From an uncultured Methylocystaceae bacterium (GTDB lineage: Bacteria > Pseudomonadota > Alphaproteobacteria > Rhizobiales > Beijerinckiaceae), in NCBI GenBank assembly GCA_903870245.1, contig CAIQCB010000043.1, forward strand, positions 62,001 to 126,000: a stretch of 64,000 nt of DNA. Direction: 5' to 3'. Below are positions 1 to 64,000 of the stretch, piece after piece. The translations under genes were made by a program, and so were the position numbers. The notes beneath the pieces are model-generated. The model saw only the letters and a list, made by a program, of their open reading frames with translations. It did no database searches and was not told the origin of the DNA. Each line of letters starts with the position of its first letter. The stretch's first letter is position 1.

Positions 1-417
1 CTCGCACGCGGCGAAATGCTCATCGACGGCGTCAAGCTCGATCTCGGGAAGATAACGATACCAATCTATGAATTGGCGACGAGGGAAGATCACATTGCGC
101 CGGCGCAGTCTGTGTTTCGCGGGGCCAAGCTTTATGGCGGCGAGGTAACATTCGTGCTTGGCGGCGCCGGACATATCGCCGGGGTTATCAATCCGCCTTC
201 CAAGGGAAAATACCAATATCTAACCAATGGTCCCGTCGTCGGCTCCTATGAGGACTGGGTCGCCGGGGCAACCGAGACAATGGGGTCCTGGTGGCCGGAT
301 TGGCTGAAATGGGTGACGGCTCAGGCTCCGGAAAAGGTTCCGGCCCGTCAGCCCGGCGACGGCAAGGTGAAGCCAATCTGTGATGCGCCGGGGGAGTATG
401 TGCGGGTAAAAAGTTAA
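1..417 (+). CDS. phaC: class I poly(3-hydroxyalkanoate) synthase, C-terminal part (partial)
   Basis: The first 138 codons are open from the window edge, so this is the 3' end of a longer gene. The product polymerises 3-hydroxyacyl-CoA into PHA granules in the cytoplasm. The translated end matches the C-terminal alpha/beta-hydrolase region of PhaC: the ATREDHIAP stretch carries the catalytic-triad Asp, and [13 protein letters not shown] carries the catalytic His, followed by the Trp-rich tail (SWWPDWLKW). The catalytic Cys lies outside the window. Family assignment rests on these motifs alone and is quite secure. Confidence 0.93.
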
Positions 418-465
418 CAGTCTCCGGTTCGCGGCGCCAGTCGCGCGCTGCGAATCTTGCGCCGG

Positions 466-1236
466 TTATCGCTTTTCGATCCTGTCGATTACGTCAATCA
501 GCGGCTGCGGACTGATGGCGTTGGGTGGGGAGAAGGGCTGTTCGATGGAGGCGACCAGCGAAATCGCCGTCACCGCGCCGGCGCCGAACACAAGCTGCGC
601 AAGCAGTTGCGCGCGTATGCGGTCAAGATGAGTGGCCGCAAGGCTCATTTGCGTAAAGAGGCATAGTAAAATGACCGCCAGCCATTTGCGGTCATCTGGA
701 AAATCGTTGGCGATGGCGAGACGTCTTTCTCGTGCGGCGCGCAGTTTCATCGCCGTATCGAACACCGCCTGGGCCAGACGCGGCTCGACCGGCGCCTCAG
801 CAGCAAGGCGTGTCAAGTCGTCCAGCGCCATCTCGGCTTGCGGCGCGCCCAGACCATTCTCCATGCTCGGCCATTCGTAGGTAACGACCGCCTGAACATA
901 ATTTCGAACCGCCGCCCGCAAATTTTCGTCGGAGCCGCCCGGAACCTCATCCAGGGCCAGCATTGTGACCAGTTGTTCATGCTCCACGCCAAGACTGCGT
1001 TTGGCCTGGCGATTCGCCTCCCAGATATCCTGAGAGAGAAAGGTCAGCATCAAACCGAACAGGGTGGCGCCGATGTTGACGAAAGGCGGCACGACGCCAG
1101 CAGCGTGTTGAATGGCGGGAGCATAGCGCGACGCAAAGCAGAGCCAGGCCAGCAGGGTGGCGAAACCGCCAAAGAGCAAAGCCAGCGTGATGATTGTGGC
1201 GGTTACGTTGAGGGAAAGCCAGAGAGACAATAGCAC
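466..1236 (-). CDS. DUF4239-like membrane protein
   Basis: A 256-residue protein with a GTG start. Two N-terminal hydrophobic segments (about residues 5-32 and 46-66) and two C-terminal ones (about 186-203 and 210-228) enclose a soluble middle of about 120 residues rich in Ala, Glu and Arg. This arrangement, with the FGLMLTFLSQDIWEANRQA stretch after the second segment, resembles the DUF4239 (bestrophin-like) family of inner-membrane proteins of unknown function. It lies convergent to phaC with a short gap. No function can be assigned from context. Confidence 0.72.
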   Translation of the reverse strand: MLLSLWLSLNVTATIITLALLFGGFATLLAWLCFASRYAPAIQHAAGVVPPFVNIGATLFGLMLTFLSQDIWEANRQAKRSLGVEHEQLVTMLALDEVPGGSDENLRAAVRNYVQAVVTYEWPSMENGLGAPQAEMALDDLTRLAAEAPVEPRLAQAVFDTAMKLRAARERRLAIANDFPDDRKWLAVILLCLFTQMSLAATHLDRIRAQLLAQLVFGAGAVTAISLVASIEQPFSPPNAISPQPLIDVIDRIEKR

Positions 1237-1536
1237 CGCGTGGCTCCGTGGTCCGGTTGGGAGGGTTAGTTATTTGGCGACGGCGTCTGGTGGAGAGGAT
1301 TGAGTATGAGTCGCCTGGGCTCCCCGGTCCAGAGCTTTCAGATAAATTCCTGATGCCGTAGGGCCCATAATCACCTTCGAACAGCGAGCAAGGTATTATG
1401 GAGCAACGACATCGGCGCGATGCGTTTTGCAGTTGTCCTACAGCGATCCCTGCCACTTGCTGGATAAGTTTGCGCTAAGCCCAGAGATCAACGCCCCGGG
1501 CCCGAACTCAATCAAGGCATTGATTGAGATTTCAGC
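1237..1536. other. intergenic stretch without a supported gene
   Basis: This holds the presumed upstream region of the DUF4239-like gene and the 3' side of the aldo/keto reductase. Short frames here look like shadows. A small inverted repeat (ATCAAGGCATTGAT) sits near 1512-1525, just before the reductase stop, but it has no T-run. Confidence 0.4.
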
Positions 1537-2586
1537 CTAGGGCGCGGGATTACTGTGCAGCTGATGGATCTCGTCGATCCGGCGTTCAATTTCCGGCGTG
1601 ATGACAAGATCGCAGGAATCGATGTCCGTTTTCAGCTGCGACATTGTTGTCGCGCCGATGATGTTAGAGGTCACGAAGGGGCGGGAGGTTACAAACGCTA
1701 GCGCCAGTTGCGCCGGATCGACGCCCAGATCGCGCGCCAGCCGCAGATAGGCGTCGATCGCCGCCTCTACGCCCGGTTTCTCGTAGCGCTGGCCCCTTTC
1801 GAACAACGTCGTGCGCGCGCCTGGCGGCCGGGCGCCGCGCTGATACTTGCCGGTGAGATAGCCCTGCGCCAGTGGTGAATAGGCCAAAAGGCCGACCTGA
1901 TCGCGTTCGGCGAATTCGGCGAGACCAATTTCGAAGGTGCGGTTGAGAAAATGATAGGCGTTCTGGATCGAGACGATGCGGGGCCCGTGCCCCATCTCGG
2001 CGGCGCGCAGAAATCGGGAGACGCCCCAGGCGGTTTCGTTTGACAGACCGATGTGCCGGATCTTTCCGCCTCGAACGAGAGCGTCGAGAGCCGCCAGCGT
2101 CTCATCGATTGGCGTTTCCTCGCGTCGAGAGGGGCGGCGATAGATTGTGCCGCCGGCCCCAAACAGCGGGAGCGAACGATCCGGCCAATGGAGTTGATAC
2201 AAATCAATATAGTCAGTTCGTAGGCGCCTCAGCGATTCCTCTACCGCATAGGCGATGTTTTTGGCGTCGAGACGGGTCGACGCGCCATCCGGACGCAGCC
2301 AGTTCATGTCGCCGCGTCCGACGACCTTGGTGGCGATGATCACCCGATCACGATTTCGCCGTCCGGCGATCCAGGAACCGATGATTCTTTCCGTAGAGCC
2401 CTGCGTTTCCGGGCGCGGCGGGATCGAATAGACCTCCGCCGTATCGATGAAATTGACGCCGCGCTCCAGCGCATAATCAAGCTGCGCATGACCCTCCGCC
2501 TCGGTGTTTTGCTCGCCCCAGGTCATGGAGCCGAGACAAATCGCCGAAACCTTCAGGTCCGTGCGGCCTAGCGAACGATACTGCAC
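1537..2586 (-). CDS. aldo/keto reductase, Tas-like
   Basis: NAD(P)H-dependent oxidoreductase of the aldo/keto reductase superfamily, cytoplasmic; substrate unknown. The TIM-barrel landmarks are clear: YRSLGRTDLKVSAICLG at the N-terminus, FIDTAEVYS (Asp/Tyr of the catalytic tetrad), IATKV (Lys), YIDLYQLHWPDRS (His) and the cofactor-binding GATTMSQL near the C-terminus. I chose the GTG at 2586 rather than the longer frame to 2655: it gives 349 residues, close to E. coli Tas, and avoids a 60-base overlap with the ParA-like gene that ends at 2594. The preceding AGAGGG is a plausible ribosome-binding site. Confidence 0.9.
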   Translation of the reverse strand: MQYRSLGRTDLKVSAICLGSMTWGEQNTEAEGHAQLDYALERGVNFIDTAEVYSIPPRPETQGSTERIIGSWIAGRRNRDRVIIATKVVGRGDMNWLRPDGASTRLDAKNIAYAVEESLRRLRTDYIDLYQLHWPDRSLPLFGAGGTIYRRPSRREETPIDETLAALDALVRGGKIRHIGLSNETAWGVSRFLRAAEMGHGPRIVSIQNAYHFLNRTFEIGLAEFAERDQVGLLAYSPLAQGYLTGKYQRGARPPGARTTLFERGQRYEKPGVEAAIDAYLRLARDLGVDPAQLALAFVTSRPFVTSNIIGATTMSQLKTDIDSCDLVITPEIERRIDEIHQLHSNPAP

Positions 2587-2593
2587 CTTGCGA

Positions 2594-3469
2594 TCAACGC
2601 CCTCTTTTATCGACAGCGAGAAGATCGAGAATGCCCGCCTTCTCGAAAGACTCATCTACTCGACTCATCCATGAACGGACCTTGCCCTTCAGGACAAAGG
2701 AATAATGCGCCGGTTGGCCATCGGCCGTTTTATTGGCCACGAAGGTCGAAAACGGCGTTGAGGCGACCTCGACTTTCTCATAGGCCTGCGCGTCAAGTTG
2801 CGGCACGGTGATTTCGCCGGCGGCGCGGACATTCTTGAAATATTTGCTGTGAGTTTGCGGGTCCCACTCGAAAAAGGTCGAGTCGTTCACATGGTTTTTG
2901 ACAATAAAATAATCTGCGTCGTGGACATAGGGCGCGACTATCTCAATTTCATCCAGCGAGGAGAGCGAAGGCCCCAGCACATGCAGCAGGATAAACCCGA
3001 ATTCGCCGGCTTTCACGGCGTCGAAAAAGCCGATTTCCTCCAGGGTCGCGAGCACAGGCATCAGGCCGCCGGCCCGGACGTCGATCAGGCTGACGCGCTG
3101 CGGCGATGACATCAGCGTGTCGAAGATTTTCATCTGATCAGACGTGGAAGTGAGATCGACAATCGTCGTTTCTGCGGGGTGAAAATGATACAGTGTGCCC
3201 CTGGGCGCTTCAGTGTCGAATGCACGGGCGCGGATGCGGTTCTGGCCGAGATAATCTAGTATGAACCGAGCCACTGTGGACTTGCCGACGCCGCCCTTGT
3301 CAGCGCCAACGAGGATCACGATCGGTTTGACGGTCGGCGCAGGCGCAGGCTGGCGCACCGGATGACCCGGAGCCGTAGCGGCTGCCCGACGCTCGGCTGC
3401 TTTGCGCGCCGGAGCGGTCTTTTTTGAGGCGGTGGTCTTCCTGAAAGGTTTTACCGGTTTTCTGGCCAT
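2594..3469 (-). CDS. ParA/MinD-like P-loop ATPase
   Basis: A 291-residue cytoplasmic protein. After a Lys/Ala/Pro-rich basic tail of about 45 residues comes a deviant Walker A motif, GADKGGVGKST (about residues 55-65), typical of ParA/MinD/CobQ ATPases. It is followed by FDTEAPRG and a Walker B-like LIDVRAGG. No ParB or parS-like partner is visible nearby, so a role in plasmid or chromosome partition is not supported; stand-alone homologues of unknown cargo are common. It lies upstream of the aldo/keto reductase on the same strand and may be co-transcribed with it. Confidence 0.8.
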   Translation of the reverse strand: MARKPVKPFRKTTASKKTAPARKAAERRAAATAPGHPVRQPAPAPTVKPIVILVGADKGGVGKSTVARFILDYLGQNRIRARAFDTEAPRGTLYHFHPAETTIVDLTSTSDQMKIFDTLMSSPQRVSLIDVRAGGLMPVLATLEEIGFFDAVKAGEFGFILLHVLGPSLSSLDEIEIVAPYVHDADYFIVKNHVNDSTFFEWDPQTHSKYFKNVRAAGEITVPQLDAQAYEKVEVASTPFSTFVANKTADGQPAHYSFVLKGKVRSWMSRVDESFEKAGILDLLAVDKRGR

Positions 3470-3808
3470 GCGAACTCCTGTCCGGTTTCAACGGACGCGG
3501 CTGCTGGCGACCGTCGTCTCAACGCAGTCGCCGCGTCGCGTTACCGAGCCACACGTTCTGTCAAATCCTGTTACATCTTTAACGGAGCCAATATGACGAT
3601 GGCTACTGGAATTCGCGCTCCACAGGTCGATCACGCCTGATTTCACATTAAATAAAATGTAATATTTTAAATTCATCTCTTTTTTTTGGTGAATTGACTT
3701 CTCCCGACTTTTGGCTAAAGAACCTGCTGAATACGGAAAGCCGCGCCGCTTGCGCGCCTCACGGCCGCAGGCCCCGGCGACCCGGCGTTTTCCAAGCGAG
3801 CTCAACCC
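3470..3808. promoter_or_regulatory. divergent promoter region between the ParA-like gene and the sulfate operon
   Basis: 339 bases separate the start of the ParA-like gene (minus) from the ferredoxin gene (plus). Bases about 3640-3700 are strikingly AT-rich for this genome (TAAATAAAATGTAATATTTTA and a run of eight T), which suits promoters and an operator for the sulfate operon. A long minus-strand frame across the region runs antisense into the ferredoxin gene and is a shadow. No specific regulator box is claimed. Confidence 0.45.
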
Positions 3809-4186
3809 ATGACGACAGCCCTGGATTCTCCGGCGAATGGCGGTGCGCCGCCCCCCCTGCCCGAGCCCGATGCGCCCTTCATTCGGGTCGAGGATCGTAA
3901 TGGCGCGTCCCATACCCTCGAAGCGGTCGAGGGCTGGCGGTTGATGGAGATCATCCGCGATCACGGCCTGGGCATGGAGAACACCTGCGGCGGCGCGCTG
4001 GCCTGCGCCGAATGTCATGTCATACTCGACGCCGCCGCCGCCAAACGCGTGCCGCCGCCGCGAGAGGACGAACTGGAAAAACTCGACGAATTGCCGATGC
4101 TCTACGAAAACTCCCGCCTCTCCTGTCAGATTATCTGGTCGGACGAGATGAGCGGACTATCGCTCAAGCTGGCGCAGGAGACATGA
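3809..4186 (+). CDS. 2Fe-2S ferredoxin, adrenodoxin-type
   Basis: A 125-residue soluble electron carrier. The cluster ligands are visible as Cys-x5-Cys-x2-Cys in NTCGGALACAEC and a fourth Cys in RLSCQI near the C-terminus, the pattern of ISC/adrenodoxin-type ferredoxins. About 30 extra N-terminal residues are Pro/Ala-rich. It opens the sulfate assimilation operon, and its stop overlaps the next start (ATGATG at 4183). With no sulfite reductase flavoprotein nearby, it is the obvious candidate donor to CysI; that role is inference, and Fe-S assembly is the alternative. Confidence 0.9.
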   Translation: MTTALDSPANGGAPPPLPEPDAPFIRVEDRNGASHTLEAVEGWRLMEIIRDHGLGMENTCGGALACAECHVILDAAAAKRVPPPREDELEKLDELPMLYENSRLSCQIIWSDEMSGLSLKLAQET

Positions 4187-4497
4187 TGGCTGCGTTCAAA
4201 AATCCCCAAATACTGCTCGCCTCCGATCTCAGGGACGGCGAAGTGATGTTTCTAGGCGCCTCGGGTTGGGAACGCGACCATCGCCGCGCGCGTGTCGCTC
4301 TGGACGCCGCCGCCGCAGCGGAACTTGAAAAAATCGGTCATGCCGAATACGCCAGCAACCACGTCGTCGATGTCTATCTCACTGATGTCGAAATCGAACC
4401 CGATGGCGTCCCGACCCCCCTTCATTATCGCGAGAAAATGCGGATCAAGGGGCCCAGCGTGCGCCGTGATCTCGGCAAACAGGCGACCGGAGCGTGA
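4183..4497 (+). CDS. DUF2849 family protein of the cysI operon
   Basis: A 104-residue small protein, starting at the first of two consecutive ATG codons (4183, 4186) that overlap the ferredoxin stop. It begins FKNPQILLASDLRDGEVMFL and has the compact mixed composition of the DUF2849 family, which in alphaproteobacteria sits directly upstream of nitrite/sulfite reductase genes. Its exact role is not established; a helper function for sulfite reductase is inferred from this position. Only three bases separate its stop from the cysI start. Confidence 0.85.
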   Translation: MMAAFKNPQILLASDLRDGEVMFLGASGWERDHRRARVALDAAAAAELEKIGHAEYASNHVVDVYLTDVEIEPDGVPTPLHYREKMRIKGPSVRRDLGKQATGA

Positions 4498-4500
4498 CTC

Positions 4501-6225
4501 ATGAGCGTCCATGATCTTTCGGCCGCGGCTCGGCCCAACGCCCCGACGACGACCTATCGCTACGACGAGTTCGACGCCGACTTCGTTCGCGAACGCGTCG
4601 CTGAATTTCGGGAACAGGTGCGACGACGCCTTGAAGGGTCGTTGACGGAAGATGAATTTCGTCCTTTCCGATTGATGAACGGCCTGTATCTGCAACTGCA
4701 CGCCTACATGCTGCGCGTCGCCATCCCCTACGGCACGCTGACGGCGCGCCAAATGCGCTGTCTCGCGGACATCGCCGATCGCTGGGACCGGGGTTACGGC
4801 CATTTCACCACACGGCAAAATCTGCAGTACAACTGGCCGAAGCTCATCGATACGCCGGATATTCTGGATGCGCTGGCTGACGTCGAAATGCACGCCATAC
4901 AGACTTCGGGCAACTGTATCCGCAACGTGACCGCCGATCATTTCGCCGGCGTCGCCGCTGACGAGATCGAAGACCCCCGCGCCACCGCCGAATTTCTGCG
5001 CCAATGGTCCAGTCTGCATCCCGAGTTTTCGTTCTTGCCGCGCAAATTCAAAATCGCCGTAACGGGCGCAACGCATGACCGCGCTGCGATCCTGGCTCAT
5101 GACATCGGCCTGCGCATCCTGAAAAACGACGCCGGCGATATTGGCTATCAGGTGATGGTGGGCGGCGGTCTGGGACGCTCGCCCTTCATTGGCAAAATCA
5201 TCCGGGACTTTCTCCCACGGGCGGATTTGCTCGCCTATCTCGAAGCAATTATGCGCGTTTATAACCGCTATGGCCGTCGCGACAACAAATACAAGGCGCG
5301 CATCAAGATCCTTGTGCATGAAAAGGGAATTGAAGCGATCCGCGACGCGGTCGAAAAAGAATTCGCCTCCATGGATCGAAGCGTCTTCTCCCACGATCCG
5401 GAGGAGTTCACACGCATCGCCGCCTATTTCGCCCCGCCGCCCTATGAAAGTTTGCCGGCGGTCTCAGCGACGCTACGGGCGGCCCGTAACGATAATCCCG
5501 CTCTTGATAACTTTGTCGCCGTCAATGTCAGTCCGCATCGGGAGCCCGGTTATGCGATCGTCACCGTTTCGCTGAAACCCATCGGCGGCATACCTGGCGA
5601 CGCGACTTCGGCGCAGATGCGCACGTTGGCTGACGCCAGCGAGCGTTTCGGTTTCGGCGAATTACGCGTGAGCCACGAGCAGAACATCATTTTGCCGCAT
5701 GTAAAACAGGACGATCTCCCTGCTTTGTGGCGGATACTCGACGCGGCGGGGCTCGCCACGGCCAACGCCGGCCTCATCTCGGACATCATCTCCTGTCCCG
5801 GCCTTGATTATTGCTCGCTGGCAACGGCCCGCTCGATCCCGATCGCTCAGGAGATTTCCAAACGGTTCTCCGACATGTCGCGTCAACGTCGTATTGGCAA
5901 ACTCGGAGTCAAGATATCCGGTTGCATCAACGCCTGCGGTCATCATCACATCGGGGCCATCGGCATTCTTGGCCTCGAAAAGAAGGGCCAGGAATCCTAT
6001 CAGATCACGCTTGGCGGCGATCCGACCTTTTCAGCGGCGATCGGCGAGATCGTTGGACCCGGCGTCGGCGCCGAACAGGTGCCGGACGTCATCGAACATC
6101 TCGTCGATTTCTATTTGGCTGAACGCGAGGAGAAAGAGACCTTTATCGATACGTGGCGGCGTGTCGGTCATGCCCGTTTCAAGGACGCGCTACGTCGGGA
6201 GGGTGAAGATGGCGCTTATATCTGA
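4501..6225 (+). CDS. cysI: assimilatory sulfite reductase, haem subunit (nitrite/sulfite reductase family)
   Basis: 574 residues; reduces sulfite to sulfide with six electrons at a sirohaem-[4Fe-4S] centre in the cytoplasm. The cluster ligands are seen as Cys432-x5-Cys438 (CPGLDYC) and Cys475-x3-Cys479 (GCINACG), followed by GHHH. Two ferredoxin-like half domains are recognisable (FRLMNGLYLQLHAYMLRV with FTTRQNLQYNW; then GELRVSHEQNIILPHV). The order of neighbours (DUF2849-cysI-DUF934-cysH) marks it as the sulfite enzyme rather than assimilatory nitrite reductase. No cysJ is present, so electrons probably come from a ferredoxin. Its end overlaps the next gene by 17 bases. Confidence 0.95.
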   Translation: MSVHDLSAAARPNAPTTTYRYDEFDADFVRERVAEFREQVRRRLEGSLTEDEFRPFRLMNGLYLQLHAYMLRVAIPYGTLTARQMRCLADIADRWDRGYGHFTTRQNLQYNWPKLIDTPDILDALADVEMHAIQTSGNCIRNVTADHFAGVAADEIEDPRATAEFLRQWSSLHPEFSFLPRKFKIAVTGATHDRAAILAHDIGLRILKNDAGDIGYQVMVGGGLGRSPFIGKIIRDFLPRADLLAYLEAIMRVYNRYGRRDNKYKARIKILVHEKGIEAIRDAVEKEFASMDRSVFSHDPEEFTRIAAYFAPPPYESLPAVSATLRAARNDNPALDNFVAVNVSPHREPGYAIVTVSLKPIGGIPGDATSAQMRTLADASERFGFGELRVSHEQNIILPHVKQDDLPALWRILDAAGLATANAGLISDIISCPGLDYCSLATARSIPIAQEISKRFSDMSRQRRIGKLGVKISGCINACGHHHIGAIGILGLEKKGQESYQITLGGDPTFSAAIGEIVGPGVGAEQVPDVIEHLVDFYLAEREEKETFIDTWRRVGHARFKDALRREGEDGAYI

Positions 6226-6712
6226 CGGCCGCTTCGTCGAGGACGGCTGGCGTCGTCTTGCCGACGAGGAGGATTTGCCGAAAAGCGGCCGGATCATCGT
6301 TTCGCTGGCGCGTCTTCCGCATGCGCTCGAAAAACTGACGCCAGAGACCTCTCTGGGCGTGTTGGCGCCCAACACCACAGAAATTGACGCGCTGGCGACG
6401 GCCTTGCCCCGGCTCGGTCTCATCTCTATCGCCTTTCCGGCCTTCGCCGACGGACGCGGCTTTTCACTGGCGCGCCTGTTGAGAAGCGCGGGCTTCACTG
6501 GCGAATTGCGCGCCAGCGGACGCTTGCTCGCGGATCAATACACCCATGCGCTGGGTTGTGGGTTCGACGCCATAGAAATCCCCGATGACCTCGCCGCGCG
6601 GCAAGACGAGACGCAATGGCGCGCCGCGCGCGACGCCTACTCTCGCACCTACCAACGCGGCTATATCTCTCGCGGCTCGATTCTCGACGCGCGTCGAAAG
6701 GCCGCGCAATGA
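6209..6712 (+). CDS. DUF934 family protein of the sulfate operon
   Basis: 167 residues. The chosen ATG at 6209 lies inside the end of cysI and is preceded by GGAGGG, a strong ribosome-binding site. The sequence (VLAPNTTEID, LPRLGLISIAFPAFADGRGFSLARLLR, GELRASGRLLADQ) is the DUF934 signature: such proteins are nearly always encoded between cysI and cysH in proteobacteria, and their biochemical role is not known to me. Its stop overlaps the cysH start (ATGA at 6709). Confidence 0.9.
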   Translation: MALISDGRFVEDGWRRLADEEDLPKSGRIIVSLARLPHALEKLTPETSLGVLAPNTTEIDALATALPRLGLISIAFPAFADGRGFSLARLLRSAGFTGELRASGRLLADQYTHALGCGFDAIEIPDDLAARQDETQWRAARDAYSRTYQRGYISRGSILDARRKAAQ

Positions 6713-7458
6713 GCGCGTCTCTCGTCGACATTCTCGCCCCGCGTCTCGCGCCGCTCGACCTCGATCATCGCCTGCGACTGGTGCGTGAGGTAATTCCCGG
6801 CCGAATTATCTTCACGACAAGCTTTGGCGTCGAGGATCAATTTATCACCCATTCGATCTTCACGCAGGGATTGGACATCGATGTCGTAACAATCGACACC
6901 GGCCGTCTGTTTCCCGAAACCTACGCGCTTTGGGAACGCACAGAAGCGCGCTATTCGCATCACATCCGCGCCGCCTGTCCGCAGGCTGCGGCGACCGAGA
7001 CTCTGGTTGCCGAACAGGGGATCAACGGTTTTTATAAATCAATCGACGCGCGCAAGGCCTGTTGCCATGCGCGCAAGGTCGAACCGCTGGGGCGACTGCT
7101 CGATGGCGTCTCGGGCTGGGTGACGGGTCTGCGCGCCGATCAATCTGACGCGCGCGCCAAAGTCGAGATCATTGCCTTCGACGCCGGTTACCGGACCCTC
7201 AAGATCAATCCGGTCATCGATTATACGCGCGACGCCATCGTCGCCGCGACCGAGGAATTCTCCGTGCCGGTGAACGAGCTGCACGCCAAGGGCTTTCTCT
7301 CCATCGGCTGCGCGCCCTGCACGCGCGCGATTGCGCCGGGAGAAAGCGAACGCGCCGGCCGCTGGTGGTGGGAGCAGGACCAGAAGAAAGAATGCGGCCT
7401 CCATGTTACGGCTGACGGCGTACTGAAACGCGGCCCGGCGCCGCAGGAGACATTGTAA
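6709..7458 (+). CDS. cysH: adenylyl-sulfate (APS) reductase, thioredoxin-dependent, CysH family
   Basis: 249 residues; reduces APS to sulfite and AMP. The PP-loop-derived TTSFGVEDQ and [11 protein letters not shown] motifs are present. Unlike enteric PAPS reductases it carries four extra Cys, Cys118-Cys119 (KACCHARK) and Cys201-x2-Cys204 (GCAPCTR), the [4Fe-4S] ligands of the APS-type enzyme. The catalytic Cys229 sits in KKECGLH. This agrees with the absence of an APS kinase (cysC) in the operon. It overlaps its neighbours on both sides (ATGA at 6709; TAATG at 7456). Confidence 0.95.
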
Positions 7459-8375
7459 TGAGCGCCCTGCCGACACGAGCGCTTGGTCACCTCGACCGCC
7501 TGGAGGCGGAAAGCATTCACATCATGCGCGAGGCGGTGGCCGAGACGGAACGCCCGGTGATGCTGTATTCGATCGGCAAAGACTCCGCCGCGATGCTGCA
7601 TGTTGCGATGAAAGCCTTCTATCCCTCCAAGCCTCCGTTTCCGTTGCTGCACGTCAACACGAGATGGAAGTTTCGCGAAATGATCGAATTTCGCGACAAA
7701 CTTGTGAAGGATTTGGGTCTGGAGCTGCTGGAATATATTAATCCGGAGGGTGTGGAGAAGAATATCAACCCCTTCGACCATGGGTCCAAGCTGCACACGC
7801 AAATCATGAAGACTGAGGCGCTGAAACAGGCGCTCGAAAAATGGAAATTCGACGCCGCCTTCGGGGGCGCGCGACGCGACGAGGAGAAATCCCGCGCCAA
7901 AGAACGCGTGCTTTCCTTCCGCACCGCGCAACATCGCTGGGATCCGAAAAACCAGCGTCCCGAATTCTGGCGGCTCTACAACACCCGCAAGTCGCAGAGC
8001 GAGTCGCTTCGTATCTTCCCGATGTCGAACTGGACGGAGGCGGATGTCTGGGACTACATCGCTCGCGAGAATATCCCGGTGGTGCCGCTGTATTTCGCCA
8101 AGGAGCGTCCGGTCGTTGCGCGCGACGGCACGCTGATCATGGTCGACGACGACCGTATGAAATTGCGTCCCGGAGAGAAGATCGAAAACAAGATGGTGCG
8201 TTTCCGGACACTGGGTTGCTATCCGCTGACCGGCGGATTCGAAAGCTCGGCGGCGACGCTCGAAGACATCATCGCCGAAATGCGCGCAAGTCGTTCTTCC
8301 GAACGGCAAGGACGATTGATTGATCATGACGGCTCCAGCTCCATGGAGCAAAAAAAGCAGGAAGGGTATTTCTGA
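7458..8375 (+). CDS. cysD: sulfate adenylyltransferase small subunit
   Basis: 305 residues; with the CysN GTPase it makes APS from sulfate and ATP. The N-terminal PP-loop motif ([14 protein letters not shown]), the conserved [17 protein letters not shown] and the C-terminal [12 protein letters not shown] are intact, and the length matches the family. The start overlaps the cysH stop by one base, and one base separates it from cysN, so translation is probably coupled. Confidence 0.97.
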
Positions 8376-8376
8376 C

Positions 8377-10008
8377 ATGTCTGGCGCCGTCGCCTCATTA
8401 GCGCCGACCCGCGCGCCCTTGCGTCACAGTGGCGTCGACAAGCCATTGCTGCGTTTCATCACATGTGGCTCTGTCGATGACGGCAAATCCACCCTGATTG
8501 GCCGATTGCTCTACGACGCTGATCTGGCGCCCGACGACATGCTGGCGACGCTCGAGTCCGACTCCCGCAAACACGGCACGCAAGGCGAGGATCTCGATTT
8601 CGCCCTGCTCGTCGATGGTCTTGCCGCCGAACGCGAACAAGGCATCACAATCGATGTCGCCTATCGTTATTTTGCAACCGATAAGCGCAAGTTCATTGTC
8701 GCCGATACGCCCGGGCACGAACAATATACGCGGAATATGGCGGTCGGCGCCTCGACGGCCGAGGTGGCGATTCTGCTTGTCGACGCGCGTAAGGGCATTC
8801 TGCCGCAGACCCGCCGACATAGCGTCATCACCTCAATGTTCGGCGTGCGGCATGTTGTCGTCGCCGTCAACAAAATGGATCTTGTCGATTACAGCGAGGA
8901 TGTGTTCCGCAAGATCGAGCAGGATTTCCGCGACTTCGCAAAACATCTGCGATTTTCTTCGATTTATGTCGCGCCACTTGTCGCCAAGGATGGCGAAAAT
9001 CTGGTCCATGCCGGCACAAAAATGCCGTGGCACAAGGGCCCGCCGCTACTCGCATATCTCGAAGGCGTCGCCGTGGAGGATACGACGCGAATTGCGCCGT
9101 TTAGGTATCCGGTGCAATGGGTCAACCGGCCCAATCTCGATTTTCGCGGCTTCTCGGGCTTCATCAGCGGCGGGAATATTCGTCCCGGCGATATCGTTCG
9201 CATTTTGCCGGCGGGACGCGATACGCGCGTTGCGCGTATCGTCACCTATGACGGCGACCTCGAAAGCGGCGTCTCCGGCCAGTCGGTTACCCTGACGCTC
9301 AACGAGGAAATCGATATCTCGCGCGGCGATATGCTGTGCTCGCCGGTATCCCCGGCCAAGGTCGGCGACCGATTGACGGCGCAGATCCTGTGGCTGGTGC
9401 GCGAACCGCTCGTTGTCGGCAAAAGCTACCTTCTCAAGATCGGAACAAAGATCACCCCGGCGGCGATTTCATCTGTCGAGTCGCGAATTGAGATCGAAAC
9501 CGGCCTCGACGCGCCCCTTGAACCGGGCGCGACACTACAGTTCAACGAGATCGGCGAGGCAAGCCTATCGCTCGAAACCATGATCGCCTGCGATCCCTTC
9601 ATCGAAAATCGCGAAACCGGCGGCTTTATCCTGATCGACCGGATCACCAATGAAACGGCGGCTGTCGGCATGGTGAAAACCGTGGCGTCTTCACTCAGTC
9701 GTCCGGCGCCCTCGCTGACCGATCTCAGCTACGCCTCGATGGAGGGAGTCGCGAGCGCCGCGAACGCAAATGCCTCCGGGACGTGGCGTTTAGGCAAATC
9801 GCTGGTCTTTGGCGGAATTGCGGGCCTGACGACCTTCGGGATCGCCGCCGCCTTCGCGCAGGACGCCGGTTTGGCGACCAGGATCGCGCTCGCGGAAACC
9901 GGCGCAATCGTCATCCTGCATTATCTTTTCGAAAAACTCTGGCGCACGCCGCAGGAAACGAAAGAGTCTCATAATGAACCGCCGCCCTTCGAGGGCGAGG
10001 GGCTCTAG
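8377..10008 (+). CDS. cysN: sulfate adenylyltransferase GTPase subunit with an extra C-terminal membrane hairpin (DUF2061-like)
   Basis: 543 residues. GTPase motifs are intact: G1 GSVDDGKST, G3 DTPGHEQ, G4 NKMD. Elongation-factor-like beta-barrel domains follow and end near residue 445 (TNETAAVGMVK). Instead of a CysC kinase domain, the last 65 or so residues contain two hydrophobic segments (about 477-493 and 501-514) with ETGAIVILHYLFEKLW, resembling the small DUF2061 membrane family. The ATG at 8377 was chosen because it follows the cysD stop by one base; the frame itself extends further upstream into cysD. It ends just before a two-hairpin repeat. Confidence 0.93.
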   Translation: MSGAVASLAPTRAPLRHSGVDKPLLRFITCGSVDDGKSTLIGRLLYDADLAPDDMLATLESDSRKHGTQGEDLDFALLVDGLAAEREQGITIDVAYRYFATDKRKFIVADTPGHEQYTRNMAVGASTAEVAILLVDARKGILPQTRRHSVITSMFGVRHVVVAVNKMDLVDYSEDVFRKIEQDFRDFAKHLRFSSIYVAPLVAKDGENLVHAGTKMPWHKGPPLLAYLEGVAVEDTTRIAPFRYPVQWVNRPNLDFRGFSGFISGGNIRPGDIVRILPAGRDTRVARIVTYDGDLESGVSGQSVTLTLNEEIDISRGDMLCSPVSPAKVGDRLTAQILWLVREPLVVGKSYLLKIGTKITPAAISSVESRIEIETGLDAPLEPGATLQFNEIGEASLSLETMIACDPFIENRETGGFILIDRITNETAAVGMVKTVASSLSRPAPSLTDLSYASMEGVASAANANASGTWRLGKSLVFGGIAGLTTFGIAAAFAQDAGLATRIALAETGAIVILHYLFEKLWRTPQETKESHNEPPPFEGEGL

Positions 10009-10016
10009 AGCGTTTC

Positions 10017-10105
10017 CCGGTCTGATTGGGTCAGACCGGTTATCCGGTTTTTTTATTGTCACGCTTTCTCCGGCCCCACCGGTAGCCGCTTCGGCGGAAA
10101 GCGCT
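10017..10105 (+). repeat. dispersed two-hairpin repeat, copy 1 (also a likely transcription stop)
   Basis: Two consecutive hairpins follow cysN. The first is CCGGTCTGA/TCAGACCGG (10017-10025 with 10031-10039), followed by a T-run at about 10049. The second is closed by ACGCTTTC (10061-10068) and GAAAGCGCT (10097-10105). The same architecture and much of the sequence (TATTGTCRCGCTTTCT, CCGCTTCGGCG) recurs at 45847-45931, in the same orientation and again at the end of a plus-strand gene. Here it lies between the convergent cysN and polA. Confidence 0.75.
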
Positions 10106-10129
10106 TGCCTCAGATATCAGATGGCGCCG

Positions 10130-13100
10130 TCAGTGCGCCTCATCCCAATTAGCGGCGGCGCGCGCATCGACGTGCAGCGGCACGCTTATCCGGACAACGG
10201 GCTCTGGGGCCTGCTCCATGATGCGACGCGCGACAGAAATAGTCGCCTCACTTTCGTCCGCAGGAGCCTCGAAGACCAATTCGTCATGCACCTGCAGCAG
10301 CATTTGCGTCGAGAGACCGGCGTCGGCGAGCGCGGCGTCCATTTCCGCCATGGCGCGACGAATGATATCGGCAGCGGCGCCCTGAATCGGCGCGTTGATT
10401 GCGGCCCGTTCGTAGAAAGCCCGATCCGAGGGATTGGCGGAAGCCATACGGGGGAAATGACAGACGCGGCCAAAAATGGTTGTCACCGCCAATGTCTCTC
10501 GCACCTGTTTTTTCATCGCTTCCATGTAATCGCGAATGCCGGGAAAACGCTCGAAATAACGCTTGATGTAATCGCTGGCCTCCTGACGCGAAATACCGAG
10601 CTGATTGGCGAGTCCGAAAGCGGAAATGCCGTAAATAATCCCGAAATTGATCGCCTTGGCCCGACGCCGAACATCGGCCGGCATTTCCTTTGTCGGCACG
10701 CCGAACATCTCGCTCGCCGTCATCGCATGAATGTCGATGCCGTCGGCGAAAGCTTTTTTCAGCTGCGGAATGTCGGCGATATGCGCCAGCAGACGCAACT
10801 CGATCTGGGAGTAATCGGCCGAAATCAGCACATGTCCCGGCGCGGCGATAAACGCCTTGCGGATTTTTCGTCCGGCCTCGTTGCGTACCGGAATATTCTG
10901 TAAATTCGGCTCAGAAGACGAGAGCCTGCCTGTCGTCGTGGCCGCCAGGGAATAGGAGGTATGCACGCGTCCGGTTTGCGGATTGACAAAACCGGGTAGA
11001 GCATCGGCGTAGGTGCTTTTCAGTTTCGCCAATTGACGCCAATCAAGTATTCGCCTTGCGAAATCATTGCCATCGGTGGCGAGGTCCTCCAGCACGCTGG
11101 CGGAGGTCGACCATGCGCCGGTCGTCGTCTTTTTGGCGCCGGGCAGACCCATTTTACCAAAAAGAATATCCCCAAGCTGTTTGGGCGAGGCGAGATTGAA
11201 ACTCTCGCCCGCCATATCAAAGATAGCCGCCTCCAGCCGCGCCATATCTTGCGCAAATTCGCCGGAGAGCCGCGAAAGAATGGCGCGATCAATCATCACG
11301 CCGCGCCTCTCCATCGCCGCCAGCGTCGCGACCATCGGCCGCTCCAGCGTCTCGTAGACATGGGCGCGGCGTTCGATCGGCAGGCGCGGCTTCAGCAAAC
11401 GCCATAGACGAAGCGTCACATCTGAGTCCTCGCCGGAGTATTCTGTGGCGGGCCTCAGCGGCACGCGCGCAAAACCGATAAAACTTCGCCCCGAACCGGC
11501 GACCTCCGAAAAAGGAATATTCTCGTGACCCAGATGTTTTCGCGCCAGCTCGTCGAGACCATGATTGTTAAGCCCTGCGTCGAGGGCGTAGGAGATCAGC
11601 ATGGTGTCCTCAATCGGCGCGACGGACACGCCATGCCGGGCAAGGACGAGCAAATCATATTTCATGTTATGCGCGATCTTGAGAACCGCATCGTCCTCGA
11701 ACAAGGGCTTCAATCGCGCCAATGCCTGATCGAGCGGAATTTGTCCGGCGACGAGCGCGGCGCCCCCAAAAAGATCGCCCGATCCCGGCTCACGATGCTG
11801 AAGCGGAATGTAACAGGCGCGGCCAGGCGCCACCGCCATTGAGACGCCGACCAACTCGCATTGCATGGCGTCGAGCGAGGTGGTTTCGGTGTCGATAGCG
11901 ATGACGCCGGCGACGCGCGCCTGCTCGATCCAGTCATCGAGTTGCGCAAGAGTCAGCACGGTCATATAGGCCGAACGATCGATAACCGTCGCCTGCGCCT
12001 CGATCTGTCGTGAGGCGACAAGCGCCGCAGGCGTCATAGATTGCGGTTCTGACAATTTGCCTCGGGACGCAGGTTTTGCGTCGCCCGGCAGGGTCGGCGA
12101 TGGCGCTTCGCGCATCTCGCCGTCGCGCGCGCGCCATCCGGCGGCGCCCACGAAAGCCGGATCGGGGACGACCTCCTGCGCCTCCACGCCGTATAGTTCG
12201 GCGACGCGCCGGGTGATGGTCGTGAACTCCATCGCCTGCAAAAAGGCGACCAGCGCTCTTGCGTCCGGTTCGTGAAGGCGAAGCTCGTCGAGCGACGTTG
12301 CGACAGGCGCGTCGCGCACAAGTTCGACGAGTTTTTTCGACAAGCGAATCAACGCCACGGCGTCGGGATCGGTCAACGCTTCACGGCGTTTTGGTTGTTT
12401 GATCTGCGGCGCCTGCGCCAGCAGCGTTTCCAGATCGCCATATTCATTGATCAGTTGCGCGGCGGTTTTGACGCCGATGCCCCTGGCGCCGGGCACATTA
12501 TCGGTGGAGTCGCCGGCGAGCGCCTGCACATCGACTACCTTGTCCGGCGGCACGCCGAAATAATCGACGACCTCCGGCTCGCCGATCAACCGCTCCTCGC
12601 GCGCGCCTTTCGCGCCGGCGACGCCGGAAGCCGGATCATACATTTTTACGCCCGGACCAATCAGCTGCATCAGATCCTTGTCGGCGGAAATGATCAGCAC
12701 ATCGGCGCCCTTCGCACGGGCCTGAGTCGCATAGGTGGCGATGAGATCGTCGGCCTCGTATACATCCTGTTCGACGGGCGTCAGACCAAATGCGCGCACG
12801 GCGGCGCGCATCAACGGAAATTGCGGGATCAGATCTTCCGGCGGATCGGCGCGATGCGCCTTGTAGTCGGGATAAAGCTCCTTGCGGAAGGAGTTTTCGC
12901 TCTTGTCGAAAATAATCGCGAGATGGGTAGGCCTCACGCCGGCCGCGCCCTCGCGGATAAACTGCAGCAGCTTCGCGCAAAAGAGCCGCACCGCCCCGGT
13001 CGGCAGACGGTCGGAGCGATAATTATATTTCGCGTCCTGACGGATCGACTGAAAATAGGCGCGAAAGACGAAGGACGAGCCATCAACGAGGAAAACATGG

Positions 13101-13135
13101 CTATCGGGGCCAACAGGTTTATGCGCGGAAGTCAT
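10130..13135 (-). CDS. polA: DNA polymerase I
   Basis: 1001 residues: a 5'-3' exonuclease domain (VFLVDGSSFVFRAY; AGDSTDNVPGARGIG), a 3'-5' exonuclease domain with the DTET motif of an active proofreader (VIAIDTETTSL), and the family A polymerase domain with motif A (ISADYSQIELR), motif B (RRRAKAINFGIIYG) and motif C (LLQVHDELVFE). It fills gaps in repair and removes RNA primers. I chose the ATG at 13135 (MTSAHKP) rather than the frame start at 13177, because the extra 14 residues are not typical. It is convergent with cysN and separated from it by the repeat. Confidence 0.96.
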   Translation of the reverse strand: MTSAHKPVGPDSHVFLVDGSSFVFRAYFQSIRQDAKYNYRSDRLPTGAVRLFCAKLLQFIREGAAGVRPTHLAIIFDKSENSFRKELYPDYKAHRADPPEDLIPQFPLMRAAVRAFGLTPVEQDVYEADDLIATYATQARAKGADVLIISADKDLMQLIGPGVKMYDPASGVAGAKGAREERLIGEPEVVDYFGVPPDKVVDVQALAGDSTDNVPGARGIGVKTAAQLINEYGDLETLLAQAPQIKQPKRREALTDPDAVALIRLSKKLVELVRDAPVATSLDELRLHEPDARALVAFLQAMEFTTITRRVAELYGVEAQEVVPDPAFVGAAGWRARDGEMREAPSPTLPGDAKPASRGKLSEPQSMTPAALVASRQIEAQATVIDRSAYMTVLTLAQLDDWIEQARVAGVIAIDTETTSLDAMQCELVGVSMAVAPGRACYIPLQHREPGSGDLFGGAALVAGQIPLDQALARLKPLFEDDAVLKIAHNMKYDLLVLARHGVSVAPIEDTMLISYALDAGLNNHGLDELARKHLGHENIPFSEVAGSGRSFIGFARVPLRPATEYSGEDSDVTLRLWRLLKPRLPIERRAHVYETLERPMVATLAAMERRGVMIDRAILSRLSGEFAQDMARLEAAIFDMAGESFNLASPKQLGDILFGKMGLPGAKKTTTGAWSTSASVLEDLATDGNDFARRILDWRQLAKLKSTYADALPGFVNPQTGRVHTSYSLAATTTGRLSSSEPNLQNIPVRNEAGRKIRKAFIAAPGHVLISADYSQIELRLLAHIADIPQLKKAFADGIDIHAMTASEMFGVPTKEMPADVRRRAKAINFGIIYGISAFGLANQLGISRQEASDYIKRYFERFPGIRDYMEAMKKQVRETLAVTTIFGRVCHFPRMASANPSDRAFYERAAINAPIQGAAADIIRRAMAEMDAALADAGLSTQMLLQVHDELVFEAPADESEATISVARRIMEQAPEPVVRISVPLHVDARAAANWDEAH

Positions 13136-13198
13136 GGCCGCATCATAACCTGTCGCCGCGCGCCTGTCCTCCTGCAAGCGACATCCAGCCGCGCCAAC

Positions 13199-16039
13199 CT
13201 ACCCCAATCGCGCCAGCGCCGCATTGAGCTTGTCGATCCGCGCCCGCGTTTCTTCAAGCCGCTCACGATGCTCGTCGATCACCTCTTCTTCCGCCTTGGC
13301 CAGGAAGCCCGGATTGGCGAGTTTGGCGTCGAGTTTCTTCGCCTCTCCATCACATTTGGAGATTTCCTTCGCGAGGCGCGTCTTCTCTGCGGCGAGATCA
13401 ACGACGCCCTCAAGCGGAATCGCCGCGACGCCGCCGCGCACCAAAATCTGCGCCGACGCCCTGGGGGCAGCCTCGGTAAAATCGATGCGCGACAGTCGCG
13501 CGAGCTTGCGCAGCGTTTCGTCCCAGCGCCGGGCGCGCGCCTGCAACGCATCATCGGCGCCAATCAGAAGAAGCTCTGTTTCGCCAGTCAGCGCCATCTC
13601 GGCGCGCAGCGAGCGGATTTCCGAAATGAGTTCGACGACCCAGCCGATTTCGCTTTCGGCCTCGGCGTCTTCCAGCCCCTCCAGCGACGGCCATTGCGCC
13701 AGCGCCAGCAGGCTCTCGCGCTTCGGGCCTTCCGCGCCTTTGATCGCCCACAGCTCTTCGGTGAGGAAGGGCATGAACGGATGCAGCAGGGCATAGATCT
13801 GGTCGAGCACGAAAGCGGTCGTCGCGCGCGTCTCCGCCTTTGCCGTCTCATCGTCGCCGAGCATCAGCGGCTTGGCGAGTTCGACATACCAGTCGCAGAA
13901 GATGTTCCAGACGAAACGATAGGCGGCGTTCGCGGCATCGTTGAAGCGATAGGCGTCGATGGCCGTCGACACATCGGCGACAGCGCTCGCCGCTTCACCG
14001 ACAATCCAGCGATTGAGCGTAATCTTGTTGGCGCGCGGATCGTAGCCGGCGACGCGCGCGCAGCCATTCATCTCGGCGAAACGCGACGAGTTCCAGAGCT
14101 TCGTCGCGAAATTTCGATAGCCTTCGACGCGCTGCGTCGAGAGCTTGATATCCCGCCCCTGCGCGGCCATAGCCGCGAGCGTGAAGCGCAGCGCATCGGC
14201 GCCATAATCGTCGATCAGATGCAGCGGATCGATGACATTACCCTTCGACTTCGACATTTTCGCGCCCTTCTCGTCCCGGACGAGCGCGTGGATATAGACG
14301 TCACGGAAGGGAACTTCCTTTTTGAAATGCAGGCCCATCATCATCATGCGGGCGACCCAGAAAAAGATGATGTCGAAGCCGGTGACAAGCACATTGGTTG
14401 GATAGAAGCGCTCCAGCTCCGGCGTCTCGTCCGGCCAGCCCAGCGTCGAGAAGGGCCACAAGGCCGAGGAAAACCAGGTGTCGAGCACGTCTTCGTCGCG
14501 CCACATTGGCTCCCAACGACCTTTTCCTTCGATCTCGTCATTGATCGCTTGTTGAAAAACGTCGTCTACATCGGAGCGTGGCGGTTCCACGATGCGTACC
14601 GGTCTACCATAATGCTTTTCAGCTTGGGCGATTGCATCACGTTCATTTTCCGCGACGAAAATTTCGGGGTCGTCCAGTCCTGCCCATTGATTGGACCCAA
14701 CTTCTTTTCGGCCATACCACGCCGGAATGCGATGACCCCACCAGAGCTGACGCGACACGCACCACGGCTGGATGTTTTCGAGCCAGTCGAAATAGGTTTT
14801 TTCCCAGTTCTTCGGCACGAAGCTTGTCTTACCCTCGCGCACGGCCTTGAGCGCCGGCTGCGCCAGGGTTTTGGCGTCGACATACCATTGGTCGGTGAGG
14901 CGCGGCTCCAATACCGCGTGTGAGCGGTCGCCATGCGGGACCATATGTTTGTGATCGTCGATTCCGTCGAGCAGTCCACGCTCCTCCATCATCCCGACGA
15001 CCAGCCTGCGCGCGGCGAAGCGATCCTGCCCGTCCAGCGCAGCAACAGTCGCAGCGAGTTCGGCTGAATTTTCCAGTCCCTCGTGGAAGTCGCTGTTGGC
15101 CGCGAGCGCAACGCGCGCTTGCGCGTCCAGCACATTGACGAGCCGCAATCCGTGTCGCTTGCCGACTTCGAAATCGTTGAAGTCATGCGCCGGAGTGATC
15201 TTCACCGCGCCCGTGCCCTTTTCGGGATCGGAATAGTCATCGGCGACAATCGGAATGAGACGCCCGACCAGCGGCAGGCGCAGCTTCTTGCCGACCAGCG
15301 CGGCATAGCGTTCATCTTCCGGATGTACGGCCACCGCCGTGTCGCCGAGCATCGTTTCGGGGCGCGTCGTCGCGACCACGATGAACTCGCCCGTCTCCTT
15401 GCCGGCGTCGTCGACCACCGGATATTTGAAGCGCCACAGATGGCCCTTCACCTCTTGCTGCAGCACCTCAAGATCGGAGATCGCCGTGTGCAGCACCGGG
15501 TCCCAGTTTACAAGGCGCTTGTCCTTGTAGAGAAGCCCATCACGGTAGAGTTGCACAAACACCTTCGCTACCGCGCGCGACAAACCCTCGTCGAGCGTGA
15601 ACCGTTCGCGCGACCAGTCGCAGGAGGCGCCGAGCCGCTTCAACTGTTCGACGATCTTGCCGCCCGACTCGGCTTTCCACGCCCAGACGCGCTCAAGAAA
15701 TTTCTCGCGGCCCATCTCGCGGCGGCCGGGCTCCTGGCGCTCCGCCAACTGACGCTCGACCACCATCTGCGTGGCGATGCCGGCGTGATCCGTTCCCGGC
15801 TGCCACAACACATCTTCGCCCTTCATGCGATGATAGCGCACGAGAATATCCTGCAAGGTGTTGTTGAGCGCATGGCCCATATGCAGGCTGCCGGTGACGT
15901 TGGGCGGCGGAATGACGATAGAATAGGATTTAGCGTCGGCGCGATCGGGCCGACCGGCGCGAAACGCCTGCGCCTCCTCCCAAAGGTTGCGGATGCGGCT
16001 TTCGATTGCAGCGGGTTCGAAGGTTTTGTCCATCGTCAT
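13199..16039 (-). CDS. valS: valyl-tRNA synthetase
   Basis: 946 residues; charges tRNA-Val in the cytoplasm. Class I signatures are present: the HIGH-type motif in SLHMGHALNNTLQDILVRYHR and KMSKSKGNVIDP. The editing domain (ATTRPETMLGDTAVAVHPED) lies between them, and a C-terminal coiled-coil tail (about 870-946) rich in Glu, Lys and Ala is present, as is usual for ValRS. It starts ATGACGATG, so translation could begin at either Met. It lies 63 bases upstream of polA and downstream of eno on the same strand. Confidence 0.97.
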   Translation of the reverse strand: MTMDKTFEPAAIESRIRNLWEEAQAFRAGRPDRADAKSYSIVIPPPNVTGSLHMGHALNNTLQDILVRYHRMKGEDVLWQPGTDHAGIATQMVVERQLAERQEPGRREMGREKFLERVWAWKAESGGKIVEQLKRLGASCDWSRERFTLDEGLSRAVAKVFVQLYRDGLLYKDKRLVNWDPVLHTAISDLEVLQQEVKGHLWRFKYPVVDDAGKETGEFIVVATTRPETMLGDTAVAVHPEDERYAALVGKKLRLPLVGRLIPIVADDYSDPEKGTGAVKITPAHDFNDFEVGKRHGLRLVNVLDAQARVALAANSDFHEGLENSAELAATVAALDGQDRFAARRLVVGMMEERGLLDGIDDHKHMVPHGDRSHAVLEPRLTDQWYVDAKTLAQPALKAVREGKTSFVPKNWEKTYFDWLENIQPWCVSRQLWWGHRIPAWYGRKEVGSNQWAGLDDPEIFVAENERDAIAQAEKHYGRPVRIVEPPRSDVDDVFQQAINDEIEGKGRWEPMWRDEDVLDTWFSSALWPFSTLGWPDETPELERFYPTNVLVTGFDIIFFWVARMMMMGLHFKKEVPFRDVYIHALVRDEKGAKMSKSKGNVIDPLHLIDDYGADALRFTLAAMAAQGRDIKLSTQRVEGYRNFATKLWNSSRFAEMNGCARVAGYDPRANKITLNRWIVGEAASAVADVSTAIDAYRFNDAANAAYRFVWNIFCDWYVELAKPLMLGDDETAKAETRATTAFVLDQIYALLHPFMPFLTEELWAIKGAEGPKRESLLALAQWPSLEGLEDAEAESEIGWVVELISEIRSLRAEMALTGETELLLIGADDALQARARRWDETLRKLARLSRIDFTEAAPRASAQILVRGGVAAIPLEGVVDLAAEKTRLAKEISKCDGEAKKLDAKLANPGFLAKAEEEVIDEHRERLEETRARIDKLNAALARLG

Positions 16040-16133
16040 ACGGCGCGAGAAAACTCTCTCCCCATGCGGCAGGAGGTTGGCCGCGAAGCAGCCGGGTGAG
16101 GGGTCCCTCCACCGCAGGGGTGAAGGGAGTTTT

Positions 16134-17462
<1,329 letters not shown>

Positions 17463-17678
17463 TTAGCTCTAATGGGGCGCCGGGGAAAGTCTCGGGCGCA
17501 GGTTTGAGAAGGTTTATCTCCACAGGGCTCGAAGGTTGACGGAGCCCGACCGAGTCATAGTTTCTGGTCAGGCCAACACGGCGCCTACCGAAGCCTTCCC
17601 TTTGATTTCTTTAGAAATTCACGCTGGAAGCCCGGAAACGCCGCCATCCGTCGGATGTCCGGCGACCGGGAGCTCATC

Positions 17679-18455
17679 ATGTTCGCTGTCAAATCGCCTC
17701 TCTCCCCCCTGTCCCGAGCCATGGCCGCCGGCGCCTTCCTTTTCCTCGCCGCGCCGGCGACGGCATGGAGCCAGACCCCGGAGCATGTCGCGGAAGCCAG
17801 GGCGGCGCTGGAAAAGGCTCCAGTCCGCTCGGGGACATGCGCCCCGGCGAGCGAGCCGCTGGAGGGATGGCCGGCGGATTCGCTTCAGCGTTGCGAATAT
17901 AAACGCGCCGACCTCGCCGGCGTCGCCTATGTGCTCGACGTCAAACCGGAAACGATGGCAAAGTGGATTGAGACAAGCTGCAAGACCTTGATGGTCGGGA
18001 TCGACAGTTGTTTCGAGCGCATGACCAAATGCCTGGGTGAGAAATCCGGCGCGATATTTATTGTTGGCGGCAACGGCGTCAGCGAACGTCAGGGCGCCGT
18101 CCAAAACGTCTTTTATCGCAATGGCGTCGCCTTCGCCGCTAAACCCGGGGCCGCATCGATCGAGGAGCAGGAGCAACTCGCCCGAACGCCCGAAGCCGGC
18201 GTGACGACTATGCTGGGCGGCGGCGGCGCCAGCTTCTGGCACACCCTGCCCTATCAATTCGCCGTCAAAGCCCAGGAACTGGGCGTGCCGGCGGAAATGA
18301 ACACGCCGGATCGCCGTCAGCGGTGGCTGGAGGTCATTCGCACCGAAATGCTTGCCGCCCTGAGCAAGCCCGAGAACCGTTTCCTTTCCGGCTGGATGGC
18401 CGCTCACCCCATCACGCTGCGCACCGGCGAATGCGCCGACGACCGCGACCCCTGA
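17679..18455 (+). CDS. secreted protein of unknown function
   Basis: 258 residues. The ATG at 17679 is preferred because it opens directly onto a signal peptide (charged start, hydrophobic AAGAFLFLAAPATAWSQ), preceded by GGGAG. The mature part has several Cys (GTCAPA, QRCEY, SCKTL, DSCFERMTKC, TGECADD) that suggest disulfides in the periplasm. I do not recognise a domain. It lies 47 bases upstream of queF on the same strand. Confidence 0.7.
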   Translation: MFAVKSPLSPLSRAMAAGAFLFLAAPATAWSQTPEHVAEARAALEKAPVRSGTCAPASEPLEGWPADSLQRCEYKRADLAGVAYVLDVKPETMAKWIETSCKTLMVGIDSCFERMTKCLGEKSGAIFIVGGNGVSERQGAVQNVFYRNGVAFAAKPGAASIEEQEQLARTPEAGVTTMLGGGGASFWHTLPYQFAVKAQELGVPAEMNTPDRRQRWLEVIRTEMLAALSKPENRFLSGWMAAHPITLRTGECADDRDP

Positions 18456-18502
18456 CGCCAGCGCCGGCTTGACGTCGCCGCCACGTCGGCATTGTAAGAG
18501 AC

Positions 18503-18964
18503 ATGACCAAAATTCACGAAGGCGCCGCACTGCTCGGCAAACAGTCGGCGCTGCCGGCTTCGCCCGATGAGGCCGAACTCGATCTCGTGCCCAATCCCCA
18601 TAAAGGGGTGTCGTATCTGGTGCGTTTCACCTCGCCGGAATTCACCTCGCTGTGTCCGGTGACGGGCCAGCCGGATTTCGCCCATCTCGTAATCGATTAC
18701 GTTCCGGCCGACTGGCTTGTCGAGTCGAAAGCGTTAAAACTTTATCTGGGAAGCTTCCGAAATCACGGCGCCTTTCACGAGGATTGCACCCTGCGTATTG
18801 GTCGCGATCTGGTCGCCGCGACCAGACCGCTCTGGTTGCGCATCGGCGGTTACTGGTTTCCGCGCGGCGGCATTCCAATAGACGTATTTTGGCAGACCGG
18901 CGCGCCGCCCGAGGGCCTGTGGCTCCCCGAGCAGGGCGTGCCGGGCTATCGCGGCCGCGGATAA
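18503..18964 (+). CDS. queF: NADPH-dependent 7-cyano-7-deazaguanine (preQ0) reductase
   Basis: 153 residues, the short unimodular QueF type. It reduces preQ0 to preQ1 in queuosine biosynthesis. The catalytic Cys is in [13 protein letters not shown] and the family signature [22 protein letters not shown] is intact. It is a tunnelling-fold (T-fold) enzyme like QueD at 45.5 kb. Start ATG at 18503. Confidence 0.96.
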
Positions 18965-19103
18965 GGCAAGCGAATAAAACGGGTCGGCGCTCTCGCGAGA
19001 CGATGCTTGAGCGCGATTCAGGTCCAACAAGACCACTTCCACACGACGCCCTTTCCAGAAAGACGCCTCTCCACCGGCAAGACGCCTTACCCGGACATCT
19101 ATC

Positions 19104-19847
19104 TCAGTGCGACAGCGCCCAGACCATGCTGACCCGTGCGCTGATTCTCTGGAGGCCGGGACGCATCGGGGGCGCGCTATCGGCCATTGGCGCAGCGGCG
19201 GCCTTCATCGCGTAGGGATGCGGAAAGGGCGACGTTTCGTCGGCCGGGCGAATTTCCAGCACGCGCGACAGACGCAAACCCGCCGCCTCGGCGTAAACGC
19301 GGGCGCGACGTTCAGCGTCCTTCACCGCCCTGGCGCGCAATTCATCCATCTTGGCCTCGGGCTGGGAATAATCATATTCGACGCCCTGGAGGCTATTGAC
19401 GCCCTTGTCCATAAGTCGACCCGCAATCTCCCCGGCGCGCTGAATTTCTCGCACGCGCACGCTGAGATCGTTGCGGGCGACATATTGTTTTTTGATCCCG
19501 ATGGTTTTGCCCTTGAGATCGCGCTCCTCCGTGGTGACCGGGGTGAGCGTCACCCCCTGCGTGCGCACGTCGGCGTCGACGACGCCCAGGGTCTTCAACT
19601 CATCGAGAATCGCCGCTGCGATGCGCGCGTTCTCTTTGGCCGCCTCAGCCGCCGCCGCGCGCTCGGTGACGACTCCGAAATTCAGCGTAGCCTGATCTGG
19701 CGCGACATCCTCTTCGGCCACGCCGATCACCGAGACGCTCGGCACAGAATCCTTCAAAGGTTCGGCAAACGCCGGCTGGACCGACTCACCGCCGAAAACG
19801 CCCCCCAGGCAAAGGGCGAGAGAGAGTGCGAAAACCGGACGAATCAT
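19104..19847 (-). CDS. SIMPL (DUF541) domain periplasmic protein
   Basis: 247 residues with an N-terminal signal peptide (LALCLGGVFGGESVQPAFAEP). The mature region carries the SIMPL/DUF541 pattern: SVIGVAEEDVAPDQATLNFGV, a helical stretch with repeated Ala/Glu, and VEYDYSQPEAKMDELRARAVKDAERRA. The family is found in the periplasm or outer membrane, with oxidative-stress or signalling roles proposed but not settled. It is convergent with queF and divergent from the fzlA-like gene. Confidence 0.88.
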   Translation of the reverse strand: MIRPVFALSLALCLGGVFGGESVQPAFAEPLKDSVPSVSVIGVAEEDVAPDQATLNFGVVTERAAAAEAAKENARIAAAILDELKTLGVVDADVRTQGVTLTPVTTEERDLKGKTIGIKKQYVARNDLSVRVREIQRAGEIAGRLMDKGVNSLQGVEYDYSQPEAKMDELRARAVKDAERRARVYAEAAGLRLSRVLEIRPADETSPFPHPYAMKAAAAPMADSAPPMRPGLQRISARVSMVWALSH

Positions 19848-19990
19848 GCCATATCCCTGATTCTCAAGACCGCAATCGGACGGCCGCCGTCTCCGCCCGC
19901 GAAGCGGGCGGCGATTTTACAGTTCTCATCATAACCAAAGCGGCGGCCCGCGTCCCGTCCAGCGAACGAAACAGCCCAACGAAACAAACT

Positions 19991-20674
19991 ATGCCCGTTC
20001 TCCACCATCACCCGTTTTGCCCGCAATCGCGTTTCGTGCGTCTTGTTCTCGGCGAATATGGCGTTCCGGTCCAACTGGTCGAAGAACGCGTCGCCGAACG
20101 TCGCCCGGAGTTTCTGGCGCTCGACCCCGCCGGACGGACTCCGGTGTTTGTCGACGACGATGGAACGGTCGCGCCCGGCGCAACCGTGATCATGGAATAT
20201 ATCGACGACATCGCCGGCGCGGCGCTCGGGGCGCGGCGTCTCATGCCGACCGACCCGCGGCAGCGAGTCGAGGTGCGCCGGCTTGTCGACTGGTTCACCG
20301 TCAAACTGGACGCCGAAGCGACAAGCTGGCTGGTGCAGGAGAAAATCTTCAAACGTCACGCATCGCAGGGCGGCGCGCCGGATATGGACGCCGTGCGGGC
20401 GGCACGCGCCAATTTGCGTCATCACATGCGCTACATCGACGCCCTCGCCGGCCTGCGCCGATGGCTCGCCGGCGATCGGCTGAGTTACGCCGATTTTGCA
20501 GCCGCCGCGCATCTTTCCTGCGCCGATTATCTTGACGACGCGCCCTGGAGCGAGCACGCCTCTGCGAAGGAATGGTATCAGCGTCTCAAATCCCGGCCGG
20601 CGTTTCGGTCGCTGCTCGCAGACCGTGTTCCGGGCATGGCGCCGGCCTCTCAATACGCAGAAATAGATTTTTAA
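19991..20674 (+). CDS. fzlA: glutathione S-transferase-like protein, FzlA type
   Basis: 227 residues with an N-terminal thioredoxin-fold half (LHHHPFCPQSRFVRLVLGEYGV; GRTPVFVDDDG) and an all-helical C-terminal half. The ending LADRVPGMAPASQYAEIDF is characteristic of FzlA, the alphaproteobacterial FtsZ-binding GST homologue that regulates cell constriction; this is from general knowledge of the family. The ATG at 19991 was chosen because the frame upstream is not GST-like and overlaps the neighbour's promoter. In relatives FzlA is often near queuosine genes, and here queF lies 1 kb upstream. Ordinary GST activity is the alternative. Confidence 0.8.
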   Translation: MPVLHHHPFCPQSRFVRLVLGEYGVPVQLVEERVAERRPEFLALDPAGRTPVFVDDDGTVAPGATVIMEYIDDIAGAALGARRLMPTDPRQRVEVRRLVDWFTVKLDAEATSWLVQEKIFKRHASQGGAPDMDAVRAARANLRHHMRYIDALAGLRRWLAGDRLSYADFAAAAHLSCADYLDDAPWSEHASAKEWYQRLKSRPAFRSLLADRVPGMAPASQYAEIDF

Positions 20675-20885
20675 TTCGAAAACCTGGGCCCGGGTGGAAT
20701 ATTTTTGCTACGCTTATGCGACAGCGCCCGTTGCCGCCGTTGAACTCACAGAAAACTAAATTAACTATCAGAGACCCTCAGAAACGATACAGCAACAAAA
20801 TCCCACTAATGTTAACTCGTAGTTATATAAGCTAATCAAAAGTGGCCAGAGTTAAACACAAGTTCACCTCTGGATTGGAACTAAC

Positions 20886-21374
20886 GTGCAAGTGCTAGTT
20901 TGTGGCTCCAGAACCGTCGGACAGGTTAGCCCGGGCCTGACCGGCCCCGCTGCCGCCAAAGATCTTTCGAGAGCCAGTTTCGAACGCAAATTCGTGACCG
21001 GTTATCTCTCCCGGCTCCATGAAAAAACGCCGATCACGCTGTTAATCGGTGGTGAAGAAGGCGGCGCAGGAAGCGTCGGCCTGAACTGGGCCAGAGCCAA
21101 CAATATCGAGACTATGGGCTGGCGAAGACTCAAGTTTCCTAAATCAGCTCTCTTGGCCTCGTTGACGTCGTTTGGGAAAAAAAAACGTTCGTCGGACTAT
21201 GTCATGGAGACATTCGAAGCCCGAAACGCACGCATGCTTGAGGGTTGTCAGCCGGAGCTGATTCTGGCCTTCGGCGGCGGCGAGTCGACCCGACTGATGC
21301 TGGAACTCGCGAGAGAAAAAGGCGTGAGGGTCATCGAAATCGAGATTCCGGAATTTGCGCAAGACTCGGACTAG
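20886..21374 (+). CDS. SLOG-fold (DUF2493-like) nucleotide-binding protein
   Basis: 162 residues from a GTG start. The pattern fits a Rossmann-like SLOG domain: VLVCGSRTVG at the N-terminus, LLIGGEEGGAGSVGLNWARANNI in place of the usual IHGGARGAD motif, then NARMLEGCQPELILAFGGGESTRLMLELAREKGVRVIEI, the typical C-terminal half. SLOG domains sense or bind nucleotide derivatives, and some act in defence or phage contexts; no effector domain is attached here. The 210 bases upstream are AT-rich, unlike the surroundings, which hints at transfer. Confidence 0.75.
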   Translation: MQVLVCGSRTVGQVSPGLTGPAAAKDLSRASFERKFVTGYLSRLHEKTPITLLIGGEEGGAGSVGLNWARANNIETMGWRRLKFPKSALLASLTSFGKKKRSSDYVMETFEARNARMLEGCQPELILAFGGGESTRLMLELAREKGVRVIEIEIPEFAQDSD

Positions 21375-21818
21375 CGCCTGAGTTCCAAACCGTCGCGCAA
21401 CCACCGCGCTTCCGTGGGCGGCGGGACAGGAAGCGGTATAACTTGCCCGCCGTCCGACGCTCGCTGCGTCCGGGGCTTTCCCATGCGCTCCCAACAACGC
21501 CCAAAGATACTGGCGTTTAGCGATCAACCCCGGCGTGCGGACGGGATCGTCTCCCAGAGACTGGCGCGTTCATGGCGCGAATTAAGACGCAGGGCCTAGA
21601 GGCAACCGGTACAGCCGGGGATTCGCTCCATCTCATGGCGGCGGCGTTCGGCCTCGCGCCGGCCTTCGCGTCTGTAAAATAGAGGAAGTTGTGGGTTGCC
21701 GGGGAAACCAACGACATCGTCGCCGGGTTTCTTGCCAACCCGCAAGGGGCAATGGGCCCGACAAGGGCGATGCGGGTTCAATCAGGCGGAATTGGATTTG
21801 CAGTCGATCTCGGGCGCG
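21375..21818. other. intergenic stretch without a supported gene
   Basis: 444 bases between the SLOG gene and tRNA-Tyr. A minus-strand frame of 61 codons ending MERIPGCTGCL (21596-21781) begins at TTG without a convincing ribosome-binding site, so I do not call it. Nothing else is recognised. Confidence 0.4.
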
Positions 21819-21903
21819 TGGTGGGGGAAGTAGGACTCGAACCTACGAAGGCTTAGCCAGCGGATTTACAGTCCGCCCCCTTTGCCGCTCGGGACATTCC
21901 CCC
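21819..21903 (-). tRNA. tRNA-Tyr (anticodon GTA)
   Basis: On the minus strand the sequence folds as a class II tRNA. The acceptor GGGGGAA (21903-21897) pairs with TTCCCCC, the anticodon stem GCGGA/TCCGC encloses the loop CTGTAAA (anticodon GTA), there is a long variable arm, and the T arm GTAGG-TTCGAGT-CCTAC is canonical. The CCA end is encoded (21821-21819). Length is 85 bases. Confidence 0.97.
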
Positions 21904-22026
21904 ATCCGTCGCGCGTGACCGGCGATCCGCCGGTGCGCGCCGCGGCTCCGGGTTGAAGCCGACGGTAGCGGCATATGCGGCGGTCACGGCGCGGCTGTCA
22001 ATATCAAAACCCCCGACCCGGCCTGG

Positions 22027-22395
22027 CTATTTTATGACTTCGGCGGGGCTCAGGGGCCGCCAGAATCCCTGGCGGTAAAACCCGCGGAAAATCCATCCCT
22101 CCGATTTGCGCGCCGAACGCGCGAAATAGAGGAAAACGCTGTCTTCCGCGTCACGATATTCATAGACCTTGCAGTCCTGTGGCGGCGTTTCGCATCTGCC
22201 GTCCTCAATGGCGTCCGGCTCCCGGCCCATCTTGTGGGCGACGGTTTTTTCGTCGTCGCCGGCGACCAGCTTTTGCGCGCGAAGATCGAGCGCGCGCGTT
22301 ATGGTGTCGTAGGCGTTCGACTGGCCCATGGCGATCGGCGCAGGCGTCACGGCGAACAGGATCGCGCCCAACGTCAGACCCGGCGAAACTCTCAT
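22027..22395 (-). CDS. small secreted protein of unknown function
   Basis: 122 residues. An N-terminal signal peptide (LGAILFAVTPAPIAMGQS) precedes a mature domain with a Cys pair (GRCETPPQDCKVYEYRD) and an aromatic C-terminus (GWIFRGFYRQGFWRPL). Probably periplasmic. No family recognised. It lies downstream of the MFS gene on the same strand with a gap of about 50 bases. Confidence 0.65.
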   Translation of the reverse strand: MRVSPGLTLGAILFAVTPAPIAMGQSNAYDTITRALDLRAQKLVAGDDEKTVAHKMGREPDAIEDGRCETPPQDCKVYEYRDAEDSVFLYFARSARKSEGWIFRGFYRQGFWRPLSPAEVIK

Positions 22396-22446
22396 CTCGG
22401 CTCTCCTCTGCCCGTCATAATGCGGATTTTTGCGCGATTGTCCGGT

Positions 22447-23814
22447 CTAATCCCGCCGCCCGTTCAAGACCGGCGCCGGGCTGTCCGGACCCAGATAGAC
22501 AACCAGCGCGGCGCAGACCAGCGGCCCCGACGCCAGCGCCAGCAGCGCCGGACCATAGCCGCCGCTCGCCTCCTTGATCCAGCCGACCATCCAGGGTCCG
22601 AAAAAGCCGGCGAGATTGCCGATGGAATTGATCAGCGCAATGGCGAGAGCGGCGCGGGCGCCGTCGAATGACCCGGTGACGAGCGCCCAGAACGGCGGCA
22701 GGGTTGCAAAAACGCCGATGGCGGCAAGGCATATGGCGGCGGTGGCCCCCATCGGCGATGCGGCGGCGGCCCATCCCGCAGCAGCCAATCCCGCAGCGGC
22801 CACGCATGCCGCCAGCGCCGTGTGCCAGACCCGTTCGCCGCGACGATCCGAGCGCCGGCTCCACCAGAGCATTGCGAAGGCTCCGCAAAGAAACGGGAGG
22901 GCCGTGACAAAGCCGGCGACGAGCGGACCGGGACCATAGCCATCAACGATCTGCGGCAACCACATGCCGAGACCGTAAAGCGCCAACACGACGCCGAAAT
23001 AGGCGACCCCCAGCCAGAGCGCGCGCCGGTCTTGCAGGGCTGCAATCATGGCCGCAATCATTGCTGGAAGAAGCCCCTGCAAGACTCCGGGCTCGTCCGC
23101 ATCCGCTGTCTCTCCGGCGACCTGCGCCGTCAACCAATCGCGCTCGGCCGGCGCCAGCCAATCGGCGGTCTGGGGGCGGTCGGTAAGATAAAACCAGGCG
23201 ACGACGCCCAGAACGATCGCCGGCGCCGCCTCGATTATGAAAAGCCAGCGCCAGCCGCGCATGCCGCCAACGCCTTCCGCATAAGACAACACCGCCCCGG
23301 ACAATGGCGCCCCGATCACCGTGGCGAGCGGCACGGCAAAAAGAAAGGCGGCGAGGATGCGCCCGCGCTGCGCCTGCGGAAACCAGTAGGTGAGATAAAG
23401 GATAATCCCCGGCATAAAGCCCGCTTCGGCCGCGCCCAGCAAAAACCGCAGGACATAAAAGCCGGTTTCATCGCGCACGAAAGCCAGCGCCGCCGACACG
23501 ACCCCCCAGGTCACCATGATGCGGGCGATCCAGATACGGGCGCCAATATGATGCAGAATATAATTGCTCGGCGTCTCCAACAGCGCGTAGCTCATGAAGA
23601 ATATGCCGGCGCCCCATCCATAGACAGCGGGCGAAAACTTCAGATCGCTATTCATCGTCGCCGCCGCGAAGCTCAAATTCACGCGATCGAGATAGGCGGC
23701 GAAGTAGCACATGATCAGAAAGGGAACGAGCCGGCGAAATACCCGCGCCTGAACCTCCACGCCGTCGATTGGGTCGTCCATTGCGCCCGGGCGCGGCAAA
23801 TCATGCAGGCTCAT
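22447..23814 (-). CDS. MFS transporter, anion:cation symporter-like
   Basis: 455 residues with about 12 hydrophobic segments. The first half has the MFS features of the ACS (organic anion/proton symporter) group: YFAAYLDRVNLSFAA, then GAGIFFMSYALLETPSNYILH and ARIWIARIMVTWGVVSA, with RFLLGAAEAGFMPGIILYLTYWFP. The substrate cannot be read from sequence; small carboxylates are typical. Its ATG overlaps the stop of the methyltransferase upstream (ATGA at 23811-23814), so the two are co-transcribed. Confidence 0.9.
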   Translation of the reverse strand: MSLHDLPRPGAMDDPIDGVEVQARVFRRLVPFLIMCYFAAYLDRVNLSFAAATMNSDLKFSPAVYGWGAGIFFMSYALLETPSNYILHHIGARIWIARIMVTWGVVSAALAFVRDETGFYVLRFLLGAAEAGFMPGIILYLTYWFPQAQRGRILAAFLFAVPLATVIGAPLSGAVLSYAEGVGGMRGWRWLFIIEAAPAIVLGVVAWFYLTDRPQTADWLAPAERDWLTAQVAGETADADEPGVLQGLLPAMIAAMIAALQDRRALWLGVAYFGVVLALYGLGMWLPQIVDGYGPGPLVAGFVTALPFLCGAFAMLWWSRRSDRRGERVWHTALAACVAAAGLAAAGWAAAASPMGATAAICLAAIGVFATLPPFWALVTGSFDGARAALAIALINSIGNLAGFFGPWMVGWIKEASGGYGPALLALASGPLVCAALVVYLGPDSPAPVLNGRRD

Positions 23815-24509
23815 ACGCGCTCGAACACCATCAGCCGATGCCAGATTTGCGGCGTCGTCACTGACGCCGGACGCAAACCCGCATTGGACGCCATCGCCTC
23901 AATCTCGCTCCAGGGTTCGGGAAAATCATTGTTGACGATGTGTTCGCAAATCGCTTCGTGTTCGGCGCCGTCGAGTCCGGTCATCGTGGCCCGCAGCCAG
24001 CGGGTATAGGCGAGATGATAGGCGTCGAGCGGCTGGTTTTCCTCGCGCACGATATCGACCAGCATCATTGCGCCATCAGGCGCAAGCTTCTGAGACGCGG
24101 CGCGAAAAAACGCCGCCTTCTCGTCGCGCGTCAGATGATGCAACGCAAAGCTGGAATAAATCACATCAGCCGGCCCCGTCAGACCGATGAGCGCGTCGCG
24201 CATGTCGGCGTGGCGCAACTCGACCGTGCAAGCCAGATCCGAAAGGTTTTGTCTGGCCAACGCCAGCGCCGGCTGAGAAAGATCGGCGCCGAAATAGGCT
24301 TTCACCGGCATGTCCAGAAGAATGGGCGCCAGCGTGGCCGCATCGCCGCAGCCCAGATCGACCAGCGAGAACGGCCGCCCCTGAAATCGCGCAACCAACG
24401 CCGCGCGCAAGGCCGCGCCCAGCTCGCGGTGAAACATGTAATTCCCGCCGACAACGCGCGCATAGGTGTCCCAGACATGAAAAAAGCGGATCGCCGAGGG
24501 TTCGTTCAT
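23811..24509 (-). CDS. class I SAM-dependent methyltransferase
   Basis: 232 residues. The Rossmann methyltransferase motifs are present: FSLVDLGCGDAATLAP (motif I), YFGADLSQPALALA (motif II), HADMRDAL and DVIYSSFALHHL (motif IV), DGAMMLVDIVRE. The acceptor is unknown. Overlap with the MFS gene suggests a shared role, perhaps modification of a transported compound; this is speculative. Confidence 0.85.
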   Translation of the reverse strand: MNEPSAIRFFHVWDTYARVVGGNYMFHRELGAALRAALVARFQGRPFSLVDLGCGDAATLAPILLDMPVKAYFGADLSQPALALARQNLSDLACTVELRHADMRDALIGLTGPADVIYSSFALHHLTRDEKAAFFRAASQKLAPDGAMMLVDIVREENQPLDAYHLAYTRWLRATMTGLDGAEHEAICEHIVNNDFPEPWSEIEAMASNAGLRPASVTTPQIWHRLMVFERV

Positions 24510-24585
24510 GACTCAAATTCCGATGCGTCCTGCGGAGAAGCCCGGAGCGCTAAGCAGGCGCGCGGGGGGATCTGCGACCCAAAGT

Positions 24586-25356
24586 TCATTTACGGAGAAC
24601 AATAAACAGTCGCGGATAACGCAGCAAGACGCGCCCGTCCGATTGAAGCGGATAGGCGTCGGCGAGTTCATCGCGATAGCGCGAGAGAAAAGCCTTTTGT
24701 TCAGCGTCACCGAGCGCATCCAGAAACGGACGCAGCGCCGATCCCTCGAACCAGCGGACAATATCGTCGACGCTCTTGAGCGGATGGACATAGGTGGTGC
24801 GCCAGATATCGAGTTGCGCGCCGCAATCCTTCAGCAATTCATAATAGGATTCTACTGGCCCGACCAGCATCCGGGTTTTTGCGATCGGCACCAGCCTGTC
24901 GGCCCAGGGGCCGTCAGCAGCGACCATCCGCATCAGCGCATGCGAAATTTCATGAATATTGTCAGGCATCTGCGCCGCCAGCACGCCGCCGTCGGCGAGG
25001 CAATCGACAAACTGGAGCAGGCGCTCCCGATGATCGGCGACAAATTGCAACGAGGCGTTGGCGAAAATCAGACCGGCGGGCGCCGATGGACGCCAGGTTT
25101 CGATATCGCCTTCGACAAATCGTGCGCAGGGCAGCCGGATTCTCGCCGAGGCCAGCATGTCGGTGGACAGATCGACGCCGACAACATCGGCGTTTGGAAA
25201 GGCCGCGCACAGTAATTCGGTGCTGTTGCCGGGTCCACATCCCAGATCGAAGACGCCGCCCCTCGGCGTTATTGAGATATGCGCCAGCAGATCGCGCGCG
25301 GCGCGGGTGCGCTCGCGTTCAAATTCCAGATAGACGCTAGAACTCCATTCCGCCAC
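24586..25356 (-). CDS. tam: trans-aconitate 2-methyltransferase
   Basis: 256 residues, the normal Tam length. The family pattern is clear: YLEFERERTRAARDLLAHI, GGVFDLGCGPGNSTELL (SAM binding), ADVVGVDLSTDMLA, LIFANASLQFVADHRERL, the MPDNIHEISHALMR stretch, and YVHPLKSVDDIVRWFEGSALRPFL near the C-terminus. It methylates trans-aconitate, a spontaneous by-product that inhibits aconitase. It lies 77 bases upstream of the other methyltransferase on the same strand. Confidence 0.93.
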   Translation of the reverse strand: MAEWSSSVYLEFERERTRAARDLLAHISITPRGGVFDLGCGPGNSTELLCAAFPNADVVGVDLSTDMLASARIRLPCARFVEGDIETWRPSAPAGLIFANASLQFVADHRERLLQFVDCLADGGVLAAQMPDNIHEISHALMRMVAADGPWADRLVPIAKTRMLVGPVESYYELLKDCGAQLDIWRTTYVHPLKSVDDIVRWFEGSALRPFLDALGDAEQKAFLSRYRDELADAYPLQSDGRVLLRYPRLFIVLRK

Positions 25357-25582
25357 GAGTCACTAATCTCCATAATGATGATCCCCGTGGAGACAATGGA
25401 CGAGCCGGGCCGAATGCACAAATGATTTTCAAATCGGCGAGATTGACGCATTGGCGACAGGAGGCTCAAATGAAACGACGCGTCACCGTCGCATTTTGCG
25501 CATAAAATTTCCGGGCAGTCTGTGGGCGCCCCGAATAATGCTAGGATCAAAGGCAAGAATCGTACGCCGACCGGGGGACGCC

Positions 25583-25870
25583 GTGAAAGTCATCGGCAAA
25601 TTTCTGATGTGGGCTCTGGCCTACGCGATGGGCGCTGCGCTGATCTTCTTTCTCGCTCAAAGCCCAGCGCCGCCGATCAACATCGCCAAACCTGCGCCCG
25701 TCGCCGAAGCGCCGCCGGCGCAATCGGTCGCACCCAAACCGACCGAGCCCGGCGAAACCACGCCGCCGCTCGCAGAGGAAGCCGCGCCGCCGGCTCCCGC
25801 CCCCGATGCGATGTCGACGCCTGCATCCACGCCGCGCCGCGTCAAGGCGGTCCGCATCCCCTCGCGGTAA
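25583..25870 (+). CDS. small single-pass membrane protein, Pro/Ala-rich
   Basis: 95 residues from a GTG start preceded by GGGGGAC, the best-placed start in the frame. One membrane segment (about residues 8-22, WALAYAMGAALIFFLA) is followed by a Pro/Ala/Glu-rich tail and a basic end (TPRRVKAVRIPSR). It probably spans the inner membrane once with a flexible periplasmic tail. An upstream ATG at 25538 is a weaker alternative start. Function unknown. Confidence 0.6.
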   Translation: MKVIGKFLMWALAYAMGAALIFFLAQSPAPPINIAKPAPVAEAPPAQSVAPKPTEPGETTPPLAEEAAPPAPAPDAMSTPASTPRRVKAVRIPSR

Positions 25871-25980
25871 CGCGCGCGCGCAGCCCGCAAAAGCGGTGTG
25901 CGATCTTGACAAGCCTGACCTCTGCGAGACCATAGACCCAGTGTGCGCGTCTTTGCTGATTCTCTCCTTCCGGGACGGCC

Positions 25981-27723
25981 ATGCATCAGCCCAGAAAATG
26001 GTGGATCGGATTGCCGATCCTTGTCGCCCTCGTCTATGGCGCGGTCAATGATCTGACGCCCCGGATCGAAGCCAATCTCGCCGCCCGCGCCACAGCGCTG
26101 ATTGCGCAACATTCCGACATCATCGCGAAGGCCCGGATCGAAGTCCATGGACGCGACATGCTTGTCGGCGGACTGACGCTCACAGACAAGCAAAGCGTCT
26201 TTGCGAAACTGCGCGCCGATCCCGGTCTGCGTAGCCTGAGCGACGCAACCACGACCCTTTCCGCCGCGCATCCTTTCGCATTGAGCCTCTCGCGACGCGG
26301 CGATCAGGCCGCGTTGTCCGGCCACGTCCCGCTGACGGAAGAAAAGGAAAAACTTGTCGCGCGACTCTTGGCCGAAGGCCTGAGCGTCGAGGATCTCACC
26401 TCCTACGCGTCGGGAGCCCCCGCGGCGTTCGACACACTGGCCGATTTCGCCGCCGATCAACTGGCGCGTCTCGATCCCGCGCAAGCGACCCTCAGCGACG
26501 CGACGCTGACGATCAGCGGCGTAGCGCGTGACGACTACGCCTATGAAGCAGCGCTGAACGCGCTGAAGGCGCCGCCTGCCGGCGCGCAGTCTTTCAGCGG
26601 CGAAATTCTGCCGCCGCGCGTCGCTCAATATGTCTTCTCCGCCAGCATTGGTTCGGGCGCGATCTCGCTTGGCGGACACCTCCCGGACGCCGATCTGCGT
26701 CACGCCGTCGTTGCGCGCGCCGCCGGGCTCGGACAGGGCGCGACCGTGACCGACTCCCTGCGCCTCGGGTCAGGCGCGCCCCAGGGGGATTACGCCGGCG
26801 CAGTCGACGCCGCGCTCGCCGCACTCGGGCGACTGGCGACGGGCACGGCGACGCTGGAGGGCGCATCGCTGAAGATCATAGGCGAGGGACGCGCGAATAT
26901 CGACGCCGAGGCGGTGACGCGAACCGCGCGGGAAAAGCTCCCAAAAGGCTTCCTGATCGCGAAAGTCGACGTCGAGTCGGGTCCAGCCGCCCCCTATCGT
27001 CTTACTGTGTCGCATGCGGAGGAGGCAGTAACTCTCGCCGGTCACGCGCCCAACGAGTCAACGCGCAAGCGGATCGTCGATCTTGCCCGACGCAGCTTCC
27101 CCGATGCGTCGATGAACGACCATCTGAGCGTCGCCAGAGGCGCGCCAGCGCATTACATCGAGGCCGTCGACGCCGCGCTCGATCAATTGGCGCGTCTGGA
27201 AACCGGCGACGTCACGATTAATGACTCCGCCGTCGCTCTTTCCGGCGTCGCCCGTAACACGCAAACGCAAAGCGATGTCGTCGCAACCCTTGCCGGCGCA
27301 CTGCCGCCAGGCTTTCGCGGCGAAAGCCGCGTGAATGCAAAAGAACTGGACGCGCCGCTGACGGCGGACGCCTGTCGGGCGGCTTTTGTCGCATTCTCCC
27401 AATCAGACTTCCGATTCACGCCCGACGACACTGCGCTGGCGCCGGAGTCGACGCCCATCCTGGAAAAACTGGCGGAAACGACCTTACGCTGTCCGGACGC
27501 CAACCTCGAAATCAGCGGACATCTCGACGCCAACGGCATAGAGGAGCTTACACGTGCGCGCAGCAAGCGTCGGGCCCAGGCGATCGTCGATCGTCTGGTG
27601 CGCGCCGGCGCAGATCCATCGCGGCTGTCGGCGACGGGGTATGGCTCGACACGGCCTGTGGCTCCCAATGATAGCGAAGACCACCGCGCGCGTAACCGTC
27701 GCATCGAATTCGCCATGAAATAA
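25981..27723 (+). CDS. OmpA C-terminal domain envelope protein with repeated BON-like segments
   Basis: 580 residues. An N-terminal signal anchor (WWIGLPILVALVYGAV) is followed by about 400 residues of imperfect repeats, each with a LSGH/ISGV/LAGH type turn (SGHVPLTEE, ISGVARDDY, LGGHLPDAD, LAGHAPNES, LSGVARNTQ) like BON domains. The last 120 residues form an OmpA/MotB peptidoglycan-binding domain (EISGHLDANG, LTRARSKRRAQAIVDRLV, SATGYGSTRPVAPNDSEDHRARNRRIE). The architecture resembles mycobacterial ArfA-type proteins. It heads a tight gene run with the HHH and pentapeptide proteins. Confidence 0.87.
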   Translation: MHQPRKWWIGLPILVALVYGAVNDLTPRIEANLAARATALIAQHSDIIAKARIEVHGRDMLVGGLTLTDKQSVFAKLRADPGLRSLSDATTTLSAAHPFALSLSRRGDQAALSGHVPLTEEKEKLVARLLAEGLSVEDLTSYASGAPAAFDTLADFAADQLARLDPAQATLSDATLTISGVARDDYAYEAALNALKAPPAGAQSFSGEILPPRVAQYVFSASIGSGAISLGGHLPDADLRHAVVARAAGLGQGATVTDSLRLGSGAPQGDYAGAVDAALAALGRLATGTATLEGASLKIIGEGRANIDAEAVTRTAREKLPKGFLIAKVDVESGPAAPYRLTVSHAEEAVTLAGHAPNESTRKRIVDLARRSFPDASMNDHLSVARGAPAHYIEAVDAALDQLARLETGDVTINDSAVALSGVARNTQTQSDVVATLAGALPPGFRGESRVNAKELDAPLTADACRAAFVAFSQSDFRFTPDDTALAPESTPILEKLAETTLRCPDANLEISGHLDANGIEELTRARSKRRAQAIVDRLVRAGADPSRLSATGYGSTRPVAPNDSEDHRARNRRIEFAMK

Positions 27724-27744
27724 CTGGCCGGAGGCAACGGAGTC

Positions 27745-28479
27745 ATGACCTATTTGCTCACGCTCGGCTGGCCATGGTTCGCCGGCGCCGTCGCGCTTGG
27801 CGCGCTGATCGGTTTTTTTACGTTTCGTCTTGATCGCAACGTTCGTTTCTCCGGAGGTTGGATCATTGTCGCCGGCGCAATGATGCTTGTTGTCGGCGCC
27901 GTCGCCACTGGCGCCGGCGCGCTTCAGGGACGCTCGGCGCTGACGCTCGATATCACGCTGCTCGCCAGTCTCGCCTGCGCGCTGGGGATCGCCCTGGGGG
28001 GCGTGATCAAACCTCTGGCGAAAGCAACCTTTGACCCCGAGGCCCGGCGGGGCGCGGCGCGGGGCGTCGCGCCGTTAATCGTCCCAAGGGAGGAAGCGCC
28101 GCGCGACATTCCCGGCGCCTCCGCCGAACTCCACGCTGTCCTTGCGGAAATGCGTCGCGTCGAAGCCACGCTGCCGCCGCCGAAATCCGGCCGCAACCGT
28201 CGTCAGCCGACCCGGACCGGCGTCGCGCCGACGCTGCTGCCTGCGCCGCGCAACGGCGTCGCCGATGATCTCGACCGCATCAAGGGCCTTGGTCCGAAGA
28301 GCCGCGAAAGATTGCATGCGCTGGGCGTCTTCCATTACGATCAGATCGCTGTCTGGAGCCTCGATAATGCGCGCTGGATCAGCGCTGCTCTGGAGGCGCC
28401 GGGGCGCGTCGAGCGAGGCAAATGGGTGCAACAGGCTCAGGCTCTTGCCAACGAAAGGCGCCGGGCCAATGTCGCCTGA
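27745..28479 (+). CDS. membrane protein with C-terminal helix-hairpin-helix domain
   Basis: 244 residues. Three N-terminal hydrophobic segments (about 5-28, 35-58, 67-90) precede a basic linker and a C-terminal helix-hairpin-helix region (DDLDRIKGLGPKSRERLHALGVFHYDQIAVWS) like the HHH domains often found in NuoE-linked and membrane-tethered proteins. DNA binding cannot be assumed for these. Good ribosome-binding site (CGGAGGC). It lies 21 bases after the OmpA-like gene and 30 before the next, so the three form an operon. Confidence 0.82.
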   Translation: MTYLLTLGWPWFAGAVALGALIGFFTFRLDRNVRFSGGWIIVAGAMMLVVGAVATGAGALQGRSALTLDITLLASLACALGIALGGVIKPLAKATFDPEARRGAARGVAPLIVPREEAPRDIPGASAELHAVLAEMRRVEATLPPPKSGRNRRQPTRTGVAPTLLPAPRNGVADDLDRIKGLGPKSRERLHALGVFHYDQIAVWSLDNARWISAALEAPGRVERGKWVQQAQALANERRRANVA

Positions 28480-28509
28480 AGGCCTGCGAAGGCCAGGAGG
28501 AATGGTCTG

Positions 28510-29292
28510 ATGTCCGGACGAATGCGGGCCGCGTTTCTGACGCTCATGCTGCTGGCCCCGCCATTGCGGGCGCAGGATATGTTGCAGGGCGTCGATCTTG
28601 CGCAGCCCGCGTATTCGCAATCCGAACTGACCCGCGCAGACATTGAGAAGGCCATCGCCGCGCGCCCAGCCGGCGCGACGCTCGATTTTTCCGGCAAAAG
28701 CCTCAACGGTCTTGATCTCTCGCATCTCGATCTCTCCGGGACAAATTTTCGCGCGGCGCGCCTCAACCGCACCCAGCTCCGGGGCGCGACGCTCGATGGC
28801 GCCATTCTCGATCAGGCGTGGCTGATCGAAGCCGACCTTATTGGCGCCTCGCTCAGGGGCGCGCACGCCTTCGCCGCGCAGATGCAACGCATGAAAGCTG
28901 ACGGCGCGGATTTTTCGCAAGCGCGCCTCGCCGGCGATCTTACGGGCGCCTCGTTGAGAGGCGCGCTTTTCGACGGCGCCGATCTCGCTGCGGACATGAA
29001 AAACCAGTCTATGGGACTGATGCGCGCCGTTCTGCGCTCGACGCAACTCCAGGGCGCCCGTTTTCATCACGCCAATCTGACAAGCGCCGATCTGCGGTTC
29101 GCCCATGCCGCCGGCGTCGATTTCGCGGGCGCAACGCTGGTCAACGCAGACGCCGCCGGCGCCGATTTCACCGGCGCCCAATGGCGGGACGCCAGAACGG
29201 AGGGGCTCGACCTCGATTCGGCGCGCATTGACGCCGACGCCGTCGAGCATCTTTCGACAGCCCTGCATCTCGATCGCGCGCAGCGCCAATGA
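28510..29292 (+). CDS. secreted pentapeptide-repeat protein
   Basis: 260 residues. A signal peptide (MRAAFLTLMLLAPPLRAQ) is followed by a spacer and about 25 A(D/N)Lxx-type repeats (LSGTNFRAARLNRTQLRGATLDGA, ADLIGASLRGA, and so on) to about residue 240, which predict a right-handed quadrilateral beta-helix. Export makes a DNA-mimic role (as in Qnr) unlikely and an envelope role more likely. AGGAGG lies just upstream. It is the third gene of the run and ends 10 bases before the ROK kinase. Confidence 0.87.
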   Translation: MSGRMRAAFLTLMLLAPPLRAQDMLQGVDLAQPAYSQSELTRADIEKAIAARPAGATLDFSGKSLNGLDLSHLDLSGTNFRAARLNRTQLRGATLDGAILDQAWLIEADLIGASLRGAHAFAAQMQRMKADGADFSQARLAGDLTGASLRGALFDGADLAADMKNQSMGLMRAVLRSTQLQGARFHHANLTSADLRFAHAAGVDFAGATLVNADAAGADFTGAQWRDARTEGLDLDSARIDADAVEHLSTALHLDRAQRQ

Positions 29293-29302
29293 GCCTGAAC
29301 TC

Positions 29303-30214
29303 ATGAATAATGCGCCGCTGCGCATCGGCGTCGATCTCGGCGGCACCAAGATCGAAGCTATCGCCCTAGACGACAGAGGCGAGATACAAGCGCGGCGGCG
29401 CGTCCCCACCCCTTCCGAAGATTACAACGCCATCCTGCGGGCGATTGGAGCGCTCGTGCATGAGATCGAACTTGAAACCAACCGGTGTGGCCGCGTCGGG
29501 GTTGGCGGCCCGGGCGAACTGTCGACGCATAGCGGCCTGATCCGCGGCTCAAATACCGCTGTCGTCAACGGCAAAGCGCTCGACGCCGATCTCTCCAGGC
29601 TGCTGGCGCGTCCTGTGCGTTTTGAAAACGACGCCAATTGCTTCGCCCTATCGGAGGCGGTCGACGGCGCCGGCGCCGGCGCCGGCATGGTTTTTGGCGT
29701 TATTCTTGGCACCGGCGTCGGCGGAGGCTTGGTAATCGATGGGAAGATCGTCGAGGGACGCAACCACATCGCGGGGGAATGGGGCCACACGCCGTTGCCC
29801 TGGATGATGCGCGACGAATATCCCGGCAACCGCTGTTTCTGCGGTCATGAGGGGTGCATCGAAACCTTTCTCTGCGGTCCGGCGCTGATGCGCGATTACG
29901 CCCAACGCGCCGGCGCGTCGGCGAGCGGTCGCGAAATCGCCGAACGCGCCGCACAGGGAGAAGCCGCGGCGCTGGCGGCCCTCGACGCCTACCGGGACCG
30001 CCTGGCGCGCGCGCTGGCGATGATTGTCAATATTCTCGATCCCGATACGATCGTGCTCGGCGGCGGGGTCTCCAATATCGCCTGTCTTTACGATGGGCTT
30101 GAAGAAAAAGTCGCAGAGCACGCCTTCACCGACGTTCTCGACACCAGAATTCGGCGAAATGTCCACGGCGATTCAAGCGGCGTACGCGGCGCCGCCTGGC
30201 TGTGGCGCGACTAA
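29303..30214 (+). CDS. ROK-family sugar kinase (fructokinase or N-acetylhexosamine kinase-like)
   Basis: 303 residues. It has the ATP-binding RIGVDLGGTKIEAIALD, the sugar-binding FENDANCFALSEA, GVILGTGVGGGLVIDGKI and the ROK zinc-type motif GEWGHTPLP with NRCFCGHEGCIETF. It phosphorylates a hexose or an N-acetylhexosamine; the exact substrate cannot be told. The ATG at 29303 was chosen because the longer frame overlaps the pentapeptide gene. Confidence 0.92.
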   Translation: MNNAPLRIGVDLGGTKIEAIALDDRGEIQARRRVPTPSEDYNAILRAIGALVHEIELETNRCGRVGVGGPGELSTHSGLIRGSNTAVVNGKALDADLSRLLARPVRFENDANCFALSEAVDGAGAGAGMVFGVILGTGVGGGLVIDGKIVEGRNHIAGEWGHTPLPWMMRDEYPGNRCFCGHEGCIETFLCGPALMRDYAQRAGASASGREIAERAAQGEAAALAALDAYRDRLARALAMIVNILDPDTIVLGGGVSNIACLYDGLEEKVAEHAFTDVLDTRIRRNVHGDSSGVRGAAWLWRD

Positions 30215-30316
30215 TCCAAACGGCGCCTCGGCGACGCTTTCCCAGACCGGCGCGGCTGGTGTATGCCATGAAACGTCGGCGCCCCTTCCGGCCCGACAGG
30301 GAGACATCGAACGATC

Positions 30317-31108
30317 ATGGGCGCTTCGGGCGACGCCGGCGGCACGTTCAGGAAACTCGCCTTCATCTCCTCCGGCGCACCCGAGGCGGAGGAAGCGCGC
30401 CAGCGACTGATCGAAAAATACGGCGACACGCCTCCAGAGGACGCCGATTGCATCGTTGCGCTCGGCGGCGATGGGCTGATGCTGCGAACCCTGCACCGCT
30501 ACATGGGCTCCGGGAAGCCGATCTACGGCATGAATCGCGGCTCCGTCGGCTTCCTGATGAACCAGTACCGCGAGAGCGGCCTGCGCAAGCGCATCACCGA
30601 TTCAAAGGCCTCGATCATTCATCCTTTGCTGATGCAGGCCGTGAATGTGCGCGGCGACGAATTTACCGCTCACGCCATCAACGAAGTGTCGCTGTTGCGG
30701 CAGACCTCGCAGATCGCCAAACTGCGTATTCTGGTCAATGGCCATGAGCGCATGGCGGAACTTGTCACCGACGGCGTGTTGGTGTCGACGCCGGCCGGAT
30801 CCACGGCCTATAATCTCTCCGCCAACGGCCCGATCCTGCCGTTGGATACGCGCCTCATGGCGTTGACGCCGATCTCGGCGTTTCGCCCGCGACGCTGGCG
30901 CGGGGCGCTGTTGCCGGACGACGCCAAGGTGCGGATCGAGGTGCTGGAGGCGCCGAAGCGGCCAGTCTCCGTCGTCGCCGACCACGACGAATTTCGCGAT
31001 CTCGCCCACGTCGACATCGCAACGGATCACGCAGCCAGGCTCATCCTGCTGCACGATCCCGGACATTCTCTGGAGGAACGGATCCTGCGAGAGCAGTTTT
31101 TACATTAA
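30317..31108 (+). CDS. nadK: NAD kinase
   Basis: 263 residues; phosphorylates NAD to NADP. The GGDG motif ([14 protein letters not shown]), [10 protein letters not shown], the NE motif ([10 protein letters not shown]) and the [23 protein letters not shown] signature are all intact. A cytoplasmic essential enzyme. It ends just before the terminator shared with the convergent rpsF-rpsR operon. Confidence 0.96.
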
Positions 31109-31128
31109 ACGCCGGGTTGCGCAGGACA

Positions 31129-31160
31129 AACAAAAAGCCGCGCTCCGGGGAGCGCGGCTT
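31129..31160 (-). terminator. bidirectional intrinsic terminator between nadK and rpsR
   Basis: The hairpin AAGCCGCGCTCC / GGAGCGCGGCTT (31135-31160) is followed on the minus strand by TTTTTG (5 T) and on the plus strand by CAGGATTTTT. It can end both the rpsF-rpsR transcript and nadK. Confidence 0.85.
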
Positions 31161-31167
31161 CAGGATT

Positions 31168-31201
31168 TTTCCAAAGGATTTTACTTTCCAGAGGATTTTA
31201 C
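31168..31201. repeat. 17-bp tandem duplication
   Basis: The units TTTCCAAAGGATTTTAC (31168-31184) and TTTCCAGAGGATTTTAC (31185-31201) differ by one base. They sit between the terminator and the rpsR stop, inside the presumed rpsR 3' untranslated region. Confidence 0.85.
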
Positions 31202-31213
31202 CAAGCGATCCGC

Positions 31214-31453
31214 CTAGCGGATCACATAAGGCAGCAGCCCCAGAAAACGCGCGCGCTTGATCGCCTGAGCGAGTTCGCGCTGTTTCTTGGCGGAGACCGC
31301 CGTAATGCGCGAGGGCACGATCTTGCCGCGCTCGGAGATGTAACGCGACAGCAGACGCGTGTCCTTATAGTCGATCTTCGGCGCATTCGGGCCGGTAAAC
31401 GGACAGGACTTGCGACGCCGAAAGAAGGGACGACGAGCGGCTCCGGTGGTCAT
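31214..31453 (-). CDS. rpsR: 30S ribosomal protein S18
   Basis: 79 residues, the standard size. It has the S18 core [39 protein letters not shown] and [22 protein letters not shown]. Its start overlaps the rpsF stop (ATGA at 31450-31453). The usual third gene of the operon, rplI, is not found downstream: a terminator follows instead. Confidence 0.97.
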
Positions 31454-31881
31454 TCGATCTCTCCCTCAATGCGGCCTTCCTCACGACGCGGGCGACGCTC
31501 GGGACGATCGCCACGCGGACCGCCCGCGCCACGGCGCTCGCCGCTACGCTCGTCATCGTCGCGCTTGCGCAATTGCGCCGAGGGACCCTCTTCCAGCTCC
31601 TCGACGCGCAGCGTCAGGATGCGGAGAACGTCCTCGTTGATGCTCTGTTGACGTTCGAGTTCGGCGATCGCCGCCGGCGGCGCGTCGATGTTGAGAAGGG
31701 TAAAATGCGCCTTGCGGTTCTTCTTGATGCGGTAGGCGAGCGATTTCACGCCCCAGTATTCGGTCTTTCCGACCGTACCGCCCAGCGAAGTGATGATATT
31801 TTTGAATTGCCCTGTCAGCGTCTCCACCTGTTGGGGAGAAATATCCTGACGGGCGAGATAAACATGCTCGTAAAGAGGCAT
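31450..31881 (-). CDS. rpsF: 30S ribosomal protein S6
   Basis: 143 residues from the ATG at 31881 ([15 protein letters not shown], the usual S6 beginning). The core ferredoxin-like fold ends near residue 100, and the rest is a charged Arg/Glu/Gly-rich tail, commonly long in alphaproteobacteria. It forms an operon with rpsR. Confidence 0.96.
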
Positions 31882-32218
31882 GGTGGCTGGCCTTTCCGTT
31901 GTCGCACAGCCGTTCCGGCGCAAAGCCCTTCGAGCCCTCGGAAAGGCTCGACAAGCAATATCGAAGGCGGAGACACGGGAAGTCGGGAAATCCCTCGCCG
32001 AAATTACGGCGCTTCCGTTCAGCCCCCGGCCGGGAACGTCGCGATGGCCGGTTTATACCCGGCTTTCCGCCGGATGCAAGCGCGGCGCGTTATCGCCTTT
32101 TTTACGCCCGGTCGGACATGTAAAGCCCTCTCCGGCGGCTTGCGGCAAGCCGGAACAACGATGGGCGGCATCACCGGCGACCCCAAAACAGCCCAACGTG
32201 ACGCGCTGGGGAGGAAAA
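31882..32218. other. intergenic stretch upstream of rpsF
   Basis: 337 bases that should hold the rpsF promoter (minus) and the promoter of the small lipoprotein (plus). Open frames here are shadows. No clear sigma-70 boxes stand out. Confidence 0.35.
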
Positions 32219-32359
32219 ATGAGCGGTAAAATCGGAATATTTGCACTGATCGCCGCGCTGTCGACCTTGCTCGCGGCCTGCGATAAATGCACCGGGACTC
32301 TCCAGGACTTTCAGGTTCCGTTGCGTCCGAACGCCTGCAAGGCCGCCCCGGCGCAATAA
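32219..32359 (+). CDS. small lipoprotein
   Basis: 46 residues from an ATG preceded by GAGGAAAA. A hydrophobic leader ends in the lipobox LLAAC, which would leave a mature peptide of about 26 residues starting at Cys, with two further Cys (KCTG, NACK). Such short entericidin-like or orphan lipoproteins are common; function unknown. It lies just upstream of panB with a 22-base gap. Confidence 0.65.
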   Translation: MSGKIGIFALIAALSTLLAACDKCTGTLQDFQVPLRPNACKAAPAQ

Positions 32360-32381
32360 TCCGCGCCGTTCGGAGTTTGAT

Positions 32382-33194
32382 GTGCCCGAAGCCTCCCATT
32401 TCTCCCGGATGAAACGCCGGGGCGACCGGATCGCCGTCGTCACCGCCTATGACGCCCCGACCGCGGCGATTGAAGCCGGGGCGGGCGCAGACATTATTCT
32501 GGTCGGCGACAGCGTTGGCGTGAATATCCTGGGCTATGCGCATGAATGCGAGGTGACTCTCGATGACATCGCCCATCACCTCGCCGCAGTGCGGCGCGGC
32601 GCCCCGGACCTCTATGTCATCGCCGATCTGCCCTACGCCACCTATGAAGCGCCGACGCAGGCGATCGAGAGCGCAAGGCGCTTGCGAAGCGCCGGCGCCG
32701 ATTGCGTTAAATTCGAGGGCGGTCGCCCTGACATCGCAGCGGCGCTGACGCAGGCCGGTTTCGATCTCTGCGGCCACCTGGGTCTGGAATCCCAGCACCA
32801 GGCGGTGAAGCGTCGGCAGGGCCGAGACGCGGCGGCGGCGGCGAAAATCTACGACGACGCCCTGGCGCTCGACGCCGCCGGGGCGAAATTCCTGGTTCTC
32901 GAACTTGTGCCTCAGGAGCTGGCGGGGCGGATCGCCCGCGACATCGGCGCCGTGACCATCGGCATTGGCTCCGGACAGGAGACCGACGGTCAGGTGCTGG
33001 TCGTTAACGATCTGGCGGGACTGACGCCCCGGGATTTCAAACATAATCGCCGCTATGGGGCGGTCGGCGCGGCTATGCGCGACGCCGTCGCCGCCTATGT
33101 GCAGGATGTGCGCGCCGGCGCCTTTCCGGGACCCGAGCACGCTTTTCAGATGCCGCCGGAAGAACTGGCGGCTTTTAAGAGGATTCGCCCTTGA
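32382..33194 (+). CDS. panB: 3-methyl-2-oxobutanoate hydroxymethyltransferase
   Basis: 270 residues from a GTG preceded by CGGAG. First committed step of pantothenate synthesis: transfers a hydroxymethyl group from methylene-tetrahydrofolate to alpha-ketoisovalerate. TIM-barrel motifs TAYDAPTA, ILVGDSVGVNILGY (metal-binding Asp), DLPYATYE, VKFEGG and ETDGQVLVVNDLAGL are intact. Its stop overlaps the hemH TTG start. Confidence 0.96.
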   Translation: MPEASHFSRMKRRGDRIAVVTAYDAPTAAIEAGAGADIILVGDSVGVNILGYAHECEVTLDDIAHHLAAVRRGAPDLYVIADLPYATYEAPTQAIESARRLRSAGADCVKFEGGRPDIAAALTQAGFDLCGHLGLESQHQAVKRRQGRDAAAAAKIYDDALALDAAGAKFLVLELVPQELAGRIARDIGAVTIGIGSGQETDGQVLVVNDLAGLTPRDFKHNRRYGAVGAAMRDAVAAYVQDVRAGAFPGPEHAFQMPPEELAAFKRIRP

Positions 33195-34198
33195 GTTCGC
33201 TTGAGTCGCCGGTCGGCCTGTTGCTCGTCAATCTTGGCACGCCCGATGCGCCCGATCCGCCCGCCGTGCGCCGTTATCTCGCGCAGTTTCTCGCCGATCC
33301 ACGCGTCGTCGATCTTCCCCGCTTTCTGTGGTTGCCGGTCCTGCATGGCGTCATTCTCAACACCCGGCCGAAGCGCTCGGCAAAAGCCTATCAGTCGGTC
33401 TGGAACCACGAATTGGGCGAGGGACCGCTTAAAACCTTCACCCGCCGCCAGGCCGAACAGCTTGCCGGCAGGGCCGGGGCCCTCGCTGGACGCGCGCCGG
33501 TCATTATCGATTACGCCCTGCGCTATGGGGCTCCGTCGATCCAGAGCCGGATTGAAGCGCTAATGGCGCAGGGCTGTGCGCGCATCGTGCTGCTGCCGCT
33601 CTACCCGCAATACGCCGCCTCGACGACCGCTTCGGTTGCCGACGACGCTTTTCATGTCCTGGAGAAGATGCGCCGACAGCCGGCGATCCGCATCGGCGCG
33701 CCCTATTACGACGATCCCGCCTACATCGGCGCGCTGGCTGCGAACATTCGGCGCGAACTATCCGCCTTGTCCTTCGCGCCGGACGTTATCGTCTGCTCAT
33801 TCCATGGCCTGCCGCAGGCGCAGGTCGACAGGGGCGATCCCTATCGCGATCAATGCGAGACAACCTGGCGACTGTTGCGCACGGCGCTCGATCTGCCGGA
33901 GGAGAAACTTCGCCTGTCCTTCCAGTCGCGGTTTGGACCGGCGAAATGGATCATGCCCTATACCAGCGACATGGTCAGCGAGCTGGCGGCGAGCGGGGTC
34001 AAAAATCTCGCCATCGTCGCGCCGGGCTTTTCCGCCGACTGCCTCGAAACGATTGAGGAGCTTGGCGTTGAAATCGGCGATCTGTTCCTTGAGAAGGGCG
34101 GCAAAAATTTTGCCAGACTGCCCTGCCTCAACGACAGCCCCGAGGGCATGGACCTGCTCGAAACCCTGTCCCGTCGCGAACTCGCCGGCTGGGTTTGA
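33191..34198 (+). CDS. hemH: ferrochelatase
   Basis: 335 residues from a TTG start overlapping the panB stop. Inserts ferrous iron into protoporphyrin IX at the inner membrane. Family landmarks are LLLVNLGTPDAP, ALRYGAPSIQSRIEAL, VLLPLYPQYAASTTAS, VICSFHGLPQAQVDRGDPY (catalytic His) and FSADCLETIEELGVE. Overlap with panB suggests shared transcription, though the pathways differ. Confidence 0.95.
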   Translation: MSSLESPVGLLLVNLGTPDAPDPPAVRRYLAQFLADPRVVDLPRFLWLPVLHGVILNTRPKRSAKAYQSVWNHELGEGPLKTFTRRQAEQLAGRAGALAGRAPVIIDYALRYGAPSIQSRIEALMAQGCARIVLLPLYPQYAASTTASVADDAFHVLEKMRRQPAIRIGAPYYDDPAYIGALAANIRRELSALSFAPDVIVCSFHGLPQAQVDRGDPYRDQCETTWRLLRTALDLPEEKLRLSFQSRFGPAKWIMPYTSDMVSELAASGVKNLAIVAPGFSADCLETIEELGVEIGDLFLEKGGKNFARLPCLNDSPEGMDLLETLSRRELAGWV

Positions 34199-34266
34199 TC
34201 CGCACTGGCGAAGCCGTCAGAAATTGTTAGTATCGCGCCACGCTCCGAACCGACCCCCGAAAGCCC

Positions 34267-35484
34267 ATGACGGATTTTTACCGCATCAAACGCCTGCCTC
34301 CCTATGTCTTCGAGCAAGTGAACCGACTGAAGGCGCGGGCGCGGGCCGGCGGCGCCGACATCATAGACCTGGGCATGGGCAATCCCGACCTGCCGGCCCC
34401 AAAACATGTCATCGACAAGCTGGTCGAAACCGCTGGAAGACCGCGCACTGACCGCTACTCGGCAAGCAAAGGCATCGCTGGGCTGCGCCGGGCGCAGGCG
34501 AATTATTATCAGCGTCGCTTCGGGGTCGCGCTGAACCCGGAAACCCAGATCGTCGCGACGCTCGGCTCCAAGGAGGGGTTCGCCAATATGGCGCAGGCGA
34601 TCACCGCCCCGGGCGACGTGGTCCTTGTGCCCAATCCCTCCTATCCGATTCACGCCTTCGGCTTTTTGCTGGCGGGCGGCGTTATCCGTTCCGTGCCCTC
34701 GGCGCCCACGCCACAATATTTCTCGGCGCTGGAGCGGGCGATGATCCACTCGATTCCCAAGCCGATCGCGGTCGTCGTCTGCTATCCGTCCAACCCGACG
34801 GCGGAAGTGGCCACGCTCGATTTCTATCGTGATCTCGTCGCTTTCGCCAAGAAGCACGACATCTTCGTGCTTTCCGATCTCGCCTACGCCGAAGTCTTTT
34901 TCGACGACGATCCGCCACCCTCGGTGCTCCAGATTCCTGGCGCCATCGACGTGACGGTGGAGTTCACCTCAATGTCGAAAACCTTTTCGATGGCTGGTTG
35001 GCGCATGGGTTTTGCTGTCGGCAATGAACGGCTCTGCGCAGCGCTGGCGCGGGTGAAAAGCTATCTCGATTATGGCGCCTTCACGCCGATACAGGTCGCC
35101 GCAACGACGGCGCTGAACGGTCCCGACGACTGTGTGAGAGAAATGCGGGGGATCTACCGCAAACGCCGCGACGTGATGGTCGAGAGCTTCGCGCAGGCCG
35201 GCTGGCCAATTCCGGCGCCAAGGGCCTCAATGTTCGCATGGGCTCCGTTGCCGGAGCGCTTTCGCGGGATGAGCAGCCTGGAGTTCTCGAAATTGCTGAT
35301 CGAGAAGGCCGAACTCGCCGTCGCGCCGGGCGAAGGCTTCGGTGAGCATGGCGAAGGCTATTTGCGGCTGGCCCTGGTCGAAAACGAACAGCGCATCCGT
35401 CAGGCGGCGCGCAATCTGCGGCGTTTCTTCGACACCGTTGACGAGCGGTTGCATAATGTCGCGCCGATCGCGGCGCGGAGGTGA
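34267..35484 (+). CDS. PLP-dependent class I/II aminotransferase, alanine aminotransferase (AlaC/DapL)-like
   Basis: 405 residues. The PLP fold type I pattern is complete: DLGMGNPDLPAPKHV, SKGIAGLRRAQANYY, LGSKEGFANMAQAI, CYPSNPTAEVA, LSDLAYAEVFFDD and the Schiff-base Lys in FTSMSKTFSMAGWRMGF. It closely resembles enzymes annotated as AlaC or LL-diaminopimelate aminotransferase-like. The donor is probably glutamate or alanine, but substrate is not decided by these motifs. It ends convergent with murA, leaving a gap of 10 bases. Confidence 0.9.
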   Translation: MTDFYRIKRLPPYVFEQVNRLKARARAGGADIIDLGMGNPDLPAPKHVIDKLVETAGRPRTDRYSASKGIAGLRRAQANYYQRRFGVALNPETQIVATLGSKEGFANMAQAITAPGDVVLVPNPSYPIHAFGFLLAGGVIRSVPSAPTPQYFSALERAMIHSIPKPIAVVVCYPSNPTAEVATLDFYRDLVAFAKKHDIFVLSDLAYAEVFFDDDPPPSVLQIPGAIDVTVEFTSMSKTFSMAGWRMGFAVGNERLCAALARVKSYLDYGAFTPIQVAATTALNGPDDCVREMRGIYRKRRDVMVESFAQAGWPIPAPRASMFAWAPLPERFRGMSSLEFSKLLIEKAELAVAPGEGFGEHGEGYLRLALVENEQRIRQAARNLRRFFDTVDERLHNVAPIAARR

Positions 35485-35494
35485 TCGCCCCGCG

Positions 35495-36793
35495 CTAGCC
35501 GTGTCCGCTGATTCGCTCGATCAGGGCGCCGCAGGCGCGGAGTTTGTTTTCGAGCCGCTCGAAGCCCCGATCAAGGTGATAGACGCGATTGATCGTCGTC
35601 TCGCCGCGCGCAACCAGCCCGGCGATCACCAGCGACACGGAGGCGCGCAGATCGGTCGCCATCACCGGCGCCCCTTCGAGATGATCTGTGCCGGTGACGA
35701 TCGCTGTATCTCCTTCAAGCTTGATATGCGCGCCGAGCCGGGCCAGCTCCTGCACATGCATGAAACGGTTTTCGAAAATCGTTTCGGTGATTCGCGAAAC
35801 GCCGGCCGCCCGCGTCATCAGCGCCATGAACTGCGCCTGCAGATCGGTGGGAAACGCCGGAAAGGGCGCCGTTTCGATATCGACGGGGGCGATGCCGGCG
35901 CCGTTGCGCTTGACCCGCAGCCCCTCGGGGGTCGAGATGATCGTGGCGCCGCTCTGCTCGAGAACGTCGAGGGCGGCCTGCAAATCCGCAGCGCGGGCGC
36001 CGGCGAGCAGCACGTCGCCGCCGGTCATCGCAACCGCCATCGCATAGGTGCCGGTCTCGATACGATCCGGCAGAACGGCGTGATGCGCGCCATGCAACGA
36101 TCCGACGCCCTCGACAATAATCGTCGACTGACCGGCGCCGGAAATTTTCGCGCCCATCTTGTTGAGGCAATTGACGAGATCGACGATCTCGGGTTCGCGG
36201 GCTGCGTTTTTGATCGTCGTTGTCCCGCGCGCCAGAACGGCGGCCATCAGCGCCGTATGCGTGCCGCCAACCGTAACCCTGGGAAATTCGATTTCGCCGC
36301 CGACAAGACCTTTTTTAGCCGTGGCGACCACATACCCGTTTTCGATCTCAATACTCGTGCCCAATCTCTCCATCGCCATGAGCAACAAATCGACCGGACG
36401 CGTGCCAATGGCGCAACCGCCCGGCAAGGACACGCGTGCTTCGCCAGTGCGGGCGACTAATGGCGCCAGCACCCAGAAACTGGCGCGCATCCGCGACACC
36501 AGATCGTAGGGCGCGGTTGTGTCGACGATGTCGCGCGCCGTGAAATGCACGGTGCGGCCAGCGTTTTCGGTTTGTCCGGAACGCTTGCCTGAGATTGCGA
36601 AATCGACGCCATGATTGCCGAGAATGCGCTCCAGCTGCGTGACATCCGCCAACAGGGGCATGTTAGACAAGGTCAGCGTGTCCCGCGTCAGCAGGGCGGC
36701 GATCATCAACGGCAGCGCGGCGTTTTTTGCGCCCGAGATCGGGATCACGCCTTCGAGCGGTCCGCCGCCGGTGATTTTTATCCTGTCCATCAA
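35495..36793 (-). CDS. murA: UDP-N-acetylglucosamine 1-carboxyvinyltransferase
   Basis: 432 residues; first committed step of peptidoglycan synthesis. [27 protein letters not shown] with catalytic Lys/Asn, [38 protein letters not shown] (fosfomycin-target Cys in GGCAIG) and the C-terminal repeats of the EPT fold are present. Its start overlaps the stop of the small upstream ORF by four bases (ATGA). Confidence 0.97.
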
Positions 36794-37011
36794 TCCTCGC
36801 TGTCGTCGGGTGCCCCGGTATCCCTCAGGGCGCGGACGCGGGCCTTGCGCCGCGCCAGATTGGCGCGCAGGGCCGCCGCCAGCGCCTCGGACTTTTTTTG
36901 GACCGGGGAGTCGGAGGCGCCGCGCGCGCCAGAAGTTACTGTCGCCGGTGTCCTGCCGGATTCCGCCGGATTTTGGGCGCCGGACCCGCTGTTTGAGTCT
37001 TTCGGGGTCAT
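36790..37011 (-). CDS. small charged protein co-transcribed with murA
   Basis: 73 residues, low-complexity N-terminal half (Ser/Gly/Thr/Pro) and a basic helix [17 protein letters not shown]. The ATGA overlap with murA supports a real, translationally coupled gene. The basic helix followed by an acidic end (DDSED) resembles short proteins seen in the same place in relatives; function unknown. Confidence 0.65.
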
Positions 37012-37038
37012 GAGAGAGGCGGCTGGGTCATATTGGCC

Positions 37039-38262
37039 CTAAAGCCCCCGCACGACCAGCGACGCGTTGATGCCGCCGAAAGCGAAAGAGTTCGTCAAAG
37101 CCACCCGTATCGGCAGTTTTCGGGCCGTATTGGGGATCGGATCGACCGGGCATTTGGGGTCCAGTTCCAGAAAATTAATGGTCGGCGGCGCGATTTGTTC
37201 GCGCAATGCGTTGATCGTGACGACCAGCTCCAGACCGCCGCTCGCGCCCAGCGCATGGCCATGGACCGGCTTGGTCGAGGACACCGGCGGCGGCTTGTCG
37301 CCAAACACGATACCCATCGCCTCAGACTCGGTGATGTCATTGGCGTAGGTGGCGGTGCCGTGGGCGTTGAGATAATCGACCTCGCCGGGCGCGATCCCGG
37401 CGCTCTCCAGCGCCAGCTTCATGCTGCGCGACGCTCCCTTGGCGTCAGCGCGCAAGGGGTCGAAGGCGTCGCTTGTGGTGCCGTACCCAGCCAGTTCGAC
37501 AAGCGGCGTCGCGCCGCGGGCCAGCGCGGCCTCAAGCGTTTCAAGAATGAATATCGCCGCCCCTTCGCCAAGGGTCATGCCGTTGCGTTTGATCGAGAAC
37601 GGCCGGCACAGGTCCGGCGTCAGCACCCGCAACATCTCCCAGGCGCGAATCGAGCCGTTGGTGACGCAAGCTTCCGCGCCGCCTGCGATGGCCCTGTCAG
37701 CCCGACCGGCGAGAAGCATCTCGAAGGCCTCGCCGATCGCCTGCGCCGCCGAGGAACAAGCCGATGCGAGCGCGAACGTTGGACCGCGCGCGCCATAGCG
37801 CATTCCCAGAGTGGTCGGGGCGGCGCTGGGGATGAGGCGCGGCACGGCGAGCGGGTCGCCGCGGGTCGCCTTCAGCTCGTATTCCAGATAGGCGTTGTCG
37901 TCGATGGTCTTGGCCCCGCCAATGCCAGTGCCAATGATCACCGCCGTGCGATCGCCGCCAACCGCCTCGGGCGCAAAGCCGGCCTGGGCGACGGCCTCAT
38001 CTGCGGCGACGATGGAGAATTGGGTGAAGGGATCGCAATAGGGCAAAAGCTCAGCGGCAATGTAGGCGGTCGGATCGAAATCCGGCGCCTGGGCGGCGAT
38101 CTTGATGCGTCCGCTATAAGGCCTTTCGCTGCGCAGCGGCCGGATGCAGGACACGCCATCGCGCGCCGCCGCCCAGAGCGGCGCGGCTCCAACGCCAGCG
38201 GCGGAGACGGCGCCCATCCCGGTGATCACGATCCTGCGCCGCGCGCCATGATTTGTAGACAT
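37039..38262 (-). CDS. beta-ketoacyl-ACP synthase (FabF-like KAS II)
   Basis: 407 residues from the ATG at 38262 (MSTNHGARRRIVITGMGAVSAAG). A condensing enzyme with the Cys-His-His triad: Cys in LASACSSAAQA, His in NAHGTATYANDITES and in VHGHALGASGGLE. It extends acyl-ACP with malonyl-ACP. No acp or fabD lies nearby; stand-alone KAS genes of this type in alphaproteobacteria may serve specialised lipids (for example a NodE-like role), so I leave the symbol blank. Confidence 0.88.
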   Translation of the reverse strand: MSTNHGARRRIVITGMGAVSAAGVGAAPLWAAARDGVSCIRPLRSERPYSGRIKIAAQAPDFDPTAYIAAELLPYCDPFTQFSIVAADEAVAQAGFAPEAVGGDRTAVIIGTGIGGAKTIDDNAYLEYELKATRGDPLAVPRLIPSAAPTTLGMRYGARGPTFALASACSSAAQAIGEAFEMLLAGRADRAIAGGAEACVTNGSIRAWEMLRVLTPDLCRPFSIKRNGMTLGEGAAIFILETLEAALARGATPLVELAGYGTTSDAFDPLRADAKGASRSMKLALESAGIAPGEVDYLNAHGTATYANDITESEAMGIVFGDKPPPVSSTKPVHGHALGASGGLELVVTINALREQIAPPTINFLELDPKCPVDPIPNTARKLPIRVALTNSFAFGGINASLVVRGL

Positions 38263-38555
38263 CAACCCTCGCCCTGAATGGATTTGTCCTGGTTCCGTTA
38301 GCATACCGCGCCGGGGAGACAAAAAACGCCCGTGCGCTCGCTGGAGTCCCACGCCAGGGAAGACTCAGCAAGCTCACGCTGAAGCATGGAAAGCCCTGCG
38401 CGCGCATGCCTTGCGTTCACATGCCCGGCGTTCCGGGGCGCGGAAGGCGTTCTTGCCTCGCCGCAAGCCCTCCCCTATAAGCCTGCCCGAGCGCCTTGTT
38501 TCCGACACCCCTGGAGGCGAGCGGCGCTCTTTTCTTTTAGTAAAGGACACCGATC

Positions 38556-39176
38556 ATGGCCGAGACCAAAAAGCTCGCGGCCACGGTGCGCAGCGGGACC
38601 GGCAAGGGGGCCGCCCGCAGCGTTCGCCGTGAGGGCCGTATACCAGGAGTCGTCTATGGCGGCGGCGAAGCGCCAACGCCGATCTCTCTGGACAAAAAAC
38701 ACGTGACGCAACTTATCTTCGCCGGTCACTTCCTCACGACGATTTTCGAACTGGACATCGATGGCAAGAAGGAACGGGCGATCCCGCGCGACTACCAACT
38801 CGATGTCGTCAAGGACTTCCCGCTGCATGTGGATTTCCTGCGCCTGAAGCCGGGCTCGCGCTTGCGCGTCAACGTGCCTGTTCACTTTATCAATCAGGAA
38901 GCTTCCCCGGGCCTCAAGCGCGGCGGCACGCTCAACATCGTCTATCACTCTGTCGAGATGTTGGTGCCGGCCGATAACATCCCGGAGGCGATCACTGCGG
39001 ATCTTACCGGTCTCGAGTTCAACGACTCGCTGCAAATTTCGGCGATCCCTCTGCCTGAAGGCTGCAAGCCGACCAATCCGGACAAAAACTTCACCGTCGC
39101 CAGCCTCAACCCGCCTTCCGGCGGCGCTGATGAGCCGACGGCCGCCGCGCCCGCGAAGGACGAAAAGAAGAAGTAA
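38556..39176 (+). CDS. rplY: 50S ribosomal protein L25/general stress protein Ctc
   Basis: 206 residues, the long Ctc/TL5-type L25. The N-terminal 5S rRNA-binding domain ([31 protein letters not shown]) and the C-terminal beta domain ([28 protein letters not shown]) are present, with an Ala/Lys tail. An AAAGGA ribosome-binding site precedes it. The 290 bases upstream to the KAS gene hold its promoter region. Confidence 0.95.
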
Positions 39177-39198
39177 GCGCCTCTCCGCCTGTTGTGTT

Positions 39199-39226
39199 AA
39201 TGGCCGGGCTGTCCCGGCCATTTTCA
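39199..39226 (+). terminator. intrinsic terminator between rplY and pth
   Basis: A perfect 10-bp stem AATGGCCGGG / CCCGGCCATT (39199-39208 with 39213-39222), loop CTGT, followed by a short T-run. It may be partial, letting some transcripts continue into pth 20 bases downstream. Confidence 0.75.
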
Positions 39227-39242
39227 TATTCTGGGGTTTTTC

Positions 39243-39848
39243 ATGTTGCTGTTTGTCGGGCTGGGCAATCCGGGCCGCGGCTACGCCCGCAATCGCCACA
39301 ATATTGGCTTCATGGCGATTGACGCCATCGCCCGTCGACATGGTTTTCCCGCGCCTCGCGCCCGGTTTCAGGGACTTGTCAGCGAGGGCCACATCGCTGG
39401 ACAGCGGGTGATGCTGCTCCAGCCCCAGACCTACATGAATGAGAGCGGCCGAGCAGTCGGTGAGGCGGCGCGTTTCCACAAGATCGGTCTCGACGACATC
39501 GTCGTCCTGCACGACGAGCTGGACCTCGCGCCGGCCAAATGCCGGATCAAAACCGGCGGGGGAGTCGCCGGGCATAACGGCCTGCGGTCAATAACGGCTC
39601 ATGTCGGCAATGATTACAAGCGTCTGAGGCTCGGCATCGGTCATCCCGGCGACAAGGCGCTGGTTCACGGCTATGTGCTGAACGATTTCGCCAAAAACGA
39701 GGAGCCCTGGGTCGAGACGCTGTGCGACGCCATCGCCGACAATGCTGACCTGCTGGTCAGGGGCGACGACGCCGGTTTGCAAAACCGGCTGCATCTTTCG
39801 CTGGAGGCGAAGGGCTTCGGCAGTGTGAAACGCGTCGGCGAGGCTTAA
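39243..39848 (+). CDS. pth: peptidyl-tRNA hydrolase
   Basis: 201 residues; releases peptides from prematurely dropped peptidyl-tRNA. It has the family motifs [24 protein letters not shown] (catalytic His), [43 protein letters not shown] (catalytic Asp) and [11 protein letters not shown]. The usual rplY-pth order is kept. The tmRNA gene follows it, so three ribosome-rescue functions are clustered. Confidence 0.96.
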
Positions 39849-39879
39849 GGCCCCTTTCGCAAAACCACGCAACGGCCTA

Positions 39880-40195
39880 TATTCCATTTGCCGGCGCAAG
39901 CCGGCTATGGCGATAAACGGACATCGTAATAAACCATTCGGACCCGGGGGCGGTACCCGGCGCCTCCACCCCAGCCCATGAATGCTGTTGCCGGCATGGG
40001 TTGCGGCGGGGGCGAAACAGGATCGACGAGGGTGTAAAGGGTGATTTTTCGCTCGGCATGATACCGCCGTTATCGGGTCAAACCTTATAGTTGCCAATGA
40101 CAACTATGCTCCGGTGGCCGTCGCCGCGTAATGCGGCGCCCATACCGGGATCAAAGCCCTAGGGGTTAGCACTTCTAGGCGGGGCCCGGAGGCGC
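39880..40195 (+). ncRNA. ssrA: tmRNA, circularly permuted two-piece form
   Basis: The acceptor piece comes first: a T-arm-like CCGGG-GGCGGTA-CCCGG and the 3' acceptor strand CGCCTCCACC (ends 39970). A processing hairpin follows (CAGCCCATG with CATGGGTTG). The coding piece then begins with GGGGGCGAAACAGGATCGACG (about 40008), whose GGGGGCG pairs with the acceptor strand. The tag reading frame at 40093-40128 encodes ANDNYAPVAVAA, then TAA. This permuted order and the ANDN start and AA end of the tag are the alphaproteobacterial type. Outer borders are approximate. Confidence 0.93.
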
Positions 40196-40275
40196 CTGGC
40201 AACAGAAGCCTCCACTTCATTTGCGCGCAATCGGCGTTGGAGCCTTCGCGCGACCCACAGACAGGCGCAGCGTCG

Positions 40276-40833
40276 ATGGCGGCAGATATTATTCGCTACG
40301 ATCTCCTCGTGCAGGACGCGATGCGCGGCGTCATGCGCAAGGTGCTGAGCGATGTCGCCGAAAATGGCTATCTGCCGGGCGAGCATCACTTCACCATCAG
40401 TTTTCTTACCCATGCCCCGGGAGTCGAAATCTCACGCCGACTCGCCGAACAATGGCCGCATGAGTTGACGATCATTCTTCAGCATCAATATTCCAATCTC
40501 GAAGTTGATGCTGAGGGATTTGGCGTAACGCTGTCTTTCCGCTCAATGCCCGAGCATCTCTACATACCCTTCTCGGCTGTGACAGGCTTTTTCGATCCTT
40601 CCGTCGAATTTGGCCTTCGTTTCGAGACAGCGGACGAGGCGACGGCGGAAGAAGCCGAGAGCGAGCAGCCCGCCGGCCCGGGACTATCCGCCCCCGACTC
40701 AAAGATTGAGCGCGCACCGGAGCCGCTGCGCATACCTGCCCCCGAAAGCGGCGCAAGCAAGAACACTTCGGATGAGGAGTCGCCGAACGAGGCCAAGGTC
40801 ATCTCGATCGACGCCTTTCGCAAAAAGACCTGA
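40276..40833 (+). CDS. sspB: SspB, ClpXP adaptor for ssrA-tagged proteins (alphaproteobacterial type)
   Basis: 185 residues from the ATG at 40276 (MAADIIRYDLLVQDAMRGVMRKVL). The folded part (to about residue 125) matches SspB-alpha: FTISFLTHAPGVEISRRLAEQWPHELTIILQHQYSNLEV, then FRSMPEHLYIPFSAVTGFFDPSVEFGL. An acidic, Pro-rich linker follows, and the tail KVISIDAFRKK is the ClpX-docking motif. It lies directly after ssrA, so the tag and its adaptor are encoded side by side, and it is followed by DUF4169 and an RHH protein. Confidence 0.95.
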   Translation: MAADIIRYDLLVQDAMRGVMRKVLSDVAENGYLPGEHHFTISFLTHAPGVEISRRLAEQWPHELTIILQHQYSNLEVDAEGFGVTLSFRSMPEHLYIPFSAVTGFFDPSVEFGLRFETADEATAEEAESEQPAGPGLSAPDSKIERAPEPLRIPAPESGASKNTSDEESPNEAKVISIDAFRKKT

Positions 40834-40853
40834 TGGACAAGCAGGAAAGGACG

Positions 40854-41048
40854 ATGGGAGAAGTCGTCAATCTGCGCCGCGCCCGAAAATCGCGCGATCG
40901 TCGCGAGGCGGAAAAGAAAGCGCAGGAACATCGCGCCGCTTTCGGGCGCCCCAGGGCCGAACGCGACCTGACAAACGCCCTTTTGCAAAAAGACGCCATA
41001 AAACTCGAATCGCACCGGCGGACGCCCCTGGCGGACAACGATAAGTGA
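40854..41048 (+). CDS. DUF4169 family protein
   Basis: 64 residues. I chose the ATG at 40854 (MGEVVNLRRARKSRDRREAEKKAQEHRAAFGR), preceded by AGGAAAGG. It is a highly basic helical small protein matching DUF4169, which in Rhizobiales sits between sspB and a ribbon-helix-helix gene. Function unknown. Its stop overlaps the next GTG start (GTGA). Confidence 0.85.
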   Translation: MGEVVNLRRARKSRDRREAEKKAQEHRAAFGRPRAERDLTNALLQKDAIKLESHRRTPLADNDK

Positions 41049-41308
41049 ACGATGCGGTATCGCAGGGCGCTGCGCCGCCCTTATCGGCGCGAGTCGTCAA
41101 ACGCTCCATCGTCATCGCCGGCCATCGCACCAGCGTGTCGCTGGAGGACGCCTTCTGGCGCGCGCTCAAAATCATCGCCGCAGAAACAGGTCTGTCCATC
41201 GCAAGGCTTGTCTTGCAGATCGACGCGGCGCGCGGCGAGGCGAATTTATCCTCGGCGATACGCGTCTATGTGCTCGATCATGCGACAAGAACAAGACAAC
41301 TATCTTGA
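41045..41308 (+). CDS. ribbon-helix-helix domain protein
   Basis: 87 residues from a GTG overlapping the DUF4169 stop. The RHH core KRSIVIAGHRTSVSLEDAFWRALKIIAAETGLSIARLVLQID is a typical alphaproteobacterial single-domain RHH protein, probably DNA-binding. Its conserved position beside DUF4169 and sspB suggests a housekeeping regulatory role, but target genes are unknown. Its end overlaps the convergent amide hydrolase by nine bases. Confidence 0.85.
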   Translation: MNDAVSQGAAPPLSARVVKRSIVIAGHRTSVSLEDAFWRALKIIAAETGLSIARLVLQIDAARGEANLSSAIRVYVLDHATRTRQLS

Positions 41309-42379
41309 CCTCGGGGCAAGGAAAGTCACCGGCCTGGCCGGCTTGAACGCCGCATTCAAATTTCCGCCGATGTCCTCGTCGCCCTCCAGGGCAATGCTGC
41401 GAACGCCGGAACCGGGCGAGAAATCGAGCTTCGAGAGATTAACCCAGACGATGTTCGGGCTCAGCGCAGAGTCGAAATAATAAACAAGATTGTTCTGATC
41501 GATGATCGTGCGCCAGTAGGTCGGGGAAAGATTGGGATGATCGGGGTCCGGCTCGCCCCATGGCACGGATACGTTTCGCATGACGCTGATCACGCCGGCG
41601 ATCGCACGACGGGGATCGCTGGTTTGCGGCAGTTTTTCAAGGTAATAGGACGCGCGCACAAAGCGATCTTGCGACTGGATAGAGCCAGGCAGCACCTGAT
41701 CCCGGTTCAGGCGCCGCCAATAGGCGTTAAGCACGAGTTGTTCGTTATAGGTCGGACTGTTGGTCATCACCTGATGTTCGCGGCCGTGATGAATAACCGG
41801 CGATCCCTTGAGATATTCGATAATCGCCGAGTCGCCGGAGGCGTCGGAAACGGCCATGTGGATGCTGGCGTGCGCCGCGCCGCCCGGCCCAAAATTGACC
41901 GGAGCGATATAAAGCGGATTGGAACTGAAAAAGTCGACGACCTCATTCACTGTCGCGAAATTCGCGAGCACATACTCAGTCCACGCTGCGAATGAAAGGC
42001 GCGGTTTGTTATCTCGAGGCGCCGGGCCGAAGTCGGTTTCCGCCAGATAAAGGAGGTTGGCGACAAGACCCTTTTCATTGACGCCATCGAACACGCCGTT
42101 AATCGGACCGCCGGGATTGAGCGCGCCGGCGATTTCGACCACGCCATATTTGGACACCCATTCAATCGAATTCTTGCCTCCGGCGCCATTCTGGGAAAGG
42201 CCGCGGGGAATGAGATAGAAAGTCGAACCGAAACTGTAGGGCCAGTCCATGGAGCGTCCCGTGATCACCGCGCCTTGCTGTCCGAGCCAGGTGACCCGGG
42301 AGCAGGCGTTTACGCCGGGAATGCAGAAAACACAGGCGACAAAAAACAGAGCCGGGGCGATAAAAAAACGACAACGCAC
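41300..42379 (-). CDS. secreted linear-amide C-N hydrolase (choloylglycine hydrolase family, Ntn fold), paralogue 1
   Basis: 359 residues from the GTG at 42379, chosen because it opens directly onto a signal peptide (FFIAPALFFVACVFCIPGVNA) after GGAG at good spacing. The mature protein begins Cys-Ser-Arg (ACSR), which puts the Ntn nucleophile Cys next to the signal cleavage site. ITGRSMDW, GVNEKGLVANLLYL and SGDSAIIEYL match the choloylglycine/penicillin V acylase and acyl-homoserine-lactone acylase group. It hydrolyses an amide in the periplasm, substrate unknown. A paralogue lies at 60.2-61.2 kb. Confidence 0.88.
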   Translation of the reverse strand: MRCRFFIAPALFFVACVFCIPGVNACSRVTWLGQQGAVITGRSMDWPYSFGSTFYLIPRGLSQNGAGGKNSIEWVSKYGVVEIAGALNPGGPINGVFDGVNEKGLVANLLYLAETDFGPAPRDNKPRLSFAAWTEYVLANFATVNEVVDFFSSNPLYIAPVNFGPGGAAHASIHMAVSDASGDSAIIEYLKGSPVIHHGREHQVMTNSPTYNEQLVLNAYWRRLNRDQVLPGSIQSQDRFVRASYYLEKLPQTSDPRRAIAGVISVMRNVSVPWGEPDPDHPNLSPTYWRTIIDQNNLVYYFDSALSPNIVWVNLSKLDFSPGSGVRSIALEGDEDIGGNLNAAFKPARPVTFLAPRSR

Positions 42380-42517
42380 GCGCAGGGCTCCATTTGAAAT
42401 TTCTCTCGGGGGCGAGACTCGCGTAAAATAAGGCCTTTGACAACACCCAGCCCTGCGCCGTTGCGTGATTCCAGACCGGCTCTCCTGTATGTTGGCCAAG
42501 AATCATCAGGAGATCTT

Positions 42518-44854
42518 GTGTCCGCATTCGACGACCACGCCCCCCGACAAGACGGCCTCGCCGCGCGCGCCGCTGCGCTGGCGCGGCGTCCGCGATATCT
42601 TGAGGGGCTCAATCCGGAGCAGCGCGCCGCCGTCGAGACTCTTGACGGCCCCGTTCTGGTGCTGGCGGGCGCCGGCACCGGCAAGACGCGGGCGCTGACA
42701 ACTCGCATCGCTCATATCATGGCGCTGGGGAAAGCCCGGGCCTTTGAAATTCTCGCCGTCACCTTCACCAACAAGGCGGCGAGGGAAATGCGCGAGCGCG
42801 TTGAGACGCTGGTTGGCGAAGGCGCGCAGGCCATGCAGTGGCTCGGCACCTTTCACGCAATCAGCGCTAAAATTTTGCGCCGTCACGCCGAGTTGGTCGG
42901 ACTCAAGCCCAATTTCACCATCCTCGACGCCGATGACCAGATCCGCCTGATCAAACAGCTTCTCCAGGCGGAGAATATCGACGACAAACGCTGGCCGGCG
43001 CGCGCCTTCGCCATGCGTCTGGATAGCTGGAAAAATCGCGGACTGTCGCCCAAACAGGTTCCCGCCGGCGAGGCGGAAAGCTTCGCCAATGGCAAAGGCG
43101 CGACGCTTTACGGTCTCTATCAGGAGCGACTGAAAGTGCTCAACGCCGTCGATTTCGGCGACCTGTTACTGGAGACGCTTCGCTTGTTTCGCGAACATCC
43201 AGACGTCCTCGCCGACTATCATGCGCGATTTAAATACATTTTGGTTGATGAATATCAGGACACCAATGTCGCACAGTATCTCTGGCTGCGACTCATTTCT
43301 CAGGGACGCGAGCCGGGGAAGCAAAATCTTTGCTGCGTCGGCGACGACGACCAGAGCGTCTATGGCTGGCGCGGCGCCGAAGTCGAAAATATCCTGCGCT
43401 TTGAGCAGGATTTCCCGGGCGCGACCATTGTTCGTCTCGAACGCAATTACCGCTCGACCGGCCATATTCTCGCCGCCGCCGCGCATCTGATCTCCCATAA
43501 TGAAGACCGTCTCGGCAAGACTCTGTTCACAGATGGAGAGGAAGGCGAAAAACCGACGCTGACCGGCGTCTGGGACAGTCAGGAGGAGGCGCGGGTCATC
43601 GGCGAAGATATCGAGCAGTTGCAGCGTCATGGCCATTCGCTGGAAGAAATCGCAATTCTGGTTCGCGCCTCGTTTCAGATGCGCGAGTTCGAGGAACGTT
43701 TTGTCGAGATCGGTCTGCCCTATCGGATCATCGGCGGTCCGCGTTTCTACGAACGCATGGAGATACGCGACGCAATCGCTTATCTACGCTGCGTCGCTCA
43801 GCCCGCTGACGACCTGGCGTTCGAACGCATTGTTAATACACCCAAGCGGGGTCTCGGCGATGCGACGTTGAACATCCTGCACGACTATGGTCGCAAGACG
43901 GGCGTCCCGCTCACGCAGGCGGCGCGCGCAATGATCGAAACCGAGGAAATGAAGCCGAGGCCGCGCGCGGCGCTGAAAGCCCTGATCGGCGATCTGGATC
44001 GCTGGCGTGGACTGATCGATACGAAGCCGCAGCATGAACTCGCCGAAATGGTGCTTGACGAGTCAGGCTATACGGAGATGTGGCGTCAGGACAAAACGCC
44101 GGAGGCGGCCGGACGGCTGGACAACCTCAAGGAACTCGTGCGCGCGATGGAGGAATTTCCGGATCTCGCGTCCTTTCTGGAACATGTGTCGCTGGTGATG
44201 GAGGCCGAGGAAGCGAGTGGCGCTGAGCGCGTCTCAATCATGACTCTGCATGGCGCCAAGGGGCTGGAGTTCGAGACAGTATACCTTCCCGGCTGGGAAG
44301 AAGGGCTGTTTCCACATCAGCGCGCGCTCGACGAACAGGGCCGCGCCGGGCTCGAAGAGGAGCGTCGCCTTGCCTATGTCGGCGTCACCCGCGCCAAACG
44401 CCGCGCCAAAATTTTCTTCGCCAGCAATCGTCGCATACGCGGCCTTTGGCAACCGACGACGCCCTCACGCTTTATTGATAATCTGCCCTCGGCGCATATC
44501 GATGTGGTCGAGGCGCCGGGCGGTTCGCAATACGGCGCCTATGGAGTATCGCGTTTCTCTGCCTTCGACGCCTATGATTCAGATTACGCCTCGCCGGGCT
44601 GGAGCCGCGCCCGGGCCCATGCGGCGGCCGGAACGACGCCGGGCAAACCCACGCGAAGCAGACAACCGACCACAATTGAAGGCGAGGTGATGGCCCGCGC
44701 CTCGACAACATCGCGATTTCGCGCCGGAACGCGCGTCTTCCACCAGAAGTTTGGTCCGGGCACCATCGCCGCAGTCGATGGCGGCAAGCTCACAGTGGAT
44801 TTCGACAAGGCTGGCAGAAAAATGGTGCTCGAAAGCTTTGTGCAGTCAGGATAA
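42518..44854 (+). CDS. uvrD: UvrD/PcrA-type 3'-5' DNA helicase
   Basis: 778 residues. I chose the GTG at 42518, preceded by AGGAG five bases away, over the upstream ATG at 42437. Superfamily 1A helicase motifs are intact: LAGAGTGKTRALTTR (I), AVTFTNKAAREM (Ia), VDEYQDTN (II), VGDDDQSVYGWRGA (III), LERNYRS (IV), VSIMTLHGAKGLEF (V), AYVGVTRAKRR (VI). The C-terminal TGTRVFHQKFGPGTIAAVDGGKLTVDFDKAG is a PcrA/UvrD Tudor-like tail. It works in nucleotide excision and mismatch repair. Confidence 0.95.
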   Translation: MSAFDDHAPRQDGLAARAAALARRPRYLEGLNPEQRAAVETLDGPVLVLAGAGTGKTRALTTRIAHIMALGKARAFEILAVTFTNKAAREMRERVETLVGEGAQAMQWLGTFHAISAKILRRHAELVGLKPNFTILDADDQIRLIKQLLQAENIDDKRWPARAFAMRLDSWKNRGLSPKQVPAGEAESFANGKGATLYGLYQERLKVLNAVDFGDLLLETLRLFREHPDVLADYHARFKYILVDEYQDTNVAQYLWLRLISQGREPGKQNLCCVGDDDQSVYGWRGAEVENILRFEQDFPGATIVRLERNYRSTGHILAAAAHLISHNEDRLGKTLFTDGEEGEKPTLTGVWDSQEEARVIGEDIEQLQRHGHSLEEIAILVRASFQMREFEERFVEIGLPYRIIGGPRFYERMEIRDAIAYLRCVAQPADDLAFERIVNTPKRGLGDATLNILHDYGRKTGVPLTQAARAMIETEEMKPRPRAALKALIGDLDRWRGLIDTKPQHELAEMVLDESGYTEMWRQDKTPEAAGRLDNLKELVRAMEEFPDLASFLEHVSLVMEAEEASGAERVSIMTLHGAKGLEFETVYLPGWEEGLFPHQRALDEQGRAGLEEERRLAYVGVTRAKRRAKIFFASNRRIRGLWQPTTPSRFIDNLPSAHIDVVEAPGGSQYGAYGVSRFSAFDAYDSDYASPGWSRARAHAAAGTTPGKPTRSRQPTTIEGEVMARASTTSRFRAGTRVFHQKFGPGTIAAVDGGKLTVDFDKAGRKMVLESFVQSG

Positions 44855-44914
44855 AAAATTTGCCAGCCTCGCAGGAGGCGTTTTCGGTTCATTACGCAGA
44901 GAAGGCCGCTATCG

Positions 44915-45316
44915 CTATGTTGTTTTTTCCCACGAACGGCGGCTGCGGAAAACTTCAATGCCTGCGGCTTCCGCTTCGTTGAAGATGTCGGGCTTCTGAA
45001 TGCGAATGGAGCAAGCGTCGACTTGATTGTCGGCAAAGCATGTGGCAGCAATGCCGTCGGCAATTGTCTCGAGTTTGGCGATATGCTCGCCGTTTTCGAG
45101 CGATTTCAGATAAGCCCGCAGCGGATCATAGTCTATGAAGCGCTGTCCCGAGGTAGGGCCGCCGGCCAATCCGGCGAACATTTTCACCGTGACAAGCAGT
45201 CGTGTTGGACGCTCTGGATATTGCTCCCACTTGTGCATGCCACACTTCATCTCGATTTCGGCTCGAAGAATGAAGGAGCATATTTGATCATCCGGTAGTC
45301 CGACCGCCCAAGACAT
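44915..45316 (-). CDS. FolB-like (dihydroneopterin aldolase family) T-fold protein
   Basis: 133 residues from the ATG at 45316. The sequence has the FolB/FolX frame: a FILRAEIEMKCGMHKWEQYP entry strand with the His-Trp-Glu seen in FolB, TVKMFAGLAG, a Tyr-containing IDYDPLRAYLKSLENGEHIAKLETIADGIAATCF and IRIQKPDIFNEAEAAGIEVFRSR. It differs from canonical FolB, so substrate is uncertain. It is divergent from queD, 160 bases away, which suggests a shared pterin or queuosine-related role. Confidence 0.72.
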   Translation of the reverse strand: MSWAVGLPDDQICSFILRAEIEMKCGMHKWEQYPERPTRLLVTVKMFAGLAGGPTSGQRFIDYDPLRAYLKSLENGEHIAKLETIADGIAATCFADNQVDACSIRIQKPDIFNEAEAAGIEVFRSRRSWEKTT

Positions 45317-45476
45317 TATCAATGTTTCCGTTCAATGAAACGCCATCTTGCACGATAGCTTGCCATTGGAATGATTTGTTGGCAACAAAAGATACCGGGA
45401 CGGCGGAACCGCGCGGCATGTCGACCGGGGTCGGAGTTCGACATCCAATCAGGGAAGAAGAATGCAGGGATAAAAC

Positions 45477-45851
45477 ATGAAGGTATCTCAAACGTTCAGA
45501 TTTGAATCGGCTCATTATTTGCCTCACGTTCCCGAGACGCACAAATGCCGAGGCATGCATGGACACTCCTACCGCGCCGAGGTTATTCTTTCGGGCCCCG
45601 TAGACAAAACCACCGGTTTTATCGTCGATTTTTTCGAAATCGAAGACAAGGCGGGAAGCGTCATTTCCTCACTTGATCATATGTGTCTGAACGAGATCGA
45701 AGGATTATCAAACCCGACTGTTGAAATTATCGCCAAATGGATTTTCGACCGTGTTGAAAAACAAATACCGCTTCTTTTCGCCGTTCGCGTCTACGAGACA
45801 TGCGACTCCTGGGCGGAATACAGCCGGGATGACGCCTGGAACATTTCCTGA
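45477..45851 (+). CDS. queD: 6-carboxy-5,6,7,8-tetrahydropterin synthase (QueD/PTPS family)
   Basis: 124 residues. Zinc-binding His in SAHYLP and the Cys-x3-His-x-His motif CRGMHGHSY are intact, with Asp/His in SSLDHMCLN and the TVEIIAKWIF helix, and the closing Glu in VYETCDSWAEYSR. It makes 6-carboxytetrahydropterin on the way to queuosine; QueF acts later in the same pathway at 18.5 kb. An AGGGA ribosome-binding site precedes it. Its stop codon overlaps the start of a dispersed repeat. Confidence 0.92.
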   Translation: MKVSQTFRFESAHYLPHVPETHKCRGMHGHSYRAEVILSGPVDKTTGFIVDFFEIEDKAGSVISSLDHMCLNEIEGLSNPTVEIIAKWIFDRVEKQIPLLFAVRVYETCDSWAEYSRDDAWNIS

Positions 45852-45931
45852 TCTGATGGAATCAGATCGGGGCTCTGGTTTATTGTCGCGCTTTCTTACA
45901 TCGAACCGGTTTCCGCTTCGGCGAAAAGCGC
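45847..45931 (+). repeat. dispersed two-hairpin repeat, copy 2
   Basis: First hairpin GATCTGAT / ATCAGATC (45850-45857 with 45861-45868, loop GGA), then TATTGTCGCGCTTTCT and a second hairpin closed by GCGCTTTC and GAAAAGCGC, with CCGCTTCGGCG inside. Copy 1 (10017-10105) shares this order and much of the sequence. Both copies follow plus-strand genes, and this one overlaps the queD stop. Confidence 0.75.
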
Positions 45932-46030
45932 CCTGGACCGTCCCAGACAGTCTTTAGAGTCGTGAGCCCGCTGCGAGAAGCTCGCGGCGAGGCTGTCCGC
46001 GTTGCGCGTGCAGATCGTCCATGGCGAGAT

Positions 46031-47140
46031 TTAGAATGCTCGCAGATCCGGGCCCTGTCGATTGTCGCCTGAGCCGGCGGAGTCAATTTTCTCGACAATG
46101 GCCAGACCCACGTAATGCTGTGTCTCTCTCGGCGAGACGGCGACTTCGGCGGCGAAACGCTCGAACATCTCATCGACGCGCGCGCTCGTGTCTCCGGAGG
46201 GATCGAGTTGCGTCCTGACCACCGGAGCAAACACCGCTTTCATGAAGTTTTTCCAGTTTTCTCCAAATTGACTGGCGTTTTGAGTCTTCTGAAATGCAGG
46301 CCAGTAGGGGTCAGGGGATTGTAAGATCTCTGCCCGCAACAACCGCAAGCCGGAAAAAACGCCCTCCTGATCGAAGGGCTGGCGGATGGCGTCGAGGTCC
46401 CTTGGCCCCAGCGGCAGATTGATCCGCAGTTTCTCCTCATCGGAGAGAAGGCCCTGACGCCACATGTCTTGAACGACATTCCACAAGACCTCGGGGATCC
46501 ATTCCCAGCCGAGCGTCGAGTCGCCTTTGGAGCCAAAAAGGCAAAGCATCCGGCCGCCGGGCGCCAGCTCGATCGAACGCAGGCTCAGGAACGCGCGCCA
46601 GTCCTTTTCCTGTTGTTGCGTGACGGCCTCGCGCACCCATTCATGAGGACTATTGGGCCCAAACAGAAAATCAGGGTCTTCGACCGGATTTTGGCTCATC
46701 CATTGCAGCGTCCAGGAATTCCAGGCGATATCGACGCTGTTGGCCGGGAGGATTTGCTCAAAATAGGAGCGGCCGATGGCTGAGGCGTAAATCTCTGCGC
46801 CCTTTTTTTGATAGCTATCATCGCTCTCGATCAGCGTGCGAAACAGCGTCGAAAAATCATTGCCGGGCAAATCCGTGTGAATGACGGACACCGGTATTTG
46901 GGCGCCCGCTCGCGCGCGCACGATCTCAATCGCCGCGCTGATCGGGGCCATCGAATTGCGCCCCTCGGAGGAGCCGTAGTCGGCGATTGTCACAAAACGA
47001 CCGGCAATCGCAACGTCCTTGAGCGCGTCCCGCCACAGCGGCAGAACTTTGCGGATGGCGGCGTCCTGCAGGGTGGAGTGAAGATTGTAGAAACCGCCGC
47101 CCGTCATGCCGGGCAAGGATGCGCCGGAAAGTTTTGACAT
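46031..47140 (-). CDS. SABATH-family carboxyl methyltransferase
   Basis: 369 residues from the ATG at 47140, preceded by AGGAGC. It has the features of SABATH (salicylate/benzoate/theobromine) methyltransferases: PGMTGGGFYNLHSTLQ near the start, VTIADYGSSEGRNSM (SAM motif), VIHTDLPGNDFSTLFRTL and SVDIAWNSWTLQWMS, which matches the SSYSLHWLS block. Enzymes of this family methylate carboxyl groups of small acids with SAM. Bacterial members are scattered. The acceptor acid is unknown. It is isolated, with a candidate sRNA upstream on the same strand. Confidence 0.85.
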   Translation of the reverse strand: MSKLSGASLPGMTGGGFYNLHSTLQDAAIRKVLPLWRDALKDVAIAGRFVTIADYGSSEGRNSMAPISAAIEIVRARAGAQIPVSVIHTDLPGNDFSTLFRTLIESDDSYQKKGAEIYASAIGRSYFEQILPANSVDIAWNSWTLQWMSQNPVEDPDFLFGPNSPHEWVREAVTQQQEKDWRAFLSLRSIELAPGGRMLCLFGSKGDSTLGWEWIPEVLWNVVQDMWRQGLLSDEEKLRINLPLGPRDLDAIRQPFDQEGVFSGLRLLRAEILQSPDPYWPAFQKTQNASQFGENWKNFMKAVFAPVVRTQLDPSGDTSARVDEMFERFAAEVAVSPRETQHYVGLAIVEKIDSAGSGDNRQGPDLRAF

Positions 47141-47213
47141 GCCGTTTGCTCCTGCTCGCCCTCGCGGAAGTGCGCGGCGCGTATATTGCCCGACGAAGCC
47201 CAGAGGGGCGCAC

Positions 47214-47380
47214 AAAAAAAAAACGGACGCCTGGCGGCATCCGTTTTTCTCCTCCCCGACTTGGGCAATGCCTGGTTAGGTCCAAAGTCTCTAACCCATG
47301 TGGGCGCTAGTTCATTACACGACTTCCGCCTGCGACAAAAGGTCCATGCGAAAATTTTTTCGGGCGATAGCTAAACAATA
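47214..47380 (-). ncRNA. candidate small RNA with intrinsic terminator (minus strand)
   Basis: A perfect TATAAT lies on the minus strand at 47393-47388, predicting a start near 47380. About 165 bases on, the stem ACGGATGCC / GGCGTCCGT (47244-47236 with 47231-47223, one G-U pair) is followed by a run of ten T (minus strand), a strong terminator. An internal stem GGTTAG / CTAACC is present. There is no open frame of note. Size is compatible with 6S RNA but I could not confirm 6S features. Confidence 0.5.
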
Positions 47381-47408
47381 TATTTAAATTATATCAGATA
47401 CTTATACA

Positions 47409-47564
47409 ACATATGCCGCCCCTGCGCCACAGATCGGCGGAATCCGCCGTCGCGATCGAATGGGCCTTGATCATCTCGCGACGCAGGATCAATCTTGTTT
47501 CTGCCCTCCTTGGGCGTTTCCTCCCCTCCTCGAACCGCAGGCGTCGCCGGCGGTTCTTTTTTTG
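47409..47564 (+). ncRNA. candidate small RNA with intrinsic terminator (plus strand)
   Basis: From an AT-rich region (TATACA at 47403), a 155-base segment holds a tight hairpin CGGCGG-AAT-CCGCCG (47435-47449), a stem TTGATC/GATCAA, a small hairpin with CU-rich loop GCCC-TCCTT-GGGC (47503-47515), a CU-rich stretch (CCTCCCCTCC) and a terminator GAACCGC / GCGGTTC (47533-47539 with 47551-47557) with seven T. CCUCC-type loops are typical of alphaproteobacterial trans-acting sRNAs. No coding frame. Confidence 0.45.
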
Positions 47565-47775
47565 ACTCCGACGTTTCAACAAGGCCGGGCGGAGGCTCAA
47601 TTATTAACCAATTGATAAAATTGTAACTATTTTCAGAATTAGAAAATTTATGCGTTCCCGGAGCGGATAACGGGGAATACTTCCAAATCCCGGTAAATTT
47701 AGAATACTAAAACTATAGACTTTTAGGCTTCGCCGGCTCTAATGCGGCCACAATCGAGCGTCAGGAGTTGCCGCC

Positions 47776-47985
47776 ATGCGCGCCCTTAAACAAAATTTCA
47801 TCCCCATAATGTCCTGGCTGGGCTGTCTGGCTTTTGCGTTCGCAACCTTAAACGAAATTCGCAGCTACAGCCGCAACGAGCCGGGCGTGTTGATCAGCGC
47901 CGGACAGGCGTTGCGCAAATCCTCAATGGCGGCGCAGGCGGCCTATGACCCCGGCGTGGACCCGCGCCATCTCTCGCGTAATTGA
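47776..47985 (+). CDS. small membrane-associated protein of unknown function
   Basis: 69 residues from an ATG preceded by CAGGAG. One hydrophobic segment (about residues 9-25, FIPIMSWLGCLAFAFATL) is followed by a polar tail. Its last 43 bases overlap the 3' end of the convergent AraC-type gene. The good ribosome-binding site and codon use support it; no family is recognised. Confidence 0.6.
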   Translation: MRALKQNFIPIMSWLGCLAFAFATLNEIRSYSRNEPGVLISAGQALRKSSMAAQAAYDPGVDPRHLSRN

Positions 47986-48953
47986 GCTGACGGCAGCATG
48001 CCAAACATTTGCATGTAATAATTTGCAAAGCGGCCCAGATGATCAAATTCGTAAACTTGGGCGATCATTGAAATATTTTGATGTCGATCCGTTTCGTTCA
48101 ACGCCCTGAACGCCTGATGCAAACGAATGCATCGTTTGAGTTCGGTGAATCCCACTCCGAAATTCTCCAGGACAGCCATTTGCACCTGTCGCCGGGAGCA
48201 GCCGAAAATCGAGGCGACCACATCGAGAGACAATAAGGGCGTCTCCGCCGTCTCCGGATCGCTCCACAAAAGCTCTTCGATTCGTGAGGCAAGCTCGTAT
48301 CGGTTCGCTTGGCCCTTGCCGGGCCAGGGCTCAATTGCGCCCCCGGCGATATCGTCGATCACGCAGGACGCCAATGAGAGAAGATCCTCGTAAATCCAGG
48401 CGGAAAGCTTCTCACGGTCGCTATCGTTGTCGTTGTTTTCCATGATTTGCAGGGCTGAGCGGATCGCGCATTCGAGTTTTGCGCCCATCGCTGTGGGGCG
48501 AGACGCATAGGCGACGCGCGCGCCTGCCCGTGCGCGCCCGGCCTCCATGAAAAACTCATGCGCGCGCGCCGACATGATCGAACGCGCCGGATTTTCAGCG
48601 AAATAGACCACGACCCCGCTGGCGGGCGCCCGGCTCACGGCGTCCCAGCCGCAGCCGTTATAAGCGATCGCCATGCGCTGTTGATCGAGGGCCCGGCCGC
48701 TGAGTCGCGAGACCTGCGCGCTGCGATAGAAGCCGATGGTAAGACAGCCGGGCGCGATGGCGCCGCCGACCTTGATATGGCCTTCGAGAAAGTCCGTCCC
48801 GACCAGAGACACCTCTTCGGAGAGACGCAACTCCTTGCGCAAGAAGCGAAGACGATTGAAAAGCCGGTAAAATCCGCCAGTCCAGCTTTGCGGCCTCCAG
48901 GCCTGTGGCGATGACTCGTCAGAGCGCAGGAATTGCGGATTGGAGCTTTGCAT
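47943..48953 (-). CDS. AraC-family transcriptional regulator
   Basis: 336 residues from the ATG at 48953; a TTG 29 codons upstream is a weaker alternative. The N-terminal 200 residues form a sensor-like region with several beta-strand stretches (GHIKVGGAIAPGCLTIGFYRSAQ). The C-terminal AraC HTH is clear: SLDVVASIFGCSRRQVQMAVLENFGVGFTELKRCIRLHQAFRAL, then ISMIAQVYEFDHLGRFANYYMQMFGMLPS. Inducer and targets unknown. Confidence 0.87.
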   Translation of the reverse strand: MQSSNPQFLRSDESSPQAWRPQSWTGGFYRLFNRLRFLRKELRLSEEVSLVGTDFLEGHIKVGGAIAPGCLTIGFYRSAQVSRLSGRALDQQRMAIAYNGCGWDAVSRAPASGVVVYFAENPARSIMSARAHEFFMEAGRARAGARVAYASRPTAMGAKLECAIRSALQIMENNDNDSDREKLSAWIYEDLLSLASCVIDDIAGGAIEPWPGKGQANRYELASRIEELLWSDPETAETPLLSLDVVASIFGCSRRQVQMAVLENFGVGFTELKRCIRLHQAFRALNETDRHQNISMIAQVYEFDHLGRFANYYMQMFGMLPSAQLRERWRGSTPGS

Positions 48954-49242
48954 GACTCTCGCGGGGAAGAATAACGGCACGACGCTCGCGGCGCTGTCGG
49001 AACGCGACAATCTCCTCCGATAATATCCGACCGGCGACAAGGCCCGGGCGCAAAAAATCTCGCGCGAACTGAGTCAACGCCCCGCGGTGGCCGCCACCGG
49101 CAAGGGAACACGCGCCGCCGCGCGCGTTGACATAAGCCGCCGTTGCGCGCGACCTGCGCGCGACCGATAATTGACCGGGAAAATCCCGCGCGGCGGCGAC
49201 GGCTCATCGTTGCGGGTCATGATTCATCGGGGAGAGGCCAGT

Positions 49243-50271
49243 TTGTCATCACATGCTTCGCAATCGACGCCATCCGTCCACGCGCCGCGCGCGATGTGGC
49301 TTGTGTCGCTGGCCCTCATTATGTTCGCCACGCCGCTTGTCGCTCAGGAGCCGTTGCCATCCTGGAACGACGGCCCCGCCAGACAGGCGGTCGTCGATTT
49401 CGTCCGCAAGGTCACGACTGAAGGCGGTCCGGATTATGTGACGCCCGGGGCGCGCATCGCCGTCTTTGATAACGACGGGACGCTGTGGACCGAGTGGCCG
49501 GTCTATACGCAATTGCAATTCGCGCTCGACCGGGTGAAGGCGCTCGCGCCCAAACATCCCGAATGGCGAAAGAAACAACCGTTCCGGGCGGCGCTCGACG
49601 GCGACGTCAAGACGCTCGCCGCCGGCGGCGCCAAAGAACTGATGGCGCTCATGGCCGTGACCCACGCCGGCCAGACTCAGGAGGAGTTTCGCGCCGAGGT
49701 CGAGGACTGGCTCGCAAAGGCGCGTCACGGCGCCTTCAAGGCCCGCTATGATGCGCTCGTCTACCGGCCGATGCTGGAGCTGCTCGGCTATCTGCGCGCC
49801 AATCAATTCAAGACCTATATCGTCACCGGCGGCGGCGTCGAATTCGTTCGGACCTTCGCTGAACGCGCCTATGGCGTGCCTCCTGAACAGGTCGTCGGCT
49901 CGACCATCGAAACGCGCTTCGAACACGCCGACGGCAAGCCGGTGCTGCGGCGCAAGCCCAAAATCGTTTTCGTCGACGACAAGGAGGGCAAGCCGGTCGC
50001 CATCGATACGCATATCGGCCGGCGGCCTATCGCCGCTTTCGGTAATTCGGACGGCGATTACGAAATGCTGGAATGGACGACCGCGGGACCGGGACCGCGT
50101 CTTGGCATGATCGTGCGTCACGACGACGCCGGGCGCGAGGCGAGCTACGACCGCGCCACGCCCATCGGCCGTCTCGACAAGGCGCTGGATGCGGCGGACG
50201 AACGCCACTGGACGGTGATCAGCATGAAGAAGGACTGGAAAACGATTTTTGTTACGCCGCCGTCGCCCTGA
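49243..50271 (+). CDS. exported HAD-superfamily phosphatase
   Basis: 342 residues if started at the TTG at 49243, preceded by GGGGAGAGG; an ATG at 49219 is the alternative. A signal peptide (MWLVSLALIMFATPLVAQEP) is followed by the HAD motifs: I in VFDNDGTLWTEWP, II in YIVTGGGVEFVRTF, III around RRKPKIVFVDDKEGKP and IV in FGNSDGDYEMLEW. It probably hydrolyses a phosphomonoester in the periplasm. A serine-protease gene follows 84 bases downstream. Confidence 0.85.
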   Translation: MSSHASQSTPSVHAPRAMWLVSLALIMFATPLVAQEPLPSWNDGPARQAVVDFVRKVTTEGGPDYVTPGARIAVFDNDGTLWTEWPVYTQLQFALDRVKALAPKHPEWRKKQPFRAALDGDVKTLAAGGAKELMALMAVTHAGQTQEEFRAEVEDWLAKARHGAFKARYDALVYRPMLELLGYLRANQFKTYIVTGGGVEFVRTFAERAYGVPPEQVVGSTIETRFEHADGKPVLRRKPKIVFVDDKEGKPVAIDTHIGRRPIAAFGNSDGDYEMLEWTTAGPGPRLGMIVRHDDAGREASYDRATPIGRLDKALDAADERHWTVISMKKDWKTIFVTPPSP

Positions 50272-50355
50272 ACAAGGGACGGCGCGCCGGCTTTAATTAC
50301 CAGACAGGCGCATGAACGGCAGCGCGCTCAAACGGGATCATCGGGGACGCATCAT

Positions 50356-51090
50356 ATGATCGACACGCTGTTGCTCACGTCGGCCCCGATCCGGACTTTT
50401 CTGCGACAGCAACCGCTGACCAATGCTACAAGCTTTTTTTTCGAACGCGACGCGCGACTGTTCCTCGTGACCAGCCGGCATGTGTTGATCGACGAGCCAA
50501 GCCAACATTTTCCCGACCGCATCGAGATCGAGTTGCACGTCGATCGCGACAACATGGCCAGATCGACCAACTTCTCGATCCTGCTCTACCGGGACGGTCA
50601 AGCCATCTGGCGGCAGGGAAAGGATCGGGCCGGAGAGATCGACGTGGCGGCCATCGAGATCGACCGCAACGCCCTGCCCGTCCCGATGATCCACCACGCC
50701 TTTACGCCGGACCGCCTGCCCGGTCCGCAGGATCACGTCGACATCGGCAGTTCCCTGCTTGTCGTCGGGTTTCCGCTGGGGTTTCACGACACGCTCCACC
50801 ACCTGCCAATCGTGCGTCAGGCCGTGATCGCCTCGTCATTCGGCCTGCGTTTCGACGGTCGCGGTTATTTCCTCACCGACGCGCGCACGCATCGCGGCAC
50901 GAGCGGTGCGCCGGTCGTAATGCGCGAGGACGCCCGAATCGGCGCGCAAAACATTTTGCCCTGGCGCCTACTCGGGATTCACTCCTCGCGACTCGACGTC
51001 GGCGGCCGCGACGTCGTTATCGACGAAGCCCTCGGCCTCAATTGCGCCTGGTATTCGGACATCCTGCTCACGCTGACCGAAAACACGTAA
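50356..51090 (+). CDS. trypsin-like serine protease, no signal peptide
   Basis: 244 residues. The catalytic triad is visible: His in LVTSRHVL, Asp in AGEIDVAAIEID and Ser in THRGTSGAPVV, all in the order of chymotrypsin-fold Trypsin_2 peptidases. VVGFPLGFHDTLHHLPIVRQAVIAS is the usual barrel strand region. No signal peptide or PDZ domain is seen, so it is probably cytoplasmic and not DegP. Substrate unknown. Confidence 0.85.
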   Translation: MIDTLLLTSAPIRTFLRQQPLTNATSFFFERDARLFLVTSRHVLIDEPSQHFPDRIEIELHVDRDNMARSTNFSILLYRDGQAIWRQGKDRAGEIDVAAIEIDRNALPVPMIHHAFTPDRLPGPQDHVDIGSSLLVVGFPLGFHDTLHHLPIVRQAVIASSFGLRFDGRGYFLTDARTHRGTSGAPVVMREDARIGAQNILPWRLLGIHSSRLDVGGRDVVIDEALGLNCAWYSDILLTLTENT

Positions 51091-51494
51091 AAACCGGCAG
51101 CGCAGGGAGAAAGGCGCAGCGTAACGACGTGTCCGGATGAGCGGCTGCGTTGGCGGTCCGATAGGGTTTGGGCCGACGCATGAAGCGCGCCCGGCGGCGG
51201 TCGGCGTCGAAAGGCCGGAAGGATGCTGCGGAAGATCGACAGCGCGGCCGTTTGGCGGCTCTTCCGGCCCGGGGGAAACCGCGGACGAGCCACACGGGAG
51301 GCGATGGGCAGGAAGAATGGCTGGAAAATTTTCCCGTCAAGCCTGGTCCCGGGCGACGCAAAGCGGGATCCAGCCGCATACGCCGGAACGCCTGATGTTT
51401 GCGATTTCGATGGCGGGCTGTTGTCAAATGATAGCATGTATTGCAAAATTACACTCTGAATATGAATTAAACACATAATCGCCAGAGGGAAATT
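51091..51494. other. intergenic stretch upstream of the MscS-like gene
   Basis: 404 bases. The first 340 are GC-rich with only shadow frames. The last 70 turn AT-rich (TGCAAAATTACACTCTGAATATG) and likely hold the channel gene's promoter. Nothing else is recognised. Confidence 0.4.
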
Positions 51495-52901
51495 ATGAAT
51501 CCTGATGTTCGTGGCGGCATGAATACGCCGGCGAGGTTTCTGCTCATCTGGATTGTTTTCGCCTGTCTGATTGGCTCGCAAGCCGCGTGGGCTGGCGCCG
51601 CCGCCGACTATGTGACAGGAGCGCAAATCGATCGTTCGACGCCGGAAAGTTCTCTTGCCTTCTTTATCAAGGCGACCAACGAAATCCGGGACGATATGGA
51701 GTTCTTCAAAAAGAAACGTGAGGAGACAAATAGCTGGTGGTATCCGCAACCAACCGACGAAGAGAGAAAGCGGATCGATTTCCTGATGTATGAAATCATC
51801 GACAGCATGGATCTCTCCGGGGTGCCGGAATGGTCGCATGACACAGTCGGCGCCGAAACCGCGTTGATGATCCGAACTATTATGAGATTGGCGAAAGTCG
51901 ACCCCACTACGCCATTGCGCAAGCTGAAGGACGATTTATGGGTCGTGCCCGGCACATATTTGCAGATTGGCAAGATCGCTTCCGGCATGCGAATGGGCGA
52001 TTACACCTTTACGGCCGAGACGGTTGCGAACACGCCCTATCTCTATGCAAAGGTCATCGACCGGAAACCGAAAACGGAATTCAACGCCTATAAATTTTAC
52101 ACGGAAAGTCCCGGCGGAATCATGCCGCCAGCCTTCGCCGGGCCGATTTTCAAGCTACCGTCTTTCTGGCACGAAGCCTATGACACCAACACTGTATGGC
52201 AATGGTCGCTATTTGGCCTGACGTTGATTCTGCTGTTTCTGGCGCCCTGGCTGCTCACAAGGCTCATGCCGGAGGGCCCCTGGCGCGTTTTTATTTTCTC
52301 CGCATTGACAATGTTTTTCGCCAAATTCGGCAATGTCGCGGCGATTGACTGGGGAAGTCTGACCTCCCGGGGCGCTGTCGTTGGTTCGATCATCTATTCG
52401 ATTGTGTTTTACCTTTCTCTCAGCCTTGCCGTTTTCATGCTGAGCGAACTCGTAGCGAATAACTACTCGAATTTCTCCCGTCTTAACCCGAAGAACGTCG
52501 ACGCCAGCGTCATCCGTCTGCTCTGCCGCGTTGTCGGCGTCTGCGGCGCGCTGGGCATCATCATCATGGGTCTTAATACCGCCGGCTTCCCGGTGATCGG
52601 CATCGTCGCCGGCCTTGGCGTCGGCGGTTTGGCCTTTGCGCTTGCCGCGAAGCCCACGCTGGAAAATCTGCTGGCGGGCGTGATCATCTACATGGATAAA
52701 TCGATTTACGTCGGCGATTATATCGAGTCGAAAGATATCGAAGGTCGGGTCGAGGAAATCGGCATGCGATCAACGCGCCTGCGCGGACGTGATGGAACGT
52801 TGATCAGTATCACAAATTCGGAACTCTCCGAGAAAATCATCCGCAACAAAACCCGCAAGATTTCGCATCCGGCGGAGACGGAAGACGCGCCAGCAGGCTA
52901 G
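51495..52901 (+). CDS. MscS-family mechanosensitive channel, lacking the C-terminal cage domain
   Basis: 468 residues with a signal peptide (about 1-33), a periplasmic N-terminal domain of about 190 residues, then membrane segments near 235-254, 258-276, 293-315, 340-360 and the pore helix GIVAGLGVGGLAFALAAKPTLENLLAGVIIYMDKSIYVGDYI, the MscS signature. The beta domain follows (GRVEEIGMRSTRLRGRDGTLISITNSELSEKIIRN). The protein stops about ten residues later, so the alpha/beta part of the MscS cytoplasmic cage is missing. The sequence after the stop does not resume it in another frame. Confidence 0.88.
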   Translation: MNPDVRGGMNTPARFLLIWIVFACLIGSQAAWAGAAADYVTGAQIDRSTPESSLAFFIKATNEIRDDMEFFKKKREETNSWWYPQPTDEERKRIDFLMYEIIDSMDLSGVPEWSHDTVGAETALMIRTIMRLAKVDPTTPLRKLKDDLWVVPGTYLQIGKIASGMRMGDYTFTAETVANTPYLYAKVIDRKPKTEFNAYKFYTESPGGIMPPAFAGPIFKLPSFWHEAYDTNTVWQWSLFGLTLILLFLAPWLLTRLMPEGPWRVFIFSALTMFFAKFGNVAAIDWGSLTSRGAVVGSIIYSIVFYLSLSLAVFMLSELVANNYSNFSRLNPKNVDASVIRLLCRVVGVCGALGIIIMGLNTAGFPVIGIVAGLGVGGLAFALAAKPTLENLLAGVIIYMDKSIYVGDYIESKDIEGRVEEIGMRSTRLRGRDGTLISITNSELSEKIIRNKTRKISHPAETEDAPAG

Positions 52902-53256
52902 ACGCCCGCAAGGACGGGCGGGGATGCGGAGGCGCGCCAGAGAATGGCGCCGGGGAGAGGGACTGTAAAATGATTTTGTCTTGCCACGAGGGCGATATCG
53001 TAAGGCGCAAGACAATCATCACAAATTTTTACCTGCTTCAGACCTGGATTCAAATTTTATGCGCAACATGGATTAACTGATTGAGTTGACCGAGGTTGTC
53101 CGTACATCTCAGCTTGTTTCACATACCAGTCAGTTCTATGGCGAATTGAGCCGATGGTCGAAGCAGACGATCCGACACTTCGCCTTGCGCCTCGCGCGAA
53201 GCATATTTATCCCCCGTTCGTCATCGCATGGTCATTATGGCGACGGCAGCCTCCCC
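52902..53256. other. intergenic stretch without a supported gene
   Basis: 355 bases between the MscS-like gene and the convergent beta-propeller gene. A GC-rich palindrome (CGCCCGCAAGGACGGGCG, 52902-52919) right after the channel stop could act as a terminator stem, though no T-run follows. Confidence 0.4.
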
Positions 53257-54246
53257 TCACCGCCAGTCCGAAATCCCAAACACCGCGCCTTTGTCGCCAA
53301 ACTGTTCCTGGCTCGTGACATACAACGCGCCATTGGAAATGACCGCCGCGCGCGCCTTGAACGGCCCGGTCGACAGGTCGATCACGGCCTGAATTGAAAG
53401 GTCCTTCGGCGACAAAACCCAGAGCCGTCCCTTCTCGCCCACGGCGACAACGCTCTTTTCATCGGCGGCGAGCGCGACGATCATCTGATCGACCAGGCAT
53501 CGCTGACGTTCGACGCCAGATTTGGGATCGAACGACGCAACGACCCCCTTGCTCCAGTCGCTGTTGATCCGGCCGCCGGCAATCAGGCGATCCCGCCCGG
53601 CGACGACAGCCCAGAGCGAGAGATCATGCGGATCAAACGTGCGCGCGGAGAGTGTTTTGCCGTCGACGATATCGAGCGCCGGCGGTCGCGCATGGACGAC
53701 ATAAACGGCCTCCGCGCCCGCCGCCAACGCCTCTCCCCATTGGCCGAGAAGGGCGCTTGTCGTCTTCGCGCCGCTTTTGGGATCGACTCGCACAAGTTGC
53801 GCGCTGTCGGAGGAACAGGCCGGCATCGTCAAAACCCAGAGCGCGCTCTCGGCTTGCGCGATCGCATTGGGACATCCCGGCAGGTCCGCAATCGCCCTGC
53901 CGCGCCCGCGCGCCGGCTGACGCCAGATCGCGCGATCCGTCTGGACCAGCGCCGACACCACGCCGTCGGCGGCCGCGAGCATACCCACCGGCAGGCGGCC
54001 AACCGCGACGCGACGGCGAAGCTCGCCGGTTTTGGCGTCTAGCAGCGCGATGGCGCGGGCGCCGCTCTCCGCCACCCAAAGGCCCTGCGGCGTCGCCGCG
54101 ATCCCTTCCGCCCATTTGCCGACCGGAAAAACCTTCGGGGTCAGGGTCTTTGTCGCGGGCGGCGCATCGCCCGCCAAAGCCAGCGGTCCACAGCTCGCAA
54201 GCAGCGCGAGAGAAACGAGCAGCCTGGCGAAAAATCTGCAAATCAT
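53257..54246 (-). CDS. exported beta-propeller (YncE/NHL-like) protein
   Basis: 329 residues from the ATG at 54246 (MICRFFARLLVSLALLASC). A signal peptide is followed by repeated blades of about 40 residues (GLWVAESGARAIALLDAKTGELRRRVAVG; ALWVLTMPACSSDSAQLVRVDPKSGAKT; AVYVVHARPPALDIVDGKT; LWVLSPKDLSIQAVIDL), typical of YncE-like propellers. Probably periplasmic, role unknown. The DUF4893 gene lies 39 bases upstream on the same strand. Confidence 0.8.
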   Translation of the reverse strand: MICRFFARLLVSLALLASCGPLALAGDAPPATKTLTPKVFPVGKWAEGIAATPQGLWVAESGARAIALLDAKTGELRRRVAVGRLPVGMLAAADGVVSALVQTDRAIWRQPARGRGRAIADLPGCPNAIAQAESALWVLTMPACSSDSAQLVRVDPKSGAKTTSALLGQWGEALAAGAEAVYVVHARPPALDIVDGKTLSARTFDPHDLSLWAVVAGRDRLIAGGRINSDWSKGVVASFDPKSGVERQRCLVDQMIVALAADEKSVVAVGEKGRLWVLSPKDLSIQAVIDLSTGPFKARAAVISNGALYVTSQEQFGDKGAVFGISDWR

Positions 54247-54285
54247 CCCGATGCCTTTCTGCGTTTGGCGGCCTGTGCGCAAAAA

Positions 54286-54903
54286 CTACTTCCTGCGCTC
54301 CATCTCCAGAATATCGAAGCGCGACTCGAACTGCGGCATTGGGAATTCAAGGCGCAAACGGTTCGGCCCCGGACGCACGGCGCGCGCGATCTGGTTTCTC
54401 TCGGGCGCGGCGCCATAAGCGACCTTCGGATCGCCATCGACGCTCAAAACGCCGAGGTAATACATTTCCTTGTCGCCATTATCGTAGAAACGGCCTGAGG
54501 TGCGCTGCGAACCTGTGCGCTTTTCGAGAAACCAGCCGGCGCCGTCGTCGGTTATGCGGCAATCGAACCAGTTGTAGACAACGATGGGCGCGACCTTGCC
54601 GAGCTTGATGGCGCGGCAGCGCCAGGCGCCGACCGGATCGAACCCCTCGCGCAGCGACAGCAGATCGCCGGCGAGCGTTTGATCGAGGATATCGAGATAT
54701 TCCCTGTTTCCGTCAGCGCGGGCTTCTGCCAACGCCTGTTCGCGTGTTTCGTTCAATTTCGTCAGTTTCTCGCGATCGGCCGGCGTGACGAGTTGCAAAA
54801 AAACGCCATCGGCGCGCGCCGGCTCTGCGAAGGGAGACAGGGCGAAGAGCGCAAGGGCGCATGCGACTTGGACCGAAGCGATCATGGATTTCGACAGCGT
54901 CAT
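54286..54903 (-). CDS. DUF4893 exported protein
   Basis: 205 residues with a signal peptide (ALALFALSPFAEPARAD). The mature part matches DUF4893: a helical start (TPADREKLTKLNETREQALAEA), then GAWRCRAIKLGKVAPIVVYNWFDCRITDDGAGWFLEKRTGSQRTSGRFYDNGDKEMYYLGVL. The family is confined to the periplasm; function not known. Confidence 0.87.
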   Translation of the reverse strand: MTLSKSMIASVQVACALALFALSPFAEPARADGVFLQLVTPADREKLTKLNETREQALAEARADGNREYLDILDQTLAGDLLSLREGFDPVGAWRCRAIKLGKVAPIVVYNWFDCRITDDGAGWFLEKRTGSQRTSGRFYDNGDKEMYYLGVLSVDGDPKVAYGAAPERNQIARAVRPGPNRLRLEFPMPQFESRFDILEMERRK

Positions 54904-55286
54904 GCGGTTCCTCGCAAAGGCTTGGGGCGCGAGCGGAAAATAGCCTGCGGCGCGCGCAGCTCTATGCGCTTTTCTGCGCGAGGCGACAATGTCTCAGCTT
55001 TGTTCCGCGCGACGGCGATATTGTCATGCTCATGTATGCCGGAGCCTCGGTAAAGGGGCGGCGGCGCTTTACATTCTACAATCGTCGAAAGACAAGTCTC
55101 GTTGCAGCAAACTCAAGGGCAATCATCAAGGCCAACGTTACGTCACAGAAATTTTATATAACAGGTTATCACTCTCGCGAGCTGTAGCGCGCGCGATGCG
55201 GCTTGGCTCATCTCTCGCGGCTTGGCTCATCTCTCAAGCAAGGCCTTTAGGATACACGCCAGAACCGTCATGAGTTCCCAGCCATC
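54904..55286. other. intergenic stretch with a 19-bp tandem duplication
   Basis: 383 bases between the divergent DUF4893 gene and the porin gene. The unit GCGGCTTGGCTCATCTCTC occurs twice in tandem at 55198-55216 and 55217-55235, with no mismatch, about 50 bases before the porin start. An AT-rich part at 55130-55170 probably holds its promoter. Confidence 0.6.
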
Positions 55287-57401
55287 GTGAAAATCGATCG
55301 TCACATTCGCCGCATGCTCGCTTCGATTTGCGCCGTCATGCCGCTGGCCTGGGGCGACGACGCAGCCGCGCAGACGGCGCCCGCCTTCCAATGGGATGGC
55401 CTGTATATTGGAGCGAGTCTCGGCGCCGGCATCCCCTTTCCGGGCCAGGAGACGATCCACGCAGGTCCGGGCTTCACGCCCGGACTTCACGATCTGCAAC
55501 CTGTCGCCTCGAACCGCGCCGGCGCTCTCACCGGGGCGCAGGTTGGCTATAACTGGCAGGCTGGCAATCTGGTTTGGGGCTTTGAGACGGACTTCGGCCT
55601 TCTGGATGCGGCCGGCGGGCCGAACGGCGTCTTTCCGGGCCCTGTCAGCCCGCTGGCCAGATATCCCTGGTTTGCAATCGCCTCGCACGACGCCGGCAAA
55701 TATTTCGCCAGCATTCGCGGCCGGGCGGGCCTTGCGATCGGCCGCATGCTGATCTACGCCACAGGCGGCGTGGCCTCCGGAGGAACGCGCGGCGCAACGG
55801 ATATTTCACTGCCCGGCGTCGTTCCCGCGAATCTCGATGAAAACGTCAATGCCGTATTGACCTCGCAATACGCGTTTTCGTCTCGCATGAAATACGCGCT
55901 GGGCGGCGGTCTGGAATACGCCTTCGCCGATAACTGGTCCGCGCGCGCGGAGTATCTTTATTACAATCGCGCCGGCGGCCAGCAATATTTCAATAATGGC
56001 GGCGGTTTTGGCTACACGACGCGTCTGCGCAACGAGACGAATGTCTTGCGTTTCGGCCTCAACTATCATTTCGGCGCCAAAAACGAAATCGACGATCCGG
56101 CCGACCACTCTGGCAATCATCACGACAAGGCCGAATTATACAGCGTGCATGGCCAGACAACGAATGTCGCGCAGGCCTATCCGAAATTCCGCGCCGATTA
56201 TTCGGGAGAGAACAGCTTTCCTCCCGGCGGAAAAGCCAATGTCGGCTCCACGACCAACGCTTTCCTCGGCATTCGTCTGTGGGAGGGCGGCGCCGCCTAT
56301 TTCAATCCCGAGGTCGACTGGGGCTATGGTTTGAACAATTCCGTGGGCGCCGCGAATTACGTTGACGCAGCGGTCGCGAAGGTCGGCGCAGGGGCGCCCT
56401 ACATGCGCTTCCAGAGATATTTTCTGCGGCAGATCATCGGCCTCGGCGGCGAACGGGGATTCGATCCAGACCAGGGTTCGCGCAACGAGGTGCTTGAATC
56501 GACGCAAAATCAGATTTCAGGAAAGGTCGACCGCGATCGTTTGATTATCACCCTCGGGAAATTCGCCGTCGGCGACGTTTTCGACGACAACATCTATGCG
56601 CATGATCCGACCACCGGCTTTCTGAACTTCGCGTTCAACACCATGGGCGCCTTCGATTACGCCGCGGACTCATGGGGCTACACCTATGGTCTTGCGACGG
56701 AGTGGAAGCAGGACTGGTGGACCTTGCGCGCCGGCGTGTTTCAGCTCTCGCAGGTTCCCAATGGCGAGACGATCGAACCGGTCCTGTTTCGTCAATATAT
56801 GGCGGTTACGGAGCTTGAAGCGCGCTACGAACTTCTGGGCAAAGCCGGCGCGATTAAATTTCTGCTTTTTGGCGACAACGGCTTTATCAGCAAATCGCAG
56901 GATTCGATCGATTACGCCTTCGTGACCGGGGATTTTCCGCCCCGCGTCGACTCGGTGCGCAAGCGCGGCATGAAGACCGGCGGCGGCATCAACATCAAAC
57001 AGGACCTCACCGAAAACACCGGCTTCTTTCTGCGCGCCAGCATGGCCGACGGCCGCTATGAAATCGTCGATTACACGGATATCGATCGTTGTCTGGCGTT
57101 CGGCTGGGTGGGCCATGGCGCCCTCTGGGGCCGTGAGCATGATGAAATCGGCGCGGGTCTCGCCTTCAGCGGTCTCTATGGCGCGAAGGCCGATTTCTTC
57201 AAATATGGCGGCCTCAGCGTCTATATCGGCGACGGCGCCTTGTCCTATGGCGGGGAGAAAAACCTCGAAACCTATTACAAGCTCGGCTTCTCCAAAAATC
57301 TTGACGTGACATTCGATTACCAGTTGCTGGTCAATCCCGCCCACAATCTGGCGCGCGGGCCGATCAACATTTTCGGCCTGCGTTTGAGAGGCGCGTTCTA
57401 G
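55287..57401 (+). CDS. outer-membrane fusion: small 8-strand-like barrel plus OprB-type carbohydrate porin
   Basis: 704 residues from a GTG start with a signal peptide (to about residue 29, DDAAAQT). Residues about 34-262 form an Omp25/OmpA-like barrel (FQWDGLYIGASLGAGI, GAQVGYNWQAGNLVWGFETDFG, GKYFASIRGRAGLAIGRMLIYATGGVA, NWSARAEYLYYN, VLRFGLNYHF). After a His/Asp-rich linker, residues about 283-704 match OprB porins (YSVHGQTTNVAQAYP, LFLRQ-type RYFLRQIIGLGGERG, RLIITLGKFAVGDVFDDNIYAHDP, GTFDYAADSWGY-like segment, KNLDVTFDYQLLVNPAHN, ending with Phe). One frame with no break joins both. Confidence 0.88.
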   Translation: MKIDRHIRRMLASICAVMPLAWGDDAAAQTAPAFQWDGLYIGASLGAGIPFPGQETIHAGPGFTPGLHDLQPVASNRAGALTGAQVGYNWQAGNLVWGFETDFGLLDAAGGPNGVFPGPVSPLARYPWFAIASHDAGKYFASIRGRAGLAIGRMLIYATGGVASGGTRGATDISLPGVVPANLDENVNAVLTSQYAFSSRMKYALGGGLEYAFADNWSARAEYLYYNRAGGQQYFNNGGGFGYTTRLRNETNVLRFGLNYHFGAKNEIDDPADHSGNHHDKAELYSVHGQTTNVAQAYPKFRADYSGENSFPPGGKANVGSTTNAFLGIRLWEGGAAYFNPEVDWGYGLNNSVGAANYVDAAVAKVGAGAPYMRFQRYFLRQIIGLGGERGFDPDQGSRNEVLESTQNQISGKVDRDRLIITLGKFAVGDVFDDNIYAHDPTTGFLNFAFNTMGAFDYAADSWGYTYGLATEWKQDWWTLRAGVFQLSQVPNGETIEPVLFRQYMAVTELEARYELLGKAGAIKFLLFGDNGFISKSQDSIDYAFVTGDFPPRVDSVRKRGMKTGGGINIKQDLTENTGFFLRASMADGRYEIVDYTDIDRCLAFGWVGHGALWGREHDEIGAGLAFSGLYGAKADFFKYGGLSVYIGDGALSYGGEKNLETYYKLGFSKNLDVTFDYQLLVNPAHNLARGPINIFGLRLRGAF

Positions 57402-57516
57402 AAACCTTCCCGGCCTGCCCGAACCAGGCCGTGGCTGTCGTTCTCTGCCTTGTCGCGCTATTGACGCCGCTGCGCAAAACGCAGACTCTGGCGTGATCTC
57501 GACGGGAGCATGCGTC

Positions 57517-58080
57517 ATGAAAAAAGTTGTCGCGATTGTCGCCTTCTGCACTCTGGCGTCGGGCAGCGACGCCGCGCCGTTCGAGAAGACTCTCGCCCTT
57601 CAGGGCCTGACCTTTCATGTAACGAGCGCCAATGAGAGCGGCGCCGGCGCGCTGAAAATCATTGTCGAGGGGCTGAAGGAAAAGGCCGCGCCGATTGAAA
57701 AGCCCATCGACGGAACGGTCGTCGACGCCGAGATCGAGGACCTCGACGCCAACGGCTTTCCCGAGATTTACGTCTATACGCAATCGGCAGGCAGCGGCTC
57801 CTATGGCGCGGCGATCGGCTACGCCTCGAACCGGAATATCTCGATGAGCGAGATTTATCTGCCCGAACTCTCAAAACGCGACGCGCGCGGCTATCAGGGC
57901 CACGACGAATTTCATCTCGTGGAGCAATATCTCGTGCGCCGCTTCCCGATCTATCGTAAGGGCGACACAAACGCCAAAGCGACCGGCGGCTTGCGGCAAA
58001 TACAATACCGCCTGCGGCCGGGCGAAGCCGGCTGGATTTTACGCCGGACCAAGGCGCTGGATTTTTCGCCGCAGGGGTGA
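57517..58080 (+). CDS. PliI-like periplasmic lysozyme inhibitor
   Basis: 187 residues from the ATG at 57517 (MKKVVAIVAFCTLASGSDAAPF, signal peptide). The mature sequence has the PliI (I-type lysozyme inhibitor) pattern: FHVTSANESGAGALKIIVEGL, AEIEDLDANGFPEIYVYTQSAGSGSYGAAIGYASN, SEIYLPELS, GYQGHDEFHLVEQYLVRRFPIYRKGDTNAKATGGLRQIQY. The SGSYG loop is the family's lysozyme-contacting motif. It would protect the wall against host or protist lysozyme. It lies 115 bases after the porin gene on the same strand. Confidence 0.82.
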   Translation: MKKVVAIVAFCTLASGSDAAPFEKTLALQGLTFHVTSANESGAGALKIIVEGLKEKAAPIEKPIDGTVVDAEIEDLDANGFPEIYVYTQSAGSGSYGAAIGYASNRNISMSEIYLPELSKRDARGYQGHDEFHLVEQYLVRRFPIYRKGDTNAKATGGLRQIQYRLRPGEAGWILRRTKALDFSPQG

Positions 58081-58145
58081 GGGGGCGTCAGACGCCCGCG
58101 CCCGTAACATGCCGGCATTCACTCCAGCCATGGGTCTGTTTGTTT

Positions 58146-58949
58146 TCAGGCGCCGCCGGCTTTGACAAGCTCGATAAAATCCCGAAGCTTGATCCAGTTG
58201 CGGTTCGGCGGCGTCTGAACCTCCGTGTTCACCTGATAATAGCGCTCCGCCCATTCGTTGTTTTTGACATCCTGCCTTACGCCTTCGGCGCCCGAGAAGC
58301 GGCCGACGATGTAAAGGGCGATCTTGTCTTCAGGTAGCGTAACAAGTTCTTTGCCTTGCATGAACTCAGTGCTGTTGGCCGCATAAGATTTGCCGCCCTC
58401 GTAGAGACTATCCGCCCGAAGAAGAACGGGATCGTCCTTGAATAACTCCAGAGTCAGGTCTTTCCAGGACACTAGACAGTTAAAATCTTCGGAATATTTG
58501 CCATTTAATTTATCGATATGTTTACTTGACGCCAGTCCAACCAAAAGGGTCCGCGCGCCCGTTGATTTCGTTACTTCGCATTTGTCTTTTTTGAACATGT
58601 TAAACTGGGATATGTCCGAGTCGAACCCCTGCTGCGCCTTTGCCTCGATGATAACAATCGTTTTTTCGGAAAACAGACACAGGTCGAAGGTGCGCTTTGG
58701 CGAAATCAATTTGATATCCTTGGTATCTTTGTTCAGAAACCACAGGTCCCGATAGAAACATACTTCATAGGCCGGCTCCCATTCGACATCGGGGTCGAGG
58801 GCGATCGTACTTTTGCTATTAAGCAAAGCGATAAATTTTTTAAGATTGTCTCTATCCCTCAGCAGATTGAAAAAATGTTGACAGTAATAACGCTCATCCC
58901 GTGTGACTTCCGCCCACAGTTTTCCATTCAGATACGACCAGCCGCTCAT
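58146..58949 (-). CDS. PD-(D/E)XK-like protein of unknown function
   Basis: 267 residues from an ATG preceded by GGGAG. A PD-(D/E)XK-type core can be read: RTFDLCLFSEKTIVIIEAKAQ, with Asp in FDLCLF, then Glu-x-Lys in IEAKA, followed by QGFDSDISQFNMFKKD and LLVGLASSKHID. Fewer GC bases and less Ala than in the neighbours, with more Lys and Asn, suggest transfer. It sits just before a region of integrase relics. A restriction or defence nuclease is one reading, not shown. Confidence 0.65.
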   Translation of the reverse strand: MSGWSYLNGKLWAEVTRDERYYCQHFFNLLRDRDNLKKFIALLNSKSTIALDPDVEWEPAYEVCFYRDLWFLNKDTKDIKLISPKRTFDLCLFSEKTIVIIEAKAQQGFDSDISQFNMFKKDKCEVTKSTGARTLLVGLASSKHIDKLNGKYSEDFNCLVSWKDLTLELFKDDPVLLRADSLYEGGKSYAANSTEFMQGKELVTLPEDKIALYIVGRFSGAEGVRQDVKNNEWAERYYQVNTEVQTPPNRNWIKLRDFIELVKAGGA

Positions 58950-59089
58950 GCTTGCTCCCTCTCGCCCGCGATGCGTGTCGTCTCTGCAACGCTCTGCGGG
59001 CGGATAGCGTACTCAAAACCGGAATGAGTATTCCACCTTGGCGGCGCCGGGGAAAGTCTCTTGATGTTGAATGCTGAAGGAAGAGTTGA

Positions 59090-59319
59090 ACGAAAGCTTG
59101 AGCTTGCGCTCTACTGGTCTGATCAAATCCGGATTTTTGATTGCCTCTCACCGCCGGACGTTCGACATCCTTACCGTTCAAGTTGACGATTGCTCAAAAC
59201 CGGTTTCCAGTAAGCCTGATCCGTAAACGTCAACACTGCGCGCGAGCAGCGAAAGCTTTACGGCCTGAATGTCAAGCACAGGACTCAAATATCGCTCTGG
59301 TGACACAGGCGCGTTTTTT
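59090..59319 (-). pseudogene. decayed phage-type integrase, N-terminal relic A
   Basis: On the minus strand one frame reads KKRACVTRAIFESCA, stop, GRKAFAARAQC, stop, RLRIRLTGNRF, stop, AIVNLNGKDVERPAVRG, which follows the N-terminal half of phage-type tyrosine recombinases (KKRAVLT-AIF, AAR, LTGMRVGEI--L--DV). Three internal TGA stops and no catalytic C-terminal half mark it as a remnant. It follows an AGGAGG-type site shared with relic B. Its identity rests on this pattern alone. Confidence 0.5.
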
Positions 59320-59322
59320 GCG

Positions 59323-59420
59323 CCCTCCTGTGGCTCACCAAAAGTTTGAAAATAGCATGTTTTCTGCTGCGACGAAGAGCTGCGTGAGTGATTTTGGGAG
59401 TGATCGCTGTAATGCAGAGT
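59323..59420 (-). repeat. direct repeat, copy A (upstream region of integrase relic A)
   Basis: Shares CCTCCTNTGGCTCACNAAAAGTTTGAAA, then AGCATGTTTTCTG, AAGAGC and GATTTTGG with copy B (61841-61937) in the same order, with scattered changes. On the minus strand it ends with the ribosome-binding site of the integrase relic, so it is a conserved leader. Confidence 0.7.
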
Positions 59421-59568
59421 CCAGGCCGTTTAGATATGATGCTAGTTGCGCTTCCTATCCAAGGCTGACTTTCTATCATGTCATCCATTCTATAGTGCTG
59501 TGGGGTACGGGACGAACACCCTACTTCAGGGATCAGCCATTCAGAGCAGCCAGCACAGACGTATTCCG

Positions 59569-60132
59569 CTATAGCTGGTTACGCAGCGCCATCTGAACGA
59601 CCAATTCTCCGACGGAGAGGCTGACCAAAATGGTGGCTGAGAGGAGAACTGGCCGAGATTTCGCGAAGAAAGCGACTATCGAAAAGCAGATGATAACTAT
59701 AGCAGCGAAATTTTGAATCGGGCTGACATTCAAAAAACGCCAGTAAAAAGGTTCTGTGAGTAGCGTGTAGAACGCAATGAACAGCGTCGACCAACGGCCA
59801 TTCAGATCGTACCAATCCCTCAAATCTCCGCCTGATTGAGCCTCTGTGTTCGGCAAAATCAGGACTGCTGCAAAAAAAAGATTGAAGACAAGGACCAGCA
59901 GCATGAGGAACATTGAGAAGTTCCAGACCTTAACCTGAGCCCCCAAATGCACGAAGTTCCAAGAGAGCTCCAGGAGCAGGAGGAATATGGTTACCGACCA
60001 GACAAATGGAACCCAGTCGAGGCGCACCTGACGGCGGGCTATGAACATATTGGCAATCGACAGGACAAGACGCGTCATACTGAGGGCGATGATGACCCCC
60101 AGCGCAGATTCAACCCACTCGAACGAATGCAT
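59569..60132 (-). CDS. multi-pass membrane protein of unknown function
   Basis: 187 residues with about five hydrophobic segments (near 8-28, 43-62, 70-92, 115-133, 140-155, 160-180). A charged loop with NTEAQSGGDLRDWYDLNGRWS joins the halves. No family is recognised. It is encoded downstream of the Ntn hydrolase on the same strand with a 32-base gap, so the two are probably co-transcribed within the segment bounded by repeats A and B. Confidence 0.7.
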   Translation of the reverse strand: MHSFEWVESALGVIIALSMTRLVLSIANMFIARRQVRLDWVPFVWSVTIFLLLLELSWNFVHLGAQVKVWNFSMFLMLLVLVFNLFFAAVLILPNTEAQSGGDLRDWYDLNGRWSTLFIAFYTLLTEPFYWRFLNVSPIQNFAAIVIICFSIVAFFAKSRPVLLSATILVSLSVGELVVQMALRNQL

Positions 60133-60164
60133 TGCTTGGCTTACCTATCATGACTTTGGTGAGG

Positions 60165-61184
60165 CTATATCTTCAGTTTTGACGGTTTCAGCCGGTTTGT
60201 AATGTCCCCGCTCAAACCGGCGTCATAGGCGTCCACATCAAGGACTGTTGCGCCTTCAGCCGTATTCACCGTGCTTAAGTCTATCCAGAAGACATTGGGG
60301 CTGCGTGTCGATTGGAAGTAGTAGATGTGATGGGTCATGTCGGCTACAGATCCCCAGAGCGTCGGCCAAGCATCCGCAGCATCTCCGCCTGAAGTATCGT
60401 GAGCCCCAAACGGCACGGCGACATTCCTCACGACGCTATAAGCGCCGGCAACGGCGTCCAAAGATGACTCTGGCTTGGGCAGTGTCTTGAGATAGCTGGA
60501 GGCTCGAACAAAGCGGCTTAGCGGATCGATATCGCCGGGCATGGCCTTCCTGCCGCCGAACAGGCGATATTTAAGAAGGTTCTTCCTCTGAATTTCGAAA
60601 GACGGTTCATTCGTCATTACAACTGTCTGAGGCCCTCGGTTCACCACCAGTTTGCTATTAACAAACTCAAAGATGGCGCTGTCGCCCGTGGCGTCGGCAA
60701 TCGACAGATGCACAGGCCATTCGCGCCCACCTGCGCTGATGGAGACAATCTGAACAGACTTCATAGCTTCAACAGCCTGGGCGACAGTTTCGAAATTATC
60801 GAGGAGATACTGTGACCAGAGAGTATTCCCTACGCCAGGCCGGCTGTCGCGCTTCTCATACTTGCTGCCGTGCAGATAGAGCAGATTGGCGCTAAGGCCT
60901 TTCTCGTTGAGCCCATCGCTAATGGCGACATCCAAACCACTCACGGCAACACTGGCGTATTTCGATTTCCAACTGAACATGTTTGGCGCACCGTCCGGGC
61001 CGCCACGACTGATGCCGCGCGGGAAGACGACGATCCGCGCCTTATCCGACATGTAGAGATCCATCGTTCGACCAACGACGACGGCCTTGTCATTATCCCA
61101 AAGCAGGCGGGAACAGGCCAGAGCGCTTGTAACAAGCAAGCTAGCGCCTATGGCGGAAGCGAGAATAAGCTTCTTTTTCAGCAT
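60165..61184 (-). CDS. secreted linear-amide C-N hydrolase (choloylglycine hydrolase family, Ntn fold), paralogue 2
   Basis: 339 residues. A signal peptide (LILASAIGASLLVTSALA) is followed directly by Cys-Ser-Arg (ACSRLLW), the Ntn nucleophile position. VVGRTMDLYMSDKARIVVFPRGI, GLNEKGLSANLLYLHGSKYE, TGDSAIFEFVNSK and VMTNEPSFEIQ match the same family as paralogue 1 at 41.3-42.4 kb, sharing motif order and the SRFVRASSYLKTLP block. Substrate unknown; bile salts are unlikely here, and acyl-homoserine lactones or N-acyl amides are options. Confidence 0.88.
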   Translation of the reverse strand: MLKKKLILASAIGASLLVTSALACSRLLWDNDKAVVVGRTMDLYMSDKARIVVFPRGISRGGPDGAPNMFSWKSKYASVAVSGLDVAISDGLNEKGLSANLLYLHGSKYEKRDSRPGVGNTLWSQYLLDNFETVAQAVEAMKSVQIVSISAGGREWPVHLSIADATGDSAIFEFVNSKLVVNRGPQTVVMTNEPSFEIQRKNLLKYRLFGGRKAMPGDIDPLSRFVRASSYLKTLPKPESSLDAVAGAYSVVRNVAVPFGAHDTSGGDAADAWPTLWGSVADMTHHIYYFQSTRSPNVFWIDLSTVNTAEGATVLDVDAYDAGLSGDITNRLKPSKLKI

Positions 61185-61389
61185 TATTTTTGGCCTTGTT
61201 CAGGGTTCTTTTGATTGAGCCGCCTTTGCGCCCCAAGACATGAATCAATGATGTTGTTAACGCTGCCGATATTACCTGACTGCTGATCTGGCCGGATAAT
61301 CCAGAACCCGGTCTCGCCGCGTTCGTTGGGTTGACTATATACCCTCAGCCCATTCTCATGGCTCTACTCTTCTGCGCTATTTTTTCAAT

Positions 61390-61837
61390 GGTTAATGACG
61401 ATGATCATCTGCAGATCAGCTGTTTGGCGTCTTTGGCATGTGATGCGGCCCTGTCGATCCCTGCTCCATGATATATGTGCGGCGACTCCTGACAGAGACA
61501 ACGACAGCCGAGAACCTCTTCCCCATCTTGCTGGCGATCAACGGGCTCTCTGGGGTCGGCTTTATGGGTCGGGAGGGATATAGGCCTCCAGCTCGCTCCT
61601 CAACTGACTGCCGACCAAAACTGTTCTGGCCGAGCTTCCCTTGGTCTGGTCTGGTCGAAGCTGGATTTCCGGGCGTCTCCACATCCTCGACGCTTGGGGC
61701 CGCGATTTCTCCGACCCGCATGCCCGCCAGTCCGCTCAGCATCGGTCAACAATGGTTCGTGACGGGTAGGCGGTACGGCCCACATGCTGGAGCGCCCGCT
61801 TCATCTCCCGCTATTTTAAAACCGGGGCTTGTTTCAC
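61390..61837 (-). pseudogene. decayed phage-type integrase, relic B
   Basis: From a GTG at 61837 after AAAGGAGG, the minus strand reads VKQAPVLK, stop, REMKRALQHVGRTAYPSRT. After a frameshift it reads MLSGLAGMRVGEIAA and DVETPGNPASTRPDQ. In a third frame it reads TVLVGSQLRSELEAYIP, then SRPIKPTPESPLIASKMGKRFSA, and finally IYHGAGIDRAASHA. Together these follow the middle of tyrosine recombinases (AGMRVGEIAAL, RTVFVS-L--EL-AYI, GKRFSA, GI--ASSH). Several frameshifts and stops, and no catalytic Tyr region, show decay. Confidence 0.7.
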
Positions 61838-61840
61838 TGC

Positions 61841-61937
61841 GGCCTCCTTTGGCTCACAAAAAGTTTGAAACAAGCATGTTTTCTGATGTCACAAAGAGCA
61901 ACCGAAGAGATTTTGGCAATGAACGCTGTATTTTCAG
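61841..61937 (-). repeat. direct repeat, copy B (upstream region of integrase relic B)
   Basis: Matches copy A (59323-59420) over most of its length in the same orientation. It forms the leader of relic B and together with copy A brackets the Ntn hydrolase and membrane protein genes. Confidence 0.7.
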
Positions 61938-62098
61938 CGGTTTATGCGCCAACATCACATAATATGTATTTTGTGATGCAAAGCGAATTACCCGGTTTAG
62001 AGCCTTATGCGCGCAACGCGCTGTTGAGATAGCTTGTCTTTGGAATCTGCGCGGTACCGCAGTGATACCGCGCAAACCCCATAAAGAGTAGAAGCTTA

Positions 62099-63889
62099 CT
62101 ATGAAAAGCCCTTGATCTTACTACCAAGAACCCGTCGGATATGCGTTACCATCCAGTATCTCGGCATCACAGCAGTGGTTAATGCCTCGGGCGATATAGC
62201 TTTCTCGAAGTCTGATGGGTTCCATTTTGGTCTATTTTGGAAAGACAGAGCGCCAGCTACACACTCTGTTAGCGCCTGTTCAAAGGCCTGTTTGACCTCA
62301 TCTTCAATCACGCTGGATACTTCAGGCATGTTTGCGTAATTCTTCGAAAAATATTCGATGAGATCTCGCAATCCCTGAAAATCCTTGTTTGCTAATATCA
62401 GGTTTGACGTTTGGATATATTCCGCGGCCCGATCTAATAGCGCCTCGTTTTCTTCGGGAGAGGCGTGCACCCATTCGACCCTCGGAAATGGATCTGGCTG
62501 AGCATCGGCAGCTTTGACGCCGATCGTTTTATCAACGAGTGCAGTGAGTAGGGCCGTAGAAAGCGATCCAAACACTGTACCGCGACCAGAAGAAGAGGTT
62601 CGCGGCGGTTCCGCAGTACGATCCCCGGCCAGAATGTGGCCGGTGCCAAAACTTGCCTCTGAGTTCGGGTCTGCAAACAAGGTACCCTTAGGATTGGCTT
62701 TATATCTGCTGAGTTTATAGAGTTCCTTTATACTTTTTAGCCGCTCTTTAATGCTGTCCGTGTGTGAATCCGCAGCATTTTGTTCAAGCAGATCATCAAG
62801 AAATCGCTTTAGCTCAGATGGCATGTTGCCACGGAATTCGTCAGCCCATTTATCCCAACTCGGAACAGACCCGTCTGGGCGGACTAAATTTGTCCTTGCA
62901 GTGTTTTGAACCAGGTTTTGAGGTTCGACGTAAATTATGACGCGGTCACGCCCCATAATGACGCCGAAGAATGCCGCGCGGTTGGATCTCGCGTCGCTGA
63001 CGTCAAAAATTTCATTTTCGTTGATTAGCGCAGTATGACCCTTGAGTTGTTCGCGCCCGTGCCCATCAATGCCTTTTGGCATAACCCACCAATAGACTTT
63101 GGCGTCCGAAAGTTTGACCTCGCCTTTCAATTCTGACTTGTCGTCCAGAATCGCTTTTTGTCCGCGGATCGCGAGAAGGTAATTATGGCGGGGATTGTTA
63201 TCTCGATAGTAGCCGATACGGGCTGAAATTTCGATTCCGTCTGGGATCTGAAAGAAGCGACTGTTTAAATACAGAGCTAGCCACGACTCGCGTATCCCAG
63301 GCACACCCTCGGGCGGCTTCATCGTATCTTGTTGGTCTTCCATTCCCCATAGTGTGACGCAGGTTCCGTGCGCAGAAATCTCGCCCGGCTTCTCCTCATC
63401 TGTAAGCGGAATCGCATAATAGCTGGCTCCGTCCTGCGCCTGCGTTCCCTGGATTCCATAGATGCCGTCTTCAGAATTGTATCGAATATACACGCGATGA
63501 CCTTGGCCATCTTTCCACGAATCGTATTGGATACCAGCATGATTTCTAGTGAGTGCCGATATTTTGGCACCAACACCATAGTTGGCATGCTCGTTCTTCG
63601 CTCCTGAAGCCGATAGATTATTCAGCAGGTGGATCATTTGCTCACCGGACATTCCGTCTCCGGTGTCAATAAAACATATCTTATGCAATTTGAGCTGGGC
63701 ATACAGTCGTTGATCGTAGTCAATCACCAACTTGGACGAGGGTGCGCCCGTCCTCTGGCACGCTTCTATCGCGTTCTTGGTAAACTCTCTAAGAAATTGA
63801 GTTGGAGAACAATCTCGACCTAAATTAACGATCAAGTTTGTTAAACCACTTGGGTTTACTTCGGTGGGCAGAAATTTCGGACTAGACAT
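62099..63889 (-). CDS. GHKL (Hsp90/MORC-like) ATPase of unknown function
   Basis: 596 residues from the ATG at 63889, preceded by GGAG with six-base spacing (a TTG four codons upstream is the alternative). GHKL ATP-binding motifs are visible: N-box FLREFTKNAIEACQRT, G1 IDTGDGMSGEQM, G2 ANYGVGAKISAL. It lacks histidine-kinase dimerisation motifs. A middle domain of about 200 residues follows, then a disordered Ser/Gly/Thr-rich stretch near 430-455 and a helical C-terminus. Composition is less GC-rich than the core genome. It lies next to integrase relics, so horizontal transfer and a possible defence role are inferred. Confidence 0.78.
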   Translation of the reverse strand: MSSPKFLPTEVNPSGLTNLIVNLGRDCSPTQFLREFTKNAIEACQRTGAPSSKLVIDYDQRLYAQLKLHKICFIDTGDGMSGEQMIHLLNNLSASGAKNEHANYGVGAKISALTRNHAGIQYDSWKDGQGHRVYIRYNSEDGIYGIQGTQAQDGASYYAIPLTDEEKPGEISAHGTCVTLWGMEDQQDTMKPPEGVPGIRESWLALYLNSRFFQIPDGIEISARIGYYRDNNPRHNYLLAIRGQKAILDDKSELKGEVKLSDAKVYWWVMPKGIDGHGREQLKGHTALINENEIFDVSDARSNRAAFFGVIMGRDRVIIYVEPQNLVQNTARTNLVRPDGSVPSWDKWADEFRGNMPSELKRFLDDLLEQNAADSHTDSIKERLKSIKELYKLSRYKANPKGTLFADPNSEASFGTGHILAGDRTAEPPRTSSSGRGTVFGSLSTALLTALVDKTIGVKAADAQPDPFPRVEWVHASPEENEALLDRAAEYIQTSNLILANKDFQGLRDLIEYFSKNYANMPEVSSVIEDEVKQAFEQALTECVAGALSFQNRPKWNPSDFEKAISPEALTTAVMPRYWMVTHIRRVLGSKIKGFS

Positions 63890-64000
63890 GGGCTTCTCCA
63901 ATTCATGGGGATCGCCCTCGCTAAAGACAGCAAATAAAATAACCGCGTGGCCTTATTCGTTGCCTTTCAGGGGCGAAGCCGCGGAAAGGGTGCCCTCGCG

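Follow-up and report, generated by a model that had tools for sequence, protein, structure and literature searches.

An intact GHKL ATPase gene in a decayed mobile island 3' of rpsD, with relatives near phage recombination genes and cellular defence genes

Described GHKL families and the ATPase of the window

GHKL ATPases recur in phage-host conflict, with the phage as well as with the host (MORC systems, GHKL-type Shedu, phage RIIA). According to PMC2292703, prokaryotic MORC and paraMORC1-5 proteins carry the GHKL domain at the N-terminus, an S5-type domain next and a C-terminus peculiar to each family, are mobile and patchily distributed, and at some loci have methylase, nuclease and helicase neighbours. 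The marks given there are the S5 motif GhXhhpXXRhl for the MORC family, an RE-fold (DUF4263-like) C-terminus for paraMORC3, a C-terminal or adjacent TIR domain for paraMORC4, an HxH motif in the C-terminal domain for paraMORC5 and, for paraMORC1 and paraMORC2, a C-terminal extension of their own beside MORC operons and an ExxxH motif. PMC12137116 describes VcSduA, a GHKL-type Shedu ATPase in a bacterial conflict setting with a fused DUF4263 PD-(D/E)XK domain, and PMC7824862 describes phage RIIA as a phage-borne GHKL protein with a variable C-terminus. A HATPase domain listed among predicted defence domains in a figure legend of PMC13092281 may or may not belong to the family studied here, of which our searches of the open-licence PMC literature found no description.

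The window, a stretch of 64,000 nucleotides from an uncultured Methylocystaceae bacterium, had been proposed from its sequence to hold a candidate defence or mobile island with a 596-residue GHKL ATPase at one end (Table 1). This protein is as described: its ORF is intact, with an ATG start and zero internal stops (600 aa if counted from an upstream TTG instead), and it carries the motifs REFTKN (residue 34), DTGDGM (75), NYGVGAK (103) and HGTCVTL (174). The Pfam profiles HATPase_c (E=2.8e-4) and HATPase_c_3 (E=1.4e-3) match it, both below their curated cut-offs. A GHKL domain, an S5-type middle domain and a family-specific C-terminal domain (about residues 465-595) make up the protein, with a linker of low confidence at about residues 373-463. 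The Foldseek matches included Hsp90 (5e-14), ParE (2e-10) and MORC2 (4e-10). Among 34 family members, the N-box was found in all, G1 in 31 (missing in L016, L019 and L033) and G2 in all 34, the last partly by construction because G2 belonged to the search pattern for viral members; with these motifs and its Bergerat fold matches the family falls within the GHKL superfamily. None of the four libraries searched (Pfam, PADLOC, NCBIfam, PHROGs) names it, and Pfam and NCBIfam place the protein in no housekeeping family. Compared with a 62%-identical protein from Keguizhuia, the gene differs mostly at third codon positions (0.31/0.24/0.66), a pattern that indicates purifying selection on the protein since the two split; the signal records the history since that split and is compatible with a very recent loss of constraint.

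Table 1. Features of the segment, in window coordinates
Feature	Position	Strand	Basis
GHKL ATPase gene, 596 aa	62099-63889	-	ORF, Pfam, alignment, fold matches, motifs
Integrase leader, copy 1 of 93-nt direct repeat	61838-61930	-	Repeat family D2 (L002 5839-5931)
Decayed tyrosine integrase gene, with stops and frame changes	61435-61837	-	tblastn with intact sibling protein
Choloylglycine-hydrolase-like (linear amide C-N hydrolase) protein, cargo	60165-61184	-	PF02275, E=1.2e-48
Membrane protein, 187 aa, cargo	59569-60132	-	Hydrophobic stretches, by eye
Leader repeat copy 2, 93 nt	59319-59411	-	81% identical to 61838-61930
267-aa orphan with PD-(D/E)XK-like string	58146-58949	-	ORF; string by eye

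The family shares with MORC and paraMORC proteins the GHKL and S5-type domains with a C-terminus of its own, the mobile and patchy distribution, methylase, nuclease and helicase neighbours at some loci, and MORC2/3 among the best fold matches. In contrast, the motif GhXhhpXXRhl was found in 0 of 34 members (regular expression, residues 201-420), its Arg being replaced, as judged by eye, by an invariant Glu (E292 in alignment-slice numbering, 32 of 32 rows); HxH of the paraMORC5 type was found in the last 150 residues of 0 of 34; and the conserved SFII helicase partner of MORC was not seen beside the family. In six members (the window protein, L027, L015, L030, L024 and L006), Pfam found neither a C-terminal nuclease family of the paraMORC3/Shedu type nor, within the proteins themselves, a TIR family as in paraMORC4. 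The window protein, a GHKL ATPase like VcSduA, has by Pfam no counterpart of the nuclease domain fused there. Hsp90 is reached by the family profile through its N-domain (HtpG 2ior, E=9e-9, positions 28-99) and is among the top fold matches, but the HtpG score was 15.1 against a cut-off of 371 (NCBIfam), with about 12% identity over the fold. Pfam found no TOPRIM or DNA-gate domain of type II topoisomerases, and the protein stops after its 130-residue C-terminal domain.

Phage RIIA resembles the family in being phage-borne, in its variable C-terminus and in fold. The protein might be a distant relative or analogue of RIIA that shields its element from host exclusion, the window copy being leftover phage or plasmid cargo. 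RIIA was the sole named PHROG that the window protein matched (E=0.0015, over residues 34-110), and among the 50 viral matches listed in the structure search 15 bear the name RIIA. However, the profile match is weak and was found at E<=0.01 in 1 of 27 family members, where it covers just the GHKL part (E=0.0016), RIIB was absent from the 25 commonest of the 214 PHROGs among 150 phage neighbours, and the fold match covers a superfamily-wide GHKL/S5 module that Hsp90, topoisomerase and MORC match too. We consider such a counter-defence role improbable.

The rpsD island and its cargo

The segment lies directly 3' of rpsD. Its proposed nature as a mobile island is supported by the integrase remnant, the leader repeat and integration at the rpsD site in a sibling genome. 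The five named ORFs (GHKL, 267-aa, membrane, hydrolase and integrase remnant) are all on the minus strand, as had been read from the sequence. Two decayed integrase genes had been suggested, of which one was confirmed: it is scattered across three frames, its best tblastn match (E=4e-23) being to a 189-aa protein of a sibling genome, which is intact there and a Phage_integrase (PF00589, E=8.8e-29). The second proved to be a diverged copy of the 93-nt leader, behind which tblastn at E<0.01 found zero integrase matches. Because the sibling genome carries, at the same rpsD site, 201-nt direct repeats and defence-type genes (PADLOC matches for 4 of 5 tested ORFs) along with this related and still intact integrase, the site is an integration hotspot common to the window genome and one sibling genome.

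A difference in composition from the neighbourhood had also been noted. The 1-kb windows with starts from 58 to 63 kb had a GC of 0.48-0.54, those at 53-57 kb 0.575-0.654; the low GC is not peculiar to the segment, since stretches of 0.52-0.59 occur at 45-48 kb too. The proposed secreted Ntn hydrolase matches the choloylglycine-hydrolase family in Pfam, and its start resembles a signal peptide by eye. The membrane protein gave zero family matches in Pfam, PADLOC and NCBIfam, and a PADLOC 2.0.0 scan of four segment proteins, the ATPase among them, gave 0 families with the threshold at E<=1.

The sequence-only reading had considered, as uncertain, a cooperation of the ATPase with the 267-residue protein at the other end of the segment, which it called PD-(D/E)XK-like. 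Its string FDL..IIEAKA is present and PD-(D/E)XK-like by eye; the assignment gained nothing further, with zero matches in Pfam, PADLOC, NCBIfam and PHROGs, zero homologues, and a meaningless single-sequence structure model (pLDDT 29.8). Relatives were found in 0 of 384 other genomes of the class and 0 of 60 relatives (overlapping sets, in which its own genome alone matched), and zero matches were found among plasmids and viral contigs. As each search came back without a relative of the protein, it never recurs with the ATPase, and a two-gene system was rejected on this ground (385 class genomes, 61 relatives).

Distribution and neighbourhoods of the family

The ATPase family is rare in bacteria, with members in 5 of 384 other genomes of the class, and a DNA search with the window gene found zero homologues in 40 relatives. 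Protein search of 398 genomes gave strong matches (E<1e-150) in its own genome, G334, G714 and G620; of the sampled genomes from the same order, G620 alone had such a match besides the window genome. In all, 51 of the 398 matched at E<=0.001, and 47 of these (best 9.9e-8) were set aside as presumably generic GHKL proteins. The class to which G399 belongs, apparently of Gammaproteobacteria type, gave family matches at E<=1e-10 in 0 of 321 genomes, and four queries gave zero matches among the named phages of INPHARED (one at E<=0.01, the others at E<=1e-5). Full-length homologues occur on 38 viral contigs, forming 20 groups, and cellular and phage copies interleave in the tree, forcing at least three label changes. 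The broken neighbouring integrase, the absence of DNA matches in the 40 relatives and the single strong match elsewhere in the order would suit a gene recently stranded from a dead element and now without function, but the reading frame and all four motifs are intact and we regard inert cargo as very unlikely. Were the gene plain cargo, little would be lost.

The cellular set comprised 13 loci, omitting a truncated copy in G306 (L014/L095) and the near-copies of two plasmids (NZ_CP123850, NZ_CP097553). A recognised defence gene or CRISPR array lay within 10 kb in seven of the 13, a raw count; PADLOC scans took in two of the other six. These neighbours were Gabija (L006; GajA 8e-221, GajB 3e-178, with homologous genes at L008, directly or 1.5 kb downstream of the ATPase gene), E1-E2/JAB (L092, E=9e-74), DRT UG13a about 0.6 kb away and divergent (L097, E=4e-225), Shedu, encoded separately at a distance of about 9 kb (L004, E=4e-166), Fic PDC-S04 at about 3 kb (L003) and, with its end about 2.2 kb from the ATPase gene, a CRISPR array in which at least 65 repeats were counted (L005). 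L006 and L008 have one common arrangement. A mainly core-gene setting, which would speak against a mobile or defence role, was seen in part: at two of the 13 loci (G323, G334) the surrounding genes looked metabolic or core by eye.

These neighbourhoods raise the prospect of an anti-phage ATPase, cellular and plasmid copies being sensors or motors, alone or with neighbours, in the manner of VcSduA or MORC/paraMORC restriction, and phage copies being captured or directed against rivals; the defence-type genes of the sibling island at the same hotspot point the same way. However, the defence neighbours show location and not partnership, because the systems vary from locus to locus and need no ATPase to be complete; in addition, two of the seven loci share one arrangement, and neither the window protein nor that of L006 had a PADLOC match. 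The proposed defence candidacy is moderately borne out by the neighbourhoods and not by the protein families; as an account of the family this reading is rather unlikely.

A role serving the phage fits equally well, since in 8 of 20 phage groups the ATPase gene lies within 2 kb and on the same strand as an ERF, YqaJ, RecA, gp32 or PD-(D/E)XK-like gene (zero in the other 12 by the same seed test). The seeds were drawn from the loci that were tested, those for PD-(D/E)XK being weak (Pfam E=0.001, below cut-off) or named by eye; the count is 7 of 20 without the L016/L019 group. Among the 150 ORFs neighbouring phage copies, the commonest Pfam families were ERF (4), gp32 (4), KaiC-type ATPase (4) and RecA (3), and the commonest PHROGs were Erf-like (4 and 4), SSB (4), UvsX (3) and terminase small subunit (3). 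As a control, a terminase ORF was found in 78 of 80 loci; these clustered into 6 groups at 60% identity, 7 at 70% and 12 at 80%. The same distance and strand test was positive for none of the groups (0 of 6 at 60%), and ERF or YqaJ lay 5-6 kb off on the other strand in 4 of the 78; the control is weak because it is a single late-gene family taken from one GHKL-bearing phage. An adjoining ERF, YqaJ or RecA gene was seen in 0 of 13 cellular loci.

We tentatively favour, as a possibility approaching an even chance, a mobile-element-borne clamp ATPase of the MutL/MORC/Hsp90 type that is tied to phage recombination and persists as cargo of islands in cells, where it may serve defence. In phages and plasmids it would most likely act with the recombination machinery of the element (ERF or UvsX/gp32, exonuclease, DNA methylase). 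ATP would shut the N-terminal gate of a dimer around DNA that is undergoing recombination, or around a protein bound to it, the S5 domain would touch the substrate, the C-terminal domain would hold the dimer or a partner, and hydrolysis would open the clamp again. In the window, a lone and still intact copy would remain as cargo where an island with its integrase has decayed at the rpsD hotspot; its persistence would probably reflect a benefit in conflicts between mobile elements (defence or counter-defence). The analysis shows the intact reading frame, the domains, the family, the neighbourhoods, the hotspot and the constraint on the protein; dimerisation, DNA binding, ATPase activity, a recombination role and any benefit to the present host are inferred. 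The protein is probably part of the virus-bacteria arms race, because its relatives stand near recombination genes in viruses and near anti-virus genes in bacteria. A bolder and quite unlikely extension of the clamp reading is an undescribed GHKL recombination-clamp family, which would add to topoisomerase, MutL and MORC a fourth way of using the fold on DNA. Phages would license ERF or UvsX recombination with it, and bacteria would have domesticated it within their defence islands so as to detect or poison the recombination intermediates of phages. The dual setting of the family, near phage recombinases and cellular defence genes, would allow a direct test of whether such ATPases act on recombination intermediates and would make it a new marker for finding defence or counter-defence loci.

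A DndB-like protein was considered as a fixed partner and rejected: four plasmids with matches to it (of nine records) were absent from the plasmid GHKL matches, and a viral scan returned phage contig L029 again and nothing else. An association short of a fixed pair is suggestive. In L029 the DndB-like gene and the ATPase gene share a strand, the former about 60 nt upstream; in Keguizhuia (L003) the two genes converge, about 200 nt apart. The DndB-like proteins of these two loci have 56% identity, although the corresponding ATPases stand far apart in the tree.

Sequence and predicted fold of the GHKL ATPase

The GHKL ATPase proposed in the sequence-only reading was borne out, with an intact ORF and all four motifs present (Table); that it is inert cargo is the reading we rank last and consider improbable. 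Its family matches were faint: Pfam HATPase_c (E=2.8e-4) and HATPase_c_3 (E=1.4e-3) were weak and below cut-offs, the NCBIfam HtpG score was negligible (15.1 bits vs a cut-off of 371), and no PADLOC family was found at E≤1. The AlphaFold2 model, built on 27 sequences, had a mean pLDDT of 76.4, with low confidence for the ATP lid (92-101) and in the linker (373-463). Alignment-derived residue numbers omit the first Met; adding 1 gives protein numbering. Foldseek against the PDB returned Hsp90 (5e-14), ParE (about 2e-10), MORC2 (4e-10) and MORC3 (1e-9), with TM-scores by query length of 0.31-0.39. The C-terminal domain had no named relative in our sequence or structure comparisons. All 34 family members lack the MORC motif, and none has an HxH motif in its last 150 residues.

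PHROGs gave a single weak match, to the phage GHKL family RIIA (E=0.0015), and the structure search of viral models placed topoisomerases and RIIA in the best 50 rows, 15 rows carrying the name RIIA. A RIIA-like counter-defence role is our third-ranked reading and seems doubtful.

Family distribution and phage neighbourhoods

Full-length homologues occur in Keguizhuia sedimenti (62%), genome G323 (50%) and a Caballeronia megaplasmid (37%, vs 61% for the best segment); Agrobacterium, Rhizobium, Dinoroseobacter and Acidisoma plasmids matched at about 25%. Matches were present in 6 of 385 genomes of the class, its own counted (G306 has a truncated copy), and a 10-row profile matched strongly in 4 of 398 genomes of the phylum and in none of 321 from another class. 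By DNA comparison, the GHKL and 267-aa genes were shared by none of 40 relatives. Viral scans gave 38 loci with family members; four family queries found no match among named phages (INPHARED). In phage contig L046 the family member is followed, two genes further on, by a second GHKL ORF that by eye resembles MORC.

In a 34-protein tree with long branches on several rows, the window protein groups with those of Keguizhuia and G323 (100/99). This clade is nested in a 10-row set including phage rows (90/91, not starred), and the tree forces at least three cell/virus changes.

The viral loci formed 20 groups at 60% identity. Eight groups had a recombination seed gene on the GHKL strand at a distance of 2 kb or less, and twelve showed no such seed: ERF (L018 group, L021), ERF and YqaJ (L023 group), gp32 and RecA (L033 and L035), these two with a D12 methylase (L022 group), gp32 (L041) and a weak PD-(D/E)XK-like match (L016 group). 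Terminase was near in two groups (≤2 kb) or three (≤5 kb). For one control terminase family, recombination seeds were near none of six groups, a contrast that is indicative only, because the seeds were drawn from the very loci tested. Neighbours were sampled as 150 filtered ORFs from 23 loci, up to four per side, six overlapping ORFs being added by hand. Their commonest families were ERF (4), gp32 (4), a KaiC-type ATPase match (4) and RecA (3) among the 25 most frequent of 98 Pfam families, and Erf-like, SSB and UvsX among the 25 most frequent of 214 PHROGs.

DNA conflict and recombination are the common thread of the family's contexts. A clamp ATPase linked to recombination is the reading we rank first, and we hold it tentatively. 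It overlaps with the defence and counter-defence readings, because a clamp that works on intermediates of recombination could be of use to either party.

Cellular neighbourhoods

Of the 13 cellular loci, 7 (L003, L004, L005, L006, L008, L092, L097) have either a defence gene of a recognised kind or an array of CRISPR repeats within 10 kb, as a raw count; since L006 and L008 have the same arrangement, the independent tally is 6 of 12. The other six are the window segment, L096, L007, L091, L093 and L094; among these the PADLOC scan covered four proteins of the window segment and one of L096, and matched none. L007 has an annotated restriction endonuclease near GHKL. A defence role, our second-ranked reading, is possible, if somewhat unlikely.

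The Acidisoma plasmid (L005) carries a long CRISPR array, in which a 32-nt repeat of one family occurs 65 times; an IS256-family transposase gene splits the array, and GHKL is about 2.2 kb away. A DndB-like protein adjoins GHKL in two distant lineages, a phage contig (L029) and Keguizhuia (L003; PF14072, E=3.7e-32). In the plasmid-type lineage, a small ORF (about 65-76 aa) lies directly upstream in L006, L008 and L092 and, by position, L007 and L097; its similarity is visible solely as an antisense-ORF cluster in the first three, and none was identified beside the window copy.

The rpsD site and the low-GC segment

In sibling G547 the rpsD 3' flank is duplicated (201 nt, 88.6%, copies 16.6 kb apart), and the repeated stretch seems to take in the rpsD terminator. 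The two repeats enclose a truncated copy of the integrase; the intact one is 2.3 kb past the distal repeat. The repeat sequence beside rpsD is common to both genomes, and a second copy sought in the window was not found. Ten further sibling rpsD loci in the same search, which left out L132 and L135, had no integrase or repeat at a meaningful E-value. PADLOC matched four of five G547 ORFs tested between the repeats: PDC-M55C (6e-59), RecD-like (9e-74) and two ORFs that resemble type IV restriction proteins, with Orf5 as best hit (5.5e-26, 2.3e-68). The site 3' of rpsD is thus an integration hotspot that takes up islands, one of the two seen carrying defence-type genes.

The polA-rpsD distance is about 15-19 kb in several siblings vs about 51 kb here, so about 13-58 kb of the window may be inserted or rearranged.

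Across 58-64 kb, GC drops to 0.48-0.54. From left to right lie the 267-aa orphan, a leader repeat, a membrane protein, a choloylglycine-hydrolase-like protein, an integrase relic with leader repeat, and GHKL. Of the two decayed integrase genes first proposed, the relic stands and the second is merely a 93-nt leader repeat (81%). The leader of this small (189-aa) tyrosine recombinase recurs without the gene in both the window and G547, possibly as a recombination site or cassette-like mover.

Table. Positions of features in the window and compared loci
Feature	Position	Remark
GHKL ATPase gene	window 62099-63889, minus	ATG start, 596 aa
Choloylglycine-hydrolase-like protein	between membrane protein and integrase relic	PF02275
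Integrase relic	window 61435-61837	counterpart: intact 189-aa Phage_integrase of G547; three frames, best E=4e-23
Recombinase with leader, and leader repeat	window 61435-61930, 59319-59411; L122 (G547) 3607-3975, 19732-20454	
rpsD (30S S4, named by eye)	64325-64942, window numbering	just past right edge
rpsD-side repeat, own genome	about 64133-64332, window numbering	beyond window, 3' of rpsD
201-nt direct repeats, G547	L122 733-933 and 17340-17540	flank 16.6-kb island
DndB-like protein	L029 1761-3212; L003 12004-13479	
CRISPR array	L005 33-5762	
Second GHKL ORF	L046 7955-9475
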